From NCBI GenBank assembly GCA_024638915.1, contig JAHEJJ010000009.1, positions 1 through 64,000 on the forward strand: a stretch of DNA of 64,000 nt, written 5' to 3'. Numbering within the stretch: position 1 is the stretch's first letter; every line of letters starts with the position of its first letter. The position numbers and the translations under genes were made by a program. Shown piece by piece: positions 1-64,000 of the stretch. The notes beneath the pieces are model-generated. The model did not search any database. It was not told the DNA's origin and saw only the letters and a list, made by a program, of their open reading frames with translations. The DNA is from Robiginitalea sp. (GTDB lineage: Bacteria > Bacteroidota > Bacteroidia > Flavobacteriales > Flavobacteriaceae).

Positions 1-373
1 GTAATCTGAACTTCAAAATACCGTCAATATAGGAAGCCTCAATTTTATCTTCATTCACAGTCTCCGGAAGCGTAAATGATCTGGTAAACGAACGATATGA
101 GAATTCCTTCCTTGTAAAATGCTCTTGAGAAACTTCATCTTCTGTCTTGGCTTCCATTGATATAGTCATAACACTGTTATCAATCTCGACATTGAAATCT
201 TCTTTTTTCCGGCCGGGAATCGCCAGTTCGAGCTCAAAATCTGTCTCAGTTTCTTTGATGTTCACGGCAGGGAGGGTATTTTCAAATCGCTCCATACCAC
301 CAAACCAATCAGGTTTAAAGAATTCGTTCATCAGGGTCGGGAACATCAGATTGTTTCTTCTTACTATACTCAT
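1..373 (-). CDS. Hsp20/alpha-crystallin small heat-shock protein, 3' end cut by window
   Basis: ATP-independent holdase chaperone of the Hsp20 family, expected in the cytoplasm. The ATG is at 371-373 and about 124 residues can be read before the left edge. The alpha-crystallin domain begins near residue 35 (PAVNIKET), continues through the strand region ELAIPGRKKEDF and ISMEAKT, and reaches the typical SFTLPETV stretch near residue 105; the C-terminal I-x-I tail is outside the window. The short N-terminal arm, with no signal peptide, fits a cytosolic sHsp of about 140-150 residues. Identification rests on this domain pattern; no regulatory site was found upstream. Confidence 0.9.
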   Translation of the reverse strand, partial: MSIVRRNNLMFPTLMNEFFKPDWFGGMERFENTLPAVNIKETETDFELELAIPGRKKEDFNVEIDNSVMTISMEAKTEDEVSQEHFTRKEFSYRSFTRSFTLPETVNEDKIEASYIDGILKFRL

Positions 374-574
374 AATAATTATGTTTATGTTACGCTTAAT
401 TTCTTTGGTTTACTAAAAGGCAAATGGTATACCAAGACGTATTTACTGTCTTTTTGACTTACTATCATCTCAAAATGCTGCCATTATGGCGTAAAATAAA
501 GATATAAAAGTAGTTTTGGGGCAGGAAATGGAGTAAAATCGGGAGTTGAAGGATTTGAACGGGTAGTGGTATTT

Positions 575-973
575 CTAGTTGTAATGCGCTTTAAAAATAT
601 TGATCAAAACATCCGGCGGAACAATTTTGTTAGGATATTGATGCATAATTGACAATACCTGATCGATCGCAGCTGGTGGTAATCCCATACCCAATCCGAT
701 ATTGTGCAGATTGGTCACTTCGGATTTGTGCTGTTCGTCTACATTCATCAGCAAAACGAGTCGGTGAAACTGAAGGATTCTTTCCGCCTGCGTCTTGGGC
801 ATAATCTTTTTAACCGGAGTTTCAAAAAGCGATTCAAACGTTTCCTTATCGATCCCTAATTGCTCAGAAACGCTGAGTAGGAAGTAATATTCCGAATCCG
901 AAATCACATTATCTGCCCTGGCAAAAGAAATCATTTCTGCTAAAATACTCAGTTTTTCCTCGAAAGTGCTCAT
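575..973 (-). CDS. TerB-like all-helical protein of unknown role
   Basis: A 132-residue soluble protein with no signal peptide or membrane segment. The pattern is that of the TerB/DjlA-type helical fold: an early acidic helix (LSILAEMISFARADNVISDSEY) in which a D-x-x-I-S-x-x-E motif at about residues 21-28 resembles the metal-site loop of TerB proteins, followed by further amphipathic helices. TerB proteins are linked to tellurite resistance and stress signalling in some bacteria, but the role of stand-alone copies like this one is not known. It stands alone between the Hsp20 gene and sucC, 124 bases from sucC. Family assignment is by pattern only. Confidence 0.6.
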   Translation of the reverse strand: MSTFEEKLSILAEMISFARADNVISDSEYYFLLSVSEQLGIDKETFESLFETPVKKIMPKTQAERILQFHRLVLLMNVDEQHKSEVTNLHNIGLGMGLPPAAIDQVLSIMHQYPNKIVPPDVLINIFKAHYN

Positions 974-1097
974 TTGTAAGGTTTTAGGATCAAGAGACCA
1001 TCCTATTAATAACTCGGTTTAAACACAATTCGTATACGGCATCGATAAACGTATTGGAAAGCCGTTTTAAGGGTCAATAATGTGCGGGAAATCTTAT

Positions 1098-2291
1098 CTA
1101 GGCAAGGACTTCTTTAACTTTATCGGCAGCTTCCTGGAATTGAACCGCAGAATGAACCGCCAGACCGGAATTATCGATGATCTCCTTGGCCAGTTCGGCA
1201 TTGGTGCCTTGCAAACGCACAATAATAGGTACTTTGATAGAATCACCCATATTTTTATAAGCGTCCACCACACCCTGAGCCACACGGTCACATCGTACTA
1301 TTCCACCGAAAATATTGATCAGGATAGCTTTTACATTGGGATCTTTCAAGATGATCCTAAAAGCTTCCTCTACCCGTTTGGCATCGGCTGTACCGCCAAC
1401 ATCGAGAAAATTTGCAGGTTCACCTCCAGCCATTTTAATAAGGTCCATAGTGGCCATGGCTAAACCAGCCCCATTAACCATACAGCCAACATTTCCGTCT
1501 AGATCCACGTAATTGAGGCCGACAGAACGAGCCTCGACTTCGATAGGGCTTTCCTCTCTCAGATCGCGCATTTCAGCATACTGCTTACGCCTGTACAAAG
1601 CATTATCATCAATGGTTACCTTGGCATCTACCGCCATGATCAGATCATCTGAGGTCTTGAGCACGGGATTGATCTCGAATAAGCTGGCATCGCTTTCTAC
1701 ATAAGCTTTATATAGCGAGGAGACAAAACGCACCATCTCCTTAAAAGCCGTACCTGAAAGTCGGAGGTTAAAAGCGATCTTTCTGGCCTGAAAAGGCAAC
1801 AGTCCGACCGATGGATCGATTTCTTCCGTAAAAATCAAATGAGGGGTTTTTTCTGCCACTTCTTCGATATCCATACCTCCTTCGGTGGAGTACATGATCA
1901 TATTTCTACCACTCGCCCTGTTGAGCAATACAGACATATAATATTCTTCATGCTCACTGTCACCCGGATAATAAACATCTTCGGCCACCAATACCTGATG
2001 CACCTTCTTCCCCTCTGCAGAGGTTTGTGGTGTAATAAGTTGCATCCCAATGATACTACCCGAAATCTCCTCGACTTCACTGAGGTTCTTGGCCAGTTTC
2101 ACACCGCCGCCTTTACCACGACCGCCAGCATGAACTTGCGCTTTGATCACATGCCAGCCTGTTCCCGTGTCGGCCGTGAGCCGTTTAGCAGCATTTACCG
2201 CCTCTTGTGCATTGTGTGCCACCACGCCCCGCTGGATGCGAACACCGAAACTCGCCAAAATTTCTTTACCCTGATATTCGTGAAGATTCAT
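1098..2291 (-). CDS. sucC: Succinyl-CoA synthetase (ADP-forming) subunit beta
   Basis: Beta subunit of succinate-CoA ligase, the substrate-level phosphorylation step of the TCA cycle, working as a complex with SucD, which is not in this window. The 397-residue length matches the family. The canonical start [12 protein letters not shown] is at 2291; an in-frame ATG nine codons upstream is rejected because it adds residues the family lacks. The ATP-grasp domain fills the first 240 residues (for example [16 protein letters not shown] near 45-60) and the C-terminal CoA-ligase domain shows [13 protein letters not shown] near 315-330, the loop that faces the alpha subunit. A TATTTTTG promoter box lies 24 bases upstream of the start. 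Confidence 0.97.
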
Positions 2292-2315
2292 ATTTAAGTT
2301 TTGAAGATTTCCCGT

Positions 2316-2323
2316 CAAAAATA
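2316..2323 (-). promoter_or_regulatory. -7 promoter box for sucC
   Basis: Minus-strand TATTTTTG, an exact match to the Bacteroidota TAnnTTTG box, 24 bases before the sucC start. No clear -33 TTG was found at the usual distance, so this is supported by position and one box only. Confidence 0.4.
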
Positions 2324-2413
2324 GGAAACGCGCTTGATTTTCACTAATACATTACGAAAAACAAATAACTCTCGATAAAGGCCGAATCCTGCGATAAGAC
2401 CGGAGCCAAATGA

Positions 2414-3058
2414 TCATTGCTTTAGTTTAAAGTCTTTAAAGTCGAGAGGATCAAAATTTTTAAAATGACCATTCATATCGATCAGTTCCTTTGTGCGGTT
2501 CACCTCCTTCAAGACCTGTATGGTGCCGAGTAGGTGTGATTTGATAAAACTCAAGCGCTCGCTCTCCTTCGCAATCTGCAATAATTGATATTCCTGATCA
2601 TAGGAAAGCCCCATTTTATGGGCCAGAACAAAGCTGCTGAATTTTTCTACGGGTATTGGGGTAAAAGGCACATCCATAATCCGATAGAGTTCCTCGATCC
2701 TCGACAACACCTCTTCTTTGTGCTTTTTATCCCCGTCATTAACATTATCCAGGAATTGTACAACACCTCCTGCATATTGCTTTCCTTCCATCTCATTGTC
2801 AAAGGTAAGCACCTTAAATACCTGTCTGGCCACACAGATCACATCCATCGCACCACTCTCATAAGTATTCACCACTTCCACGAGCTGAACTTCCGTTCCA
2901 TAGGCAATGCTATCATGAATATATACCGGTATTCCGAAGGTAATCGCGTTAGAGCGACAGTCCTTTATCAATTCTTTATAACGCTCCTCAAAAATATGAA
3001 GAGGTACCTGTTCACCTGGAAAGAAAACCGATTGCAATGGAAAAAGAGGTAGCTTCAT
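2414..3058 (-). CDS. LON peptidase substrate-binding domain protein
   Basis: A 214-residue protein consisting of the N-terminal substrate-binding domain of Lon protease without the ATPase or protease parts. The opening MKLPLFPLQSVFFPGEQ and the following LHIFEERYKELI (about residues 20-32) are the hallmark first strands and helix of this domain. The start is placed at 3058, where this motif begins; the longer frame to 3103 adds 15 unrelated residues. Stand-alone LON-domain proteins are common in bacteria, but their role is unclear; a part in recognising unfolded protein is an inference from the domain. It is followed by sucC 122 bases downstream on the same strand. Confidence 0.85.
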   Translation of the reverse strand: MKLPLFPLQSVFFPGEQVPLHIFEERYKELIKDCRSNAITFGIPVYIHDSIAYGTEVQLVEVVNTYESGAMDVICVARQVFKVLTFDNEMEGKQYAGGVVQFLDNVNDGDKKHKEEVLSRIEELYRIMDVPFTPIPVEKFSSFVLAHKMGLSYDQEYQLLQIAKESERLSFIKSHLLGTIQVLKEVNRTKELIDMNGHFKNFDPLDFKDFKLKQ

Positions 3059-3174
3059 AGGGAAAATTTGTTTAAAAATACAAACCCGGCCAGAGAGTCC
3101 CAAAAGAAGTTATTAACTCAAAATTGTTATGTTTATAACTATTTGTTGTATTATTTTAATATTAAATAGAATTC

Positions 3175-3205
3175 TTGTTTTGTACGAGGACTTGGGCTAG
3201 TTTTG
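3175..3205 (+). promoter_or_regulatory. Promoter of lysA
   Basis: TTG at 3175-3177, a 20-base spacer and TAGTTTTG at 3198-3205, matching the Bacteroidota TTG-N17-23-TAnnTTTG promoter. The box ends 16 bases before the lysA ATG, so the leader would be very short. Confidence 0.55.
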
Positions 3206-3221
3206 TTTTAAATGAGATGAG

Positions 3222-4466
3222 ATGATCAACGAAAAAGATCTACTGGAGATCACCGAAAAATTTGGAGCACCGGTCTATGTTTATGAAGCCGAAATGATCA
3301 TAGCTCAGTTTCAACGACTGAACCGTTCTTTTAGCGGCGTTAAAAAGCTTAAGCTCAATTATGCGGCAAAAGCGCTTTCTAACATCAGCATATTAAAGCT
3401 TATGAATTCACTGGGAAGCGGTCTGGACACCGTTTCCATCCAGGAGGTAAAATTGGGTTTGCTGGCTGGGTTTAAACCAGAAGACATCATTTTTACTCCT
3501 AATGGAGTATCCCTTGAAGAGATTGAAGAGGCGGCCCTGCTGGGCGTACAGATCAATATTGACAATCTTTCTGTACTAGAACAGTTTGGAAATAAACATC
3601 CTGATATTCCGGTTTGCATCCGCATCAATCCTCATGTAATGGCGGGCGGGAATACCAAAATTTCCGTAGGCCATATCGATTCTAAATTTGGCATAAGTAT
3701 TCATCAGATACCACATCTGTTGAGAATAGTGGAACTCACGAAAATGCAGATCAACGGGATCCATATGCATACGGGCAGTGATATCCTGGACATCGATGTT
3801 TTCCTTTATGCCTCAGAGATACTGTTTGATACGGCCCGGAATTTTAAGCAGCTTGAATTTATAGATTTTGGCAGTGGATTTAAGGTACCGTATCGTTCAG
3901 GCGATATCGAAACCAATATAAAAGAGCTGGGGCAGAAACTCAGTTCACGTTTTAACGAATTTTGCGAAGATTACGGCAACACCTTGACCCTGGCTTTCGA
4001 ACCTGGCAAGTTTCTGGTCAGTGAAGCGGGTCTGTTCCTTGCCCGGGTCAATGTGGTAAAGCAAACTACCTCTACGGTATTTGCAGGTATTGACAGCGGT
4101 TTTAACCATCTTATCAGACCTATGCTCTACGGAGCCGGACATGAAATCACCAATATCTCGAACCCCAAGGGAAGGGAGCGCTATTATTCGGTGGTGGGCT
4201 ATATATGTGAGACAGATACTTTTGGTAATAATCGCCGTATCGCTGAAATATCGGAGGGAGACATCCTATGTTTCAGAAATGCCGGGGCCTACTGTTTTAC
4301 CATGGCCAGTAATTATAATTCCAGGTATCGCCCGGCGGAGGTATTATGGTATCAGGAGAAACCACACCTAATTCGAAAAAGGGAGACTTTTGACGATCTT
4401 ATCTCAAATCAGGTCGATGTTGAGAACCTTTTCGATAATCTCGAGCCCACACCTACTTTGAAATAA
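3222..4466 (+). CDS. lysA: Diaminopimelate decarboxylase
   Basis: PLP enzyme that decarboxylates meso-diaminopimelate to lysine, the last step of lysine synthesis, in the cytoplasm. At 414 residues it has the usual fold-type III layout: a TIM barrel opening with the PLP lysine in NYAAKALSN (about residue 50), the HMHTGSDI strand near 182-189, the glycine-rich FIDFGSGF near 220, EPGKFLV near 263, and the second-domain CETDTF motif (about 334) whose cysteine contributes to the partner active site. The related arginine and ornithine decarboxylases are made less likely by the CETDTF and HTGSDI forms. It is followed 62 bases later by an exported thioredoxin-like gene. Confidence 0.95.
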   Translation: MINEKDLLEITEKFGAPVYVYEAEMIIAQFQRLNRSFSGVKKLKLNYAAKALSNISILKLMNSLGSGLDTVSIQEVKLGLLAGFKPEDIIFTPNGVSLEEIEEAALLGVQINIDNLSVLEQFGNKHPDIPVCIRINPHVMAGGNTKISVGHIDSKFGISIHQIPHLLRIVELTKMQINGIHMHTGSDILDIDVFLYASEILFDTARNFKQLEFIDFGSGFKVPYRSGDIETNIKELGQKLSSRFNEFCEDYGNTLTLAFEPGKFLVSEAGLFLARVNVVKQTTSTVFAGIDSGFNHLIRPMLYGAGHEITNISNPKGRERYYSVVGYICETDTFGNNRRIAEISEGDILCFRNAGAYCFTMASNYNSRYRPAEVLWYQEKPHLIRKRETFDDLISNQVDVENLFDNLEPTPTLK

Positions 4467-4528
4467 AGCCGCAAAAATTTCGTTAGTTTTGGTATAGTTA
4501 TTGGACTAATACCTCAAAAATATTACTG

Positions 4529-5062
4529 ATGAAAATTTCTACCCCAACTCTTTACAATCGGATATTGTTACTGGCGCTTTTCTTCTCGATCGGCGGATTG
4601 CAAGCGCAGGAGATCAAATGGATGAGTTGGCAGGAGGCTATCTCACAGTCACAGGCCGACGATAGTCCAAAAAAAGTCTTTATAGATGTCTATACCGATT
4701 GGTGTGGCTGGTGCAAGAGAATGGATAAAGACACCTTTCAAAATCCTGAAGTTGCCCGCTATATGAGTGATAACTTCTATATGGTAAAGCTTGATGGTGA
4801 AGGAAAAGATCCCATAGAATTCCGAGGCACCACTTACAAATATGTCCCTTCCGGACGCAGAGGATATCACGAATTAGCCGCTGCGCTTTTAAAAGGGCGA
4901 TTGAGTTATCCCACGGTAGTATTCATGGATGAAGACCTCAATGTACTTTCTCCTGTGCCGGGTTACCAGAAACCGGCTCCTTTTCTCAATATTGCCCGCT
5001 ACTTCGGTGACAATATCTACAAGGAACAAGACTGGAAAACCTATAGTGCCCAGGGGAAGTAA
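4529..5062 (+). CDS. Exported thioredoxin-fold protein with CGWC motif
   Basis: A 177-residue protein with an N-terminal signal peptide ending in GLQAQ (about residue 27) and a thioredoxin-like domain. The redox motif WCGWCKRMD at about residues 58-66 has the C-x-x-C spacing of thioredoxin-like proteins; the later SYPTVVFMDED supplies the cis-proline strand. It therefore most likely works in the periplasm as a disulfide reductase or a cytochrome-maturation type thiol protein, but the substrate is not known. The gene may share a transcript with lysA, which ends 62 bases upstream; no terminator is seen between them. Confidence 0.82.
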   Translation: MKISTPTLYNRILLLALFFSIGGLQAQEIKWMSWQEAISQSQADDSPKKVFIDVYTDWCGWCKRMDKDTFQNPEVARYMSDNFYMVKLDGEGKDPIEFRGTTYKYVPSGRRGYHELAAALLKGRLSYPTVVFMDEDLNVLSPVPGYQKPAPFLNIARYFGDNIYKEQDWKTYSAQGK

Positions 5063-5189
5063 AAATTCTCTTTGAATATACTTCTTATAGTACTTAGGCA
5101 TTTAACCTGCCACTCCCTCATTATACAGGAGCAACAAAAATGGTCTGATGACCGGAACTTTTAATGCAAATAACCGCAAATGGTCGGTC

Positions 5190-6662
5190 TTAACGGCTAT
5201 AGTTCGGGGATTCCTTGGTGATCGTTACATCGTGCGGATGTCCTTCATTAATTCCACTGGAAGTTACCTTGATAAAACGACCCTTATTTTGTAGTGATTG
5301 AATGGATTCAGCGCCACAGTAGCCCATACCTGCCCTTAATCCACCGATAAACTGATGTATACTTTCAAACAGTTCTCCTTTATAGGGGACTCTTCCTACA
5401 ATTCCTTCGGGTACCAGTTTTTTGATGTCGTCTTCCACATCCTGGAAATAACGATCCTTGCTTCCCTCCTTCATGGCTTCCACAGAACCCATACCCCGGT
5501 AAGATTTAAATTTTCGCCCTTCGTAAATAATGGTTTCTCCGGGAGATTCTTTGGTGCCTGCCAAAAGAGACCCTAACATAACACTGTCGGCCCCTGCGGC
5601 AATCGCTTTTGGAATGTCCCCTGTATAACGGATACCACCATCGGCGATCACGGGAACACCGCTATCCTTTATGGCTGAGGCGACTTCCAGCACCGCGGAG
5701 AACTGGGGAAATCCTACGCCGGCTATCACACGGGTGGTACAGATCGATCCTGGACCAATCCCAACTTTTACAGCATCCGCTCCTGCCTCGACCAGGAACT
5801 TTGCGGCATCTGCTGTCGCGATATTACCCACGACTACTTCCAGCTTTGGAAATTTGTTTTTAACTTTTTTGAGGATTTCTACCACTCCTTTGGTATGTCC
5901 ATGGGCAGTATCGATCACTATGGCATCGACCCCCGCTTTCACCAGCGCGGCAGCCCGATCTAGCACATCGGCGGTGACCCCGACCGCAGCGGCAACCCGA
6001 AGCCTTCCAAATTGATCTTTGTTGGCCATCGGTTTCTGATTCACCTTGGTGATATCGCGAAAAGTAATTAGGCCAACCAACCGGTTGTCGTCGCTGACCA
6101 CCGGCAATTTTTCGATCTTGTTTTCCTGGAGGATATCTTCCGCTTCATCCAGGGATGTGCCTTCTGCCACAGTTACCAGGTTTGAAGAGGTCATGACTTC
6201 TGAAATCGGTCTCTGATTATTTTTCTCAAACCTCAGATCCCTATTGGTCACTATACCTATTAGTTTGCTATCAACATCTACGATTGGAATCCCTCCGATA
6301 CTGTGTTCCTTCATACTTGCTTTTGCATCTCGCACCAGGGCGTCGAGGGGCAGGGTAACCGGATCTATGATCATTCCGCTCTCTGCTCTTTTGACACGCC
6401 TTACTTTCATAGCCTGTTGCTCAATACTCATATTCTTATGCAATACCCCCATGCCACCTTCCCTTGCCATTGCGATGGCCATTTTGGATTCGGTAACCGT
6501 ATCCATGGCAGCCGAAATGATCGGAACATTCAAGGTGATGTTCCTGGTAAAGCGACTTTGAATATTGACTTCCCTCGGGAGTATTTCGGAATATGCAGGC
6601 ACCAGAAGTACGTCGTCGTAAGTAAGACCTTCCCCCAGGATTTTTGTAGTATGAGCTTCCAT
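5190..6662 (-). CDS. guaB: IMP dehydrogenase
   Basis: Oxidises IMP to XMP with NAD+, the committed step of GMP synthesis. The 490-residue protein has the standard architecture: catalytic barrel first half ([12 protein letters not shown] near residue 14, AAMDTVTES near 53), a CBS-domain pair inserted at about 95-205, and the catalytic loop [10 protein letters not shown] whose cysteine (about residue 303) forms the covalent adduct. The flap region [10 protein letters not shown] and the RGMGS K+/IMP-site segment follow. The start at 6662 fits the family length. A TATATTTG box lies 23 bases upstream. The next genes on either side are on the opposite strand. Confidence 0.97.
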
Positions 6663-6685
6663 GGCAATTAAAGATTAATTGCGTG

Positions 6686-6693
6686 CAAATATA
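6686..6693 (-). promoter_or_regulatory. -7 promoter box for guaB
   Basis: Minus-strand TATATTTG, an exact TAnnTTTG match, 23 bases upstream of the guaB start. No good -33 TTG is visible. Confidence 0.4.
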
Positions 6694-6764
6694 CTACTTT
6701 TCTCGCTTGCTTTTATCGCCCCTCAGATCGGTCTAATCGTACTTGACCTGCGTTGATAAAATTA

Positions 6765-6785
6765 TTTATAATTAATCTAAATAAA
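6765..6785 (+). repeat. Upstream copy of a 21-bp candidate operator of the FecA-like receptor
   Basis: The sequence is TTTATAATTA, then A, then TCTAAATAAA. A second copy at 6832-6852 is identical except for the central base (G). The outer five bases on each side are complementary (TTTAT and ATAAA). This copy ends one base before the -33 TTTG of the receptor promoter. A metal-sensing repressor such as a DtxR/IdeR or Fur-type protein is a guess based on the target gene. Confidence 0.6.
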
Positions 6786-6786
6786 G

Positions 6787-6817
6787 TTTGGAAATTAAAG
6801 CGTCTGAATTACATTTG
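6787..6817 (+). promoter_or_regulatory. Promoter of the FecA-like receptor
   Basis: TTTG at 6787-6790, a 19-base spacer and TACATTTG at 6810-6817. Both boxes match the Bacteroidota consensus exactly. It lies between the two 21-bp repeats, so a protein bound at both would bracket the polymerase site. Confidence 0.65.
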
Positions 6818-6831
6818 TAGTATCCTATTTA

Positions 6832-6852
6832 TTTATAATTAGTCTAAATAAA
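6832..6852 (+). repeat. Downstream copy of the 21-bp candidate operator
   Basis: Same as the copy at 6765-6785 with G in place of A at the centre; the two copies start 67 bases apart. This one ends four bases before the receptor ATG and so covers the transcript start region and the ribosome binding region, a place typical of repressor sites. Confidence 0.6.
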
Positions 6853-6856
6853 TTAA

Positions 6857-9073
6857 ATGTATCGATATTTCGTCTTTTCATTTTTCTTGATTTCCACAAG
6901 TGTTTTTAGTCAACAAGACAGTACTATAACAGGCACGCCTGTAAGGCTTAACGAAGTTGTCCTTGAGGCAAAAGTCATCTTCGGAAGTAAATTTGAGGCC
7001 AAAAATAGGACGGGTTCATCTTATTATATTTCGCCACAGGAAATAAAACGATTTAATTATACCGATGTGAACAGGACTCTTAGAGCGGTGCCTGGCGTAA
7101 ATGTCTATGAGGAAGATGGTTTCGGGTTAAGGCCAAATATCTCTCTTCGTGGAACATCTCCTGAACGCAGTGCTAAAATTACCCTGATGGAAGATGGTGT
7201 TCTGATCGCACCAGCCCCCTATAGTGCCCCGGCAGCTTATTATTTTCCTACCATTGCAAGGATGCAGTCCGTAGAAATACTGAAAGGAAGCAGTCAGGTC
7301 CAATTCGGCCCATTTACCACCGGTGGAGCGATAAATATGATCAGTACGGAAGTACCTGATAATTTCGGGGCTTTTCTCAATGCCAGCTATGGAAGTTTCC
7401 AAAGTGGTCGGTTACACGCCCAATTTGGAGACAGTCGAAAAAATTTCGGCTATGCTATAGAATACCTCAATTACAATTCCAACGGCTTTAAAGAATTGGA
7501 TACCGGAGGCGATACAGGCTTCGACAAGAACGATCTTGTGGCCAAATTTAAAGTAAATACCAATCCGGAAAGCAAAGTCCGGCAAGCGTTGGAATTCAAG
7601 TTTCAATATGCAGATGAAACCTCAGATGAGACTTACCTGGGACTCACACAGGATGACTTCGAGCTTACGCCCTTCAGGCGGTATGCTGGATCACAGGTCG
7701 ACCAGATGAATACCGAACACACTCAATTCATGCTGACCCATACCTTGGATTTCAGCGATTATTTCAGAATAACCACAGTGGGTTACCGCAATGATTTTAA
7801 GCGAAATTGGTATAAGCTCGACTATCTGACGCTCAACGGGGAACGTGAAGGTATTGCTGATATTCTGGAATCACCAGATTTGTTTCAAGATTATTTCCTG
7901 GTGGTAAGCGGTACGGCCGATAGCCAGGCGAATGCCTTATCTGTTAAAAACAATAACAGGAAATACCTCTCTACCGGGATCCAGACCAAATTTGATCTTC
8001 ACTGGACCGGTGAACGAACTTTTCACGATGTGGAGATTGGGCTTCGCTACCATTTCGACGAGGAGGACCGATTTCAATGGCTGGACGATTATGCCATGAC
8101 CAATGGGCAGATGCTTCTGACCACCGAAGGTATTCCGGGAACGGATGCCAATAGAATAAGTGATGCCAGAGCCTTTGCCGCTTTCACCATGTATAAATTC
8201 AAATACGACAACCTTACCCTGACTCCCGGATTGCGCTACGAAAATATGACGCTTTCGCGGGATAATTTTGGAAGTAACGATCCTGGCCGCAGCGGCACCG
8301 GGCTCAGCCAGCGGGAAAACCAGGTAGATATATTCATCCCTGGTGTCGGATTTAATTACAATTTTCCGAACATCTCCATATTTGGAGGTGTGCACAAAGG
8401 ATTTTCACCACCTGGCAACCAGGAAGGGCAATTACCTGAAGAGAGTATTAACTACGAGTTGGGAAGCCGTTTCAGCTACGGAGGGTTCAGTGGTGAGTTG
8501 GTTGGCTTTTTCAATGATTTTAGCAACCTTCTGGGCAGCGATCTTGCGGCTACCGGCGGAACGGGTTCCCTGGAACAATTTAATGCCGGCGAAGTGAACG
8601 TGGCAGGTTTGGAGCTCCTTTTCAACTATGATATTTTGGCTGATACCAAAAATTTCCGACTCCCGGTAACACTTGGATATACCCTGACCAATACCGAATT
8701 CCTCAACAGTTTCGGAAGCGACGAAGACCTTTGGGGTGAAGTAACTGCCGGTGATGAGTTGCCCTATATCCCAAAACACCAATTGAATGCCACAGTAAGC
8801 CTGGAACACAGCAAATTCGAATTGAATCTAAGCGGACGTTATAACGGTGAGTTCCGCACTATGGCCGGCAGCGGACCGATCCCCGCTGAGGAGCTGGTAC
8901 CTTCCAACTTTGTGCTCGACTTTGCAGGGAAGTATAATTATAATCAGAATATATCCCTGACACTGAATGTCTTAAACATGCTTGATGAAACCTATGCCGT
9001 TGCAAGGGTCCCCGCCGGACTCAGGCCGGGTCATCCCTTTGGTATCTTTGCTGGAATCGCCCTGAGGTATTGA
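6857..9073 (+). CDS. TonB-dependent receptor, FecA-like (ferric complex uptake likely)
   Basis: Outer-membrane active transporter of 738 residues. A signal peptide ends at about residue 18 (VFSQQ). There is no CarboxypepD-type N-terminal domain; the plug starts at about 50, with RTLRAVPGVNVYEEDG and the LRGTSPERSAKITLMEDG region near 90-115 and VEILKGSSQVQFGP near 130-145, the plug pattern of the FecA ferric dicitrate group. The rest is a 22-strand barrel ending in GIALRY, with the terminal aromatic residue. Substrate is inferred, not shown; ferric citrate or another siderophore is most likely. The promoter is bracketed by two 21-bp repeats, which suggests tight, probably metal-dependent, repression. 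No fecI/fecR or ABC importer genes are adjacent. Confidence 0.85.
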   Translation: MYRYFVFSFFLISTSVFSQQDSTITGTPVRLNEVVLEAKVIFGSKFEAKNRTGSSYYISPQEIKRFNYTDVNRTLRAVPGVNVYEEDGFGLRPNISLRGTSPERSAKITLMEDGVLIAPAPYSAPAAYYFPTIARMQSVEILKGSSQVQFGPFTTGGAINMISTEVPDNFGAFLNASYGSFQSGRLHAQFGDSRKNFGYAIEYLNYNSNGFKELDTGGDTGFDKNDLVAKFKVNTNPESKVRQALEFKFQYADETSDETYLGLTQDDFELTPFRRYAGSQVDQMNTEHTQFMLTHTLDFSDYFRITTVGYRNDFKRNWYKLDYLTLNGEREGIADILESPDLFQDYFLVVSGTADSQANALSVKNNNRKYLSTGIQTKFDLHWTGERTFHDVEIGLRYHFDEEDRFQWLDDYAMTNGQMLLTTEGIPGTDANRISDARAFAAFTMYKFKYDNLTLTPGLRYENMTLSRDNFGSNDPGRSGTGLSQRENQVDIFIPGVGFNYNFPNISIFGGVHKGFSPPGNQEGQLPEESINYELGSRFSYGGFSGELVGFFNDFSNLLGSDLAATGGTGSLEQFNAGEVNVAGLELLFNYDILADTKNFRLPVTLGYTLTNTEFLNSFGSDEDLWGEVTAGDELPYIPKHQLNATVSLEHSKFELNLSGRYNGEFRTMAGSGPIPAEELVPSNFVLDFAGKYNYNQNISLTLNVLNMLDETYAVARVPAGLRPGHPFGIFAGIALRY

Positions 9074-9102
9074 AAAAAGGATCAGCCAGACAAGATCGAC
9101 TA

Positions 9103-9969
9103 TTAGAAATAATTGTTGAATAAATCAGATGCTTTATTAAAGGAGGCTTCCATTTGCATCCAGTTCACCCCGGTTTCTACCTTTCGGGAAGTAAAATAGG
9201 AGAGCATTTTCTCTGTAGGCATATTCCCGGTAAGTTCATCTTTAGCCATAGGGCATCCTCCAAATCCCTGAATAGCGCCATCGAACCTGCGACAGCCTGA
9301 TTTAAAGGCTGCATCGATTTTTTCATGCCAGCTCCCGGGAGTGGTATGCAGATGCGCTCCAAATTCTATCTTTGGATAGGTCGGGATCAGATGGCTGAAC
9401 AGGTAATCGATCACTTCCGGAGTGGAAGAACCGATGGTATCGGAGAGCGACAGTATCTTAACTCCCATAGATGCCAATTTCTCCGTCCATTCACCCACAA
9501 TCTCCACATCCCATGGATCGCCATATGGGTTTCCGAATCCCATCGAAATATAGGTCACCACTTCTTTATCATGTGCTTCGGCAATTTCCAGGATCTCTGT
9601 GAGTATTTCTACCGACTGGGCAATCGTTTTATGGGTATTCCGCATCTGGAAATTTTCCGAGATCGAAAATGGATAGCCCAGGTAATCGATCTGCTTATAA
9701 TGTGAAGCATCGTTGGCCCCCCTAACATTGGCGACAATCGCAAGTAATTTGGTGCGGGTACCGGATAGATCGAGGTTCTCGAGCACCAGGCCGGTATCTA
9801 CCATCTGGGGAATAGCCTTGGGTGAAACAAAGCTGCCAAAATCAAGCGTATCGAATCCGCAACCCAGTAAGGACTGAATATAGCGTGATTTTTCCCCAGT
9901 GGGAATAAATGCTTTGATCCCCTGCATCGCATCCCTTGGACACTCGATGATCTTTACCTTTTCATCCAT
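9103..9969 (-). CDS. mvaB: Hydroxymethylglutaryl-CoA lyase
   Basis: Cleaves HMG-CoA to acetyl-CoA and acetoacetate, the last step of leucine breakdown. The 288-residue DRE-TIM barrel begins with KIIECPRDAMQG (residues about 6-17), in which the ECPRDAMQ form replaces the more usual V-x-PRDG-x-Q; the RD pair needed for metal and substrate is kept. The barrel carries FGAHLHTTPG near 200-210, with the metal-binding H-x-H, and the catalytic loop GFGGCPMAKDELTGN near 240-255, with its cysteine. A 2-isopropylmalate or citramalate synthase is unlikely because of this GGCPMA loop and the short length. It converges with the FecA-like receptor, 29 bases apart. Confidence 0.9.
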   Translation of the reverse strand: MDEKVKIIECPRDAMQGIKAFIPTGEKSRYIQSLLGCGFDTLDFGSFVSPKAIPQMVDTGLVLENLDLSGTRTKLLAIVANVRGANDASHYKQIDYLGYPFSISENFQMRNTHKTIAQSVEILTEILEIAEAHDKEVVTYISMGFGNPYGDPWDVEIVGEWTEKLASMGVKILSLSDTIGSSTPEVIDYLFSHLIPTYPKIEFGAHLHTTPGSWHEKIDAAFKSGCRRFDGAIQGFGGCPMAKDELTGNMPTEKMLSYFTSRKVETGVNWMQMEASFNKASDLFNNYF

Positions 9970-10049
9970 AGAATCAGATAAATCCGGAATTAAAATTACT
10001 ATATAAAATCCGACAAATAGTCTATTTCAACGGACTATTATTTGCTGGC

Positions 10050-11087
10050 CTATGTTGATTGAAGCAGTTTTCGGTTTATACTTTTTACCAGGCCGGGACC
10101 TTCATAAACAAAGCCCGTCCAGATCTGGATCAAATCGGCCCCAGCTTGCAGTTTTTCAACAGCATCTTCTGGTGAATGAATACCCCCTACCCCGATAATG
10201 GCAAACTTCTTCTTACGATGTTCCACAATAAATCGGATCACCTCGGTGCTGCGATCCCGAAGAGGTTTCCCACTCAACCCACCTTTTTCTTCGACCAGCA
10301 TATTATCTGATTTCAGTTTACTCCTGGCCACGGTGGTGTTGGTAGCGATGATACCATCCAGTTCGCTTTCTTCAATTATTTGAATGATATCCAGTAACTG
10401 ATCTTCATTCAGATCGGGAGCAATTTTTAAAAGAATTGGACGCTCTTGTAGATTGTTTTCCGCGGACAATTTTGAATTTTCCCGTTTTAACTCCCTGAGC
10501 AGTTTCATAAGCGGTTCCTTCTCCTGTAATTCACGCAGTCCGGGCGTATTAGGCGAGCTCACATTGACCACAAAATAATCTACGTATTTAAAAAGCACAT
10601 CAAAGCAGATCAAATAATCTTTGGCAGCCAGCTGATTAGGGGTATTCTTGTTCTTGCCAATATTACCTCCCACCAAAACACTCTTGTTGTGTTTCAATCT
10701 TTCAACCGCCTGATAAACGCCTTCATTATTAAAACCCATCCGGTTGATTATCGCCTGATCCGGACGGAGCCTAAAGAGGCGTTTTTTCGGATTCCCAGCC
10801 TGTGCTTTTGGGGTAAGCGTACCGATTTCGATGAAACCGAACCCAAAATTGGACAATTCCCTGTATAGCCTGGCATCTTTATCAAATCCGGCAGCCAGAC
10901 CTACAGGGTTCTTAAAACGCAAGCCACAAACCTCTCTTTCCAGAGCAGGGTCATCTACGGAAAACATCATTCTAAGAAGCGGAGACATTCCCAGTATTCT
11001 CGCTATTTTGATGAGTTTAAAAGAAATATGGTGAATCCGTTCAGCGTCGAAAGCAAAAAGCAGGGGCCTGATCAGGGACTTATACAT
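10050..11087 (-). CDS. pyrD: Dihydroorotate dehydrogenase (quinone), class 2
   Basis: FMN enzyme of the inner membrane that oxidises dihydroorotate to orotate with quinone in pyrimidine synthesis. The start is set at 11087 ([16 protein letters not shown]), where the class 2 N-terminal membrane-associating helices begin; an upstream in-frame ATG would add 18 residues. Length 345 residues. Visible signatures are [13 protein letters not shown] near 60, NRMGFNNEG near 115, and the catalytic loop [14 protein letters not shown] near 175-190, with the serine base that separates class 2 from the cysteine of class 1. The C-terminal IGVGGI and [17 protein letters not shown] segments bind the FMN phosphate. 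A consensus promoter lies just upstream. Confidence 0.96.
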
Positions 11088-11107
11088 GTAGCGATTTTTC
11101 GTTGGCA

Positions 11108-11141
11108 CAAAAGTACAACTTCGACCTTGAAAAAAAATCAA
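11108..11141 (-). promoter_or_regulatory. Promoter of pyrD
   Basis: On the minus strand, TTG (11141-11139), a 23-base spacer and TACTTTTG (11115-11108). The -7 box ends 20 bases before the pyrD ATG at 11087. This placement supports the shorter pyrD start, because the longer frame would begin upstream of the promoter. Confidence 0.5.
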
Positions 11142-11179
11142 CCAAAACTATGAAAAGGATAAAAATCTACTTAATATGG

Positions 11180-11608
11180 TTATTCCTCTTCTTCTTCCTC
11201 AGGCGCTGGAATGAGAGGTTTGCGCTTCGCCTCTTTACAAAGCGATACGTAATAGGCATATTGTTTATCGTTAAATACCCCAAGAAGTTTCTGATCATAC
11301 TCTACAGAGATCTGAACCAGTTCATCTTTATATCTCGAGTATTTATTGGCCAGGTTGATCAGATCTGCCTCCGTGCTTTGAGGGTGGGAATCTAAAAGAA
11401 GACCCATTTGATCCTCTATTTCACGGCTTTGTGATTGTAATTCAACAATCCAAGTATCCATCTTCTCAATTTGCTCTTCACTGAGTTGAAATATCGCTTT
11501 GATCGTTTCCGTATCCTTATTGCCAACACCCAGCGCACAGTCATCCGCCTGTCCAAATGCAACAAAGCAAAAAAAACTCAAAATAGAATTACATAAAAAT
11601 AATTTCAT
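11180..11608 (-). CDS. Small exported helical protein, function unknown
   Basis: A 142-residue protein with a signal peptide ending near residue 19 (FVAFGQ). The mature part is helical and charged: LSEEQIEKMDTWIVELQ, then SREIEDQMGLLLDS and KYSRYKDELVQ, and ends in an acidic run of glutamates (PAPEEEEEE). The LxxEQ-x-x-x-M helix and later helical repeats resemble the periplasmic CpxP/Spy-type metal-stress and chaperone proteins, but the LTxxQ motif of that family is not clearly present, so I do not assign it. It lies alone between pyrD and the terminator of the large TonB receptor. Confidence 0.7.
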   Translation of the reverse strand: MKLFLCNSILSFFCFVAFGQADDCALGVGNKDTETIKAIFQLSEEQIEKMDTWIVELQSQSREIEDQMGLLLDSHPQSTEADLINLANKYSRYKDELVQISVEYDQKLLGVFNDKQYAYYVSLCKEAKRKPLIPAPEEEEEE

Positions 11609-11694
11609 CGTCTCTATAATTCGCGTGATTACAAGCTGTGAAAAAACTACATCATCAAATATGATGCAAGCTCAGAAATAATCATTTCCCAAAC

Positions 11695-11726
11695 AAAAAA
11701 AGCTACTTATAAAAGTAGCTTTTTAT
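11695..11726. terminator. Intrinsic terminator of the large TonB receptor
   Basis: Perfect 8-bp stem AGCTACTT/AAGTAGCT (11701-11708 with 11713-11720), loop ATAA, flanked by A6 on the left and T5 on the right. It can act on both strands and lies 22 bases beyond the receptor stop at 11747, on the minus strand. Confidence 0.85.
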
Positions 11727-11746
11727 CATGATATATTAGATCAGCA

Positions 11747-14626
11747 TTATTTTAGTGAAACACTAACTCGGGCAAACAAAAACCTGCCCCCTACGCCGAA
11801 TTGCTGAGATCTTCTCGACCAGTCAAATCGTCCGGAACTTCTATTATTACCACCATCGCCAAGTACTTCGGCGGCACGATCAGGATAAGTATCAAACAGG
11901 TTATTGGCTCCTACCGTGAATGTGAGCTCATCGGTAGCTTTGAATCCAACAGAAAGATCCGTTACAAATTTAGATCCGAAAACCTGCTGTCTATCCACGT
12001 TGGTAGTAGCTTCCGTGACTTCACCGAAATAAACTCCTCTTAAGAAGAATATAAATTTACTGGATGACAGGTTCAATGACAGATTTACCTTTGTTCTGGG
12101 CACGGCTTCTTCCAGGTAAACCCTGCTATCCTCAGGAAAATAGGTATCGACCAATCCGGCATCCTCCAATATTTGAGATGCCTTAATATCGCCTACCTTC
12201 TTCGTCTTGGCAAAGGTACCGGCTAAATCGGTGTTAAGTCTCCAGCCATCCCAAATATTCGCCCTGTGCGTAATAACCACGTCCAAACCCTTAGATTCTG
12301 TATCGATGGCATTCGCAAAAAAAGCTGCCCTTGAGGCATTGGCTTGCCTGAGGAGATTGTCGAGCTCAGTCCCTGTTCCCGGACCGGCAAACTGCCCTGT
12401 AAATACCACTCGATCATCGATTTTTACAAAGTAACCATCAACGGTAACCGTTAGATTGGCAGTAGGTATACTGCCGGTAAACCCTAAACTGACACTGCTG
12501 GAGGTCTCTTCCTTCAATTTGGGGATGCCGAGCAGATTAGCAGCCCTGCTGTCATTTGCAAAGGTACCTACCTCCTGTGGGTTTCCATCCTGATCAAATA
12601 TAGTGGAGGTGGAATTAAAATTGATCTGATGCAGCGAAGGCGCTCTAAAACCTGTATTTAAGGCCCCTCTCAGATTAAAATTATCCGAAACCTTGACCCT
12701 CGAGGAAAGTTTAAAATTGATCGTTGACCCAAAATCACTGTAATTCTCAAATCGTGTTGCAAAGCTGGCCAGTACTTTTTCAGAAAAGTCTGCCTCGACA
12801 TCAAAGTAGCCGGCTATGCTGCTCCTGCTCCTAGACAACTCATTACTGGGGCTAAACCCGGGAAAAACCTGAGATCCTCCAGGCCTTGCACTATCGAAGA
12901 AATCCTGCGAAGCTTGCTGTGTGGACAATGTAATAACCTCGCCGGCTGCGGTATACTGTGAATATGAGGCTTCCTCTCCCGCCACAATTTCATAATTCTC
13001 AAATCTATATTCCGCACCAAATGCGATATTTAAACCAGACATTATATTGTCGAAGAACTGGGTAATATCCAAATTGGTCGTATTCTGGAGAAAAGAAAAG
13101 CCCCCGGCATCAAAAACTGTTGGTGATGCACTTTGTAACGAAGCGTTAAAAGTATTTCCTATGGTGTAGAGAAATGAGTTTTTACCATAAGTATTGCTAA
13201 AATCTGCGCTCCAATCGCCAATCTGTCCCTTTAGCCCAATGGCCATTGACTGATCTTTGATATTGGAATTTATCTCAGGCAAAAATCCATTGATATAGGC
13301 TGGTGTAAATGTTCTGCTCTGATTGGGTAGCCTATAAAACCCTGCCGAATTACCCGTCCTGGAACTAATACCGGCAAAAGAATAAAGTTCGGTACCTTCA
13401 TCATCGAGGGGTAAGGCAAAATTTGCGAACAATCGCCCTCCACGCAATGCTGACTGTCCTACCCTCATATTGAAATCACTTCTTTGTAAGTTTCTTGCAC
13501 CTAGTTCGGCGGTTGTATTATCTGCAGAAAGTATGGGTTGCAAGTCGGCCTTTGTGGTCGCACCCGTGACGTCAATTCCTGCCTGATTGGCGTAAAATAA
13601 AACATCCGTAACATCGTCATCCAGGAGATCAGCAAGGGGATAATCATCTGCATTGGCAAAACGCTCTACGGTGTTGTAGAGATTAAAAACATCTCCTTCC
13701 CATTCTTTCATACGACTGTAATCCTGGCGTACATCAAAATCACCGGCAAACGTAATATACCCGCCCCGATCACCCAAAGAAAGGCCATAGCTAGCCGAAA
13801 TGTTGGTAGCCTCACCGTCAGATCCACCGGTTTGTCCATTGGCATTTTTAGAAAAATTGGCACCTGAGGTAACCGAGATATCCAATTGATTCACTGTATT
13901 GGTCAAGACGATATTGATCACCCCTGCAATGGCGTCAGATCCATATTGAGCTGCCGCACCATCGCGCAACACTTCAATGCGGCGTATGGCCGCGACGGGA
14001 ATAGCATTCAAATCCGTCCCAACACTACCCCGGCCAAATGTTCCGTTTACGTTAACCAGAGAAGAAGTATGTCTTCTTTTCCCATTGATCAACACCAAAA
14101 CCTGATCGGGCCCTAAACCCCTGAGGGAGGCAGGATCTATATGGTCTGTCCCATCTGAAATTGTTTGTGTATTAGAAGTAAATGAAGGGGCCACATAGTT
14201 CAAAATCTGGTTTAAGTTCACCTGCGGTGCAACATTTGCCAGTTCTTTTACATCGATTACATCTATGGGCACGGTGCTTTCAGTGGCAGTCCTGTTGGGA
14301 TTCCTTGAACCGATGATGATAGCTTCCGTAAGGGCAACACCTGCTACCAGGCTGATCGACATGGCGGAACTGTCTACCCTTACCTCCTTCCTCTCAAAAC
14401 CGATATACGAAACCACCAGAGTGTCGCCCATGGAGGCGTCTATGGTAAAATTCCCATCAAAATCGGTGGTTGTGCCGGTTGAGGTTCCTTTTATCAGAAC
14501 AGTAGCGCCAATCAATGGGGCTCCGTCCTGATCTGTGATGGTTCCTGAAATCTGAGCCTGAAGTAACCCGATTGAACCAAATAACAGTAAAGCGACAAAA
14601 GTAAAGTACTGATTCATAGTGTTCAT
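11747..14626 (-). CDS. TonB-dependent receptor with CarboxypepD_reg-like N-terminal domain
   Basis: Outer-membrane receptor of about 959 residues. The signal peptide ends near residue 24 (GLLQAQ). A CarboxypepD_reg-like domain (about 26-105: [39 protein letters not shown]) precedes the plug ([11 protein letters not shown] near 125, [19 protein letters not shown] near 175-190, [23 protein letters not shown] near 225). The barrel follows and ends in RVSVSLK. The start is ambiguous between 14626 and 14617; the longer frame to 14707 is rejected because it precedes the signal peptide. No SusD partner is adjacent, so glycan uptake of the SusCD kind is not supported; the substrate is unknown. Confidence 0.87.
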
Positions 14627-14729
14627 GTTTAGTTGTTCATAAGAAAGATAAAAAATAATAGCCTCATGTACTATTTTTATCATGCTTTCTTTTGATATGG
14701 TTCGCAAATAATTTTCGGCTTATAAACGA

Positions 14730-14760
14730 TTGGGCACTTCCCTTGAAAGCCCTATTTTTG
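14730..14760 (+). promoter_or_regulatory. Promoter of pepT
   Basis: TTG at 14730-14732, a 20-base spacer and TATTTTTG at 14753-14760. Transcription would begin around 14765, so the ATG at 14779 is the sensible start, with an ATG at 14767 as alternative. The frame start at 14692 would lie upstream of the promoter. Confidence 0.55.
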
Positions 14761-14778
14761 ATTTTTATGACATCAACT

Positions 14779-16014
14779 ATGAAAAAAATTGTCGATAGGT
14801 TTATTTCCTACGCCCAAATAGACACCCAAAGTGATCCTGATTCCGAATCCACTCCCAGCACCCAAAAACAATGGGTTCTTGCCAGGAAGCTTGCGGCGGA
14901 ATTAAACGCGATGGGGATGAGCGAGGTAAGCATAGATGACAATGGCTATATCATGGCCACATTGGCCTCCAATATTGATCGTGATGTCCCTGTAATTGGC
15001 TTTATCGCCCATTACGATACCTCTCCCGATTTTAGCGGGCAGGGTGTAAAACCGAGAATCATCGAAAATTACGACGGAGGAGAGATCACACTCAATGCAT
15101 CAAAAAACATCATTCTTTCACCCGAATATTTTGAAGATCTAAAAATGTACGAGGGTCAGACCCTGATCGTGACCGACGGAAATACCCTTCTTGGGGCCGA
15201 TGACAAAGCCGGAATTACCGAAATCATGACGGCTATGGAATATCTCATTCAACATCCTGAAATCGAACATGGAAAGATAAGGGTAGGGTTTACTCCCGAT
15301 GAGGAGATCGGGCGTGGGGCTCATAAATTCGAAGTAGATAAATTCGGAGCTGATTGGGCCTACACTATGGACGGTAGTCAGGTTGGAGAACTCGAATACG
15401 AAAATTTTAATGCTGCACATGCCATTGTAAGGACAAAAGGAAAAAGTGTCCACCCGGGTTATGCAAAAGGAAAATTGGTAAATGCTATTGGTATACTGAA
15501 TGAATTTGCCTCCCAGCTGCCGGTTGAGGAAGTCCCCGAACGAACCAGCGAAAGGGAAGGTTTTTACCATATTTATAAAATGAAGGGCGAAATCGAACAG
15601 GCGGAGATGGAATTGATCATCAGGGACCATAACCGCGAGGCTTTTGAGGAAAGAAAACAATTTTTGGAAAGGCTTGGCGATCAATTGAACGAAAAACATT
15701 CCAAAGCCATTGAAGTCCTGATCAAAGACCAGTACTACAATATGCGTGAAAAGATCGAACCTGTTTATCATATAGTGGACATTGCACGGGAAGCGATGAT
15801 GGCCTTGCAAATTGAGCCGATTATAAAACCCATTCGTGGAGGAACAGATGGTTCGCAGCTGAGTTATATGGGGTTGCCCTGTCCCAATATTTTTGCAGGT
15901 GGACATAATTTCCACGGCAAATATGAATATGTCCCGTTGGAAAGCATGGAGAAAGCTGTGGCGGTTATCCTGAAAATTTGCGAACTGACTGCTACTTATG
16001 ATTTTAAGGTTTAG
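14779..16014 (+). CDS. pepT: Peptidase T (tripeptide aminopeptidase)
   Basis: Cytoplasmic zinc aminopeptidase of family M20B that releases the N-terminal residue of tripeptides. At 411 residues it matches the family length (about 408). The start MKKIVDRFISYAQIDTQSD at 14779 is the canonical opening; the promoter position supports it. Metal ligands are visible in FIAHYDTSPDFSG (H about 79), LLGADDKAGITEIM (D about 142), TPDEEIGRGAHKF (catalytic E-E about 175), TMDGS near 196 and GGHNFHGKYE near 380. The PIRGGTDGSQLS segment completes the active site. It is followed two bases after the stop by a YdeI-type gene, so the two are probably one transcript ending at the terminator near 16690. Confidence 0.95.
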   Translation: MKKIVDRFISYAQIDTQSDPDSESTPSTQKQWVLARKLAAELNAMGMSEVSIDDNGYIMATLASNIDRDVPVIGFIAHYDTSPDFSGQGVKPRIIENYDGGEITLNASKNIILSPEYFEDLKMYEGQTLIVTDGNTLLGADDKAGITEIMTAMEYLIQHPEIEHGKIRVGFTPDEEIGRGAHKFEVDKFGADWAYTMDGSQVGELEYENFNAAHAIVRTKGKSVHPGYAKGKLVNAIGILNEFASQLPVEEVPERTSEREGFYHIYKMKGEIEQAEMELIIRDHNREAFEERKQFLERLGDQLNEKHSKAIEVLIKDQYYNMREKIEPVYHIVDIAREAMMALQIEPIIKPIRGGTDGSQLSYMGLPCPNIFAGGHNFHGKYEYVPLESMEKAVAVILKICELTATYDFKV

Positions 16015-16016
16015 GC

Positions 16017-16604
16017 ATGGGTAAGGCAGATGCATATTTCGAAAAAGAGTCGCGTTTTAAGGATGGCATTGCAGTACTCCGGGAATTGGCACTGAGCACA
16101 GCTTTGGAAGAAACCTTAAAATGGGGCGCACCGGTCTATACCATCGAGAATAAGAATGTTCTTGGTATTATGTCCTTTAAAAACCATTTCGGTCTTTGGT
16201 TTTTTAACGGAGTTTATCTGAGTGACCCTAAAACGGTGCTGCAAAATGCTCAGGAAGGTAAAACCAAAGCCATGAGACACTGGAAATTCAACTCGCCTGA
16301 AGAGATCGACCCGTTTGTGGTACTCGATTATATGCAAGAAGCCATCGAAAACCAAAAAAAGGGCCTAATGATGAGACCGGAAAGAAAAAAAAACGCCGGC
16401 GTACCATCGCTTTTAAAGACCGCGCTTGATCAAAACAAGGTCTTGAGAGACCAATTTCAAGGCTTAAGTCCATATAAGCAAAAAGAATATTGTGAATATA
16501 TCGAATCGGCCAAACAAGAAAAGACCAAGTTATCAAGGATGCAGAAGATCCTTCCTTTTATAAAACAAGGTATTGGTATTAACGACAAATATCGGAAATC
16601 TTAA
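16017..16604 (+). CDS. YdeI/OmdA-like protein (DUF1801 plus DUF1905-like tail)
   Basis: A 195-residue cytoplasmic protein. The first 115 residues form a DUF1801-type domain (ALEETLKWGAPVYTIENKNVLGIMSFKNHFGLWFF near 30-60), and the C-terminal third (SLLKTALDQNKVLRDQFQGLSPYKQKEYCEYIESAKQEKTKLSRM pattern, about 135-180) is the OmdA-like helical tail that has been linked to bacteriocin protection in some families. The actual activity in this group is not established. It begins two bases after the pepT stop and shares a strong terminator region with the convergent yajC. Identification is by overall pattern. Confidence 0.75.
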   Translation: MGKADAYFEKESRFKDGIAVLRELALSTALEETLKWGAPVYTIENKNVLGIMSFKNHFGLWFFNGVYLSDPKTVLQNAQEGKTKAMRHWKFNSPEEIDPFVVLDYMQEAIENQKKGLMMRPERKKNAGVPSLLKTALDQNKVLRDQFQGLSPYKQKEYCEYIESAKQEKTKLSRMQKILPFIKQGIGINDKYRKS

Positions 16605-16670
16605 TCAGGCTTGGGAATAGCCAGGATATGAAATCCAGGTCCATCAAGGAAGCTACCAGATTTAGAGCAT

Positions 16671-16700
16671 AAAAAACGCCGGCCATGGCCGGCGTTTGTA
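16671..16700. terminator. Bidirectional intrinsic terminator between pepT operon and yajC
   Basis: A 24-base perfect palindrome (16674-16697) with arms built on ACGCCGGCC/GGCCGGCGT, flanked by an A-run on the left and TTTGT on the right. It lies between two convergent genes, 67 bases after the YdeI-type stop and 20 bases beyond the yajC stop at 16720, so it probably ends both transcripts. Confidence 0.85.
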
Positions 16701-16719
16701 TCGATCTGTGAAGAGAATA

Positions 16720-17007
16720 TTATTTCTCTTTTGCAGTGGTAAGTTTTTTACTCATCTCCATGGAGATCGCTGACCTGTCGAACTTAAGCCTTCCGGCCAT
16801 AGTCTCGACAATGCAAGAGCCGTCTTTATCATTTAGATCGACCACTTTGCCGTAAAGTCCACTCTTGGTAACGATCTTATCTCCTTTCTTTAAACTTTCC
16901 GCAAATCTTTTTTCATCCTTTTGACGCTTCATCTGAGGCCGGATCATAAAGAGATAAGCCACCAGAAAGATTAGTATTAAGGGAAGAAATTGTCCTATAT
17001 CACCCAT
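16720..17007 (-). CDS. yajC: Preprotein translocase subunit YajC
   Basis: Small inner-membrane partner of SecDF in Sec-dependent export. The 95-residue protein has one N-terminal transmembrane helix (about residues 6-22, LPLILIFLVAYLFMI) followed by the family signature RPQMKRQKDEKR and the small beta domain GDKIVTKSGLYGKV near 45-60. Start and length agree with the family. It follows the DUF1573 lipoprotein gene by 23 bases and is probably cotranscribed with it. Confidence 0.95.
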   Translation of the reverse strand: MGDIGQFLPLILIFLVAYLFMIRPQMKRQKDEKRFAESLKKGDKIVTKSGLYGKVVDLNDKDGSCIVETMAGRLKFDRSAISMEMSKKLTTAKEK

Positions 17008-17030
17008 AAATTGGATTTCCGATTAATATT

Positions 17031-17516
17031 TTAGTTAGCTGTTGGTCCTACAGCTGAAACGGACTGACCATCTTTCGGGCTGACAAAGGCCTTGATCCTG
17101 AGCTGCTCTGTCTTCATCTCTGTGTTGGTCGTAACGGTGACCGTCTTAATCACCTGATTTTGTCCCGTTCCATTGAACTTTACTACTAATTCTCCGGTTT
17201 CACCGGGAGCGACGGGCGTGTTTTTTGGATACTCAGGCACCGTACATCCACAGCTGCTTTTTGCATCGGTAATGATCAAAGGTGCGTTCCCCGTGTTGGT
17301 AAACCTGAAAACCGTTTCCTGAGGAGTCCCGTTTACGATCGTTCCGAAGTCGTGTTCACGCTTTTCAAAAGACATCACAGGAAAATTCTTAGCCTGCGCA
17401 TCCCTATCTGCTGCCAGTTCAACTTTATCGGCATCTACTTTACTCGACGCACTTTCTTTACAAGAATACATGGCGGCTATAGCAACCATGGAAAAAACCA
17501 ATACAATTCTCTTCAT
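17031..17516 (-). CDS. DUF1573 lipoprotein
   Basis: A 161-residue exported protein with a lipoprotein signal: a hydrophobic stretch after MKR and a lipobox ending in AMYSC (Cys about residue 19). The mature part is an immunoglobulin-like DUF1573 domain with MSFEKREHDFGTIVNG, FRFTNTGNAPLIIT and the Cys-x-Cys signature SSCGCTVPEYP near 95-105. This domain is very common in Bacteroidota, often near envelope genes, but its biochemical role is not known. A TAATTTTG box lies 26 bases upstream at 17550-17543; yajC follows. Confidence 0.88.
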   Translation of the reverse strand: MKRIVLVFSMVAIAAMYSCKESASSKVDADKVELAADRDAQAKNFPVMSFEKREHDFGTIVNGTPQETVFRFTNTGNAPLIITDAKSSCGCTVPEYPKNTPVAPGETGELVVKFNGTGQNQVIKTVTVTTNTEMKTEQLRIKAFVSPKDGQSVSAVGPTAN

Positions 17517-17542
17517 TATAACATGGATTTATAAATTCGACC

Positions 17543-17550
17543 CAAAATTA
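17543..17550 (-). promoter_or_regulatory. -7 promoter box for the DUF1573-yajC pair
   Basis: Minus-strand TAATTTTG, an exact TAnnTTTG match, 26 bases before the DUF1573 start. No -33 box is evident. Confidence 0.35.
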
Positions 17551-17562
17551 AACATTATTTGT

Positions 17563-18510
17563 TTATAATAATCCCCGGCCTGTTTTTTTAAGTTTTCCTT
17601 CGGATTTATACTCCTTAACCAACTTGTCGAGAATTCCATTGATAAAAATGCTGCTTTTGGGTGTGGAGTACTCCTTTGCGATTTCCAGATACTCATTGAT
17701 GGTGACCCTTTCGGGAATTGAAGGAAAATACAGCAGCTCGCAGATCGCCATTTTAAGGAGAATAGCATCGACGTCGGCAATTCGGTCTTTATCCCAGTTA
17801 GGGGTTTTTCCTTCGATCTCCTTCTCAAGCTCGGAATTTTTCAATAGGGTTTTGGAATGTAGGTTCTTGGCAAAAGCCATATCGTCTTTATCCTTTAGCA
17901 ACCTGGGCAGGAAAAAACCATCGGGTTGCTTTTCATTGACCTTTCGCAGAAGTTTGAGAACAAAGGTGTTCACCAGTGGAATATCATCTACCCAGGTGAG
18001 TTTATCGTCCTCGAAGTATTCATAGAGTTTTTCATTTGGTGCAATGACTTTTTTAAACAGATCGATGATCAGGTTTTTGTCTGCTTCATAGCCTTTTTCA
18101 ACAGAATGCATATAATCGTGGTAAATCCTATGATTCACGATTTCTTTATACAGGATTTTGACATATTCCTCATTCAGGTACCAATTTTTCAACTTGCGCT
18201 GATCCATTTCAGCGCCTAGTTTTTCATTCTTTGTGATTTGCAGAAGGACCCTGTTGTTAAGGAATTTTTTCTTATCGGGATATTGGTCGTCTGGACTGGA
18301 AAGGTACGTTTGGGACGAATGGGCTACATAGGTGGAAGCCATTTGGTGCAACTCCTTAAAGAGTCCCATCACCAGTAGGTAAAGCACATACGTGTTTTCA
18401 ATACTTACCTTTAAAAACTTCTCTTGCTTATCGAGAGATTCCTCTTTGGATAATATCAATGCGTAGATACACTGCATTACTTTAACCCTGATTTGCCTTC
18501 TGGTGAGCAT
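17563..18510 (-). CDS. nusB: Transcription antitermination protein NusB, long Bacteroidota form
   Basis: RNA-binding factor of the NusB/S10 complex that supports rRNA antitermination. The protein is 315 residues, about twice the size of the E. coli protein; this long form, with an extended N-terminal half before the NusB fold, is typical of Bacteroidota. The start MLTRRQIRVKVMQCIYAL at 18510 is the usual opening; the frame further upstream is rejected. The C-terminal NusB core is seen in DRIADVDAILLKMAICELLYFPSIPERVTINEYLEIAKEYS (about 245-285) and SIFINGILDKLV. It is divergent from the ABC exporter gene with a promoter on each strand between them. Confidence 0.92.
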   Translation of the reverse strand: MLTRRQIRVKVMQCIYALILSKEESLDKQEKFLKVSIENTYVLYLLVMGLFKELHQMASTYVAHSSQTYLSSPDDQYPDKKKFLNNRVLLQITKNEKLGAEMDQRKLKNWYLNEEYVKILYKEIVNHRIYHDYMHSVEKGYEADKNLIIDLFKKVIAPNEKLYEYFEDDKLTWVDDIPLVNTFVLKLLRKVNEKQPDGFFLPRLLKDKDDMAFAKNLHSKTLLKNSELEKEIEGKTPNWDKDRIADVDAILLKMAICELLYFPSIPERVTINEYLEIAKEYSTPKSSIFINGILDKLVKEYKSEGKLKKTGRGLL

Positions 18511-18546
18511 GTAAAAGAACAGATTTAAACAGAATTTGCGATAAAG

Positions 18547-18575
18547 CAAAAGTACGAATCTAATCCAAACGGCAA
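18547..18575 (-). promoter_or_regulatory. Promoter of nusB
   Basis: On the minus strand, TTG (18575-18573), an 18-base spacer and TACTTTTG (18554-18547), 36 bases upstream of the nusB start. Confidence 0.5.
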
Positions 18576-18634
18576 GTTAGCCTTAGGTTATCTATCTTAT
18601 AAATTTTCTAACATAGGTTTTAAAGCCAAACCGC

Positions 18635-18642
18635 TATATTTG
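18635..18642 (+). promoter_or_regulatory. -7 promoter box for the ABC exporter
   Basis: TATATTTG, an exact TAnnTTTG match, 32 bases before the ATG at 18675. No -33 TTG is visible at the right distance, only a T-rich GGTTTT. Confidence 0.4.
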
Positions 18643-18674
18643 CGACCGCTGCGTACGCCAAGGCTTTTGATTGA

Positions 18675-20429
18675 ATGAAAGAATTAAAACATCTCAATAA
18701 GTATTTTAAAAAATATGGGCTAAAGCTGCTGATCGGTATCATCATTACTATCATTGCGCGGATCTTCCAACTGGTCATGCCCACTTATGTGAAAAATTCG
18801 ATAGAGGTGGTCGAGAATTATATGGCCGGAAAGATCCTGGAACCGGCTGCCAAGGAGCTGCTCTTCGAGTACGTGCTGATAATCGTTGGTGCCGCCTTGC
18901 TTTCAGGATTTTTTACATTTCTGATGAGGCAAACCATTATTTATGTCTCGCGTTATATCGAATATGACCTCAAAAACGAAGTCTTCGATCATTATCAGCT
19001 TCTTAGTCTTAACTTCTACAAAAAGCGTCGCACCGGAGACCTGATGAATCGGATCAGTGAAGATGTGAGCCAGGTAAGGCTCTACTCCGGCCCTGCCATT
19101 ATGTATGGAATTCAAACGCTTACGCTCTTTGTTTGCCTGATACCCCTTATGTTTATAAAGGCCCCTACGATCGCTTTTTATGCGCTGATCCCGTTGCCTA
19201 TTCTTTCCATTTTGATCTATCAGATAAGCAAGGTGATCCATATGCGGAGTACTAAAGTGCAGGAATATCTGTCTACCCTTTCGACCTTCGCTCAGGAATC
19301 TTTTTCGGGCGTTTCGGTGATAAAAGCGTATAACCTTGAAGATAGAATTAACGAGGAGGTCAATATTCTGGCGCTGGAAGGCAGGGATAAGAGCATGGAC
19401 CTTGCTAAAGTAAATGCGTGGTTCTTTCCCCTGATGATCTTATTGATTGGTATCAGCAATATTTTTGTCATTTATATCGGGGGAAAGCAGTATATCGATG
19501 GAGAAATAGCCTCTGTTGGCACTATTGCAGAATTTATACTATATGTAAATATGCTGACTTGGCCGGTAGCCATTGTAGGGTGGTTGACATCGATCGTGCA
19601 GCGAGCAGAAGCCTCCCAGAAGCGGATAAATGAATTCCTGAAACAGCAGCCCGAAATCGATAATCGGGTAATGGAAAGCACACCCATCAGAGGTGAAATC
19701 GAATTCCGGAATGTTTCTTTCACTTATGATGATACCAACATCACAGCACTGAACGACATATCATTCAAGATCAGTCCCGGACAGACTGTGGCGATCATCG
19801 GGAAAACCGGTTCTGGCAAATCGACCATCCTCGATCTCGTAGCCCGACTCTATGATGCTACTTCAGGTAAAGTGCTGATCGATGGAAAACCGGTTCAGGA
19901 CTTGAATTTAGAGAGCCTCAGGTCTTCGATAGGCGCTGTACCACAGGATGCATTCTTGTTTTCGGATACCATTCGAAACAATATAAAATTCGGAAAGGAA
20001 AGCGCCTCGGAAGAAGAAATTCTCGAGGTGGCGAAAATGGCGGTGGTACATGAAAACATTGTGGGATTCGGCAACCAATACGATACGGTCCTGGGAGAAC
20101 GCGGCATTACCCTGAGTGGTGGTCAGAAACAACGCATCTCCATCGCAAGGGCCTTGTTAAAAGATCCCGTCATCTACCTTTTTGATGACTGCCTGTCTGC
20201 TGTAGATACCGAGACAGAAGAGGAGATCCTCAATAATCTCAAGCAGGCTTCTCACCATAAAACAACCTTAATTGTAAGCCACAGGGTCTCTTCCGCCAAA
20301 AATGCTGATATGATCCTGGTACTGCAGGACGGACAAATTTTACAGCAAGGATCACACGATCAACTGATTGCTCAAAAAGGCTACTATAAGGAGCTTTACC
20401 TACATCAGTTGTCTGAGAAAGAAAACTAG
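18675..20429 (+). CDS. ABC exporter half-transporter (MsbA/MdlA-like) with degenerate Walker B
   Basis: Inner-membrane exporter of 584 residues: six transmembrane helices (about 1-315), then an ATPase domain. The Walker A is IGKTGSGKST at about 376-385, the signature LSGGQKQRISIARALL near 480-495, and the H-loop SHR near 535. The Walker B reads VIYLFDDCLSAVDTE: the catalytic glutamate after the Walker B aspartate is replaced by aspartate. This is the pattern of the degenerate-site half in heterodimeric exporters of the MdlA/TM287 kind, so a partner half may be coded elsewhere. The substrate cannot be told. It is divergent from nusB and followed by the PUR-like gene 76 bases later. Confidence 0.88.
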   Translation: MKELKHLNKYFKKYGLKLLIGIIITIIARIFQLVMPTYVKNSIEVVENYMAGKILEPAAKELLFEYVLIIVGAALLSGFFTFLMRQTIIYVSRYIEYDLKNEVFDHYQLLSLNFYKKRRTGDLMNRISEDVSQVRLYSGPAIMYGIQTLTLFVCLIPLMFIKAPTIAFYALIPLPILSILIYQISKVIHMRSTKVQEYLSTLSTFAQESFSGVSVIKAYNLEDRINEEVNILALEGRDKSMDLAKVNAWFFPLMILLIGISNIFVIYIGGKQYIDGEIASVGTIAEFILYVNMLTWPVAIVGWLTSIVQRAEASQKRINEFLKQQPEIDNRVMESTPIRGEIEFRNVSFTYDDTNITALNDISFKISPGQTVAIIGKTGSGKSTILDLVARLYDATSGKVLIDGKPVQDLNLESLRSSIGAVPQDAFLFSDTIRNNIKFGKESASEEEILEVAKMAVVHENIVGFGNQYDTVLGERGITLSGGQKQRISIARALLKDPVIYLFDDCLSAVDTETEEEILNNLKQASHHKTTLIVSHRVSSAKNADMILVLQDGQILQQGSHDQLIAQKGYYKELYLHQLSEKEN

Positions 20430-20505
20430 AAAAATGTTGCTGAATTAGCATTTTTTTTCCATTTTTGGAGATATTTTATCGAGAGCTAACTACACAAATC
20501 ATATC

Positions 20506-20874
20506 ATGGGGGACAAAGAATTAATGGATCAGGAAGAAATTTATTCGAAGGTGTTACGAGCAGGAAGAAGAACTTATTTCTTCGATGTCCGAAGTACTAA
20601 AGCAGGTGACTATTATTTGACCATCACTGAAAGTAAGAAGTTTACCCACGATGATGGATCCTTTCATTACAAGAAGCACAAAATTTATCTCTACAAAGAG
20701 GATTTTGAATCATTCAGGGAAAATGTAGGTGAAATGATGGATTATATCATCTCCGAAAAGGGCACTGAGGTCATTTCTGAACGACACCAGAAGGATTTTA
20801 AGAAAACCGAGCCCAGTTCCAATGGCGAGGCTTCCAGCGAGAGCTTTACCGACCTGGACTTCGAGGATATTTGA
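20506..20874 (+). CDS. DUF3276 PUR-alpha-like nucleic acid binding protein
   Basis: A 122-residue protein of the DUF3276 family, restricted mainly to Bacteroidota, with one PUR repeat-like domain. The pattern IYSKVLRAGRRTYFFDVRSTKAGDYYLTITESKKF (about 12-46) gives the four-stranded sheet, and HKIYLYKEDFESFRENVGEMMDYII (about 63-87) the last strand and helix; the tail is acidic and ends in a DLDFEDI-type peptide. Structures of relatives bind nucleic acid, and a regulatory role in DNA or RNA binding is inferred from that. A strong intrinsic terminator follows 28 bases after the stop. Confidence 0.85.
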   Translation: MGDKELMDQEEIYSKVLRAGRRTYFFDVRSTKAGDYYLTITESKKFTHDDGSFHYKKHKIYLYKEDFESFRENVGEMMDYIISEKGTEVISERHQKDFKKTEPSSNGEASSESFTDLDFEDI

Positions 20875-20901
20875 AACGAAACTAATGTATTAATTCCATA
20901 G

Positions 20902-20930
20902 ACGGCCTTTGAAATCAAAGGCCGTTTTTT
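20902..20930 (+). terminator. Intrinsic terminator after the PUR-like gene
   Basis: Stem ACGGCCTTTGA (20902-20912) pairs with TCAAAGGCCGT (20915-20925), followed by T6. It separates the PUR-like gene from the M14 peptidase gene. Confidence 0.9.
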
Positions 20931-20966
20931 ATATTTATACTCCTAGCCAGTAACACCAGAGAAAAT

Positions 20967-23486
20967 ATGAGAAAATCACTCCTGCTAATAATAACCCTAT
21001 GCTTCCTGCAGCAGATAACAGGCCAGGAATTGGAATATTATCTGCCGACGGGCACTACTTATAATCCTGATATCCCCAAGCCTGAGGAAGTCATTGGCCA
21101 CAAAGTGGGTGAATGGCATGTCACCCACGATAAATTAGTTCAATACATGACGGCACTGGCCAAAAACAGTGATCGAATCGTATTGGAAAACAGGGGCGAG
21201 ACATTTGAAGGACGCCCTTTGCTTTTGCTTACCGTCACCACTTCTGAAAATCATCAAAAACTGGAAGACCTTCGGATGCGGCATCTAAAAATTACGGAGG
21301 AGGAGGTGCCCGATTCGTCGCTCGATCAGATACCAGTAGTGATCTACCAGGGCTTTTCCATCCACGGCAATGAACCCAGCGGTTCTAACGCGGCACTAGC
21401 CTACGCCTACTACCTGGCGGCCGCGGAGGGGTCCGAGATCGAAGCTCAATTATCCAGTACCATCATACTGCTCGATCCCTCTTTTAACCCAGACGGCCTC
21501 CAACGTTTTGCATATTGGGCCAATACCAACAGAAGCATCCACCTTAATCCAGACAACAATGAACGGGAATACCACGAGGTATGGCCCGGTGGCCGGACTA
21601 ATCACTATTGGTTCGACCTCAACAGAGACTGGCTTCCGGTGCAACTCCCGGAAAGCAGGGCAAGAATTGAAACTTTTCACAGATGGATGCCCAACGTACT
21701 GACGGATCACCATGAAATGGGCACCAATTCGACCTTCTTTTTTCAACCCGGCGTGCCAAGTAGGGTCCATCCCTTGACACCCAAGGAAAATCAACAGCTT
21801 ACAAGAGAAATAGGTGACTTTCATGCAACTGCATTAGACCAGATAGGATCTTTATACTTCACCGAAGAACGTTACGACGATTATTATTACGGAAAGGGAT
21901 CTACGTATCCGGATGTCAATGGCGGTATCGGGATCTTGTTCGAACAAGCCAGTGCCAGGGGGCATATTCAGGAGACCGAAAACGGATTGCTGAGTTTCCC
22001 TTTTAGTATACGGAACCAGTTTACCACGGCCATGTCTACCCTAAAGGCCGCAAACGAATTAAGGATTAAACTACTGCGGTATCAAAGGAATTTCTACAAG
22101 AACATGCGAATCGAGTCGTCCATCGGCAGGAACAAGGCCTTCCTTTTCGGAGACTCTAACGATGCCGCTAAAACGCATCAGATGGCGGATATCCTCTACC
22201 GGCACAAAATAAAATTCCATGAAGTATCAAGAGACATGACCCTGGGTGGCAAAAAGTACACTCCCGGCCACGCCTATATCGTACCGGTCAATCAGAAGAA
22301 TCACAGGCTCTTGAAGGCTATTTTCGAAAAGCGGACTTCCTTTACAGATAGTCTCTTCTACGATATATCGGCCTGGACGCTTCCGCTGGCATTCAATCTT
22401 GACTATACCGAATTACGCTCAATGACCGGTGCCGGTGCGGAAGTAACCGAATTAACCCCGCCACTGGGTTCCATTGGGGAAAAGAGTGAATATGCTTATC
22501 TCTTTGAATGGGGGGAATACTATGCTCCCAGGGCTCTTAACAAAATTCTGGAGAAAGGATTACGAGCCAAGGTCGCCAAATACCCATTCACTGCGGCCGG
22601 TCATAATTTTGATTATGGCACCGTTCTGGTACCTGTTCAAAATCAGGATATGAGTGCCGGGGAGATTCATGATTTCCTTAAAGAGGTAGCTGAGGAGAAC
22701 TATCTACAAATACACGGGGTGGGTACCGGACTGACCCAGGGGATCGATTTGGGAAGCAATGAATTCGACCCTGTGAAAAAGCAAAAAGTGGCGATGGTAG
22801 TGGGCAAAGGGATCCGACCGTACGACGCGGGTGAAATATGGCATCTTTTCGACACCCGTTACGATATGAAAATCAGCAAATTAGATCTTAGCTATATACA
22901 GGAGGTCGATTTGAGTGACTATACCGATATCATCATACCGGGTGGCCGTGATAAAATGAAGATCGATGAAAAAACCAAGGAAAAACTCAACGCGTGGGTC
23001 AAATCAGGTGGATCTCTGATCGCCTACCGCAATACTATCGAGTGGCTTGAAAAACAAGAGTTTATCAAACTCAGTTTCAGGCGAGATACACTTGTAGCAA
23101 AAGATGTGAGTTTTGGCCAGGTATCAAGGTTTAAAGGGGCTCAGGAAACCGGTGGGGCCATTTTTAACGCAAGAATCGACCGTTCCCACCCGATCAATTT
23201 CGGCTATAAAAACAATACAATTCCGATGTTTAGGAATTCGAATATCTATATCGAGCCTGATAAGGACAGCTATAAAAATCCGATCCAATATACAAATGCT
23301 CCGCTGCTGAGTGGATATATTTCAGAGGAAAACCTGGCAAAGCTTAAAGGAAGTGTTCCTTTTCAAATACAAAAACTTGGGAAAGGCCGAGTAATAGTCT
23401 TTACCGATAACACTAATTTCAGAGCCTTTTGGTGTGGCACTAATAAGTTATTGATGAATGCCATTTTCTTCGATCGAATGATGTAA
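20967..23486 (+). CDS. Exported M14 zinc carboxypeptidase-family peptidase, large form
   Basis: A large 839-residue M14-family metallopeptidase with a signal peptide ending near residue 20 (ITGQ). The N-terminal catalytic domain carries the zinc motif H-x-x-E in GFSIHGNEPSG at about 132-142, the NPDGLQRF segment near 175, the FDLNRDW segment near 213 and the DHHEMG segment near 248 that may provide the third histidine. The region after residue 380 includes a glutamine-amidotransferase-like part (IIPGGRDKMK, then GGSLIAYR near 670-690), a combination found in large Bacteroidota M14 proteins. It is expected in the periplasm or outside the cell. The substrate, peptides or peptidoglycan fragments, is not known. 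Confidence 0.85.
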   Translation: MRKSLLLIITLCFLQQITGQELEYYLPTGTTYNPDIPKPEEVIGHKVGEWHVTHDKLVQYMTALAKNSDRIVLENRGETFEGRPLLLLTVTTSENHQKLEDLRMRHLKITEEEVPDSSLDQIPVVIYQGFSIHGNEPSGSNAALAYAYYLAAAEGSEIEAQLSSTIILLDPSFNPDGLQRFAYWANTNRSIHLNPDNNEREYHEVWPGGRTNHYWFDLNRDWLPVQLPESRARIETFHRWMPNVLTDHHEMGTNSTFFFQPGVPSRVHPLTPKENQQLTREIGDFHATALDQIGSLYFTEERYDDYYYGKGSTYPDVNGGIGILFEQASARGHIQETENGLLSFPFSIRNQFTTAMSTLKAANELRIKLLRYQRNFYKNMRIESSIGRNKAFLFGDSNDAAKTHQMADILYRHKIKFHEVSRDMTLGGKKYTPGHAYIVPVNQKNHRLLKAIFEKRTSFTDSLFYDISAWTLPLAFNLDYTELRSMTGAGAEVTELTPPLGSIGEKSEYAYLFEWGEYYAPRALNKILEKGLRAKVAKYPFTAAGHNFDYGTVLVPVQNQDMSAGEIHDFLKEVAEENYLQIHGVGTGLTQGIDLGSNEFDPVKKQKVAMVVGKGIRPYDAGEIWHLFDTRYDMKISKLDLSYIQEVDLSDYTDIIIPGGRDKMKIDEKTKEKLNAWVKSGGSLIAYRNTIEWLEKQEFIKLSFRRDTLVAKDVSFGQVSRFKGAQETGGAIFNARIDRSHPINFGYKNNTIPMFRNSNIYIEPDKDSYKNPIQYTNAPLLSGYISEENLAKLKGSVPFQIQKLGKGRVIVFTDNTNFRAFWCGTNKLLMNAIFFDRMM

Positions 23487-23515
23487 GTATAGCATTTACC
23501 GGAAGGCAGCCTTTC

Positions 23516-23523
23516 TAATTTTG
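23516..23523 (+). promoter_or_regulatory. -7 promoter box for the AhpC/TSA-cupin-GNAT group
   Basis: TAATTTTG, an exact TAnnTTTG match, 22 bases before the ATG at 23546. A TTTA near 23493-23496 could act as a weak -33. Confidence 0.35.
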
Positions 23524-23545
23524 ATTAATTTTATAAAAAAACAAT

Positions 23546-24109
23546 ATGGCAAGGACTCCAAGCAATATGATCCCCTTAGGCACCAAGGCGCCTGATTTTA
23601 AGCTCCCCGACACCGTCTCCGGCCAGACCGTAAGCCTGAACGAACTGAAGGGTACGCAAGCTACCGTAGTCATGTTTATCTGTAATCATTGCCCCTTTGT
23701 AAAACATGTAAACGCAGGTATGGTTGCTATGGCCAAAGATTACCAATCCATGGGAATCGGGTTTATCGCCATATCCAGCAACGATGTCTTGAATTATCCG
23801 GACGATGCCCCCGATCTGATGACGGTCAACGCCAGGGAAGAAGGATATCCATTTCCCTACCTATATGATGAGTCACAGGAGGTTGCAAAGGCCTATGATG
23901 CGGCATGTACTCCGGATTTTTATCTTTTCGACCGAAATCTGCAGCTGGTGTATAGAGGACAAATGGACGATAGCAGGCCGGGTAATGGAATTCCTGTGAC
24001 CGGAAAAGATTTGCGGGCAGCTATAGATACTTTGCTTAGCGGAGGTAAGATCAATGCTATACAGAAACCGAGTATCGGATGTAATATTAAGTGGAAAGTC
24101 CCGTCATGA
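23546..24109 (+). CDS. Thioredoxin-fold AhpC/TSA-like protein
   Basis: A 187-residue cytoplasmic protein of the thioredoxin-like AhpC/TSA/redoxin group. After GTKAPDFKLPDTVSGQ (about 9-24) comes MFICNHCPFVKH (about 48-59), a C-x-x-C of the form found in the broad redoxin family with CNHCPF, and later CTPDFYLFD near 124-132 with the cis-proline strand. It probably reduces or senses peroxide or thiol compounds, but no specific role is known for this subfamily. It overlaps the cupin gene by four bases (ATGA), so the two, and probably the GNAT gene after them, are one transcript. Confidence 0.8.
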   Translation: MARTPSNMIPLGTKAPDFKLPDTVSGQTVSLNELKGTQATVVMFICNHCPFVKHVNAGMVAMAKDYQSMGIGFIAISSNDVLNYPDDAPDLMTVNAREEGYPFPYLYDESQEVAKAYDAACTPDFYLFDRNLQLVYRGQMDDSRPGNGIPVTGKDLRAAIDTLLSGGKINAIQKPSIGCNIKWKVPS

Positions 24110-24435
24110 AAGTCGACAAGGACAAGGCCCTGGCCAGTCTTTTGGCCGGTACAGATACATTTAAAACCGTTTTCAGTCGTGGTACGTTATCTGTTGAAGT
24201 TTATAAGCCCCATAAAGTAGATCTGCAAAACCCTCATGACCGCGACGAAGTCTATATTATCATATCGGGTTCTTCAGAGTTTCAGACCGCTGATCAAAGG
24301 GTAAAATGCAAGTCTGGGGATTTCCTTTTCGTACCAGCCTATCAGGAGCATCGATTCCTGAATTTTACCGATGATTTTGCCACATGGGTAATGTTTTACG
24401 GACCCGAAGGAGGTGAAAACGAAAAGAGCCTCTAG
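24106..24435 (+). CDS. Small cupin-domain protein
   Basis: A single-domain cupin of 109 residues. The start at 24106 is inside the ATGA overlap with the preceding gene, a translational coupling pattern; an in-frame ATG at 24091 is less likely. The conserved barrel strands are seen in VEVYKPHKVDLQNPHDRDEVYIIISGSSEF (about 27-56), which supplies the H-x-x-x-E-type metal ligands (HDRDEVY), and in GDFLFVPAYQEHRFLNF (about 71-87) with the second-motif histidine. Small cupins can be enzymes or sensors; nothing in the context fixes the ligand. Confidence 0.78.
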   Translation: MKVDKDKALASLLAGTDTFKTVFSRGTLSVEVYKPHKVDLQNPHDRDEVYIIISGSSEFQTADQRVKCKSGDFLFVPAYQEHRFLNFTDDFATWVMFYGPEGGENEKSL

Positions 24436-24439
24436 GATC

Positions 24440-24967
24440 ATGAGAATGATTCCCCTTACCGCTGAATTGATTTCGACTTATAATAGTGTGGGCACCTCAT
24501 CGTATCGTCAACACTACCTTCATTTATGGACAAATAGAAACCCGACCCAGTATATTGAAAAAAGTTTCACCACTCAGGTGGTTGCCAGTGAAATAAAGGA
24601 TTCCAATCTGGGACTCTTTCTGATCGAAGAAAAAGGTGAAGTAGCGGGTATCCTTAAACTTGTGATCGATGCACCGACCGAGGGATATACAGGACGCCAG
24701 TCTCTGATGTTGGAAAAGATCTATATCCTTAAATCTCATTCCGGACAGGGCCTTGGAAAGAAATGTATCAGGTTTGTTATCGATTTAACGGAATCTATGG
24801 GGAAAAAGATCCTATGGCTCTGTACGATGAAAAAAGGCCGTGCTTTGGAATTTTACCTCGATCTGGGTTTCGAGATCTTCGGTGAAAAGCTATTGCCTTT
24901 TCCCAACGTTCTCGATGACCAAAGGCCAATGTATAAACTAAAATATTTATTGGGATCACAATCCTGA
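24440..24967 (+). CDS. GNAT-family N-acetyltransferase
   Basis: A 175-residue acyltransferase that moves an acetyl group from acetyl-CoA to an unknown amine. The acetyl-CoA pyrophosphate loop is visible in HSGQGLGKKCI (about 103-113), after the LMLEKIYIL strand, and the C-terminal YLDLGFEIFGEK helix-strand is typical. The ATG at 24440, five bases after the cupin stop, is preferred; a GTG at 24413 would give 184 residues and overlap the cupin by 23 bases. It ends 15 bases from the convergent YfiT-type gene. Confidence 0.82.
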   Translation: MRMIPLTAELISTYNSVGTSSYRQHYLHLWTNRNPTQYIEKSFTTQVVASEIKDSNLGLFLIEEKGEVAGILKLVIDAPTEGYTGRQSLMLEKIYILKSHSGQGLGKKCIRFVIDLTESMGKKILWLCTMKKGRALEFYLDLGFEIFGEKLLPFPNVLDDQRPMYKLKYLLGSQS

Positions 24968-24982
24968 TAAACGCCTGGTACC

Positions 24983-25525
24983 TTACCAGCCTTTCCGGCG
25001 TATCAGATTGGCAATATGGGCATAATGGTGGTCGCCATGCCAGACATATCGTCCGATATTTTCCTCCAGACTGGTTTCGATATGTCCTTCGGGATGGATG
25101 AAGGTCTTTTTCAACTCCTTCCTGTCGAGCCCCCGCAATAGGAACACCAATTTCTGATGTATCACCTGGAGATGAAGCAGCGAGTTTTCGATAGGGGCTG
25201 ATTTGGAATCGTGAAGTTCTGCCCATTTCTTTTCGTCGTAAACCTTGATCAGAGGTGATTTTTCTGTCAGGGCCCATTTGAATCGGATATAACTGTTATG
25301 ATGGCTATCAGAAATATGATGTATCAATTGCCTGACCGTCCAACCACCCGGCCGGTATGGAGTTTCCAGTTGTTCCAGGTCAAGTTCGAAAACCAGATCC
25401 CTAAGCCGTGCAGGAAACCGCTCCAGCGAATCGATCCACTCTTTTATTTGTAATTCGGGAATGCTTTCCGGCACCTGGAATTTCCCGATGGGATAGCGCA
25501 AAGGGTCAAGGTCATTTTTTTCCAT
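24983..25525 (-). CDS. YfiT/BstA-type DinB-superfamily thiol transferase
   Basis: A 180-residue DinB-like four-helix protein of the YfiT group, whose Bacillus relatives are metal-dependent bacillithiol S-transferases. The start MEKNDLDPLRYPIG at 25525 matches family openings; the frame to 25564 is longer than needed. Features: WTVRQLIHHISDSHHNSYIRFKWAL near 61-85 and YVWHGDHHYAHIANL near 160-174, which give the three-histidine metal site (one in HISDSH, two in WHGDHH). Whether this organism makes bacillithiol or another thiol is not shown in the window. Confidence 0.85.
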   Translation of the reverse strand: MEKNDLDPLRYPIGKFQVPESIPELQIKEWIDSLERFPARLRDLVFELDLEQLETPYRPGGWTVRQLIHHISDSHHNSYIRFKWALTEKSPLIKVYDEKKWAELHDSKSAPIENSLLHLQVIHQKLVFLLRGLDRKELKKTFIHPEGHIETSLEENIGRYVWHGDHHYAHIANLIRRKGW

Positions 25526-25699
25526 AAATCTAAAGGTAAGGAAGATATGAACCTGACAAAACACCCAGCATCATGAAATAGTCCTAATTAGATCAGGACC
25601 TTAAGTTTTAATACATTTTTAACCCTCCTGAAAATCAAAAGTGAAATGGAATGTAATACCTTTAATAATCAACAATAACACAACTTTAAAAATTAGATA

Positions 25700-26338
25700 A
25701 TGGCTACGATACGACTGGGCGATCTCGCTCCTGATTTTACAGCAGACAGTTCAAAGGGTACTATTAATCTCTATGAATATCTGGGAGATAGCTGGGGTAT
25801 CCTGTTTTCTCATCCTGCTGATTTTACTCCTGTTTGTACCACAGAATTGGGAACGGCCGCTAAATTCAAAGGAGAATTCGACAAAAGGAATGTAAAAATG
25901 CTAGCACTGAGCGTTGACGGGAAGGCATCGCACCTTGAATGGATAAAGGATATAAATGATACGCAGAATACAGAGGTGAATTTCCCTATTATCGCGGATG
26001 AGGATAAAAGGGTTTCCACATTGTATGATATGATCCATCCCAATGCCGATGACAACCTAACGGTTAGGTCGGTATACATCATTGCGCCGGATAAATCCGT
26101 TAAGCTTACCATCACTTATCCGGCTTCGACGGGAAGGAATTTTCACGAATTGTTGCGAGTGATAGATTCACTTCAACTCACCGCCTACCATTCCGTGGCT
26201 ACTCCAGCCAACTGGACGCATGGTGAAGATGTAGTGGTCAGTCCATCTATATCTACACCTCAGGCCCAAGAAATGTTCGTCAAAGGAATAGAAGAAATAC
26301 GTCCTTATCTGAGGATGACACCCGATCCGACGGCCTGA
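25700..26338 (+). CDS. 1-Cys peroxiredoxin (Prx6-like)
   Basis: Reduces hydrogen peroxide and organic peroxides. The 212-residue length, the active-site motif PADFTPVCTTELG (peroxidatic cysteine about residue 46) and the C-terminal domain (ANWTHGEDVVVSPSI near 170-185) identify the Prx6/1-Cys branch. No resolving cysteine is evident in the expected C-terminal position. It has its own terminator 26 bases downstream and no cotranscribed neighbour; a TACCTTTA sequence about 40 bases upstream is a one-mismatch -7 candidate. Confidence 0.93.
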   Translation: MATIRLGDLAPDFTADSSKGTINLYEYLGDSWGILFSHPADFTPVCTTELGTAAKFKGEFDKRNVKMLALSVDGKASHLEWIKDINDTQNTEVNFPIIADEDKRVSTLYDMIHPNADDNLTVRSVYIIAPDKSVKLTITYPASTGRNFHELLRVIDSLQLTAYHSVATPANWTHGEDVVVSPSISTPQAQEMFVKGIEEIRPYLRMTPDPTA

Positions 26339-26363
26339 TTTAAATACTCTATACAAATTCAGA

Positions 26364-26390
26364 AACCTTCCTATATGGGAGGTTTTTTTT
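26364..26390 (+). terminator. Intrinsic terminator after the peroxiredoxin gene
   Basis: AACCTTCC pairs with GGGAGGTT (with one G-T pair) around a short TATAT loop, followed by a run of T8. Confidence 0.8.
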
Positions 26391-26514
26391 ATCATCAAGC
26401 TCATTTATATAAAATGGATTTTAATGGGGTAAACAGGTAGGGTTTAAGTGCTGGCTGCTGTTATATATTTAGAGGCATGTTTTGCTTCCAAAAAATAATA
26501 TCACACATACACCC

Positions 26515-26598
26515 ATGAGTCTGTTTATTGAGTTATGTCTTTTTATGATACTTGTAAATCTGATATTACTTGTTTATAGTTCGAACCGTTCCAAATAA
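26515..26598 (+). CDS. Candidate 27-residue single-pass membrane peptide
   Basis: ATG at 26515 to TAA at 26598, 27 codons. The peptide is a hydrophobic helix (residues about 3-21) followed by SSNRSK. Placed ungapped against residues 1-27 of the 59-residue protein at 42650-42829 it shares M1, F4, I12, N15, L16, L18, L19, S22, N24 and K27, with conservative swaps at positions 21 (Y/F), 23 (S/T) and 25 (R/K). This relation is the main evidence that it is a gene. A one-mismatch promoter (TTTA-N17-TATATTTA) lies at 26443-26471. The dual immunophilin gene faces it 54 bases away. The function is unknown. Confidence 0.4.
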   Translation: MSLFIELCLFMILVNLILLVYSSNRSK

Positions 26599-26652
26599 AA
26601 AAGTATCAGATTAATAGAGTGGTGAAATCGTTTATTTTCAAGTATGGTAATC

Positions 26653-27585
26653 CTACTTAACTTCCATCAATTCAACGTCAAAAATCAGTGTGGCATTCGG
26701 AGGGATCACTCCACCAGCCCCGGCACTGCCATATGCCAAATGCGAAGGGATAACGAACCTCGCCTTATCACCTACCCTGAGCAGACTGATACCTTCGTCC
26801 CAGCCTGGAATGACCTGTCCGACACCCAGTTGAAAATCGATGGGCTGATTCCGCTGAATTGAAGAATCGAAAACCTGACCGTTGGCAAGTGTACCTTCGT
26901 AATGTACAGAAACCGTTTGGCCTTTTCCCGGCTGTTTACCAGAGCCATTTTGGATTTTTTTATACCGTAGCCCGCTTTCTGTAGATTCAAAACCGGCTGC
27001 CAGTTTATCGAGCTCAGCCGCCGCCCGGTTCTTTTCTTCCGCCAATCTTTCCTCCCTTTGGTTCTTGAATGCCTCAAAAGCCTCTGCCGCGTCCCAGGAG
27101 GCAGCTTCCTTACCGATCCGAACGATCTCAAGACGATTAATGGTATCGCCCTGGGAAATTGAATCGACCACTTCCTGGCCCGATGTCACCTGGCCGAATA
27201 CCGTATGCTTGTTATCCAACCATGGGGTAGCTTTATGTGTGATAAAAAATTGACTACCATTGGTTCCAGGTCCTGCATTGGCCATCGACAACATCCCGGG
27301 ACCGGAATGTCTGAGCTCGGGATGAAATTCATCATCAAATTTATACCCGGGGTCACCGGTACCAGAGCCCATGGGACAACCTCCCTGAATCATAAAATCG
27401 GGGATCACACGGTGAAAACTCAGTCCGTCGTAATAGGGTGCGCCTTTCTTTTTTGCTTTGTTTTCTAAAATTCCTTCGGCCAGTCCGACAAAATTGCCAA
27501 CTGTCCCAGGCGTTTTATCGTGAGTTAATTTTACGATTATCTCGCCTTTGGTGGTATCGAATTTAGCATAAATACCGTCTTGCAT
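26653..27585 (-). CDS. Dual-family immunophilin: cyclophilin plus FKBP peptidyl-prolyl isomerase
   Basis: A 310-residue fusion of two unrelated prolyl isomerase folds. Residues 1 to about 165 are a cyclophilin (FVGLAEG, YYDGLSFHRVIPDFMIQGGCPMGSGTGDPGY, LSMANAGPGTNGSQFFIT, WLDNKHTVFGQV). A charged helical linker (about 165-190) leads to an FKBP domain from about 195 to the end (GKGQTVSVHYEGTLANGQVFDSS, QVIPGWDEGISLLRVGDKARFVIPSHLAYG, IPPNATLIFDVEL). There is no signal peptide, so it should act in the cytoplasm as a folding helper. A cyclophilin-FKBP fusion order is known from a few bacteria including flavobacteria; its special benefit is unknown. Confidence 0.93.
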   Translation of the reverse strand: MQDGIYAKFDTTKGEIIVKLTHDKTPGTVGNFVGLAEGILENKAKKKGAPYYDGLSFHRVIPDFMIQGGCPMGSGTGDPGYKFDDEFHPELRHSGPGMLSMANAGPGTNGSQFFITHKATPWLDNKHTVFGQVTSGQEVVDSISQGDTINRLEIVRIGKEAASWDAAEAFEAFKNQREERLAEEKNRAAAELDKLAAGFESTESGLRYKKIQNGSGKQPGKGQTVSVHYEGTLANGQVFDSSIQRNQPIDFQLGVGQVIPGWDEGISLLRVGDKARFVIPSHLAYGSAGAGGVIPPNATLIFDVELMEVK

Positions 27586-27607
27586 ACTTGTAGTTTTTTA
27601 TGAATTG

Positions 27608-27615
27608 CAAATATA
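27608..27615 (-). promoter_or_regulatory. -7 promoter box for the immunophilin
   Basis: Minus-strand TATATTTG, an exact TAnnTTTG match, 22 bases before the start codon at 27585. Confidence 0.4.
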
Positions 27616-27838
27616 GGTATTTTGAATAGGCCTCCCGGTTTAAAAGCGATCTATTAGATACGTTCAGCGTCGAATCAACACATTGATAGGGCTTGATTTT
27701 ATTGAACTCCAAAGGGACATCTTCATTCTGGCACTCAAATTGTCTGCTACTTTTTTTAATTTAAATGACCTTGCCGCCGCATGGCGCATAAACAAGTTCA
27801 CCGAAGATATAATGGGAATCGTTGCAGGTGGAACCGAG

Positions 27839-29227
27839 TCAGCCCTTTGAATTGATAACTATGCCATATTTATCGATAAGATAAAGCAGGCCCGACATGG
27901 CGGCAGCCCCCAATTCCAGCTCTCTTCTGTTGATGTGTTCGAAAGTATCGTTTTCTGCGTGATGATGGTCAAAATACCTTTGACTATCGGGCCGAAGACC
28001 GCCCAGAACAATATTCCCATCTTTCAATGGGCCGATATCAGCCCCGCTTCCGCCCGACACGAAGCGGTGTACCAGATAAGGTTCGAAAAGGGGTTTCCAG
28101 GAAAGTATGCGATCAAGATTTTCACTGGAGCAGTCAAAAGAAAAGCCGCGTGGAGTAAATCCGCCGGCATCGCTTTCGAGCGCAAATATGTGATTTTCAC
28201 CTTTCCGTTTTGCTTCTTCAGCATATTTTTTCGCCCCGGCAAGGCCTATTTCCTCACTCATAAACAACACCACCCTAATGGTGCGCTTTGGCCGATAACC
28301 GGTAGCGAGAAGCAGTCTCACTGCCTCTATACTCTGCGAACACCCGGCACCATCATCGTGTGCTCCATCGCCCAGATCCCATGAATCCAAATGACCGCCT
28401 ACCAATAGAATTTCGTCCGGATAGGTACTACCGCGAATCTCTCCAATAACGTTATTGGATTCCACGTCGGAGAGACTTTTGCAACTTTGCTTGAAGTAGA
28501 ACCTGATATTGGGATCGAGTTTAAGGGTTGTACTAAGTAATTCAGCCCCGTTTGTACTGATGGCCGCGGCCGGGATCCTTTGTTCCACCGGCAGATCTCC
28601 ATAGGTCATAAAACCAGTATGCGGTAAATCATCGAGCCGCAAGGTTAATGAGCGCACAATTACGCCTACCGCCCCATATTGGGCAGCTTCCATGGCACCT
28701 TTATAACGCTGTTCGACAGCTCCAGAATAAGCTTCGAAAGTATTGATCAGACCTGGCTGCATCGGCTGGTTAAAAAATACAATCTTTCCGGCTATGCCGT
28801 CCCTGCCAAGCGATGATAATTCTTCTAAACTTTTAACTTCAACAACGCGTGCCTTGATACCGCCGGCTGGGGTGGCCACAGAACCGCCTAAAGCAGTGAT
28901 AGGAACATTATTGGTTATACCTGGTTTACTCTCTATATAAGCAAATTCCGGGGTACCTCTGACCCACTTGGGGACCATCACAGGTTGTAACCATATCCGG
29001 TCAAAATCGAGCGAATCCATCTGGTTTTTCGTGTATTTTACCGCTTGTTCGGCCTGAATACTTCCAGACAGTCTACCCCCTATCCTGTTTGACAGGTAAT
29101 TGAGCCAGTCATAGGATTTTCCAGCCGTAAGAGATTCCTCAAAAATAGCATCGATCTGCTTTTGGTCATCGCCTTGAGACCAACCACAAGCCGTCCATAA
29201 TAAAAGTCCTAATACCCAATATTTCAT
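27839..29227 (-). CDS. Exported M28-family metallopeptidase with PA domain
   Basis: A 462-residue zinc aminopeptidase/carboxypeptidase-type enzyme of family M28. The signal peptide ends near residue 17 (ACGWSQG; a lipobox-like TAC is present but lies too early to be sure). A PA-like insert spans about 110-250 (GRDGIAGKIVFF, QYGAVGVIVRS). The catalytic domain shows VGGHLDSWDLGDGAHDDGAG near 278-297 (first two zinc ligands), MSEEIGLAGAKKY near 325-337 (catalytic glutamates) and DSQRYFDHHHAENDTFEH near 417-434 (final His). It overlaps the PPK2 gene by four bases, so both are likely translated from the same transcript. Confidence 0.9.
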   Translation of the reverse strand: MKYWVLGLLLWTACGWSQGDDQKQIDAIFEESLTAGKSYDWLNYLSNRIGGRLSGSIQAEQAVKYTKNQMDSLDFDRIWLQPVMVPKWVRGTPEFAYIESKPGITNNVPITALGGSVATPAGGIKARVVEVKSLEELSSLGRDGIAGKIVFFNQPMQPGLINTFEAYSGAVEQRYKGAMEAAQYGAVGVIVRSLTLRLDDLPHTGFMTYGDLPVEQRIPAAAISTNGAELLSTTLKLDPNIRFYFKQSCKSLSDVESNNVIGEIRGSTYPDEILLVGGHLDSWDLGDGAHDDGAGCSQSIEAVRLLLATGYRPKRTIRVVLFMSEEIGLAGAKKYAEEAKRKGENHIFALESDAGGFTPRGFSFDCSSENLDRILSWKPLFEPYLVHRFVSGGSGADIGPLKDGNIVLGGLRPDSQRYFDHHHAENDTFEHINRRELELGAAAMSGLLYLIDKYGIVINSKG

Positions 29228-30108
29228 TCCTGCTCGCTTTCCAAATGTTTTTTGTAAAGCTCAATATTAGCTTTTATTTCGTCATCGAGTTCCGGTTCCC
29301 GGATATCTTTATACTTTTTTAACGTTCGCAGCAAGATCGTCGCTACTATAACTCTTGCTACCCTTTTGTTATCTGCCGGGATAACGTACCAAGGAGCATG
29401 GGATTTTGTAGTTTTTTGCACGGCTTCTTCATAACAGTCCATATATTTATTCCATAGCTTGCGTTCGTCCAGGTCACCTGGTGAAAACTTCCAGTTTTTT
29501 TGCTGAAGTCGCAACCTTCTCAGAAGTCTTTGTCTTTGTTCTTCTTTGGACATATGAAGATAGAACTTGAAGATAATGGTACCATTATCGGCCAGGTGTT
29601 TCTCGAAATTATTGATCTGTTCATACCTTTTTCTCCAAAATTCAGCATCGATGTCATCGACGCTATCTATGCCCGGAATATTTTCTCCCAGGATATAAGA
29701 CGGATGTACTTTGGTTACCAGTACATTTTCGTAATGGGTCCGATTAAAGACACCGAATTTACCCTTGGCCGGCAAGGCGATATAATGTCGCCATATGTAG
29801 TCATGGTCGCGTTCCAATTCCGTGGGTACTTTAAAACTGTGTACTACCACGCCTCTTACGTTACAATCTTTAAAAACCTCACGGATCAGACTGTCCTTCC
29901 CAGCGGTATCCATACCCTGTAAGCAAATCAACACCGCATATTTACCATGTGCATACATGGTATTTTGAAATTTGCCCAGGTCTTCCCTGATTTCCTCCAA
30001 TTTATCCTTCAATTCTTTGTCTGAAACCAAGTAGTCTTCTTTGGTATTCCTTTCCGATAGAACAACAGTGGGATCGGCCAGGTACTTGTCGATATTGACT
30101 TCTTTCAT
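29224..30108 (-). CDS. Polyphosphate kinase 2 family protein
   Basis: A 294-residue PPK2 kinase that uses polyphosphate to phosphorylate nucleotides. The Walker A-like loop is LQGMDTAGKDSLI near 64-76, followed by VVVHSFKVPTELERDHDYIWR (about 87-107) and the lid and Walker B region FGVFNRTHYENVLV near 118-131, then LRRLRLQQKNWKFSPGDLDER near 195-215. The sequence pattern fits the one-domain PPK2 proteins that use AMP or ADP; which nucleotide is preferred cannot be decided by eye. The gene is followed by the M28 peptidase gene with a four-base overlap, an unusual pairing that suggests shared regulation only. Confidence 0.9.
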   Translation of the reverse strand: MKEVNIDKYLADPTVVLSERNTKEDYLVSDKELKDKLEEIREDLGKFQNTMYAHGKYAVLICLQGMDTAGKDSLIREVFKDCNVRGVVVHSFKVPTELERDHDYIWRHYIALPAKGKFGVFNRTHYENVLVTKVHPSYILGENIPGIDSVDDIDAEFWRKRYEQINNFEKHLADNGTIIFKFYLHMSKEEQRQRLLRRLRLQQKNWKFSPGDLDERKLWNKYMDCYEEAVQKTTKSHAPWYVIPADNKRVARVIVATILLRTLKKYKDIREPELDDEIKANIELYKKHLESEQE

Positions 30109-30297
30109 AAAACCTTCTCGTTAAAAAGCATTATTTGCCTTGGAATTAGTGGAAAAATAGGCGTTTCGTCCAAGAAATACAACCGCACATCCCAAATTCC
30201 CCAAAAGGGGGACCATTGAACGAAAAAAACGTCTAAGACCCCCAGGCTAGCCCTATCTTTACAGTTCCCAAAACTTACTATTTCAATAGTTTTTGCT

Positions 30298-30996
30298 ATG
30301 AAACCTCTTTCGGCATTACTTAATATTTTATTTTTTTCGGCCACGCTGTTCGCCTCGGATAACGCATGCGATTATGCGGGATCTAATATTGGTTTTATCA
30401 GATCACAGACCGAAAAAGCGCTTGTCGCTGAGAATATTAATCAATCTCGATATTTTGCTTACAAAGCACTTAATGCCATAGAAAAAACAAAGAAACAACT
30501 CGAAGAATGCGGATGTGAATATGCTTTTAAAAGCATACTGGAAGGGTTGGATAATCTTAAAAAAGCCACCCGTGTCAACAGTTTAACAGGAACTCGCATC
30601 CTGTTGAACCGCGCGCTCGACAATGCCATGGGCAGTCTGGATGCTCTGGAACAACATGATGAGTTGCACAAGAGTCGGTATGCAAGTGATGTTCTGGCAC
30701 TGAATACCAAGGAAACTAACAATCGCAGATTAAATGCTTTACAACCTGCCGGACCAGCTCTGGAAAAGAAAATCGATCAGATCCTGGAAGCCTACAGGAT
30801 CTCTCTCAACAAGGTGGTTCAATCGGTCAACTGTAAAGAGGCCTATGCATATGCCCGAAAAGTTTACGAACATTGCGAGGATCAATTGTTAAATGCCAAG
30901 CTCACTGAGGCCAAGAAATACTATAATCTAAAAACCAAGGAGATCACCTCAGAAGCCCTTGAAGAACTGGAACTGTGCCTGGAAAGGCGTCATTGA
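30298..30996 (+). CDS. Exported helical protein of unknown function
   Basis: A 232-residue protein with a signal peptide ending near residue 19 (TLFASDN). The mature protein is almost wholly helical and repeats a heptad-like pattern, with paired cysteines: C24, two close together at ECGCEY (about 74-76) and three in the C-terminal half (NCKEAYAY, HCEDQ, LCLER). The halves SRYFAYKALNAIEKTKKQLEECGCEYA and KEAYAYARKVYEHCEDQLLNAKLTEAKKYYNLKT look like tandem helical hairpins, perhaps a duplicated unit. I do not recognise a named family. It converges with the sigma-54 regulator gene, five bases apart. Confidence 0.75.
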   Translation: MKPLSALLNILFFSATLFASDNACDYAGSNIGFIRSQTEKALVAENINQSRYFAYKALNAIEKTKKQLEECGCEYAFKSILEGLDNLKKATRVNSLTGTRILLNRALDNAMGSLDALEQHDELHKSRYASDVLALNTKETNNRRLNALQPAGPALEKKIDQILEAYRISLNKVVQSVNCKEAYAYARKVYEHCEDQLLNAKLTEAKKYYNLKTKEITSEALEELELCLERRH

Positions 30997-31000
30997 TCTT

Positions 31001-32164
31001 TTACTTGCTCGCAAATAGTTTCACATCGTCTTCGGAAACTTCCTTTCCACCTAAAATGATGAGTCTTTCTACCACATTCCTCAATTCGCGAATATTTCCG
31101 GTCCAGTCATAACTCTTCAATAACTCCACGGCCTTTTTGGTAAAATTCTTAGGGGCAATACCTTGTTCTTTAGCAATTTTAGCGGTAAAGTGTTCGATCA
31201 GAATCGGAATATCATCCCGACGATCATTCAAAGCAGGAACCTGTATTAGTATAACCGCCAGTCGATGGTAGAGATCTTCCCTGAACTTCCCCTCAGAGAT
31301 TTCCTTTTGCAAATCCTTATTGGTCGCGGCAATCACACGAACATCTACTTTTATATCCTTATCCGAACCCACTCTCGAGATTTTGTTTTCCTGTAAGGCC
31401 CGCAGCACTTTGGCCTGGGCCGACAGGCTCATATCGCCGATCTCATCGAGAAAAATAGTACCATGGTTGGCCGTTTCAAATTTACCTGCCCGGTCTTTTA
31501 CAGCAGAGGTAAAAGCCCCTTTAACATGCCCGAAGAGCTCACTTTCTATCAATTCGGAGGGAATCGCCGCGCAGTTCACTTCCACAAATGGTCCATTATC
31601 CCTGCCGCTTTTCTGGTGAAGCCAATGGGCGACTAACTCTTTTCCTGTTCCGTTCGAACCGGTTATCAATACCCGTGCATCGGTAGGAGCCACTTTTTCG
31701 ATCATATCCTTAATCTGGCTGATTTCCAAACTCTCACCGACCATTTCGTAGTTCTTGCTTACTTTTCTTTTCAGTATTTTATTCTCAACGATTAACTCTT
31801 TTTTATCCAGGGCATTCCTTACCGTGGTAAGCAATCGGTTAAGATCAGGAGGTTTGGAAATATAATCAAAGGCTCCTAACCGCATGGTATTGACGGCAGT
31901 ATCGAGGTCTCCGTGCCCGGAAATCATGATAAATGGTATTTCTGGCTTAATTTTCTTTGCCTCCTGCAATACCTCCACCCCATCCATTTTAGGCATCTTT
32001 ATATCGCACAAGGCCAGATCATAATCGCTTTTCTTAATCATACCGAGGCCTAAGACACCGTCTGCTGCTTCCTCCACCTGATATTGATCACTCTCTTCTG
32101 AAAGTATTTTAACCAGTACGCGCCTGATCGCCGCCTCGTCCTCAATGACTAATATCTTTGACAT
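31001..32164 (-). CDS. Sigma-54-dependent response regulator without HTH domain
   Basis: NtrC-type response regulator of 387 residues. The receiver domain (1-120) has phosphoacceptor D54 in CDIKMPKMDG and K104 in ISKPP. The AAA+ domain follows: Walker A GSNGTGKE at 169-176, the sigma-54 contact loop GAFTSA at 216-221 (GAFTGA in most), Walker B IFLDE near 237-241 and the sensor arginines in RVIAATN and RDDIPIL. The chain stops at LFASK soon after the R-finger helices, with no Fis-type DNA-binding helix-turn-helix, so it probably acts without enhancer-site binding. It is the last gene of the five-gene operon, ten bases after the barrel gene, and no histidine kinase is nearby. Confidence 0.9.
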   Translation of the reverse strand: MSKILVIEDEAAIRRVLVKILSEESDQYQVEEAADGVLGLGMIKKSDYDLALCDIKMPKMDGVEVLQEAKKIKPEIPFIMISGHGDLDTAVNTMRLGAFDYISKPPDLNRLLTTVRNALDKKELIVENKILKRKVSKNYEMVGESLEISQIKDMIEKVAPTDARVLITGSNGTGKELVAHWLHQKSGRDNGPFVEVNCAAIPSELIESELFGHVKGAFTSAVKDRAGKFETANHGTIFLDEIGDMSLSAQAKVLRALQENKISRVGSDKDIKVDVRVIAATNKDLQKEISEGKFREDLYHRLAVILIQVPALNDRRDDIPILIEHFTAKIAKEQGIAPKNFTKKAVELLKSYDWTGNIRELRNVVERLIILGGKEVSEDDVKLFASK

Positions 32165-32174
32165 ATTCGTTATT

Positions 32175-33047
32175 TTAAAAAATCGAAATTTTGAAACCGG
32201 CTTTAAAATACAGACCCGGATTATCGCTTATAATAAATACTTTTTTTCTTTTGTCATCCCGCAAGATACTGCTGCCTCTCAGAGTATAACCTCCCCAGCC
32301 ATAGAAAGAGATGATTCTACTTATATTGTATTGATATCCAAGCGCTCCTACCACAGCGGAGAGGGATAGCGAAGAACCGATAGTATCATCGGGTAGCAAT
32401 ATATCGTTTTGTACATTCACAAAATATCCGTCCAGAAACAGTGCTGAAATAAAACTGTGTTTCTCCGAAAGATGAAATCTCAGGTTCGATTTCGGTATTC
32501 CCAGAACATAGGACCATTTTAAATGGAATCTTTTATAATAATTGATCAATGGTAAGGGTACCGGGAGTCCGGTAGTACTATTATAGGTAAGGCCCAATAC
32601 CAGTCGGAATGGTTTTTCGATATCTTTTCGCTCTTTCCATAGCGTTGCCGTAACGTTCAACAAAAAGTCTCCGCCTTCTATTCCATTGGTAAAATTAGAA
32701 GCCAGCCGAGGGGTGACGATACCGATAAATCGCCAACGAGGATTGATCTTAAAAATATAACCTACGTTCACATCCACCACATGTAGCTTATTCAAATCAC
32801 TGCCGTCGAAAGCTAGGTCTGCATTCCTTTGGATATCGATCATATTATATTCTGAACCCAGTATCAAATACCGGTCTGGTCCGATATTTATCGGTGCATT
32901 GAAAAGTACCTTGTAACGGTCCAACCTGTTATTGCCATCGCCGTCAGGAAGTGTGGTATATTCAATTCTGACTATATCCGTACTCTGAGCATTACCCAAT
33001 GTGGCTAGCAGCAAAATAATACAACATGTGAGTATACCTCTGGGCAT
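32175..33047 (-). CDS. Outer-membrane beta-barrel-like protein (DUF6268-type)
   Basis: A 290-residue exported protein: signal peptide ending near residue 20 (GNAQS), then many amphipathic strands such as RYLILGSEYNMID, HVVDVNVGYIFKI, FLLNVTATLWK and FRLVLGLTYNSTTG, ending in LYFKAGFKISIF with the aromatic C-terminal residue of barrel proteins. It matches what I recall of DUF6268 outer-membrane proteins of flavobacteria; the assignment is tentative and no function is known. It is three bases after mscS and ten bases before the sigma-54 regulator, in one operon. Confidence 0.65.
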   Translation of the reverse strand: MPRGILTCCIILLLATLGNAQSTDIVRIEYTTLPDGDGNNRLDRYKVLFNAPINIGPDRYLILGSEYNMIDIQRNADLAFDGSDLNKLHVVDVNVGYIFKINPRWRFIGIVTPRLASNFTNGIEGGDFLLNVTATLWKERKDIEKPFRLVLGLTYNSTTGLPVPLPLINYYKRFHLKWSYVLGIPKSNLRFHLSEKHSFISALFLDGYFVNVQNDILLPDDTIGSSLSLSAVVGALGYQYNISRIISFYGWGGYTLRGSSILRDDKRKKVFIISDNPGLYFKAGFKISIF

Positions 33048-33050
33048 GGA

Positions 33051-33986
33051 TTAATTTGTTGATTTCGCTTTCGGATCCACTTTTTCTATTCTGCGCGATA
33101 ACTCCTTCTGTGAAAGGTGAACATCTCGTTGTGGAAACGGAATGGTGACACCATTTTTCCTGAAGCTAGCATCTATTGCATAGCGAATACGGCTTTTTGT
33201 TCTAAGTGCATGGAAACTGTCTGTTGTAAAAAAGTGGACAGAAAAAAGTAAAGCAGAATCGCCAAAATCATCAAATAGGACGAAAGGCTTGGGTGTCTTA
33301 TCAACTTTGGAATCCTCTTTGGTACATTCCAGCAATATTTCGGTGACCAATTTTACATCGCTCCCATAGGCCACTCCAACAGAAATATACTCCCTGGTCG
33401 TCTTATGGTTCTGAGTATGATTAAAGACGATATCCGTAATAAAAAGGTGATTCGGAACAATGATGATCTTGTCGTCTCTGGTAAGCGCTCTGGTACTGCG
33501 TAGCTCTATTTCGATGACTTTACCGACTTTACCATTCACCTCGATAATATCTCCGACGCGCAAGGATTTATCAAGGATGATATAGATGCCACCTATTATG
33601 TCCTGAAATAAATCCTGCAAGGCAAGTCCGAGACCGACAAATAGTACTGCAGAGGCGGTGATAAGCAATGTAATATCTATTCCCGCCGAACTCATGGTCA
33701 ACAAAACCACCGCTACATATATAAAATAACGGATAAACCTGAAGACATTGATGAACTTCAGCTTGTCGTCCCCGATCAGGTTGCGTGTTAAAAAATGTTT
33801 GAGCCAATTGAGAAGCAGATTTGCGACCAGAAAGGATAATACAAGGGCCAGGAGCAGTCCTATGGTGATATGAATAGATTTTTCTCCAGAACCTAAATGA
33901 AGCCCCTGGTTCAAAAATTCCTTTATGGACTCCCAAACATCCTCTTTAAGCACATCTTCAATCTTACTGTCTTCCTGGAGAAACAT
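33051..33986 (-). CDS. MscS-family small-conductance mechanosensitive channel
   Basis: A membrane channel of about 311 residues that opens under membrane tension and releases solutes. It has an N-terminal periplasmic segment, three or more transmembrane helices (about 45-65, 85-105, 110-135) and the pore and beta domain of MscS: LFVGLGLALQDLFQDIIGGIYIILDKSLRVGDIIEVNGKVGKV is read near 125-165, including the glycine-rich pore-lining helix and the GDII-x-V-x-G-x-x-G-x-V motif. The start is either 33986 or the in-frame ATG at 34004, which overlaps the permease gene by 16 bases. Three bases separate it from the barrel gene. Confidence 0.9.
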   Translation of the reverse strand: MFLQEDSKIEDVLKEDVWESIKEFLNQGLHLGSGEKSIHITIGLLLALVLSFLVANLLLNWLKHFLTRNLIGDDKLKFINVFRFIRYFIYVAVVLLTMSSAGIDITLLITASAVLFVGLGLALQDLFQDIIGGIYIILDKSLRVGDIIEVNGKVGKVIEIELRSTRALTRDDKIIIVPNHLFITDIVFNHTQNHKTTREYISVGVAYGSDVKLVTEILLECTKEDSKVDKTPKPFVLFDDFGDSALLFSVHFFTTDSFHALRTKSRIRYAIDASFRKNGVTIPFPQRDVHLSQKELSRRIEKVDPKAKSTN

Positions 33987-33988
33987 AG

Positions 33989-35326
33989 CTAGTATTTTAA
34001 CCATTTATACAATTCCTTATAGGATGGCTTTTTCCCGTACATAAGAATCCCAACACGGTAGATTTTGGCCGCCAGCCATACAATCCCCACAAATGTAACT
34101 ATAAGTAAGAGTAGAGAGACGATAAGTTGCCAGATGGGTACTCCAGTTGCTCCGATGCCACCTGGCAGGCGCATTAGCATAACGATTGGCGAGGTGAGCG
34201 GAAAAAGTGAAAAACCGACAGCAATGGGACCATGCGGGTTGTTAAATACCGAAAAGAAGCCCACATAGATCGCCAGCATAAGGGGTAGAATAATGGGAAA
34301 AATAAATTGCTGCGTATCGGTCTCATTATCCACTGCTGCTCCGATGGCAGCATAGATAGAACTGTAAATAAGGTATCCGAGAATAAAGTATATGATAAAA
34401 AATACGATAAGCAATAACCATGGCAAGCGGAAAACTTCATCGAAATAGAGCTGCAATTCATCAACGTCGGGAGCGGCAGGAGCCATAGGGCTCAGGGATT
34501 CGGGAGCCATGCCACCCGTACTCCCAAGAAGTGTCGTATCGATATCGAAAAAGAGCAAAACCACAATGAGCAAGAGTGATGCGGAAATGATCCAGATACA
34601 AAATTGCGTGAGGCCGGCCAGGGAGGTACCGATGATCTTTCCGAGCATGAGTTGAAATGGTTTTACGGAAGAGATAATAAGCTCAATAATCCGGCTTGTT
34701 TTTTCCTCAATAACACTTCGCATGACAAACCCACCGTAAATTATGATAAACATCATGATCAGATAACCAAAAGCACCTCCGAAGAAAGCCTTGAGCTCGT
34801 TGATCCCTTTAAGATTCATCTCACCGCCATAAGTAGAGGTGCGAATTTCAAAAAGATCATTCACAGATTCATATTGTTCATCGCTTACTCCAAGATGTTG
34901 TAACCTTTCTTTTCTCAGGCCTGACTGAAACACATTTTCCAGGTGTCCCAACACCATAGAATTCGGTGCATTCTCACTGAAAAAAACAGCCTGCTCAGCG
35001 GCGTTAGACAGATTCACTTCCGAAGGAATATAAAGCAACCCGGAAAAACCCATTTGCTCGGTTGAATCTTTGGCAGATTTCAGGTCAAGGTCCTTAAAAG
35101 GTATAAAGGAAATCCTGCTACCGGTCCTAAAATCGTCCTGAAAATAACCGCTTTCATTAAGAACCGCAACCAGCTTTTTATCGCTATCGTTAACTTTGGC
35201 GAGATAGGCGATGAGTACGATCATACCCACAATGAGAATAGGGCTCAGAAAGGTCATGATCACAAAGGATTTATTGCGAACCTTTGCGAGGTATTCCCGT
35301 TGAATAATAAGCAATAATTTATCCAT
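33989..35326 (-). CDS. ABC-2 type transporter permease (NatB-like)
   Basis: Membrane subunit of 445 residues, partner of the ATPase gene that it overlaps by eight bases. It has the NatB layout: one N-terminal helix (about 22-45, FVIMTFLSPILIVGMIVLIAYL), a large extracytoplasmic loop (to about 175), then five or more C-terminal helices starting near 180 (GGAFGYLIMMFIIIYGGFVM) and the charged segment EEKTSRIIELIISSVKPFQLMLGKIIG, which is the coupling helix of ABC-2 exporters (about 205-230). Probably exports Na+ or an unknown solute in the NatAB manner; the substrate is not known. It continues into mscS. Confidence 0.9.
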   Translation of the reverse strand: MDKLLLIIQREYLAKVRNKSFVIMTFLSPILIVGMIVLIAYLAKVNDSDKKLVAVLNESGYFQDDFRTGSRISFIPFKDLDLKSAKDSTEQMGFSGLLYIPSEVNLSNAAEQAVFFSENAPNSMVLGHLENVFQSGLRKERLQHLGVSDEQYESVNDLFEIRTSTYGGEMNLKGINELKAFFGGAFGYLIMMFIIIYGGFVMRSVIEEKTSRIIELIISSVKPFQLMLGKIIGTSLAGLTQFCIWIISASLLLIVVLLFFDIDTTLLGSTGGMAPESLSPMAPAAPDVDELQLYFDEVFRLPWLLLIVFFIIYFILGYLIYSSIYAAIGAAVDNETDTQQFIFPIILPLMLAIYVGFFSVFNNPHGPIAVGFSLFPLTSPIVMLMRLPGGIGATGVPIWQLIVSLLLLIVTFVGIVWLAAKIYRVGILMYGKKPSYKELYKWLKY

Positions 35327-36254
35327 GAACCTCCATCTTTTGGACCGCTTGGATAAATATATCGTTTGCAGAGGGTACCGTTTCTACAAAACTGCTTACG
35401 TTGGCACGGGTCGAGAGAAAACTTAAAAATTCACTGGTATTGGCCTGCGGTAAATAAACCGTAAACCCAAGAACTTTTTCCTGTATATCATATAGAGGTG
35501 AAGAAATTTGAAACGCTTCTTCCAATTGCTTCAAAAGCTCCCGACTTTCAACCGACTCCAATACTACCTTGAATGAGTTGTTTCTAAAGGCCTTTTTAAT
35601 ATCTGAGAGCCTGCCATCCAGAATTTTTTCGGCCCGGTTCAACAATGCGATATACTCGCAGAGTTCCTCCACGGATTCCATTCTATGGGTCGAAAAGATA
35701 ATAGACGTCCCTTTTTTCTTCAGCTGCAGGATTTCGTCTTTGATAATATTTGCATTGATGGGGTCAAAACCACTAAAAGGTTCATCGAAGATCAGCAGTT
35801 TTGGTTCGTGCAAAACCGTCACGATAAACTGGATCTTCTGTGCCATCCCTTTGGAGAGTTCCTGTATCTTTCTGTTCCACCAATCCCCAATTTCGAACCT
35901 ATCGAACCAGTATTTGAGACGGCGTCTCGCTTCTGTGCGACTTAGTCCTTTAAGTCGAGCCAGATAGAGCACCTGTTCACCTACTTTCATACTTTTATAA
36001 AGTCCCCTTTCCTCTGGTAAGTAACCGATTTGTGCCACATGATGGGGTTTAAGTTCTTCACCATCCAATATAATATGGCCCGAATCGGGATAAGTGATCT
36101 GATTTATGATCCGAAGAAGTGTGGTTTTACCTGCACCATTTGGTCCGAGGATTCCGTAAATACTGTTTTTAGGAATTTCTAGAGAAATATCCTTTAAAGC
36201 GAAATTCATTCCGAATTGCTTTGTGACCTCATGGGCTACCAGGATATTACTCAT
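35319..36254 (-). CDS. ABC transporter ATPase (NatA-like)
   Basis: ATP-binding subunit of 311 residues. The Walker A GPNGAGKTT is near 37-45, Q-loop IGYLPEERGLYKSMKV near 78-93, ABC signature ELSKGMAQKIQ near 133-143, Walker B LLIFDEPFSGFDP near 152-164 and H-loop STHRME near 187-192. The YLPEERGLY and DEPFSGFDP forms are of the NatA/DrrA drug or sodium extruder group. The C-terminal 100 residues are a regulatory domain, common in this group. It is the first gene of a compact operon of five (ATPase, permease, mscS, barrel, sigma-54 regulator); 398 bases without a gene lie upstream. Confidence 0.92.
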   Translation of the reverse strand: MSNILVAHEVTKQFGMNFALKDISLEIPKNSIYGILGPNGAGKTTLLRIINQITYPDSGHIILDGEELKPHHVAQIGYLPEERGLYKSMKVGEQVLYLARLKGLSRTEARRRLKYWFDRFEIGDWWNRKIQELSKGMAQKIQFIVTVLHEPKLLIFDEPFSGFDPINANIIKDEILQLKKKGTSIIFSTHRMESVEELCEYIALLNRAEKILDGRLSDIKKAFRNNSFKVVLESVESRELLKQLEEAFQISSPLYDIQEKVLGFTVYLPQANTSEFLSFLSTRANVSSFVETVPSANDIFIQAVQKMEVHG

Positions 36255-36529
36255 ATTGGCAGGATTTCATCAGGTTCGGTTTGCTCAACATAAGAAATGA
36301 CTTCATTCAAAAATGCGCTTTTTACTGGCCAGAAGTTTAAATAGATGTACAAAATAACTCCTATTTCTTCAAAAACATAAAAAATTGTACATCAGCGATC
36401 ATATTCCATGTCTGGATCAAATGGTCTTATGAGATCGACACATCCCCTAACGGTCGCTTTTAAGCATCCAAGAACGGGAGATAATGATGTAATTTATCCT
36501 AAAATAAATCCCAGGTAGCTAGCCTATTA
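36255..36529. other. Region upstream of the five-gene operon
   Basis: Part of the 398-base gap between dnaJ and the ABC ATPase gene. It should hold the operon promoter, but I see no exact TTG-N-TAnnTTTG on the minus strand; the closest -7 is CAAAAATG as read on the plus strand near 36308-36315 (minus-strand CATTTTTG, one mismatch). A 9-bp inverted repeat, GATGTACAA at 36344-36352 and TTGTACATC at 36385-36393, lies 90-140 bases before the start codon and may be a regulator site. There is also a 36-codon open frame on the plus strand at 36409-36519, which I do not call a gene. Confidence 0.4.
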
Positions 36530-36570
36530 AAACAAAACCCACCCTTAAAAGGATTAAGGATGGGAAAAAA
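36530..36570 (-). terminator. Intrinsic terminator after grpE-dnaJ
   Basis: CCCACCCTTAA (36538-36548) pairs with TTAAGGATGGG (36554-36564) with one mismatch. On the minus strand the hairpin is followed by a T-rich stretch (complement of AAAACAAAA at 36530-36537). It lies 83 bases beyond the dnaJ stop at 36653. Confidence 0.7.
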
Positions 36571-36652
36571 ATTGCTATGAAAAAGAAAATTAATATTGGT
36601 TCCCCAATATTGATTCAAATATACGTTTTTTATTTAAAAAGCGAGATTTTTG

Positions 36653-37768
36653 TTAAGAGAACATGTCTTTCACCTTTTCAAAGAACGACTTATCGGATTT
36701 TTGAGGTTTAGGTTCAAAATTTTCCGATGTGGACATTTTTTCAAAGAATTCCCGTTGTTCTTTGTTCAACTCTTTGGGAGTCCAAACATTTACATGAACC
36801 AGCAGGTCGCCTGTACCGTAGCCCTGAATACTGCTAATACCCTTCCCTCTTAATCGGAGAATCTTACCTGACTGAATTCCAGGCTCGAGTTTAATACGCA
36901 CTTTACCATTAACGGTATCGATCTCTTTGGAAGTACCGAGTACGGCGTCCGAAATACTGATATATAAATCGTAATGCAGATTATCTCCCTCTCTTTTCAG
37001 GGAGGAATGTTCTTTTGTCTCGATCGCCACCAGAAGATCTCCCGGAATGCCGTTGCCGGGGGCTGCATTTCCCTTGCTGGAAACTTTGAGCTGCATACCC
37101 TCCTCTACACCCGGCGGGATCTTGATCGAAACCGTTTCTTCCACTATTTTCAAACCTTGGGCATCGGCCTCTGAGGGTCTTTTGTCTATCATTTGTCCGC
37201 TGCCCCCACAACTACTGCATGTTGTAGCGGTTTGCATCCTGCCCAATATCGTATTGGTGATCTTGGTTACCTGTCCTGCCCCATTACAGGCCCCACAGGT
37301 TTTATACGTTACGCCAGGGGCTTGTACTTTACGCCTGACTTTTACTTTTTTCTCCACTCCATGAGCTACTTCTTCGAGTGTCAATTTAACTCTTATACGA
37401 AGATTTCCACCCTTCATACGTCGTTGGGCACCTCCTCCGAAGCCGCCAAAACCACCAAATCCACCCCCGAAAGCACTGCCGAAAATATCTCCAAACTGAC
37501 TAAAGATATCTTCCATATTCATGCCACCTGAGCCAAATCCACCACCTTCAAAGGCCGCATGGCCAAATTGATCGTATCTTGATTTTTTATCGGGATCACT
37601 CAATACCTCATAAGCCTCAGCTGCTTTTTTAAACATTTCTTCAGCCTTGGTATCACCAGGATTTTTATCAGGATGATATTGAATAGCCTTTTTCCTGTAG
37701 GCCTTTTTTATTTCGGCGGCTGTGGCCTCTTTGCTTACACCAAGTATTTCGTAATAATCTTGTTTCAT
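36653..37768 (-). CDS. dnaJ: DnaJ co-chaperone with a reduced zinc domain
   Basis: Hsp40 partner of DnaK, 371 residues. The J domain has the HPD motif at 32-34; a G/F-rich region (about 74-113) is followed by the substrate-binding domains. Only two of the usual four CxxCxGxG motifs are present, C158GAC161NGAG and C184SSC187GGSG. Their spacing fits the second zinc centre; motifs one and four (first centre) are absent. The C-terminal beta domains (about 205-340) follow, with IKIPPGVEEGM and the LRLRGKG-type segments. The gene is 14 bases after grpE and ends at a terminator. I think this reduced form is usual in flavobacteria, not a local lesion. Confidence 0.95.
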   Translation of the reverse strand: MKQDYYEILGVSKEATAAEIKKAYRKKAIQYHPDKNPGDTKAEEMFKKAAEAYEVLSDPDKKSRYDQFGHAAFEGGGFGSGGMNMEDIFSQFGDIFGSAFGGGFGGFGGFGGGAQRRMKGGNLRIRVKLTLEEVAHGVEKKVKVRRKVQAPGVTYKTCGACNGAGQVTKITNTILGRMQTATTCSSCGGSGQMIDKRPSEADAQGLKIVEETVSIKIPPGVEEGMQLKVSSKGNAAPGNGIPGDLLVAIETKEHSSLKREGDNLHYDLYISISDAVLGTSKEIDTVNGKVRIKLEPGIQSGKILRLRGKGISSIQGYGTGDLLVHVNVWTPKELNKEQREFFEKMSTSENFEPKPQKSDKSFFEKVKDMFS

Positions 37769-37782
37769 CTTCCTGCTTCAAT

Positions 37783-38346
37783 TTAATTGCCGACCACAAC
37801 TTTGGGATGTCTGATGATCCGGTCCCCCAGTTTGAATCCCTTCTCGACCACATCGATGATCTTTCCCTTCAACTTCTTACTCGGCGCAGGTATTTGTGTG
37901 ATAGCCTCATGTACTTCAGCATCGAAAACATCACCAGACTTTACCTTGATCTCCTCCAGACCTTTTGATTTAAGAATCTCCCTGAATTTGATATTGATCA
38001 GTTCCACACCTTTGAACATCTCCTTATCTTGAGATTTTACGAGCTCTCTCAAAGCGCGTTCAAAATCGTCGATAACGGGTAATAAAGCTGTCATGACCTC
38101 CTGTCCCGCAGTCTTAAAAAGATCCATGCGCTCTTTTGATGTCCTTTTTTTGTAGTTCTCAAATTCGGCGAACAATCTTAAGAATTTGTCTTTTTCAGCG
38201 GTCAGCTGTTGTTGAAGCCGGGTTTCCACCGAAGCCGCTTCGGGCTCAGCATCCGGTCGGTTATCGAGTGTCGCTTCTCCCGTTTCTGAGTTTTGATCTT
38301 CAGACAATATATCCTCTAATTCTTCAACTTTATTTTTCTTACTCAT
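37783..38346 (-). CDS. grpE: GrpE nucleotide exchange factor
   Basis: Exchanges ADP for ATP on DnaK. The protein has 187 residues: an acidic, coiled-coil-prone N-terminal third (LEDILSEDQ, LQQQLTAEKDKFLRLFAEFENYKKRTSKERMDLFK) and the C-terminal beta-domain with VFDAEVHEAITQIPAPSKKLKGKIIDVVEKGFKLGDRIIRHPKVVV, the family signature, near 145-187. The gene starts 35 bases after an exact promoter and runs into dnaJ 14 bases later. dnaK is not in the window. Confidence 0.95.
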   Translation of the reverse strand: MSKKNKVEELEDILSEDQNSETGEATLDNRPDAEPEAASVETRLQQQLTAEKDKFLRLFAEFENYKKRTSKERMDLFKTAGQEVMTALLPVIDDFERALRELVKSQDKEMFKGVELINIKFREILKSKGLEEIKVKSGDVFDAEVHEAITQIPAPSKKLKGKIIDVVEKGFKLGDRIIRHPKVVVGN

Positions 38347-38381
38347 AAAGCAGCGTATGATTTTATTCCGATATAAGATGG

Positions 38382-38414
38382 CAAAAGTACTGCCATTTCT
38401 TTAAAAATGTCAAA
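38382..38414 (-). promoter_or_regulatory. Promoter of grpE-dnaJ
   Basis: On the minus strand, TTTG (38414-38411), a 21-base spacer and TACTTTTG (38389-38382), both exact Bacteroidota boxes. Just upstream, TGACATTT occurs twice in tandem (about 38404-38421), and TGGCA/TGCCA flank the -7 box. Confidence 0.6.
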
Positions 38415-38513
38415 ATGTCACATAAAATCAAAGTATCTGCAGCCGAAAGCGAAAGAATTGAAAGTCAAAAGTTTAATGTAAAAATGTATTATGGAAAGCC
38501 ACGATGCTGTGGT

Positions 38514-39431
38514 TCAGGTGCCTGAATCATAGATATCCTTTAAAGCCTGGCAGATATTCTGATATTCGAAATCGAAACCACCAGACTCGATTTTCTTACT
38601 ACTCACCCTTTGGCTAGACAAGACGATACTGCTCATCTCTCCCAATATCAGCCTTAAAATCCATGCAGGAATATTTGGTAAAAATATGGGCCGATCGAGT
38701 ACTTTGGCCACTTCTTTAAGAAGTTTGACTTGCGTAACAGGATTTGGTGCTACCCCGTTGTAAACTCCTTTGAGCTGGTTTTGACAGATAAATTGGATCA
38801 TTTTACTGAGATCGCGTATATGTATCCAGGATTGCCATTGTGCTCCCGATCCGAAAGCCGCTCCGGCATAAAGTTTAACCGGGCGGGCCATTTGCACAAG
38901 AGCACCTCCGCGCTCTGACAGCACCAAACCGATCCGTATTATTGCCAGCTGGGATACCAAACCCTCAAATGTACTTGCTTCCGCTTCCCATAACTTCACC
39001 ACCTCAGCCGCAAAACCTTCGGCTTCAATACGATTTTCTTCGGTATAAAAGGTGCTGGGCGAATCGGGATAGATCCCAATAGCCGAGGCGGAAACAAAAC
39101 TGTTTATCGAGGTGTTGCCAGAGTCTTTTAATCCTTTCTTCAAAGTCCTTAAACTTTGTATCCGGCTGCTGATGATCTCCTTTTTATAAGAGCTGGTCCA
39201 TCTTTTGGCGATAGGCGCACCGGCCAGGTTCACTATGTCTGTAACGCCTTCGAAACAACCCCCATTGATCTCTTCTGTCTCGGGATTCCAGTAAAATCCC
39301 TGTGCTCCCTGGATACTATTGAGCTTGTCTTTGCTTGTGCTAAGAAAGTATACTTCTATCTGCTGCTCCAAACAAAGCTTCACCAAATCTCTTCCCACCA
39401 AACCAGTTGCTCCGGTAATCAAAAACCTCAT
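38514..39431 (-). CDS. TIGR01777 family NAD(P)-dependent epimerase-like protein
   Basis: A 305-residue extended short-chain dehydrogenase of the TIGR01777 group (the SulA/YfcH-like family). The Rossmann motif MRFLITGATGLVGRDLVKL starts at the chosen start (39431); the in-frame ATG at 39449 adds six residues not seen in relatives. NLAGAPIAKRWTSSYKKEI near 72-90 is the family hallmark, followed by SSRIQSLRTLKKGL and FVSASAIGIYPDS (about 110-122) with the catalytic S and Y region. A C-terminal domain with PNIPAWILRLILGEMSSIVLSSQRVSSKKI near 245-275 follows. Substrate unknown. A CAAAGATA (minus TATCTTTG) box at 39447-39454 lies 15 bases upstream. Confidence 0.85.
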   Translation of the reverse strand: MRFLITGATGLVGRDLVKLCLEQQIEVYFLSTSKDKLNSIQGAQGFYWNPETEEINGGCFEGVTDIVNLAGAPIAKRWTSSYKKEIISSRIQSLRTLKKGLKDSGNTSINSFVSASAIGIYPDSPSTFYTEENRIEAEGFAAEVVKLWEAEASTFEGLVSQLAIIRIGLVLSERGGALVQMARPVKLYAGAAFGSGAQWQSWIHIRDLSKMIQFICQNQLKGVYNGVAPNPVTQVKLLKEVAKVLDRPIFLPNIPAWILRLILGEMSSIVLSSQRVSSKKIESGGFDFEYQNICQALKDIYDSGT

Positions 39432-39532
39432 CCCCAATTTTTTTTGCAAAGATACCGGATTACCGAACGCTTCGCCCCAGGTTTAATTTCGATTTAACAG
39501 TATTGTTTAAGTTCTGTAGGGTCTTTTAATGA

Positions 39533-40195
39533 TCAGTTTTTACGCGCTCGCAGCATTTCTCTTTTTCCTGGTGGCCCGGGAAGTCGTTCAACCAAAAATC
39601 CCACCTCTTGCATTGTCCTTCTTACCACGCCTTTAGCTGCGTAGGTCACCAGAATCCCTCCGGTTTTTAACGACTCAAACATATTGCTAAAAACCTCAAA
39701 AGTCCATAGTTCGGGTTGAACACGATAGCCAAATGCATCGAAATATACGAGGTCGAAAGCCTTATTTGCAGTAAAGGATCGCATTTCGGTCTGTCGCTTT
39801 AAAAGCTGAAAATCTTTATCAATTATAATAGGATTTTCCCAGGGCGCTGTATGTATTCTTTCAAAGGAAACTGCAAATTCTTCAGCCTTCAACATTTTGG
39901 GATAGTTGAGTAACTCCCATTCCGATTTCTTCAATGGAAAAGCTTCCAGAGCGGTATACTGAACAGATACGTTTCGTTTCCTCGCGTCAATCAGGCTCAT
40001 AAAAGCATTAAGGCCGGTACCCATTCCCATTTCCAGGATTGAAATATCGTCCTCCTGAACTGCATGCAGGCCATTTTTGATAAAGACATGAAAGGATTCG
40101 GCTGCAGCACCATGTTTGGAATGATACTGTTCATCCCATTCATCGATCCGCAGGCTGTGAGACCCATCTGCTGTAACTACAAGACGTCGCTTCAT
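39533..40195 (-). CDS. mnmD: tRNA 5-methylaminomethyl-2-thiouridine methyltransferase MnmD
   Basis: SAM-dependent methyltransferase that finishes mnm5s2U34 in tRNA anticodons. The protein is 220 residues (start 40195, MKRRLVVTADGSHSLRI). The family pattern includes WDEQYHSKHGAAAESFHVF near 21-39, ILEMGMGTGLNAFMSLID near 55-72 (SAM-binding glycine loop), and FDLVYFDAFGYRVQPELWTFEVF near 145-168, then GGILVTYAAKGVVRRTMQEVGF near 180-200, in which the D-A-F and Y-A-A-K-G-x-V-R stretch is diagnostic of this family. It begins one base after the DUF4920 stop, probably cotranscribed. In E. coli the activity sits in bifunctional MnmC; here only the methyltransferase is present. Confidence 0.87.
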   Translation of the reverse strand: MKRRLVVTADGSHSLRIDEWDEQYHSKHGAAAESFHVFIKNGLHAVQEDDISILEMGMGTGLNAFMSLIDARKRNVSVQYTALEAFPLKKSEWELLNYPKMLKAEEFAVSFERIHTAPWENPIIIDKDFQLLKRQTEMRSFTANKAFDLVYFDAFGYRVQPELWTFEVFSNMFESLKTGGILVTYAAKGVVRRTMQEVGFLVERLPGPPGKREMLRARKN

Positions 40196-40196
40196 C

Positions 40197-40700
40197 TCAG
40201 TCTTCAACAATTACACCCTCGGCCACCAGGGAGTAAGACTTCTGGCCTCCTACAATATTTTGGATCTCCTCTTCTGTTTTACCGGCATCCCTCGCGTAGT
40301 GTTTTAGATCCTCTTCGCTGATCAAATCGACCCGTGCCATACCATTTACCACCACTTTTTTACCTGCAAGGTCAGTGGGGACGAAAAAACCATAGTCCTT
40401 AAAAGTGACCCTGGCCTCCTGGCCATTGGCCAAGTCGAGGACCATCCAACAACCCTTAACCTGACACACCGAGGAAACCGTCCCTCTGAACTGTACTTCA
40501 GCAGCTTGGTCTCCTTCGAGATCCTGATATATCTGCACGGATTCAGGGCCAGATTTTACATCTTTGTAATCAAAGCTTTCCCCATATAACTCCTTTTGAT
40601 CATCGGAGGCAGTAATCCCCTGATTTTGTGCATAGATACCCATGCAAAAGGCAGGGAAAATCAATGAGAAAAAGACAATTGGAATGTTAAAAGTTTTCAT
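40197..40700 (-). CDS. Exported DUF4920 protein
   Basis: A 167-residue protein with a signal peptide ending near residue 24 (MGIYAQN). The DUF4920 pattern is clear: GESFDYKDV, VQFRGTVSSVCQVKGCWMVLDL (about 70-90) with the two conserved cysteines, and DYGFFVPTDLAGKKVVVNGMARVDLISEEDLKHYA. The family is common in Bacteroidota and has an OB-like beta fold, but no biochemical function is known. The start MKTFNIPIVFF at 40700 is chosen over the longer frame because it is followed directly by the signal peptide. mnmD follows one base after the stop. Confidence 0.82.
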   Translation of the reverse strand: MKTFNIPIVFFSLIFPAFCMGIYAQNQGITASDDQKELYGESFDYKDVKSGPESVQIYQDLEGDQAAEVQFRGTVSSVCQVKGCWMVLDLANGQEARVTFKDYGFFVPTDLAGKKVVVNGMARVDLISEEDLKHYARDAGKTEEEIQNIVGGQKSYSLVAEGVIVED

Positions 40701-40768
40701 TATTATCAATATTGACCAATCAACTGCAAAACTGGTGATTTTAAACGAAAAAAGAACAATCAACTAGC

Positions 40769-40776
40769 TATATTTG
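40769..40776 (+). promoter_or_regulatory. -7 promoter box for ilvE
   Basis: TATATTTG, an exact TAnnTTTG match, 29 bases before the ATG at 40806. No -33 box is evident. Confidence 0.4.
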
Positions 40777-40805
40777 ATTAATTTTATGGGTGAAAATAAA
40801 AGCTT

Positions 40806-41873
40806 ATGGAGTCGACGGTAAAAAATCTTCACATAGAAAAAGCAAAAAGTTCGAAGATCGGACAGGTTGATTTTAGCAACCTTTCTTTCGGGTCGGTTTT
40901 TACCGATCATATGTTCAGCTGTGATTTCAAGGATGGAATGTGGAAAACCCCAAAGATAACTCCTTATCAACCATTATTATTGGAACCTTCCGCAAGAGTA
41001 TTTCACTATGGACAGGCGGTTTTTGAAGGGATGAAGGCTTACCGTGATGATCAGGATGGGGTTTGGCTGTTCAGACCTGATGAAAATTTCAAAAGGATCA
41101 ATAAGTCGAGCGTACGCCTGGCCATGCCAGAATTTCCGGAGGAATACTTTTTTGAAGGCTTGAAAACCCTGCTGCAGTTAGATCAGGACTGGATCAAACC
41201 GGGAATAGGTAATACATTATATATACGTCCCTTTGTGATTGCCACCCAGGCGGGGATACTGGCATCACCCGCCGATGAATTTAAATTCGTGATCATCTGT
41301 TCGCCAGCACAGGCTTATTATGGCGGCGAAGTACGGGTAAAAATCGCGGAAAAATTCAGTCGCGCTGCTGACGGTGGATTTGGTTTTGCCAAAGCTGCCG
41401 GCAATTATGCAGGGCAATTCTATCCTACAAAACTGGCTCAGGAAGAGGGTTATCAACAGATTATATGGACCGACGCCAATACCCATGAGTACATAGAAGA
41501 GGCTGGCACAATGAATATTTTTGTCCGTTTAGACGATAAATTGATCACTTGTCCTGTGGGCGACAGGATCCTTGACGGGGTAACACGTAAAAGTGTGATT
41601 GCGCTTGCGGAGGATCAGGGTATTGAAATGGAGATCAGGCCGATTAAAGTGAAGGAATTGGTGGAAGGAATGGAAAACAAGCGTCTGAAAGAACTCTTTG
41701 GAAGCGGAACTGCGGCCGTGATCAACCCGATACGCGGTTTTGGATATCAAGGGAAACGATATGAATTACCACAGATGGCAGACTCTTATGCCAATCGGTT
41801 TAAGAAACAATTGCTCGATATCCAGTACAATTGTACCGATGATAAATTTGGATGGAGATACCGGGTGATGTAG
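40806..41873 (+). CDS. ilvE: Branched-chain amino acid aminotransferase
   Basis: PLP aminotransferase that makes or breaks down leucine, isoleucine and valine. The 355-residue length and MWKTPKITPY-type opening are those of the eukaryote-like class IV form. Features are YGQAVFEGMKAYRDD near 69-83, GIGNTLYIRPFVIATQ near 132-147, the PLP lysine in FAKAAGNYAGQ near 195-205, NTHEYIEEAGTMNIFV near 227-242, and GDRILDGVTRKSVIALA near 256-272. It has its own terminator next to the convergent MazG-like gene. Confidence 0.95.
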   Translation: MESTVKNLHIEKAKSSKIGQVDFSNLSFGSVFTDHMFSCDFKDGMWKTPKITPYQPLLLEPSARVFHYGQAVFEGMKAYRDDQDGVWLFRPDENFKRINKSSVRLAMPEFPEEYFFEGLKTLLQLDQDWIKPGIGNTLYIRPFVIATQAGILASPADEFKFVIICSPAQAYYGGEVRVKIAEKFSRAADGGFGFAKAAGNYAGQFYPTKLAQEEGYQQIIWTDANTHEYIEEAGTMNIFVRLDDKLITCPVGDRILDGVTRKSVIALAEDQGIEMEIRPIKVKELVEGMENKRLKELFGSGTAAVINPIRGFGYQGKRYELPQMADSYANRFKKQLLDIQYNCTDDKFGWRYRVM

Positions 41874-41893
41874 ACCACCATTGCAATAATAAC

Positions 41894-41922
41894 AGAGCAC
41901 CTTTATCGGTGCTCTTCTTTTT
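41894..41922 (+). terminator. Intrinsic terminator after ilvE
   Basis: AGAGCACC (41894-41901) pairs with GGTGCTCT (41908-41915), loop TTTATC, followed by a T-rich tail that overlaps the stop codon of the convergent gene at 41922. Confidence 0.85.
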
Positions 41923-42305
41923 TACTCCAAGATGCGTTTGATATTGGGTTTAAAATAATCAGGGCCTTTCAAAACCTTTCCGTCTTCCCGATATATAGGT
42001 TTGCCGTTGGCTCCCAACTTGCTCATATTGCTTTTTTGGATTTCTTCAAATACCTCTTCGATCTTATGCTGCATCCCGTGTTCCAGAATAGTCCCGCACA
42101 GAATATAGAGCATATCGCCTAAGGCGTCTGCCACTTCCACCAAATCGTTTCGTTCTGCAGCTTCAAAGTATTCCTTGTTCTCTTCATCCATCAGATTGAA
42201 TCGCAACCTATTTTTTTCATATCCCAGGTTTGCCTTAGGTGCTTTAGAGATTCCAAGCCCAAATGATTCGTGGAATAATGCCACGGATGCAATCTTGTGT
42301 TTCAT
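41922..42305 (-). CDS. MazG-like nucleotide pyrophosphohydrolase-type protein
   Basis: A 127-residue all-helical protein of the MazG / phosphoribosyl-ATP pyrophosphohydrolase-like superfamily. The metal-binding signature E-E-x-x-E...E-x-x-D is visible as DEENKEYFEAAERNDLVEVADALGDMLYILCGTILEHG (about 40-77), in which two acidic clusters (EENKEY and EVADALGD) supply the ligands. It probably hydrolyses a non-canonical NTP, though the substrate is not known. Its stop codon lies in the tail of the ilvE terminator, and the gene to its right is divergent. Confidence 0.75.
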   Translation of the reverse strand: MKHKIASVALFHESFGLGISKAPKANLGYEKNRLRFNLMDEENKEYFEAAERNDLVEVADALGDMLYILCGTILEHGMQHKIEEVFEEIQKSNMSKLGANGKPIYREDGKVLKGPDYFKPNIKRILE

Positions 42306-42323
42306 ACTTCTTATGATTTGAAT

Positions 42324-42331
42324 TAGTTTTG
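42324..42331 (+). promoter_or_regulatory. -7 promoter box for the 62-residue membrane protein
   Basis: TAGTTTTG, an exact TAnnTTTG match, 16 bases before the ATG at 42348. Confidence 0.35.
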
Positions 42332-42347
42332 TCTAAAATTAAGTATA

Positions 42348-42536
42348 ATGTTCAGTACCGGTCAACTCATATTTGCCGTCCTTTTCGCCCTGGGCTTTCT
42401 GATTATTATTATAGCCGCCTATCGCAGGGATCGAAGCCTCCACCGTAAAAATTTCAAGGGTGTTAAATGGATCATCCTGGCCTTTGCAGCATTCATAATT
42501 TTTCTCTTTTTGATTAAATATGTGCTAAAAGAATAA
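42348..42536 (+). CDS. Small two-helix membrane protein, unknown
   Basis: A 62-residue protein with two transmembrane helices (about residues 6-25 and 43-58) separated by a basic loop, YRRDRSLHRKNFKGVKW, and a C-terminal KYVLKE. The positive-inside rule puts the loop in the cytoplasm. I do not recognise a named family. It has a promoter box 16 bases upstream and is 113 bases before the next small membrane gene. Confidence 0.6.
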   Translation: MFSTGQLIFAVLFALGFLIIIIAAYRRDRSLHRKNFKGVKWIILAFAAFIIFLFLIKYVLKE

Positions 42537-42616
42537 TCAATTATTTATCAACACCACAAAATTATATCTGTTTACAACAATTTTTCTCCCTAGAGCGTAT
42601 AATATAAGAAAAGACG

Positions 42617-42624
42617 TACTTTTG
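42617..42624 (+). promoter_or_regulatory. -7 promoter box for the small membrane gene and crcB
   Basis: TACTTTTG, an exact TAnnTTTG match, 25 bases before the ATG at 42650. Its position supports a gene starting there. Confidence 0.4.
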
Positions 42625-42649
42625 CGTTATAAAAGTAAATAACCGGCCA

Positions 42650-42829
42650 ATGGTCACCTTTTTATCAACCATTTTTGTATTAATTGCCATAAACCTTGCG
42701 TTGCTACTCTTTAGTACGAACAAGGCTAAACAGCGGTTGAATAAGTTTAATAAAGATCTCTCTGCCACGTCCGATTCGAAGATTTACCCTTTGAATTTAA
42801 ACTCATCCAAGTATAAAAAAGCCATCTAG
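42650..42829 (+). CDS. Small membrane protein upstream of crcB, unknown
   Basis: A 59-residue protein. Residues 3-21 are a hydrophobic helix (TFLSTIFVLIAINLALLLF), then STNKAK and a polar, asparagine- and serine-rich tail. Its first 27 residues align without gaps to the 27-residue candidate at 26515-26598. A TACTTTTG box lies 25 bases upstream and crcB starts 17 bases after its stop, so the two are probably one transcript. The ORF is short enough to be missed by routine calls. The function is unknown; a role with CrcB is only suggested by position. Confidence 0.55.
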   Translation: MVTFLSTIFVLIAINLALLLFSTNKAKQRLNKFNKDLSATSDSKIYPLNLNSSKYKKAI

Positions 42830-42846
42830 TTTTATACCTTTAGCGT

Positions 42847-43218
42847 ATGAAACAATTTCTGCTTGTCTTCCTTGGAGGCGGTTTAGGTAGCTCCCTTCGG
42901 TTTCTTATCAGCAAATTTTCCAACGATTACTTCAATAGTTTTATCCTCGGTACTTTTATAGTCAATATAACGGGCTGCCTTATTATGGGTTTAGTGCTCG
43001 GGTTCTCCTTTAAGAATACCCATCTGAGTCAGAACCAGGCTTTATTATTGGGTACCGGATTTTGCGGCGGCTTTACTACTTTTTCAGCCTTCGCGTCAGA
43101 AGAACACGCTCTGCTCAGATCAGGGGAAATCTTCCAGTTTTCCGTATATACTTTATCCTCCATTACCATTGGTATCGCCGCTATTTCCCTAGGACTTTGG
43201 CTATCGCGCCTTTCCTAG
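42847..43218 (+). CDS. crcB: Fluoride efflux channel CrcB (Fluc)
   Basis: Inner-membrane fluoride-specific channel, active as a dimer. It has 123 residues and four transmembrane helices. The signatures are GGGLGSSLRFLISKF near 9-23, GTFIVNITGCLIMG near 37-50 (conserved Asn) and GFCGGFTTFSAFASE near 73-87, which hold the Na+ site and the phenylalanine box. The leader is short because the small membrane gene ends 17 bases upstream, leaving no room for a fluoride riboswitch. Confidence 0.93.
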   Translation: MKQFLLVFLGGGLGSSLRFLISKFSNDYFNSFILGTFIVNITGCLIMGLVLGFSFKNTHLSQNQALLLGTGFCGGFTTFSAFASEEHALLRSGEIFQFSVYTLSSITIGIAAISLGLWLSRLS

Positions 43219-43375
43219 ATTTTCTCAAGGATTATATATACTACCTGAGCTTCCAGGGCTCAATAACTCTATTGAATACGCCGTATTGAGGCAAGTGGGC
43301 AGAGCTAGAGTCTTACATATTATTTAAGGCTTCCTACAAAAACGCCAATTTCACAAATTTTCTAGTTAAAAATAT

Positions 43376-43401
43376 TATACCCTCAAATTTTGGGGGGTAT
43401 A
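43376..43401 (+). repeat. Upstream 26-bp inverted repeat of the PII-amtB promoter
   Basis: TATACCC at 43376-43382 and GGGTATA at 43395-43401 with a 12-base T-rich spacer, a perfect 7-bp inverted repeat. It matches the copy at 43429-43454 in 18 of 26 positions. The copies start 53 bases apart, close to five helical turns, so they would face the same side of the DNA. Confidence 0.65.
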
Positions 43402-43428
43402 GTTGTAAAAACAATAAAAATGATAAGT

Positions 43429-43454
43429 TATACCCCTTTTTTTAGGAGGGTAAA
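43429..43454 (+). repeat. Downstream 26-bp inverted repeat, overlapping the -33 region
   Basis: TATACCC at 43429-43435, 12-base spacer, GGGTAAA at 43448-43454, one mismatch in the outer arm. Its centre (about 43441.5) lies some 37 bases before the estimated transcription start near 43478, a place typical of an activator that touches RNA polymerase. Confidence 0.65.
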
Positions 43455-43474
43455 TTTAAATCCATATATATTTG
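43441..43474 (+). promoter_or_regulatory. Promoter of the PII-amtB-barrel operon
   Basis: TATATTTG at 43467-43474, an exact -7 box, with only a weak TTTA at 43441-43444 in place of TTTG, 22 bases upstream. A weak -33 with a bound regulator site there fits an activator-dependent promoter. The box lies 23 bases before the PII start. Confidence 0.5.
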
Positions 43475-43497
43475 GCCCCATTAACAATTCTCTAATT

Positions 43498-43836
43498 ATG
43501 AAAAAAGTTGAGGCAATTATCAGAAAATCCAAGTTTGATGACGTGAAGAAAGCACTGCATCAGGTCGAGGTTAACTTCTTCAGTTACTGGGACGTAACAG
43601 GAGTAGGAAATGAAAAACAGGGTCATGTATATCGGGGCATATCCTATAGCACCACCGATATCCAACGCAGGTATCTGGAGATCGTGATTTCAGACGAGTT
43701 TCTGGAAAGAACCGTGAACGCCGTTCTCGATTCTGCTTATACCGGTAACGTGGGAGATGGGAAAATCTTTGTTTCAGATGTTCTCCAGGCCTATCGTATC
43801 AGAACAAAAGAAAACGGCCACGCCGGAATTAACTAA
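43498..43836 (+). CDS. glnB: PII nitrogen signalling protein
   Basis: Trimeric sensor of ATP/ADP and 2-oxoglutarate that controls ammonium uptake and other nitrogen functions. The start MKKVEAIIRKSKFDDVKKAL at 43498 is the family opening; the frame to 43390 is rejected. The 112-residue chain keeps the T-loop GHVYRGISY, in which Y50 corresponds to the uridylylated Y51 of E. coli, and the B-loop TGNVGDGKIFV (about 82-92) that holds the nucleotide. Because it precedes amtB by 25 bases, GlnK would be an equally good name. Twin inverted repeats lie in the promoter. Confidence 0.93.
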   Translation: MKKVEAIIRKSKFDDVKKALHQVEVNFFSYWDVTGVGNEKQGHVYRGISYSTTDIQRRYLEIVISDEFLERTVNAVLDSAYTGNVGDGKIFVSDVLQAYRIRTKENGHAGIN

Positions 43837-43861
43837 CCACTATTTATAAATACTTAAAGAA

Positions 43862-45115
43862 ATGGACGCAGGTTTATTTACAGCTAACAACGTTTGGATG
43901 ATGGTATGTACAGCACTGGTGTTTTTTATGCACCTTGGCTTTGCGGGACTGGAAATAGGACTTACCAGGCAAAAGAATACCATAAACATCCTTTTTAAAA
44001 ATATATTCATTATAACGGTAGGGCTCCTTATGTATTATATAGGAGGTTTTAATTTAATGTATCCGGGATTTGCAGACGGTTCTTCAGGCATTTTGGATTT
44101 TGCGGGATTTGGCATAGCCATCCCCGAGAATGGTTTGACCACGGATTACGCTGATGGCGGATATACCTGGTGGACAGACTTCTTATTTCAAGGGATGTTC
44201 GCTGCAACCGCCGCAACTATAGTTTCAGGAGCCGTAGCAGAACGAATTAAAATCGGCCCTTTTATGATCTTTACCATATTTTATGTCGGCCTGGTATACC
44301 CCATCGTGGGATCCTGGCAATGGGGAGGTGGATTCCTTTCTACATTGGGTGGAGATGATGGAGGGTTTTATGACTTTGCAGGTTCTACCCTGGTGCATTC
44401 AGTAGGAGGTTGGGGTGCGCTGATTGGTATCTATCTTCTCGGTGCCCGTATAGGCAAGTTCGGTGAGGACGGAAAGCCAAAGGCGATTCCCGGGCATAAT
44501 ATTCCCCTGGCCACTGTCGGTGTATTAATACTCTGGCTCGGTTGGTTCGGTTTTAATGGAGGTTCCGTACTTTCAGCAGATCCGGCTACTACTTCCTTAG
44601 TATTGGTCACAACCTGTCTTGCTGCTGCAGCCGGAGGAGTCGGAGCACTTCTAGTCTCGACCTTTGCTTATAAAAATCTGGATCTCACTATGTTCCTTAA
44701 TGGAATATTAGGAGGTCTGGTAGGAATTACCGCAGGTGCCGATTTGATGTCGCCTAACGAAGCGGTTATCATTGGTTTAATTGCAGGGGCCATTATTGTA
44801 GGTGGTGTTGCGCTAATCGACAGGATACGATTGGATGATCCGGTTGGTGCGGTAACAGTACACCTTATCTGCGGTATTTGGGGTACTCTTGCAGTAGGTA
44901 TATTCGGAAGCATGGCTGGTGGAGAACAGTTCCTGTATCAGCTAACAGGCGTTGCCGCGGCAGGTGTTTTCTGCTGTATCGCATCCTTTATCATCTTTTT
45001 TGCCTTGAAGAAGACTGTAGGAATACGGGTTTCCAAGGAAGAAGAATTGGAAGGTCTGGATCTGCACGAACACGGAATGGATGCCTATGCCGATTTCAGG
45101 ATGAATCAACATTAA
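43862..45115 (+). CDS. amtB: Ammonium transporter AmtB
   Basis: Inner-membrane ammonium channel, trimeric, 417 residues with eleven transmembrane helices. The twin pore histidines are seen in STLVHSVGGWGALIG (about 176-190) and VTVHLICGIWGTLAVG (about 323-338). The phenylalanine gate region is FFQGMFAATAATIVSGAVAERIK near 104-126. The C-terminal tail KEEELEGLDLHEHGMDAYADF is the part that contacts PII. It is in an operon with PII upstream (25 bases), and an intercistronic hairpin precedes the barrel gene. Confidence 0.95.
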   Translation: MDAGLFTANNVWMMVCTALVFFMHLGFAGLEIGLTRQKNTINILFKNIFIITVGLLMYYIGGFNLMYPGFADGSSGILDFAGFGIAIPENGLTTDYADGGYTWWTDFLFQGMFAATAATIVSGAVAERIKIGPFMIFTIFYVGLVYPIVGSWQWGGGFLSTLGGDDGGFYDFAGSTLVHSVGGWGALIGIYLLGARIGKFGEDGKPKAIPGHNIPLATVGVLILWLGWFGFNGGSVLSADPATTSLVLVTTCLAAAAGGVGALLVSTFAYKNLDLTMFLNGILGGLVGITAGADLMSPNEAVIIGLIAGAIIVGGVALIDRIRLDDPVGAVTVHLICGIWGTLAVGIFGSMAGGEQFLYQLTGVAAAGVFCCIASFIIFFALKKTVGIRVSKEEELEGLDLHEHGMDAYADFRMNQH

Positions 45116-45130
45116 CAGTATAAAAAAGCT

Positions 45131-45160
45131 AACGGAGCGTTTGGCAGAACGCTCCGTTTA
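45131..45160 (+). terminator. Hairpin between amtB and the barrel gene
   Basis: An 11-bp perfect stem AACGGAGCGTT (45131-45141) with AACGCTCCGTT (45148-45158), loop TGGCAG, followed by only TTTAG. The weak U-tract suggests partial termination or protection of the upstream mRNA rather than a full stop; the barrel gene begins 74 bases after it. Confidence 0.6.
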
Positions 45161-45231
45161 GTAACCATTTTAAAAATCAATTGAAAAACAATTAACGCAT
45201 TCCTGAGAAGGAATCACTAAAACATTGAATT

Positions 45232-46356
45232 ATGAAAACGATTACCAACACAAGTTACATAAAAAATCTCCTTTTGCTAGCCATATTGTTGCTCGGAGCA
45301 GGAATATATGCCCAGGAGGAAGAAGAAGAATCAAAGGAAAAGAAATTTTCATTCTCCGGCTCGGTTGACGGCTATTTCAGGACCAATTTCAATGGACTGA
45401 ATAAAGAAGTGATCGATGTAGACAACCTGATCTCATTCGGTCCTACTGCACCGGGTACCGCATTTGCGAATGATCCCGGATTTGCTCTGGGTATGGTTAA
45501 CCTGATCGCCTCCTATGAAGGCGAAAAAGTAGGCTTTGTAGCCGACCTGGTATTTGGTCCTAGAGGTGAAGTGGCTGTATTTTTCTCCGAACCCTCTACA
45601 AATATTGTGAACCAGTTATATGTATTCTGGAATGTTAGTGAGAAAGTTACTTTGACTTTTGGAAATTGGAATACGTTCTTAGGATACGAAGTGATTTCAC
45701 CTGTTGCTAATTTCAACTATAGTACTTCGTATATGTTTTCCTGGGGACCTTTTTCACATGCAGGGATCAAGGCCGATTTTGATCTAGGGAACGACTGGTC
45801 TGCCATGCTGGCAGTTATGAATCCAACCGATTTTACTGAATTCAATCCATTTGCCGAATATTCATTTGGCGCACAGTTGGGTTATTCTGGTCAGTTTCTC
45901 AACCTGATCTATGGTAAGCAAGGTCCTAGTGAGGTAATCAGCGGCGGTGATTTCACCGATACTGATATCAAAGGACTTTTTCAAATTGATTTTACAGGAG
46001 GTTTTGATGTAACTGATTCATTCTTTCTAGGTATCAATGCGACCTACCAGGATGCAGATGGATTAGGCTTTTATGGTGCAGCACTATATCCGCAATTGGC
46101 AACCTCGGATACTTTTACGATCGGACTTCGTGCTGAATACTTCAAAGAAAGAGGCGATTACGGTGCTATTGGAACGGGTCTGGAAGATTCGAGTGTGGTT
46201 GCCATTACGGCTACCGGAAATATTCAGATTGGAGATCTTGCAATAAAACCAGAGATCAGATTCGACAGCGCGTCGGATAACGCTTTTCTTAACTCCGATC
46301 TTGAGGCACAGGATAACCTGGCCTCTTTCGTTCTGGCCGCGGTTTATGCTTTTTAG
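45232..46356 (+). CDS. Outer-membrane beta-barrel protein linked to amtB
   Basis: A 374-residue exported protein with a signal peptide ending near residue 27 (GIYAQ), then an acidic EEEEESKE stretch and about 16 barrel strands, for example FSFSGSVDGYFRTNF, VTLTFGNWNTFLGYE, FSWGPFSHAGIKADF, FTIGLRAEYF, ending in FVLAAVYAF with a terminal aromatic residue. It fits the Bbp2/OmpL-like porin-2 family seen in Bacteroidota. The position after PII and AmtB suggests a role in getting ammonium or another nitrogen solute across the outer membrane; this is an inference from context. A terminator follows 59 bases after the stop. Confidence 0.8.
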   Translation: MKTITNTSYIKNLLLLAILLLGAGIYAQEEEEESKEKKFSFSGSVDGYFRTNFNGLNKEVIDVDNLISFGPTAPGTAFANDPGFALGMVNLIASYEGEKVGFVADLVFGPRGEVAVFFSEPSTNIVNQLYVFWNVSEKVTLTFGNWNTFLGYEVISPVANFNYSTSYMFSWGPFSHAGIKADFDLGNDWSAMLAVMNPTDFTEFNPFAEYSFGAQLGYSGQFLNLIYGKQGPSEVISGGDFTDTDIKGLFQIDFTGGFDVTDSFFLGINATYQDADGLGFYGAALYPQLATSDTFTIGLRAEYFKERGDYGAIGTGLEDSSVVAITATGNIQIGDLAIKPEIRFDSASDNAFLNSDLEAQDNLASFVLAAVYAF

Positions 46357-46415
46357 AGGTCTAAAACCTTTTAGATATAGATTTAGTTAAGTTTGGTTTG
46401 TGTTTAATTATAGTG

Positions 46416-46451
46416 AAGGATCCTGACCGGTTGATCAGGATCCTTTCTTTT
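46416..46451 (+). terminator. Intrinsic terminator after the barrel gene
   Basis: AAGGATCCTGA (46416-46426) pairs with TCAGGATCCTT (46435-46445), an 11-bp perfect stem with a CCGGTTGA loop and a T-rich tail. The right arm overlaps the stop codon of the convergent DUF1684 gene at 46435. Confidence 0.88.
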
Positions 46452-47097
46452 GAAACATCTTGAGACCGGCATTGATCTCTACATCAAGATGATTTACTTT
46501 GGGAACCAGCGGGCAGGAATATTTTTTATTGTAAACACAATAGGGGTTATAGGCCTTGTTGAAATCGATAAGAATGGAATCGCCTGTGGGAACATTAAGA
46601 TCGATATACCGGCCACCGGTATAGGTAGTCAGACCATTGGTCTTATCGGTAAAAGGCAGAAAGAGATAATCTTTATATTCCTCATTATCTTCCAATTCCT
46701 GGCTCTGATAGACTTCGAGTTGAAGATCGCGTTGCCCGAGTTTGAAACGGGCAATTCCATAAACTCTTTCCGTTGATTTACGATCGGTTGTGGTCGGCAT
46801 TAAAAATGGGAGCGCATCCGGAGTTTTCTCCAGATAGGCCATCACCCTGAAATTCGTATCCGGTTCAAAAAAATCGAGCCCTTCAAAGTCCTTACGATAT
46901 CGATCGGGCAACGGAGAGGATTCAGCATCTCTGAACTGCACATTCAGTTCATTTTGAAATGTTACGATATCGAGCAGCGCTTCTGTCTGCCCGGAGCGGC
47001 TTGGTTTATCCATCTCATCGTGATATCTTTTGGCATCTTTACAGCTTGCTAAGACCACCATCAGGGCGATCAAGGATATAGCAGATAAGTTTTTCAT
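46435..47097 (-). CDS. DUF1684 lipoprotein
   Basis: A 220-residue exported lipoprotein with a lipobox ending in VVLASC (Cys about residue 19). The DUF1684 pattern is clear: GKIDFEPD-like DFFEPDTNFRVMAYLEKT near 74-91, VYGIARFKLGQRDLQLEVYQSQ near 112-133, LFLPFTDKTNGLTTYTGGRYIDL and the C-terminal FNKAYNPYCVYNKKYSCPLVPKVNHLDVEINAG, whose YNPYC and YSCPLVP motifs are diagnostic. The family has no known function. Its last codons are part of the terminator stem of the opposite gene. Confidence 0.87.
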   Translation of the reverse strand: MKNLSAISLIALMVVLASCKDAKRYHDEMDKPSRSGQTEALLDIVTFQNELNVQFRDAESSPLPDRYRKDFEGLDFFEPDTNFRVMAYLEKTPDALPFLMPTTTDRKSTERVYGIARFKLGQRDLQLEVYQSQELEDNEEYKDYLFLPFTDKTNGLTTYTGGRYIDLNVPTGDSILIDFNKAYNPYCVYNKKYSCPLVPKVNHLDVEINAGLKMFQKKGS

Positions 47098-47308
47098 CAG
47101 ACCAATATAAGGGAAACCTCAATACCACTAAGATAATTTTTTGCTGGTTTTGTTCGGAGAATTAAAAATTATGGCCACCAAAATATAGTATTTTCGTTTG
47201 CGCATATATTCGCGCCTAATTCGGGTATGCGGGCCATTTCAAATTTTGGATATGAAACCAGTTGGTTTGGCTCCTCCTCCATCGGTCTGGTTGGCATTTT
47301 GCTACTTT

Positions 47309-47316
47309 TACTTTTG
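47309..47316 (+). promoter_or_regulatory. -7 promoter box for the DJ-1/PfpI lipoprotein
   Basis: TACTTTTG, an exact TAnnTTTG match, 26 bases before the ATG at 47343. Confidence 0.4.
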
Positions 47317-47342
47317 AAAAATCGATTAAATCGAAAATCACC

Positions 47343-48092
47343 ATGAGAAAGACCACGAAAATCCTCATAATAATACTCTTCAGCCTGCTCTGCTTTTATT
47401 CTTGTGGGGATCGTATGAATCAGCCATCCGACGACCCTACTGAAAAGAATGTTATCAGGGCTGCTGACAGCAATGTCTACAATGTAGCTTTTTTGATTAT
47501 GGAAGGTACCTATAATACTGAATTCACCGCGCCTTATGATATTTTTCAGCACACGCAGTTTAGAAAGGGAATCAAACCGATGAACACTTTTACGGTGGCC
47601 AATACCAAAGAACCGATCACTACATTTGAAGGGGTGCGTATCCTTCCGGATTATGACTACATAAAAGATGATATTCCCAGGATAGATATTCTTGTCGTAC
47701 CGAGCGCAGAACACCATCTGGACACCGATCTTAGCGATAATGCAATGTTGAATTTTGTTCGGAAGGTAGATCAGAATGCACAATTTGTCACTTCCCATTG
47801 CGATGGCGCTTTTGTTCTGGCCAAAGCCGGATTACTGAATTCGGTAACCTCCACGACCTTTCCAAGCGATATTAAAATTTACCGTGAAATGTTTCCTGAT
47901 CTGAAGGTTGCCGACAGTGTAATGTTTGTTCATGATGGTAAATACATTACTTCGGCCGGGGGAGCAAAGAGTTTTGAGGCGGCCCTCTATTTATGCCAGC
48001 ACCTCTATGGGGAAGAAATCGCGCGTTCTTTGGCAGGCGGACTGGTCATCGATTGGGACCTAAACCAGGTTCCCTGTATTATTCCTCGATAA
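47343..48092 (+). CDS. DJ-1/PfpI-family lipoprotein
   Basis: A 249-residue protein with a lipoprotein-type signal (hydrophobic core and SLLCFYSC, Cys about residue 21) and a DJ-1/PfpI class I amidotransferase-like domain. The fold is shown by VAFLIMEGTYNTEFTAPYDIFQHTQF near 47-72 and the nucleophile elbow FVTSHCDGAFVLAKAGLL near 158-175, with the conserved cysteine. The later TSAGGAKSFEAALYLCQHLYG is usual for the AraC-linked PfpI branch, here without a DNA-binding domain. Substrate unknown. The frame to 47262 precedes the signal and is rejected. It overlaps the convergent hydrolase gene by 14 bases. Confidence 0.82.
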   Translation: MRKTTKILIIILFSLLCFYSCGDRMNQPSDDPTEKNVIRAADSNVYNVAFLIMEGTYNTEFTAPYDIFQHTQFRKGIKPMNTFTVANTKEPITTFEGVRILPDYDYIKDDIPRIDILVVPSAEHHLDTDLSDNAMLNFVRKVDQNAQFVTSHCDGAFVLAKAGLLNSVTSTTFPSDIKIYREMFPDLKVADSVMFVHDGKYITSAGGAKSFEAALYLCQHLYGEEIARSLAGGLVIDWDLNQVPCIIPR

Positions 48093-49491
48093 TTTCGTAA
48101 CGAGCGTCTTTGAGATATTTACCAATCAATTCGTTGTACTTCGGTGTGATTCTCAATAGGGCGGTATTCTCAAGATCGTATAAGGCAGCCTTATCCTTAT
48201 AACCTTTTTTAAGGAGCTCTTCGAGATAGAAAAGCGAGGTGCCAAAGTCTTCATATTTGGCGCTATCTGAAATGATCTTTAAGTAATAGTCGAAATTATC
48301 CGGCTCGGTAATCGTTTTCAGCATCCATAGAAAACTGAGTACTTCGTCGTTCACCTGATCTTCGGCAGCTTCTATATCGATATTATCTTCAATCAGCGCA
48401 TTGAGATAAGCCAAAAGACGAACACCCATTTTACGTTCCGCAGAAGGCTTTTTTTCGTACTTTTTAAGCTCTTCCATCTGGTAATTCCACCAACCCAGAT
48501 TGTTGTAGTTTAAACTTCCTATATCTTCCAACAAGTTGTATTGATATTCATCCCGCATGAGGGTTTCCTTAAAAAGCGCCCCATTCTCATTCCTTCTCAT
48601 GGTACGGTAGTCCTTGTTTTTTCGCAGGGACTTACTTTCAGCCTGAAGGGAATCCACAGAGAGATGAAGTTGATAGGTGCTGATAATCTCGTTCATAAGA
48701 TCGTAGGCCATCACAAGATCGCGCGCCTGGATCATTTCATCCAAGTCATTCAATTCCTTTCGGTAAGTGTTCTCCACAAATGGTAGATTCTTCGGAGTCT
48801 GGCCTTTAGACATAGCCCTAAGCGTTATGGCCGCCAGAGCCTTTTCTATATACCGCGGTTCGGGCCAGCTGTGTCCGCCATTGAAAACCCAGAGTTGATT
48901 GGGAAATTTCAGTCTTTTAAGCGTTGCCCTGGCCTCGAGCATATCAGGATAGCCATAGTCTTCGTTCCCTACCACCCCTATGAAATGAAAAATATTATTG
49001 CTATTCAGCAGTTCATAGTTTGGGATAGCAGCCCCTAGAGAGATCACCCCCCGGAAACCCTTGATAAAAGAAGGTACAAGCGAGGCAAATCGGCCGCCCG
49101 AGGAAAATCCGGCGGAATAGATCCGTTCATTTTCGAGGGAGATCAGCGCCTCCGCTGATTTTAATAATCGATTGGTTATCAATATGTTATTGGTAATTGA
49201 AATGCTATCGTGCAACGCATTAGAACCGACTAATACATACCCTTGTTCTTCAGCAGCATTCACAAACATTGAAATCGCTCTTTTACCACGCCCCTGCATA
49301 TCACAAACCATCACTAGTGGCCAGCTTTTCTCCAAATCGAAGCTTTTTGGCAAATAGATGGCAAAAGATTCATCTTTCGATGCCAGAATCGAATCGGTAA
49401 TAACCCCTTTTTTTAAACTGAAATCCTGCGCCTGCAATGGCAACGCCAATAACGCATTGAGGAGGAAAAAGAAACAATATACTTTCTGCAT
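48079..49491 (-). CDS. Exported alpha/beta-hydrolase with C-terminal helical part
   Basis: A 470-residue protein with a signal peptide (start 49491) ending near residue 20 (LPLQAQD). The alpha/beta-hydrolase part shows LVMVCDMQGRG (about 56-66), then the nucleophile elbow YSAGFSSGGRFASLVP (about 122-137, G-x-S-x-G form) and FNGGHSWPEPRYI near 198-210 with a catalytic histidine. The second half from about 225 is helical with TPR-like spacing and includes AYDLMNEI and YLEELLKKGYKDKAALYDLENTALLR. It could be an esterase or a peptidase-like hydrolase; the substrate is not known. The stop overlaps the PfpI gene by 14 bases. Confidence 0.78.
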   Translation of the reverse strand: MQKVYCFFFLLNALLALPLQAQDFSLKKGVITDSILASKDESFAIYLPKSFDLEKSWPLVMVCDMQGRGKRAISMFVNAAEEQGYVLVGSNALHDSISITNNILITNRLLKSAEALISLENERIYSAGFSSGGRFASLVPSFIKGFRGVISLGAAIPNYELLNSNNIFHFIGVVGNEDYGYPDMLEARATLKRLKFPNQLWVFNGGHSWPEPRYIEKALAAITLRAMSKGQTPKNLPFVENTYRKELNDLDEMIQARDLVMAYDLMNEIISTYQLHLSVDSLQAESKSLRKNKDYRTMRRNENGALFKETLMRDEYQYNLLEDIGSLNYNNLGWWNYQMEELKKYEKKPSAERKMGVRLLAYLNALIEDNIDIEAAEDQVNDEVLSFLWMLKTITEPDNFDYYLKIISDSAKYEDFGTSLFYLEELLKKGYKDKAALYDLENTALLRITPKYNELIGKYLKDARYEIIEE

Positions 49492-49644
49492 ACCAAAAGG
49501 TTCATCAAAAACCCGGCCAAAATTAGAAATTATCGAAACACCGATAATACCCATTCTTTATCAAAATGCGCGAACAACATTGATGTATTGGTGCGCTATT
49601 ATAAAGAACGCAATTATATCAATGATCCACAAATAAATAGTATA

Positions 49645-50115
49645 CTAGCCCACATTTCCCGACGTGCTACCGAGTTGATTTTTGGTTATTGGCGCATCCG
49701 AGATCACATCGGAAAGTATAATATTTGTTCGTGTTTCACCATACTGTATAAGCATGTCGATGAATTTCTCCAGGTGGAATTGATCACGTAGGATCACCTC
49801 CATGATTATATTTTCGTTTCCCGTTATACGATAGCAATTCACAACCTCATCTAACATTTTAACCTTTTCCAGAAAAGGTTTTAATTTTCCCATAAAGGCC
49901 TTAAGTGTTATCATGGCTTTTAATTGGTATCCCAGTTTACTGTGAGAAACTCTGGCCGTATACCGTTCAACAATGCCGGTATCTTCCATTTTTTTCACCC
50001 GTTCGGCAATGGCCGGTGGAGTGAGTCCAATTTTCCTGCCAATACTGGAATATGAAGCCCTGGCATTGCGCTGCAAGGCTACAAGAATTCGCCAGTTTAG
50101 GTCATCAATTATCAT
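49645..50115 (-). CDS. Lrp/AsnC-family transcription regulator
   Basis: A 156-residue feast/famine regulator. The N-terminal winged helix-turn-helix is seen in DDLNWRILVALQRNARASYSSIGRKIGLTPPAIAERVKKMEDTGIV (about 3-48), followed by a C-terminal RAM ligand-binding domain (LKAMITLKAFMG, CYRITGNENIIMEVIL). The 125-base gap that it shares with the divergent gene holds a partial palindrome, a reasonable autoregulation site. Its neighbours (IcmF, ilvE and HMG-CoA lyase elsewhere) suggest amino-acid or acyl-CoA control, but the ligand is not known. Confidence 0.92.
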   Translation of the reverse strand: MIIDDLNWRILVALQRNARASYSSIGRKIGLTPPAIAERVKKMEDTGIVERYTARVSHSKLGYQLKAMITLKAFMGKLKPFLEKVKMLDEVVNCYRITGNENIIMEVILRDQFHLEKFIDMLIQYGETRTNIILSDVISDAPITKNQLGSTSGNVG

Positions 50116-50167
50116 TCTTAAGTAATATCGTGATTATTCTTTTATTATTAAAGCTAATATACAAAAT

Positions 50168-50185
50168 ACTTAATTTAATTAAAGT
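50168..50185. promoter_or_regulatory. Candidate Lrp/AsnC operator
   Basis: An 18-base imperfect palindrome, ACTTAATTT followed by AATTAAAGT, with seven of nine base pairs matching, in the shared 125-base region between the Lrp/AsnC gene and the divergent ORF. Confidence 0.35.
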
Positions 50186-50193
50186 TAACATTT

Positions 50194-50201
50194 TATTTTT
50201 G
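50194..50201 (+). promoter_or_regulatory. -7 promoter box for the 144-residue protein
   Basis: TATTTTTG, an exact TAnnTTTG match, 38 bases before the ATG at 50240 and just downstream of the candidate palindrome. Confidence 0.35.
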
Positions 50202-50239
50202 GCCTTAACTTTAAGATTCTAATTGCTGAAAAGAAAAAA

Positions 50240-50674
50240 ATGTCCCAAAACAACTTCAGATCAATTCCGATCTACCGTAAAGCACTAGACCTGTGCACCA
50301 TAAGCCGGGAAATCGCTTCATTTGTTTCCTACAACAAGGATCTATTAAAACTATACCAATCGAATAGTTTGCGCGACCACATTGCAGATTCCCTCCTGAC
50401 CGACGCTATTTTGATTCCCAAGCATATCGCTGAGGCAGAAACATCAGATTCTCAGGCCGTTCGAATGAAAAGTGCGCGTTTTATCAACATTATGATACGA
50501 AATATTATCTCCTACTGTAATGGATTGGAAAAAGACGGCGTAAAGGAAAAGGAATATCTCAATCTGTTGAGAAAGGAGATAAAAAGTTTTAGAAAGACAT
50601 TCCGCATCTGGAGGAAATCCCTTGGCCGCAACCAAGATGGCCAGTGGGGCCTTAATGACAGATTTGGTTTCTGA
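50240..50674 (+). CDS. Small helical protein, possibly of the four-helix 23S-IVP-like type
   Basis: A 144-residue soluble basic protein with amphipathic helices, FRSIPIYRKALDLCTISREIASFVSYNKD (about 5-33) at the start and KEKEYLNLLRKEIKSFRKTFRIWRKSLGR near 102-130 at the end. The opening I-x-x-Y-x-x-A-L-x-L pattern is like the S23/IVP four-helix proteins, but the match is weak. No function can be assigned. It is divergent from the Lrp/AsnC gene and convergent with IcmF, 21 bases away. A control link with these is only a position argument. Confidence 0.55.
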   Translation: MSQNNFRSIPIYRKALDLCTISREIASFVSYNKDLLKLYQSNSLRDHIADSLLTDAILIPKHIAEAETSDSQAVRMKSARFINIMIRNIISYCNGLEKDGVKEKEYLNLLRKEIKSFRKTFRIWRKSLGRNQDGQWGLNDRFGF

Positions 50675-50695
50675 TAGGATTAAAATTCGACACTT

Positions 50696-53600
50696 TTACA
50701 TATTCCTGCGATATTGTCCGCCTACTTCGAATAAGGAATGAGTGATCTGCCCCAGAGAGCATTTCTTGGTTACCTCCATTAATGCTTCAAAAATATTTTC
50801 ATTGCGTATGGAAGTCTGCTGTAATTCGGAGAGCATTTTTGACGCCTCTTCACCGGCAGCCTGGTGCAGATTCTGTAGCGTTTCAATTTGCGCTTCTTTT
50901 TCATCTTCGGTGGCACGGATCACTTCGGCGGGTAAAACCGTGGGAGAACCTTTTGAGCTTAAAAACGTGTTGACACCTACTATGGGATAAGCGCCCGTAT
51001 GCTTTAATGTCTCGTAATGAAGGCTCTCTTCCTGTATTTTTGATCGTTGGTACATGGTTTCCATAGCCCCTAGCACTCCCCCTCTTTCAGTGATCCGATC
51101 AAATTCGAGCAATACCGCTTCCTCAACCAGCGCCGTAAGTTCTTCGATAATATAAGCTCCCTGCAGGGGATTCTCGTTTTTGGCAAGCCCTAATTCTTTA
51201 TTGATGATCAACTGTATCGCCATGGCTCTTCGAACAGATTCCTCGGTCGGGGTGGTAATAGCTTCGTCATACGCATTGGTATGAAGGGAGTTGCAATTAT
51301 CGTAGATGGCGTATAAGGCCTGCAGTGTGGTCCGTATATCGTTAAAATCGATCTCCTGGGCATGCAGGCTCCTCCCGGAAGTTTGAATATGATATTTCAG
51401 CATTTGGGCCCTCGGATCGGCGCCGTACTTTCCTTTCAAAGCCTTTGACCAAATTCTCCTGGCCACACGACCAATCACGGCATATTCCGGATCAACCCCA
51501 TTGGAGAAGAAAAAGGATAGATTGGGTCCGAATTTGTTGATATCCATTCCCCTGCTCAGATAATATTCCACATAGGTAAACCCATTGGCCAAAGTAAAGG
51601 CGAGTTGTGTAATCGGGTTGGCACCGGCTTCCGCAATATGATAGCCGGAAACAGAAACAGAGTAAAAATTACGAACATCGCTTTGGATAAAGTACTGCTG
51701 TACATCCCCCATTAGTCTTAAGGCAAATTCTGTAGAAAAAATACAGGTATTCTGGGCCTGATCTTCCTTGAGTATATCGGCCTGGACCGTACCCCTGACC
51801 TGGTTCAGTGTCTTCTTTTTGATGTCATTATACACCTTCTCCGGCAGAACTTCATCTCCGGTTACACCGAGTAGCATCAGGCCAAGACCGTTGTGTCCCT
51901 CGGGTAATTCACCCCTATAGATCGGTACCTTCAGCCCATTGTCTTTATAAAGAGCCTTGACCTTGATTTTTACCTGCTTCTCCAGACCATTTTCACGAAT
52001 GTATTTCTCGCAATTCTGATCGATTGCCGCATTCATAAAAAAGCCCAGCAGCATGGGTGCGGGTCCGTTGATCGTCATACTCACAGAAGTCATCGGATCG
52101 CTGAGATCGAAACCTGAATAGAGTTTTTTGGCATCATCCAGGCAGCAGATAGAGACCCCCGCATTCCCGATTTTACCATAAATGTCAGGTCTACGATCCG
52201 GATCGTTCCCGTAAAGCGTCACGGAATCAAAAGCCGTGGAAAGCCTCTTTGCGGGCATATCGAAGCTCAGATAATGAAACCTTCTGTTGGTTCGTTCAGG
52301 ACCTCCCTCGCCTGCAAACATCCGGGTAGGATCCTCCCCTGTTCTCTTAAACGGGTATAAGCCTGCCGTATAAGGGAATTCCCCGGGCACGTTTTCCTGA
52401 AGTGACCATTGAAGCCAATCGCCCCAGGCCTTAAATTTGGGCAGCACCACCTTAGGAATGGCTGATCCCGATAATGAGGTGGTATGTGTATCAATTACGA
52501 TCTCCTTATTTCTAACCTTATAACGATACTGCTCGGCTGTATATCTTTCGATTTTAGATTCTCGGTTATAGATAACCTCCCAGTTATAGGGGTCCAAATC
52601 GCGTTTGAGTTTTTCAAATTCTTCCAATAACGATTTTAAAACCTCATTCTGCTCCACCTTTTCTTGAACCTCCAGTCCCTTCCTTTGCACGGTGACTTCC
52701 TTTGTTGCCAACTGGGTAATTGCAAGAAACAATCCGTAAAGTCGTTGGGCCACTTCAGACTGTTGATCTGCCGTTTGATCGTATAAACGATTATTCTCTG
52801 AGATCTCGGATAAATAGCGTGTCCGCGCCGGAGGGATCACATAAACTTTATCTTCCATTTCGTCGGCGATCTCGAATACGGAGCCGAGGTCGATCCCCGA
52901 TTTGCTTTTAAGCACTTCCATGACCGACTTATACAATCGGTTCATTCCGGGATCATTGAATTGAGAAGCGATGGTCCCGAAAATGGGGAGCGATTCTACT
53001 TCCGCCTCCCAAAGATTATTATTTCGAACATATTGTTTGCGAACATCGCGCAGGGCATCCAGCGCCCCTCGCTTGTCAGACTTGTTGATGGCTACAAGAT
53101 CTGCAAAATCGAGCATATCGATCTTTTCTAACTGGGTAGCCGCTCCAAATTCTGGCGTCATCACATACATCGAGACATCGCTATGCTCGATGATTTCCGT
53201 ATCGGATTGTCCTATGCCCGAAGTTTCCAGAATAATAAGGTCGAACTCTGCAGCTTTCAACACTTCCACCGCCTCATGTACGTATTTAGAAAGGGCAAGA
53301 TTCGACTGTCGCGTGGCCAGCGACCGCATATAGACGCGTTCGTTGTTCAGGGCGTTCATTCTGATGCGATCACCGAGTAAGGCGCCACCTGTTTTTCGCT
53401 TTGATGGATCTACAGAAATAAGGCCGATATGCTTATTGGGAAAATCCATTAAAAACCGCCTGACCAATTCATCGACCAGGCTCGATTTACCCGATCCTCC
53501 TGTGCCTGTGATCCCCAGTACCGGGACCTTCTTTGCAGAAGATATTGAGGGTTCGAAATGTTCCAGAAATTCTTCCGGCCGATTTTCAGCAAGACTGATA

Positions 53601-54118
53601 AGCCGGGCTATCACGGGTATATTTTTCTTCTTCAACAAATGATACAGATCCTTTCCTTGGGGAATTTTCAAAGGTGGGACAGGGAAATCGCTTTGCGCTA
53701 CCAAATCGTTGATCATTCCCTGAAGACCCATTGTTCGCCCATCGTCTGGGGAATAGATCCGCGTAATCCCATATTTCATCAGCGATTCGATCTCTTTTGG
53801 AAGAATGACCCCTCCACCCCCACCGAAGATCTTTATATGAGCTGCACCTTTCTCCTGAAGAAGATCGTACATGAATCTAAAATATTCGTTATGCCCGCCC
53901 TGATAAGAGGTCATAGCGATGGCATTCGCGTCTTCTTCTATAGCACAATCCACCACTTCAGTGACACTGCGGTCGTGCCCGAGGTGGATCACCTCAACGC
54001 CCGTACTTTGAATAATGCGCCTCATGATATTAATGGCCGCATCATGGCCATCGAAAAGCGAGGCTGCCGTAACGATCCTTATCTTGTGCTTTGGTTTATA
54101 GGGTAGAGATTGCTCCAT
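50696..54118 (-). CDS. icmF: Fused acyl-CoA mutase IcmF (B12 domain, G-protein chaperone, mutase)
   Basis: An 1140-residue fusion that interconverts isobutyryl-CoA and n-butyryl-CoA and related pairs with adenosylcobalamin. Residues 1-140 are a B12-binding domain with the cobalt ligand histidine H25 in FDGHDAAI; about 200-420 is a MeaB/ArgK-type GTPase chaperone with P-loop [17 protein letters not shown] near 203-219; the rest is the mutase barrel with [26 protein letters not shown] near 590-615, [26 protein letters not shown] and HTNAYDEAI. The [15 protein letters not shown] form marks the IcmF branch rather than methylmalonyl-CoA mutase. A role in valine or propionate-type metabolism is inferred. 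It sits beside an Lrp/AsnC regulator gene. Confidence 0.93.
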
Positions 54119-54261
54119 CGATAATAAAACGATTTTTAAGAATAGGCAATTTACGGAAAATGCAAAAAAAATTTGGAACCGATTCGAATTATATAAAAAT
54201 TGAAGAACGTATTGAGCTTTAATTCCTAATATTTTAATTTTATCGGGCTAAAACCAGCGTC

Positions 54262-55113
54262 ATGAGAATTACCTTGCTTATCCATTGCCCCGATCAGTCG
54301 GGGATAATAAGTGCTGTCACCGGGTTTATTCATAGCAAGGGTGGAAATATCGTATATCTGGACCAGCATGTGGATGAAGAGGCAGGTGTTTTCTTCATGC
54401 GACTGCAGTCTGAATTCGATCCGGATACGATGCAGTTCGATGTACTCGACAGTGAATTTAAACAGCAATTGGCGGCTCGATATAAGATGCAATATCGGTT
54501 TTACCCCGGTGAAGAACGCCCAAGAATGGCGCTTTTCGTTTCAAAGTACAACCATTGCCTGTACGATCTCTTAAGCCGTTACCACAGTGGTGAAATGTCG
54601 GTAGAAATTCCTTTTATCCTTAGCAACCATAAGGATCTTAAACCGATCGCAGAGCAGTTTAACATACCCTACTATCATATTCCTGTCAATAAAGAAACGC
54701 GCCAGGAGGCTGAAAAAAAACAGTTGGAACTGTTGTTGTCTGCCAGGGTAGATTTTATTGTACTTGCCCGGTATATGCAGATTGTTAGCCCTATGATCAT
54801 CGATCAGTACCCAAACCGCATCATCAATATTCATCACTCCTTCCTTCCGGCCTTTGCAGGGGCAAAACCGTATCACGCCGCATTTAAAAGAGGGGTTAAG
54901 ATCATCGGAGCCACCAGTCACTATGTAACCGAAGAACTCGATGCAGGGCCGATCATAGAACAGGATGTCACTGCCGTTTCACATGCCCATTCGGTAAAGG
55001 ATATGGTCGCTAAGGGTCGGGATCTGGAGAAAATAGTGTTGGCCCGGGCTGTTCAGCTTCACGTTGATCGTAAAACGATGGTATACAACAATAAAACGGT
55101 TATATTCTCATAA
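54262..55113 (+). CDS. purU: Formyltetrahydrofolate deformylase
   Basis: Hydrolyses 10-formyl-THF to formate and THF, balancing one-carbon units for purine and glycine metabolism. The 283-residue protein begins with an ACT domain (RITLLIHCPDQSGIISAVTGFI near 2-22) and ends in a formyltransferase domain with the catalytic HNS-like triad: the segments LARYMQIVSP, NIHHSFLPAFAGAKPYHAAFKRGV near 195-218 and ATSHYVTEELDAGPIIEQ near 222-240 supply the asparagine-free form with H and D residues of this family. The start is the first ATG with family-matching sequence. Confidence 0.93.
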   Translation: MRITLLIHCPDQSGIISAVTGFIHSKGGNIVYLDQHVDEEAGVFFMRLQSEFDPDTMQFDVLDSEFKQQLAARYKMQYRFYPGEERPRMALFVSKYNHCLYDLLSRYHSGEMSVEIPFILSNHKDLKPIAEQFNIPYYHIPVNKETRQEAEKKQLELLLSARVDFIVLARYMQIVSPMIIDQYPNRIINIHHSFLPAFAGAKPYHAAFKRGVKIIGATSHYVTEELDAGPIIEQDVTAVSHAHSVKDMVAKGRDLEKIVLARAVQLHVDRKTMVYNNKTVIFS

Positions 55114-55288
55114 GTTCGGTCCTAAGGACGTTTTTTGTCCTAAACTTATTAAATTAGAAGAACGATTCTATTGGGCGTATCTCAGATAGGAGTTATAATT
55201 TTATCGGACTTGAATTTCTTCTCCCTTAAGAATTACTCTTCAGATCCTACCATAGTATGTGGTTGGGGTCTATTTAGGACCGACACAA

Positions 55289-56269
55289 ATGAACGATAAC
55301 AAGATGACCAAAATAGCAGTATTGGGGCCCATCCCCAGGGACACCATATTTACCTATCAAAATGAGATGATCCAAAAATATGGTTGTGTCACGCACCCTG
55401 TGATCGCCCTGTCCAAATTACTCGGCGATGAAGGTGAGGTGATCCCGGTTACCCATGTTCACCAAAAGGATCATGCACAGATTAAAAACCTCTTTGAGCC
55501 GTACTCCAATATCGATATCTCACATGTATTTAGTGAATCGGACAAGGGTACCGTTATCGAACTGAGATTCCTGGACCAGAATAACCGTCTGGAAAAGCAA
55601 ACGGCATGTATGCAACCAATCCTGCCAAAAGATATAGAAGATCTCACCGATGTAGATGCCTTTGTATTTGTTCCTATCACCGATTTCGAGATATCGCTGA
55701 GCACATTGAGATATATCAGTAAGAATATGAAAGGGAAAATCATTTTCGATGCACATGGACCTACTACCACTATGAGTATGGCTGGAGATCGCTATCGCAA
55801 GTTTTGGGTCGATATGGATGAATGGCTACCCCATATCGATATCCTAAAAATGAATCTGGAGGAATCTCAGGCGTGTTGGTTTAAAAACGAATATGATGCT
55901 AATGAAATGGTTCATTACGACGAAGAAAAGACAGACCACCTTGATGACATGGCAAAACATGTTCTCGAGGGAGGCGTATCGTACTTTTATGTTACCCTCG
56001 ATTCCAGAGGATGCGTTGTATATTTTGAGAAGGAAGGTAAGATTGAGAAGCGTTTTATCAAATCGGTTCATGTAAAAAATGTTATCGATACCACGGGTTG
56101 TGGGGATTCATTTGCCGGCGGGCTCGCCTATGGATTTTCCCTGTATAACGATCCTATTAAAGCGGCTCAATATGCCAATACGCTTGGTGCACTGCGTACG
56201 CAGGGAAAGACTTTTGAGGTATTCAAGAATAAACGAGAGACAGATCGGTTGATAGCAGACAATTATTGA
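55289..56269 (+). CDS. PfkB-family sugar kinase
   Basis: A 326-residue ribokinase-like ATP-dependent kinase. The substrate lid and first sheet are KIAVLGPIPRDTIFTYQNE; the second PfkB signature VIDTTGCGDSFAGGLAYGFSLY near 260-285 gives the catalytic aspartate and the anion hole (GCGD). Two ATG codons are close (55289 and 55304); both are acceptable. The usual G-G-x-x-x-N sugar-binding opening is changed to GPIPRDT here, so the substrate cannot be told; adenosine, fructose-phosphate-like and nucleoside sugars are all possible. It lies alone between purU and a 595-base gap. Confidence 0.85.
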   Translation: MNDNKMTKIAVLGPIPRDTIFTYQNEMIQKYGCVTHPVIALSKLLGDEGEVIPVTHVHQKDHAQIKNLFEPYSNIDISHVFSESDKGTVIELRFLDQNNRLEKQTACMQPILPKDIEDLTDVDAFVFVPITDFEISLSTLRYISKNMKGKIIFDAHGPTTTMSMAGDRYRKFWVDMDEWLPHIDILKMNLEESQACWFKNEYDANEMVHYDEEKTDHLDDMAKHVLEGGVSYFYVTLDSRGCVVYFEKEGKIEKRFIKSVHVKNVIDTTGCGDSFAGGLAYGFSLYNDPIKAAQYANTLGALRTQGKTFEVFKNKRETDRLIADNY

Positions 56270-56429
56270 TCGGACCATACAGGCCGCTTAATCAAAGATC
56301 ACAGCCATAAAATTACTTAGATATTTATCACAATAAATGACTGGTTACCACGTTTTTAATTTAAAGGTTAAAAAAATCATATACTACTGATGTTTAGATA
56401 ACATAAACGAAGTAGATTTTAATAAAATT

Positions 56430-56505
56430 TGCGTCTGATTATTTGAGTTAGTATTTTTTGAGTTAGTTAGTTTTAAAACCGGCATTTTGCCGGTTTTTTT
56501 CTTTG
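56430..56505 (+). ncRNA. Possible small RNA or long 3' UTR ending at the terminator
   Basis: The only candidate transcript that this terminator would end on the plus strand is either a 200-base 3' UTR of the PfkB gene or a short RNA of about 70 bases. An AAAATTTG sequence around 56427-56434 is one mismatch from TAnnTTTG. The RNA would contain two GAGTTAG repeats and end in the CCGGCATTTTGCCGG hairpin plus T7. No known RNA family is recognised. Confidence 0.2.
56475..56505 (+). terminator. Strong intrinsic terminator
   Basis: AAAACCGGCA (56475-56484) pairs with TGCCGGTTTT (56488-56497) around a TTT loop, followed by more T. On the minus strand it would lie just beyond the stop of the 42-codon ORF (56519), so it could also end that transcript. 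Confidence 0.88.
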
Positions 56506-56518
56506 GTATACTTTTAAA

Positions 56519-56647
56519 TCATTTCTTTCTATAAAGGCCATCAAAAGCGGCGTGCTCCTCTGAACAGCATGGACAAGGGTCAGCATGAGCCTCAACAGAA
56601 GCTGTAAAAACAAGTAAACCTAGTTTAAGCCACCGAAAAGTATGCAT
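56519..56647 (-). CDS. Candidate 42-residue exported Cys-rich peptide
   Basis: ATG at 56645-56647, stop at 56519-56521, 42 codons. The chain has a basic start, a hydrophobic core LGLLVFTASVEA and a likely signal peptidase site at AHA before DPCPCCSEEHAAF, ending in DGLYRKK. The C-P-C-C then E-H then F-D order resembles the start of longer Bacteroidota exported proteins with a C-x-C-C-x-E-x-H-x-x-F-D motif, so it may be a true mini-protein or the remnant of such a gene. No other reading frame competes here. A strong terminator follows. Confidence 0.35.
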   Translation of the reverse strand: MHTFRWLKLGLLVFTASVEAHADPCPCCSEEHAAFDGLYRKK

Positions 56648-56843
56648 GTATTCTAACTTTTTTGGTTGATTTAAAGTTATTAAAAATCATCACGAGAAAC
56701 CTGTCATTCATTTTATCTCATAAAAATGAGAAAAATCCATTGTTTTTGTCATTTGTGTGATCTTAACGTTAAAATTTAGATAAATCACCTGATTTTTAGC
56801 TGAATAGACGTTCAGTGATAGATCCAAGCGCCTTATTGCTTCG

Positions 56844-56851
56844 TATATTTG
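56844..56851 (+). promoter_or_regulatory. -7 promoter box for the 67-residue protein
   Basis: TATATTTG, an exact TAnnTTTG match, 13 bases before the first ATG at 56865 and 19 bases before a second at 56871. Confidence 0.4.
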
Positions 56852-56864
56852 TTAGAACAAAGTA

Positions 56865-57068
56865 ATGACTATGGACAATCAGTATTGTAAAGTTGGTACA
56901 GTGACCCCAATCACCAGTGGACAACAAGCTGTGGCGATTCTTGAAAACCGTTATCGGAATTTCCTAAAGAAGGCCTCAGATCAAAACGGAACGGACAAAC
57001 GGCTTAATGAATTTTTTCAAAACAAAGCCCAGAACATCAAGAAAATTCTGGAAGAACTGGTACACTAA
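56865..57068 (+). CDS. Small conserved-type soluble protein, unknown
   Basis: A 67-residue protein (or 65 if the ATG at 56871 is used). It has no signal peptide; the middle AVAILENRYRNFLKKASDQNG and the end RLNEFFQNKAQNIKKILEELVH form two amphipathic helices, so a small helical hairpin is likely. A promoter box lies just upstream, and the stop is four bases from the convergent pyrF stop. No named family is recognised. Confidence 0.6.
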   Translation: MTMDNQYCKVGTVTPITSGQQAVAILENRYRNFLKKASDQNGTDKRLNEFFQNKAQNIKKILEELVH

Positions 57069-57072
57069 TCAT

Positions 57073-57897
57073 CTACTTCTCCAGATGTTTCAAATGTCGG
57101 GCCATTTGGGCCTGTAAGTTCCCTGCCACCTCGGCAGCGGCCTCGGCAAAATCACTTTCCTGAGAAGCATACAGGATACCTCTAGAGGAATTGATCAGCA
57201 ATCCCACTTGCTGATTCATACCGTATTGGCATACTTCTTCTAAACTACCTCCCTGCGCTCCGACACCCGGCACCAACAAGAAGTGATCCGGAACAATAGA
57301 GCGGATATCACCAAGGAATTCGGCTTTGGTTGCCCCGACTACAAACATGAGGTTATGGGCATTTTGATATCCTTTGGAGGTTTGCAGGACCTTTTTGTAT
57401 AATTCCGTTTCTCCTTCCTGACCGGTTTGATAATCAAAGGCGCCCTGATTTGAGGTCAAGGCCAGAAGAATGGTATGCCTGTTTTCAAAAGTCAAAAAGG
57501 GTTCTACGGAATCTCTTCCCATATAGGGCGCTACCGTGACCGCATCAAAATTCAATTCTTCAAAAAACGCACGGGCATAACGTGCAGAGGTATTGCCTAT
57601 ATCCCCTCTTTTTGCATCGGCTATGGTAAACAAATCCTTATCGACGGATTTGATGTAATCAGAGGTTTTCTTCAGCGCATCCCAGCCCGCAGAGCCATAG
57701 GCCTCATAAAATGCTACATTGGGCTTGTAGGCCACACAAAGATGATGTGTGGCATCTATTATGGCTTTATTGAACTCATAAATAGGATCTTTGGTTTCCA
57801 GAAGGTGCGTGGGAATCTTATCAAGGTCGGTATCAAGTCCTACGCATAAAAAGGACTTTTTTTTAAAAATCTGTTGAACCAGTTGCTGGGTGGTCAT
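57073..57897 (-). CDS. pyrF: Orotidine 5'-phosphate decarboxylase (type 2)
   Basis: Decarboxylates OMP to UMP, the last de novo step of pyrimidine synthesis. The 274-residue length and the [40 protein letters not shown] segment (about 89-128) identify the PyrF type 2 form; the catalytic K in DAKRGD is in place. Further segments are [10 protein letters not shown] near 208-217 and [12 protein letters not shown] near 233-244, the phosphate-binding loop. It follows prfA by eight bases, an operon of two genes. Confidence 0.94.
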
Positions 57898-57905
57898 AGG
57901 AATAT

Positions 57906-58982
57906 TTAGAATGTCTCGGAAGCCATTTTTAATTTTTCTGTATTCTCCACGAGCATCAGTTCATCGATGATCTTCTGAATATCACCGTTGATGATGTTTT
58001 GAAGATCATATAGGGTTAGTCCTATTCTGTGATCCGTTACCCTGCCCTGTGGATAATTATAGGTCCTTATCTTGGCTGATCGGTCACCACTGCTCACCTG
58101 TGAGCTTCTTTTTGCGGCATCTTCCTCTTGTTTTTTTGCCAATTCCAAATCGTAGAGTCTCGATCTCAATACCTTAAATGCCTTGTCCTTATTTTTATGC
58201 TGCGATTTTTCATCCTGACACTGCGCCACCAATCCGGTGGGAAGGTGAGTAAGTCGAACAGCCGAATAAGTGGTGTTGACCGATTGTCCGCCAGGTCCTG
58301 AGGAGCAGAAATAGTCGATCCGAACATCCTTTGGATCGATATGTACCTCAAAATCCTCGGCCTCCGGCAAAACCATTACCGTGGCAGCGCTGGTATGTAC
58401 CCGCCCCTGGGTTTCTGTCTGTGGTACACGTTGAACCCGGTGTACACCTGCTTCAAATTTTAGGGTGCCATAGACATCTTCCCCGCTTACTTCGAACTGG
58501 ATTTCCTTATATCCACCGCTTGTACCTTCACTGAGGTCGATGATATTCGTCCTCCAACCTTTAGATTCACAGTATTTGGCGTACATACGATAGAGATCAC
58601 CCGCAAATATACTGGCCTCATCTCCCCCTGTTCCTGCCCGGATCTCCATCACCACATCCTTTGCGTCCTCAGGATCCTTTGGGATTAGCAAGAGCTTGAT
58701 TTCCTCTTCCAGCACCGGCAGGGCCTCCTTTGCTTCGTCTAATTGCAACTTGGCCATTTCAACCATTTCAGGATCACTACCATCGGAGATGATCTCCTCG
58801 GCTTCACTGATATTACCGCTGAGGGTGATATAGCGATCCCTTTTGTCCATCAATAATCTGAGATCTTTGTATTCCTTGTTGAGCGCGATATAGCGTTTTT
58901 GATCGGTGATAATCTCCGGTTGTATGATCAGATCCGAGACTTCATCGAAACGTTGTTTAACTATGTTTAGCTTATCGAGCAT
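57906..58982 (-). CDS. prfA: Peptide chain release factor 1
   Basis: Reads UAA and UAG stop codons and releases the finished protein. The 358-residue length is standard. The decoding tripeptide P-x-T appears in [19 protein letters not shown] (PQT, about 189-191), and the catalytic GGQ motif in [22 protein letters not shown] near 229-250. The N-terminal coiled-coil region and the domain with [18 protein letters not shown] near 112-129 are typical. It begins 110 bases downstream of the ApbE stop at 59092 and overlaps nothing; pyrF follows eight bases after its stop. Confidence 0.96.
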
Positions 58983-59091
58983 CCTGCTTTGGCTTAGAAT
59001 GCGAATTTACAATTTTTAAACGTTTCTCGTGCCCGAGAATATAAAAGCGATAGGCTTAAACCAGACAGAACATGCTGATCGAATATGTCTT

Positions 59092-60195
59092 CTATTGGTC
59101 GAGTAAGATACCGTTGCTATGGACAATTTCGCCCAGATTATCCGCGATGATCACTTCGGTGCCGCCTAGTTGATCTATCAGCGCCAGGCCATCTTGTTTT
59201 CCCAGGATGACCACGGCTGTAGCCAGGGCGTCACAAAGCTCAGAAGTTTTTGTCAAAACCGCCACTTTATCAATTCCCGTCACGGGATATCCTGTTTTCG
59301 GATTGATAATATGCGAATAGCGTTTACCGTTTATCATGACATATCTTTTGTAATTGACGGTGATGGAAACGGAAGATTCCACAATGGGGATCCATGTAAA
59401 AATATTTTTGCGCCATCCGGGATTTTCTATTCCAATAAGCCACTTTTCACCGGTAGCTTTAGTCCCCCAGGTAGTGATATCTCCCGAGGCATTTATCATC
59501 CCGGCTAATACGCCCTTCGAGATCAATAATTCTTTGGCTTTATCAACCGCATATCCTTTCCCTATTCCTCCAAAATTCAGTTTCATCCCTGGCTTTTTCA
59601 GAAAAACGGTGCGCTCCGTTGTACTGAGTTCAATTTGTCTATAATCTACCTTTTCCACACAACTACGTATCTCTTCAGGTGTGGGCAGGTATTGCATGCT
59701 GCCGTCGAACCTCCACAATTCAGTTAAGGGACCATAACTGATATCGAAGGCGCCATCGGTAATTTCAGAGATCCTCATGCAACGGTCAATGAGCTTAAAA
59801 AGCTCATCGCTTATTTTAACAGGAGTAATACCGGAATTGGAATTGATCAGGGAGGTTTCAGATTCCGTGATCCATGAAGAGATCATATTCTCGACCCGTT
59901 TAATTTCAGAAGCAGCCTCTTCTATATTGATAAATCCGATTTCCTCATTAGGAACCACTAAGGTGAATTCAAATTTGGCACCCATGATCTCAAGTGTGCG
60001 CTGAACGGTGACCCTTTTATCGTTCTGGCCAAATGAAGCAAAGCTTATCCCGAGACCCAATAAGATGGATAAATAAATATTCCTAAAGAAGATACCTCTG
60101 GAATTACACTTTACCGCCCCATAAGAAAAACTATCGGATTGCCCGTCGTTTCCGGTACAAGTAAATCCGTCTCTGGGTCGATAAATCGAATTCAT
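59092..60195 (-). CDS. apbE: FAD:protein FMN transferase (ApbE family)
   Basis: Attaches FMN covalently to target flavoproteins, usually outside the inner membrane. After an unusual N-terminal extension (1-34) come a hydrophobic helix (about 38-53, ending FASFGQN, a signal-like sequence) and the ApbE domain: VQRTLEIMGAKFEFTLVV, MISSWITESETSLINSNSG near 97-115, FDISYGPLTELWRFDG near 150-165, LNFGGIGKGYAVDKAKELL near 205-223 and ATAVVILGKQDGLALID near 330. The start at 60195 gives the long N-terminus; no other ATG occurs before the signal helix, so a non-ATG start cannot be excluded. It follows the Rieske gene by 26 bases. Confidence 0.88.
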   Translation of the reverse strand: MNSIYRPRDGFTCTGNDGQSDSFSYGAVKCNSRGIFFRNIYLSILLGLGISFASFGQNDKRVTVQRTLEIMGAKFEFTLVVPNEEIGFINIEEAASEIKRVENMISSWITESETSLINSNSGITPVKISDELFKLIDRCMRISEITDGAFDISYGPLTELWRFDGSMQYLPTPEEIRSCVEKVDYRQIELSTTERTVFLKKPGMKLNFGGIGKGYAVDKAKELLISKGVLAGMINASGDITTWGTKATGEKWLIGIENPGWRKNIFTWIPIVESSVSITVNYKRYVMINGKRYSHIINPKTGYPVTGIDKVAVLTKTSELCDALATAVVILGKQDGLALIDQLGGTEVIIADNLGEIVHSNGILLDQ

Positions 60196-60221
60196 GAATA
60201 AGCATCTGAAGCGATCAATAG

Positions 60222-60653
60222 TTAATCAAAAACACGCAAAATGTCTCCGTTGAGTTCGGTATTGAATATTTTAAGCGGGTTATTGGTAACGCTATTCAGA
60301 GGTGTCCCGTTCTGATCGAACTCTGATCCGTGGGTAAAACAATGAAATATACCTCCTTGCTCTTCCAGAAATCTAACCTGATCGGTTTGTTGATGGCTAC
60401 AGATCTGGCTGGCCGCGATAAAATTGCCTTCGAGATTTTTTACCACCACCACTTCGTTCTTCAGAATAAAATCGCCATTGTTTTGCAATCCGCTGCCCTC
60501 TGTAGAATTAAGATCGATCGTAAAATCTACCCCGGTGGGAATTTCTACAGGTTCATCGTCCTCTCCTTTGCTGGAGCAACCCTGAACACAAGGAAATGTA
60601 AGCGCAAAAGCGGCTCCGGCCCCCAGGGTTCTTAAAAATTCTTTTCTTTCCAT
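60222..60653 (-). CDS. Exported Rieske [2Fe-2S] protein
   Basis: A 143-residue iron-sulfur electron-transfer protein. The N-terminus MERKEFLRTLGAGAAFALTFPCVQGC has a twin-arginine-like and lipobox-like region (R-K-E-F-L with Cys about residue 26), so it is probably exported, possibly lipid-anchored. The cluster motif is ASQICSHQQ and GIFHCFTHGSEFD: C-x-H and C-x-x-H about 18 residues apart, the Rieske type, near 93-120. The longer frame to 60731 is rejected. The ApbE gene follows 26 bases later, which suggests that an exported flavoprotein or redox partner chain is assembled with it; the partner is not visible here. Confidence 0.85.
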   Translation of the reverse strand: MERKEFLRTLGAGAAFALTFPCVQGCSSKGEDDEPVEIPTGVDFTIDLNSTEGSGLQNNGDFILKNEVVVVKNLEGNFIAASQICSHQQTDQVRFLEEQGGIFHCFTHGSEFDQNGTPLNSVTNNPLKIFNTELNGDILRVFD

Positions 60654-60819
60654 GACACTTTTTTTAGTCTTTAACAAAAAACAGGCCCTTGTAGTCAGAT
60701 GGTGAAAATATCCTTGAGTACAGTAAACCATACCGTACTTTGGGAGGCTAATTTCTTTTTACCAAATGATTGTACTGATGCCTTAAAAAAGAACGAATTT
60801 TTAGCAAGAATCGTATACC

Positions 60820-61998
60820 TTAGTATACAAAGGTTCCATAGGATCCGCTGATGGTTAATTTCTTGCCCTGAGAAGCCTCTACACGGCCTATAAGCTGGGC
60901 ATCCACGCCATATTCCCTGGAAATTCGGATTACCGTATCGGCCTGAGTTTCGGAAAGGTAAAGTTCCATCCGGTGACCACAGTTAAAAACCTGATACATT
61001 TCCCTCCAATCGGTACCGGATTCCTTTTGGATCAATTGGAACAAAGGTGGTACTTCAAAAAGATGATCCTTTATCACATGAAGGTTATCGATAAAATGAA
61101 GGATCTTGGTCTGTGCACCGCCGCTGCAGTGGACCATTCCGTGAATATCTGAAGGGCTCATAACCTCTAGTACTTTCTTGATGATCGGCGCATAGGTCCT
61201 GGTTGGAGACAATACCAATTTTCCTGCATCAAGAGGGGTGCCAGGTACCGGATCCGTTAATTTCTTGCTCCCCGAATAGACCAGATCCTCCGGAACAACA
61301 TGGTCATAGCTTTCCGGGTATTTCTCTTTGAGATAGGACGCAAATACATCATGCCGGGCAGAGGTGAGACCGTTACTGCCCATCCCCCCATTGTATGTCG
61401 TCTCGTATTTAGCCTGTCCGTAAGAAGCAAGCCCCACGATAACGTCTCCGGCCTGTATCCTGCTGTTGTCGATCACGGCATCCCTACGGATGCGAGCGGT
61501 AACTGTTGAATCGACGATTATGGTGCGTACAAGATCGCCTACGTCGGCCGTTTCTCCCCCGGTGGAATATATCTGAACACCACTAGCGGCTAATTCCTCG
61601 ATCAGGGATTCAGTGCCCTGAATGATCGCTGTGATCACCTCCCCGGGGATAAGGTGCTTGTTTCTTCCGATGGTGGAAGAAAGGGTGATATGATCGGTAA
61701 CTCCCACACAGAGAAGATCGTCTATGTTCATGATCAAAGCATCCTGGGCTATACCCTTCCAGACGCTGAGATCACCTGTTTCTTTCCAGTACATATAGGC
61801 GAGGGACGACTTTGTACCCGCTCCATCGGCATGCATTACCAGGCAGTAATTTTCATCTCCGGTGAGGTAATCGGGAACGATTTTACAAAACGCATTTGGA
61901 AAAAGTCCCTTATCAATGTCTTTTATAGCCTGATGTACATCTTCCTTGGAAGCTGATACTCCCCGCTGACTATAACGTTTGCTTGCCGATGCGGCCAT
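60820..61998 (-). CDS. purM: Phosphoribosylformylglycinamidine cyclo-ligase (AIR synthase)
   Basis: Closes the imidazole ring of AIR with ATP in purine synthesis. The protein has 392 residues, the longer Bacteroidota form of the E. coli 345-residue enzyme. Features are YSQRGVSASKEDVHQA at the start, LVMHADGAGTKSSLAYMYWKETG near 53-75, IAQDALIMNIDDLLCVG near 82-98 (catalytic and metal D residues), IYSTGGETADVGDLVRTIIVDSTV near 143-166 and VHCSGGAQTKILHF near 288-301. A minus-strand TATTTTTG box at 62022-62015 lies 16 bases before the start. Confidence 0.93.
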   Translation of the reverse strand: MAASASKRYSQRGVSASKEDVHQAIKDIDKGLFPNAFCKIVPDYLTGDENYCLVMHADGAGTKSSLAYMYWKETGDLSVWKGIAQDALIMNIDDLLCVGVTDHITLSSTIGRNKHLIPGEVITAIIQGTESLIEELAASGVQIYSTGGETADVGDLVRTIIVDSTVTARIRRDAVIDNSRIQAGDVIVGLASYGQAKYETTYNGGMGSNGLTSARHDVFASYLKEKYPESYDHVVPEDLVYSGSKKLTDPVPGTPLDAGKLVLSPTRTYAPIIKKVLEVMSPSDIHGMVHCSGGAQTKILHFIDNLHVIKDHLFEVPPLFQLIQKESGTDWREMYQVFNCGHRMELYLSETQADTVIRISREYGVDAQLIGRVEASQGKKLTISGSYGTFVY

Positions 61999-62014
61999 TC
62001 TATAAGCTTTTGGG

Positions 62015-62022
62015 CAAAAATA
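62015..62022 (-). promoter_or_regulatory. -7 promoter box for purM
   Basis: Minus-strand TATTTTTG, an exact TAnnTTTG match, 16 bases before the purM start at 61998. Confidence 0.35.
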
Positions 62023-62074
62023 GGCGAATCGCGTTAAAAAGCATATGCCGGTATCGCATTTGGATCAAAGTTTT

Positions 62075-64000
62075 TTACTTAATAAATAACAATTCTCTAT
62101 ACTTCGCCAATGGCCAGACATCATTTTGGACAAGTTGTTCCAATTTATCACTATGGTAGCGTATCGCATCAAAAAATGGTCTAATCTCATTGCAGTAAGC
62201 AAAGGCTTTTTTATTGAGATCCTGCATCGTATTGGCTCGCTTTCGTGCCTCTGTCATTTGGTCTGTCTTCTTTTTGATATCCACCAAATGCTCTGAAATC
62301 TGTTCAATGATCGAAAGCAGTTCTCCGGCATATTTACTGTAAGCAGCTCCATATATTTCCTTGAGTCCGGTTACATTTTCAATAAGTATGTTCTGGTAAC
62401 CGATGGCTGCGGGAATGATATGGTTATAGACCAGTTCATTATAAACCCTGCCCTCAATCTGCGTTTGCAGAATATACGTATCTAGCTCAACTTCCAGTCT
62501 TGCCTTTACCTCTGCTTCGCTCATCACCTCTGTCCTGGCGAAAAGTTCCAGACTCTTTTTTGAGGTTAATACCTGCACGGCTTCAGGTGTGCTCTTGTGG
62601 TTACTTAGCTTTCGCTTTGCTGCTTCTGCTTCCCACTCAGGGCTGTATCCATCACCATCGAATCGAATACGTTTGGAGGCCTTGATATACTCCCTTAGCA
62701 CATTGAAAACCGCCTCGTCTTTTTTCAGTTTCTTTTGGTTGATCAGCGTATCGACCTCCTTTTTAAATTCCCTGAGTTGATTTGCCACGATAGTGTTCAG
62801 CACGGTCATGGGCTTCGCGCAATTCGTTCTGGAACCCACTCCTCTAATCTCAAATTTATTGCCGGTAAAAGCAAAAGGCGAGGTTCTGTTCCTGTCGGTA
62901 TTATCGAGGAGGATTTCAGGGATCTTTCCTACTACGTTCAATTTGAGTTCGGTCTTCTCTTCCGGGGATAATTTTCCCTGAGATACACCTTCGAGCTCGT
63001 CGAGAACATCACTGAGTTGTTGTCCAACAAAAATAGACATAATGGCAGGAGGTGCCTCATTGGCTCCTAGTCTATGATCGTTGCTGGCCGAGGCAATCGA
63101 CGATCTCAGCAACTCTTCATAGCCATCTACGGCCTTGATCGTATTGATAAAAAATGTGAGGAATTGAAGATTTTTCATCGGGGTACTGCCCGGACTCAAG
63201 AGATTAACCCCCGTATCGGTGGCCAGGGACCAGTTATTGTGTTTTCCGGAACCGTTGATCCCGGCAAAAGGTTTTTCGTGGAAAAGCACCTTGAAATGAT
63301 GACGGTCTGCAACCTTCTCCATGATATCCATCAACAAGAGATTATGGTCTACCGCCAGGTTGGCCTCTTCAAAAACCGGTGCAATCTCGAATTGGTTCGG
63401 TGCCACTTCATTGTGGCGCGTCTTAACGGGGATACCCAGACGTGTACATTCCAGTTCCAGATCCTGCATAAAACTGATAGCTCTCAGAGGTATCACCCCG
63501 AAATAATGATCGTCTAGTTGTTGTCCTTTGGCTGCAGCATGACCTACCAGTGTCCGCCCTGCCAGAACGAGATCTGGTCTGGCATTGGCAAGCGATTTGT
63601 CGATTAGAAAATATTCCTGTTCCCATCCAAGTGTAGCATGTACTTTGGAGACGTTCTTATCGAAATACCGGGCTACAGCGGTCGCAGCAGCATCAACGGC
63701 GTGAAGGGCCCTTAATAGCGGGGCCTTATTGTCCAAAGCTTCTCCGGTGTAGGAGACAAAAACTGTGGGGATACATAAGGTAGTTCCATAAATAAAAGCA
63801 GGTGAGGTAGGGTCCCAGGCTGTATATCCACGAGCTTCAAAGGTATTTCGAATACCTCCACTGGGAAAACTTGAAGCATCGGGTTCTTGCTGTACCAGCT
63901 GACCTCCTTCAAATTTTTCCAGGGCTTTACCATCGGACAGAAGATCGAAAAAAGCATCGTGTTTTTCGGCGGTTGCCCCGGTAAGGGGTTGAAACCAATG
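62075..64000 (-). CDS. Type III glutamine synthetase, 5' end cut by window
   Basis: ATP-dependent synthesis of glutamine from glutamate and ammonia, the GlnN (GSIII) form that replaces or adds to GSI in Bacteroidota. The open frame runs to the right edge and 641 residues can be read from a protein of about 725-730; an internal TTG at 63736 is not the start. At the edge [17 protein letters not shown] and [22 protein letters not shown] are the family motifs that carry ATP and metal ligands. Further in are [33 protein letters not shown] and [17 protein letters not shown] near visible residues 260-320, the glutamate-binding region. It shares the nitrogen theme with the PII-amtB operon 18 kb away. 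Confidence 0.93.

Follow-up and report, generated by a model that had tools for sequence, protein, structure and literature searches.

A two-site operator upstream of PII-amtB points to a nitrogen-assimilation regulon with an unidentified regulator

Overview

Two inverted repeats in the PII-amtB promoter of the window (by which we mean the whole stretch of 64,000 nucleotides analysed here) belong to an operator that points to the cis side of a nitrogen-assimilation regulon, running through the order and into several others, with a regulator that is still unidentified. We observe conservation of the sites, of their spacing and of the target genes they share across families and orders, and find that PII promoters share one helical register with 18 of 26 promoters of type III glutamine synthetase (GSIII). 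In our judgement the two repeats are likely to be bound, one distally and one proximally, by a single DNA-binding protein that regulates nitrogen assimilation, although no binding or expression data exist; we infer that the sites are recognised by a protein, that low nitrogen makes it an activator, and that all groups use the same one. More tentatively, and with rather less than even confidence, we suggest an undescribed global nitrogen regulator of the Bacteroidia, from a protein family not previously linked to nitrogen control, acting through phased dimers five turns apart and with GSIII as a core target in several orders (the class itself is inferred to be Bacteroidia from named relatives).

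Nitrogen control has been worked out for several bacterial groups (NtrC, NtcA, GlnR/TnrA and AmtR), and the Bacteroidota are major degraders of polymers in the sea, in soil and in the gut. The operator offers a direct bait for the missing regulator, together with a list of target promoters, and the tie between a BBP2 porin and nitrogen uptake provides a testable lead on small nitrogen compounds crossing the outer membrane.

A two-site operator in the PII-amtB promoter

A preliminary description of this DNA had claimed twin inverted repeats in the promoter, and their positions (Table 1), the 53 bp between their starts and their identity at 18 of 26 positions all prove exact. It had treated each repeat as a pair of half-sites around 12 free bases; the palindromic arms stand, but the spacer is not free, since the AT-rich centre is conserved too, and the conserved unit is a 24-bp palindrome, ATACCCCTAAAATTTTAGGGGTAT, in a matrix trained on PII upstream regions. 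The proximal site lies over the -33 region, its centre preceding the -7 box by about 25 bp. The box was placed at -12 to -5 following a promoter map of a Flavobacterium, as far as the available part of that source goes (PMC9723704), which puts the transcript start near 43479 and the site centres near -37.5 and -90.5, in agreement (given the assumed box position) with the distances of about 37 and 90 bases claimed earlier. The ATAAAAAT element between the sites is possibly an UP-like or bending element, which is an inference only.

Table 1 Features of the operator, its promoter and related genes on the contig of the window
Feature	Position	Strand	Details
Distal operator site	43376..43401	.	24-bp core 43377-43400; TATACCCTCAAATTTTGGGGGGTATA; 26.0 bits; centre about 78 bp upstream of -7 box
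Element between both sites	43414..43421	+	ATAAAAAT; frequent in PII and BBP2 promoters, rarely seen in GSIII promoters
Proximal operator site	43429..43454	.	24-bp core 43430-43453; TATACCCCTTTTTTTAGGAGGGTAAA; 20.6 bits
-7 box of PII-amtB promoter	43467..43474	+	TATATTTG; position in promoter from PMC9723704
PII protein gene	43498..43836	+	PF00543; start codon at 43498
Ammonium transporter gene	43862..45115	+	PF00909
BBP2 porin gene	45232..46356	+	PF07642
Lrp/AsnC-family regulator gene	49648-50115	-	Pfam
Type III glutamine synthetase gene (part in window)	62075..64000	-	62075-64312 on the contig; Pfam GSIII_N
Pair-model operator match between GSIII and GSII	64343-64407		Same contig, beyond window

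When the window was scanned with up to three mismatches, 18 matches to the pattern were found against 8.95 +/- 4.17 in shuffles, 3 of 100 of which reached this number. Without mismatches only the sites at 43376 and 43429 match, in the window as in the whole genome (3,039,379 bases on 81 contigs). Whole-genome counts with up to two mismatches were 38 and 35, against 37 and 21 for a reversed-pattern control, an excess so slight that degenerate matches mean little.

Conservation in orthologous PII promoters

The PII sample comprised the best 80 loci from a scan of named genomes, or 81 with the window; most of them are titled Flavobacteriaceae or come from genera that we take to belong there. At least 200 bp of upstream sequence were available for 80 of the 81, and dereplication (below 75% identity) left 66. 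A site of at least 10 bits is present in 58 of these 66 PII-amtB loci, compared to 3.1 in dinucleotide shuffles scored with the same matrix, and a pair spaced 51-55 bp apart in 46, compared to 0.00. Absence of the repeats upstream of orthologous PII-amtB operons, which would have refuted the preliminary reading, is consequently not what we find. Prior to dereplication, 71 of 80 loci had a site and 51 a pair; the other nine loci with enough upstream sequence had no site at 10 bits. At the extremes, one Lutibacter promoter (L093) carries four sites at spacings of 52, 54 and 52 bp, and in six PII loci of Allomuricauda, Flagellimonas and Muricauda only the distal site reaches 6 bits.

Target genes within the family

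Given that the matrix was trained on the PII loci themselves, a pattern test at other targets matters more. The search pattern ACCCCTW8AGGGGT, drawn from PII promoters and allowed up to one mismatch, matched in 72 of 149 genomes of the family, against 15 with the reversed control (the latter being our own count of the table). Seventy matched loci were fetched, leaving out four listed matches and those not listed, and in 50 of them the match lies within 400 bp upstream of nitrogen genes: GSIII (11), GSII plus GSIII (10), PII (10), BBP2 plus gltB (8), alanine dehydrogenase (6), a second Amt (2), gltB alone (1), gltB plus PII (1), and gltB plus a small predicted outer-membrane protein (1). The remaining 20 lie away from nitrogen genes, 8 of them within reading frames. 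Around the 70 matches, 38 of 39 adjacent site pairs are spaced 51-54 bp apart and one 105 bp apart. The BBP2 porin belongs to the nitrogen regulon and is possibly an outer-membrane nitrogen channel.

Directly upstream of GSIII, a site of 12 bits was found at 10 of 15 loci of the family, while upstream of gltB a site of at least 9 bits was found in 10 of the 17 family genomes with a gltB match, and none at 9 bits in the other 7. Together with the PII result (58/66), these counts bear out the recurrence of such sites before PII-amtB, glnN and gltBD genes that the preliminary description had led one to look for, and the test of membership in one regulon, an operator common to ammonium uptake, PII, GS and GOGAT genes, was met. 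Its suggestion that the sites report nitrogen state is supported well beyond the locus, by nitrogen-gene targets across the family, the order and other orders.

In the window's own genome, GSIII has its start codon at 64261, on the same contig just past the window, and is divergent from the GSII gene, with an operator match between the two (Table 1). The gltB gene, on another contig, has a site of 20.4 bits located 307 bp upstream of its start, at a position common to five relatives, and it also has a partial pair-model match.

Pfam confirmed PII, AmtB, BBP2, this genome's own GSIII and GSII, and the N-terminal part of GltB, and NCBIfam confirmed GSII, GltB, alanine dehydrogenase and the second Amt (GSII and a GltB fragment scoring below the curated cut-off); the remaining protein names were assigned by eye. 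Neither Pfam nor NCBIfam gave a match for the small predicted outer-membrane protein, to which we gave the name TorF. In some relatives the BBP2 porin is the first gene after an operator pair of its own, divergent from gltB, and in several relatives it is followed by PII. An operator-like site of 27 bits lies 81 bp upstream of an ECF-sigma-like gene, so named by eye, in genome G119 (L106, position about 1500), and none was seen before such a gene among the other fetched matches. At L129, L149 and L150 (position about 1500) a similar palindrome, AACCCTTATTTATAAGGGGT or close to it, is found repeatedly in G141 and G028 beside a repeated 213-aa protein family; these copies lie away from nitrogen genes and are perhaps terminators.

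Extent across families and orders

A sequence-only pair model (R1), built from 64 sequences and more sensitive than the single-site scan, matched 139 of the 149 family genomes at E<=0.01 and gave no match in the other 10; by our own count, about 96 of the 139 reach E<=1e-6. Over a sample of the order it matched 160 of 246 genomes. Matches with E near 0.01 also occur in 0.6-Mb genomes, where they look like noise, and weak matches are therefore doubtful. Twenty of the stronger matches, chosen by hand in five other families of the order, all adjoin such genes (GSIII 11, PII 5, second Amt 3, small outer-membrane protein 1). Elsewhere within the order, the pair-model match at L401 is at no nitrogen gene; outside the order, the match in G150, a member of f3, is not at its GSIII.

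In a sample of the class, 42 of 295 genomes matched at E<=5e-4, comprising 6 of the 9 family members, both members of f2, and 34 genomes of other orders. The best matches of the other orders, at 14 loci from eight families, adjoin GSIII (13) or alanine dehydrogenase (1) in every case, a count that leaves out 20 other matching genomes of these orders. Often only the two inner half-sites, TTTTTAGGGGGT and ACCCCCT, are left there. With the single-site scan at 12 bits directly upstream of GSIII, a site was found at both f2 loci and at none of 13 loci outside the order (f3, f4, f7, f9 and f31); upstream of gltB, none of four loci outside the order had a site. Taken together, the surveys of GSIII sites and of pair-model matches place the operator in several orders but not throughout the class. 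An exact pair pattern matched only 1 of 395 genomes over the class, yet since it picked up only 1 of the 14 family members in that sample and missed the window's own pair, this low count is not evidence of absence.

Spacing, helical phase and mode of action

Nearly all PII sites have their centres 24-27 or 77-80 bp from the start of the TAnnTTTG box. The nearest GSIII site lies 26 bp (4 promoters), 36-37 bp (10), 47 bp (3) or 57 bp (1) from the box in 18 of 26 promoters, and at 17, 21, 45, 55, 63, 79, 100 and 101 bp in the other eight. This corresponds to R 0.74 at a period of 10.5 bp, with p about 8e-7 if the promoters were independent; they are homologous, so the Rayleigh values overstate their independence. 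In other orders the mean phase is 4.8 bp, against 5.0 bp in PII promoters (R 0.58, 27 half-sites). Five GSIII promoters of f107 depart from the common face, with distances of 9-10 and 61-63 bp to the box, and the pooled set from other families has no clear phase (R 0.31, p 0.07). Across 58 promoters, the distal half-sites score 11.1 and 11.0 bits and the proximal ones 9.2 and 5.6 bits, the least conserved (5.6 bits) being the promoter-proximal half-site that overlaps the promoter spacer. In GSIII promoters of genus g127 (L175-L177, L179) the pair appears shifted, by eye, with one half-degenerate site preceding the -7 box by about 25 bp and another following the box, about 52-53 bp from the first.

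That site-to-box distances often step by helical turns suggests an activator. The preliminary description had proposed an activator with one proximal and one distal site, and this gains from the helical stepping and from the weak promoter-proximal half-site, yet in the absence of expression or binding data it has not been demonstrated. In the mechanism that we envisage, one dimer would probably bind each 24-bp palindrome, and two dimers (or up to four sites' worth, as in the one Lutibacter promoter) would be aligned by the five-turn spacing. Once bound, the dimers might engage sigma-A RNA polymerase where the promoter has a good -7 box; an AT-rich contact between the sites perhaps assists, which is likewise inferred.

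A regulator that instead represses, by covering the -33 region and sometimes the -7 box or start region and so blocking polymerase when nitrogen is plentiful, would account for the overlap of the proximal site with the -33 region, for the second, half-degenerate site downstream of the -7 box in the g127 GSIII promoters (judged by eye), and for the several promoters, in f107 and other orders, where a half-site is centred only 2-10 bp away from the box. We nevertheless regard repression as rather unlikely. Conservation is weakest in the half-site next to the promoter, which scores 5.6 bits where each distal half scores about 11, and which falls below 2 bits in 16 of 58 promoters (two of these without any site); in addition, the distances shift in steps of full helical turns, to as far as 57 bp from the box. 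Palindromes can also pair in RNA, and the repeats could then act as an attenuator or terminator, but their position is upstream of the -7 box, in distant relatives a site is often reduced to one of its halves, the fold z-score is a mere -1.48 with 17 of 200 shuffles as stable, and no Rfam match reaches the gathering score (one sub-threshold snoRNA match was taken as spurious). With neither folding nor Rfam giving support, an RNA role was rejected as very improbable. The abundance of three-mismatch matches in the window (18 against 8.95 expected) would be in keeping with chance repeats in AT-rich DNA; this explanation is refuted by conservation at 58/66 PII loci, in 139/149 genomes and at 20/20 and 14/14 loci adjoining such genes, and can practically be dismissed. 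Activation through paired dimers, an inference, remains our preferred reading.

Comparison with known nitrogen-control systems

In Gram-positive bacteria, GlnR/TnrA (MerR family) controls glutamine synthetase, ammonium uptake and glutamate synthase through a palindrome with about 14 bp between half-site centres (box TGTNAN7TNACA). The gene set and the half-site distance resemble those seen here, whereas the present operator reads ACCCC...GGGGT and stands in tandem at five turns; the GlnR/TnrA box was found in 6 of 80 PII promoters (0.7 in shuffles), is absent from the window, and membership was not met. In cyanobacteria, NtcA (CRP family) switches on nitrogen genes by way of a palindrome that precedes a sigma-70-type promoter (box GTAN8TAC). 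This layout and these targets are similar to ours, and yet the NtcA box occurs at chance level (4 of 80 PII promoters, 4.0 in shuffles) and not in the window, and membership was again not met. The physiological targets of NtrC/sigma-54 are also the same, but a sigma-A-type -7 box is present here instead; the sigma-54 element TGGCN7TTGC was found in none of 80 PII upstream regions, so that this system too fails the membership test.

Lrp-type control of gltB, gdhA and glnA is reported for Sa-Lrp of Sulfolobus acidocaldarius, a glutamine-responsive regulator of ammonia assimilation, in the part of that study available to us (PMC3584215), and offers a further likeness; it differs in that six genomes with the operator described here have no Lrp/AsnC protein found. 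In Prevotella ruminicola 23, amtB, glnK, glnN and gltBD respond together to ammonium supply, and the accessible portion of the study names neither regulator nor operator (PMC5552732). Nor is a regulator of these genes in Bacteroidota named in what was available of the three papers cited (PMC9723704, PMC3584215 and PMC5552732). More widely, in open-access literature, no operator or regulator of these genes in Bacteroidota was recognisable from titles and the beginnings of abstracts, subscription papers lying outside this scope.

The search for the regulator

The preliminary description had envisaged a co-occurring regulator family; looked for by neighbourhood and by co-occurrence, none could be identified. 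In flanks of up to 4 kb around 80 PII-amtB loci, inspected through clusters and by eye, no site-linked DNA-binding gene recurs, and the sole DNA-binding gene repeated there is AsnC-like, at three loci of which two have no site and one has no upstream sequence. Similarly, no DNA-binding gene recurs beside the 70 pattern matches or beside the 20 matches of other families, where one XRE-like gene lies near L380. From half-site spacing alone, a MerR regulator might be considered (spacing like that of GlnR/TnrA), or an Rrf2 regulator (spacing like IscR type 2 sites), each by analogy with known motifs only.

Our leading candidate was at one time an Lrp/AsnC protein (possibly the AsnC-like protein U, encoded by almost every genome of the family), on account of GSIII-linked lrp genes, the palindromes before them, and Sa-Lrp, which binds gltB, gdhA and glnA promoters in a glutamine-responsive manner, according to the part of the source at hand (PMC3584215). 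Of 19 GSIII upstream regions from outside the family, 10 have an Lrp/AsnC frame immediately before GSIII, and so do 20 of 20 further loci of this kind that were chosen by hand, many of which show, by eye, a CCTAAA-N3-TTTAGG-like palindrome before lrp. Moreover, G010 has U as the only Lrp found and retains intact alanine dehydrogenase sites. However, PF01037 has no match in six genomes from other orders whose GSIII carries the operator (G460, G509, G438, G409, G351 and G488), although they are 94-100% complete and PF01037 was found in 11 of 14 control genomes; G399 and G658, likewise without a match, are left out of this count. No member of the family falls in the clade formed by the GSIII-linked Lrp proteins, and with the flavobacterial matrix the palindromes before lrp reach 13.5 bits at best (several fall below 0) and have a core one base longer. 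The window's own Lrp (Table 1; group W) has no counterpart in G119, a genome with strong sites, nor among the matches of G010 and G002. At E<=1e-20, U itself has a counterpart in 147 of the 149 family genomes (some of these matches being weak or partial), and so common a protein says nothing by its presence. The test that an Lrp/AsnC protein be present wherever the operator is was not met; principally because of the six genomes and the separate clade, Lrp/AsnC was dropped as leading candidate and now appears improbable, though the regulator could still have changed from one order to another.

In G104, G135 and G032, PII-amtB likewise has an Lrp match about 8 kb away. Deep-branching members of the phylum (L221-L239) have an Lrp/AsnC gene before GSIII, often preceded in turn by a CCTAAA-N3-TTTAGG-like palindrome, and this arrangement is perhaps a second, Lrp-controlled GSIII system.
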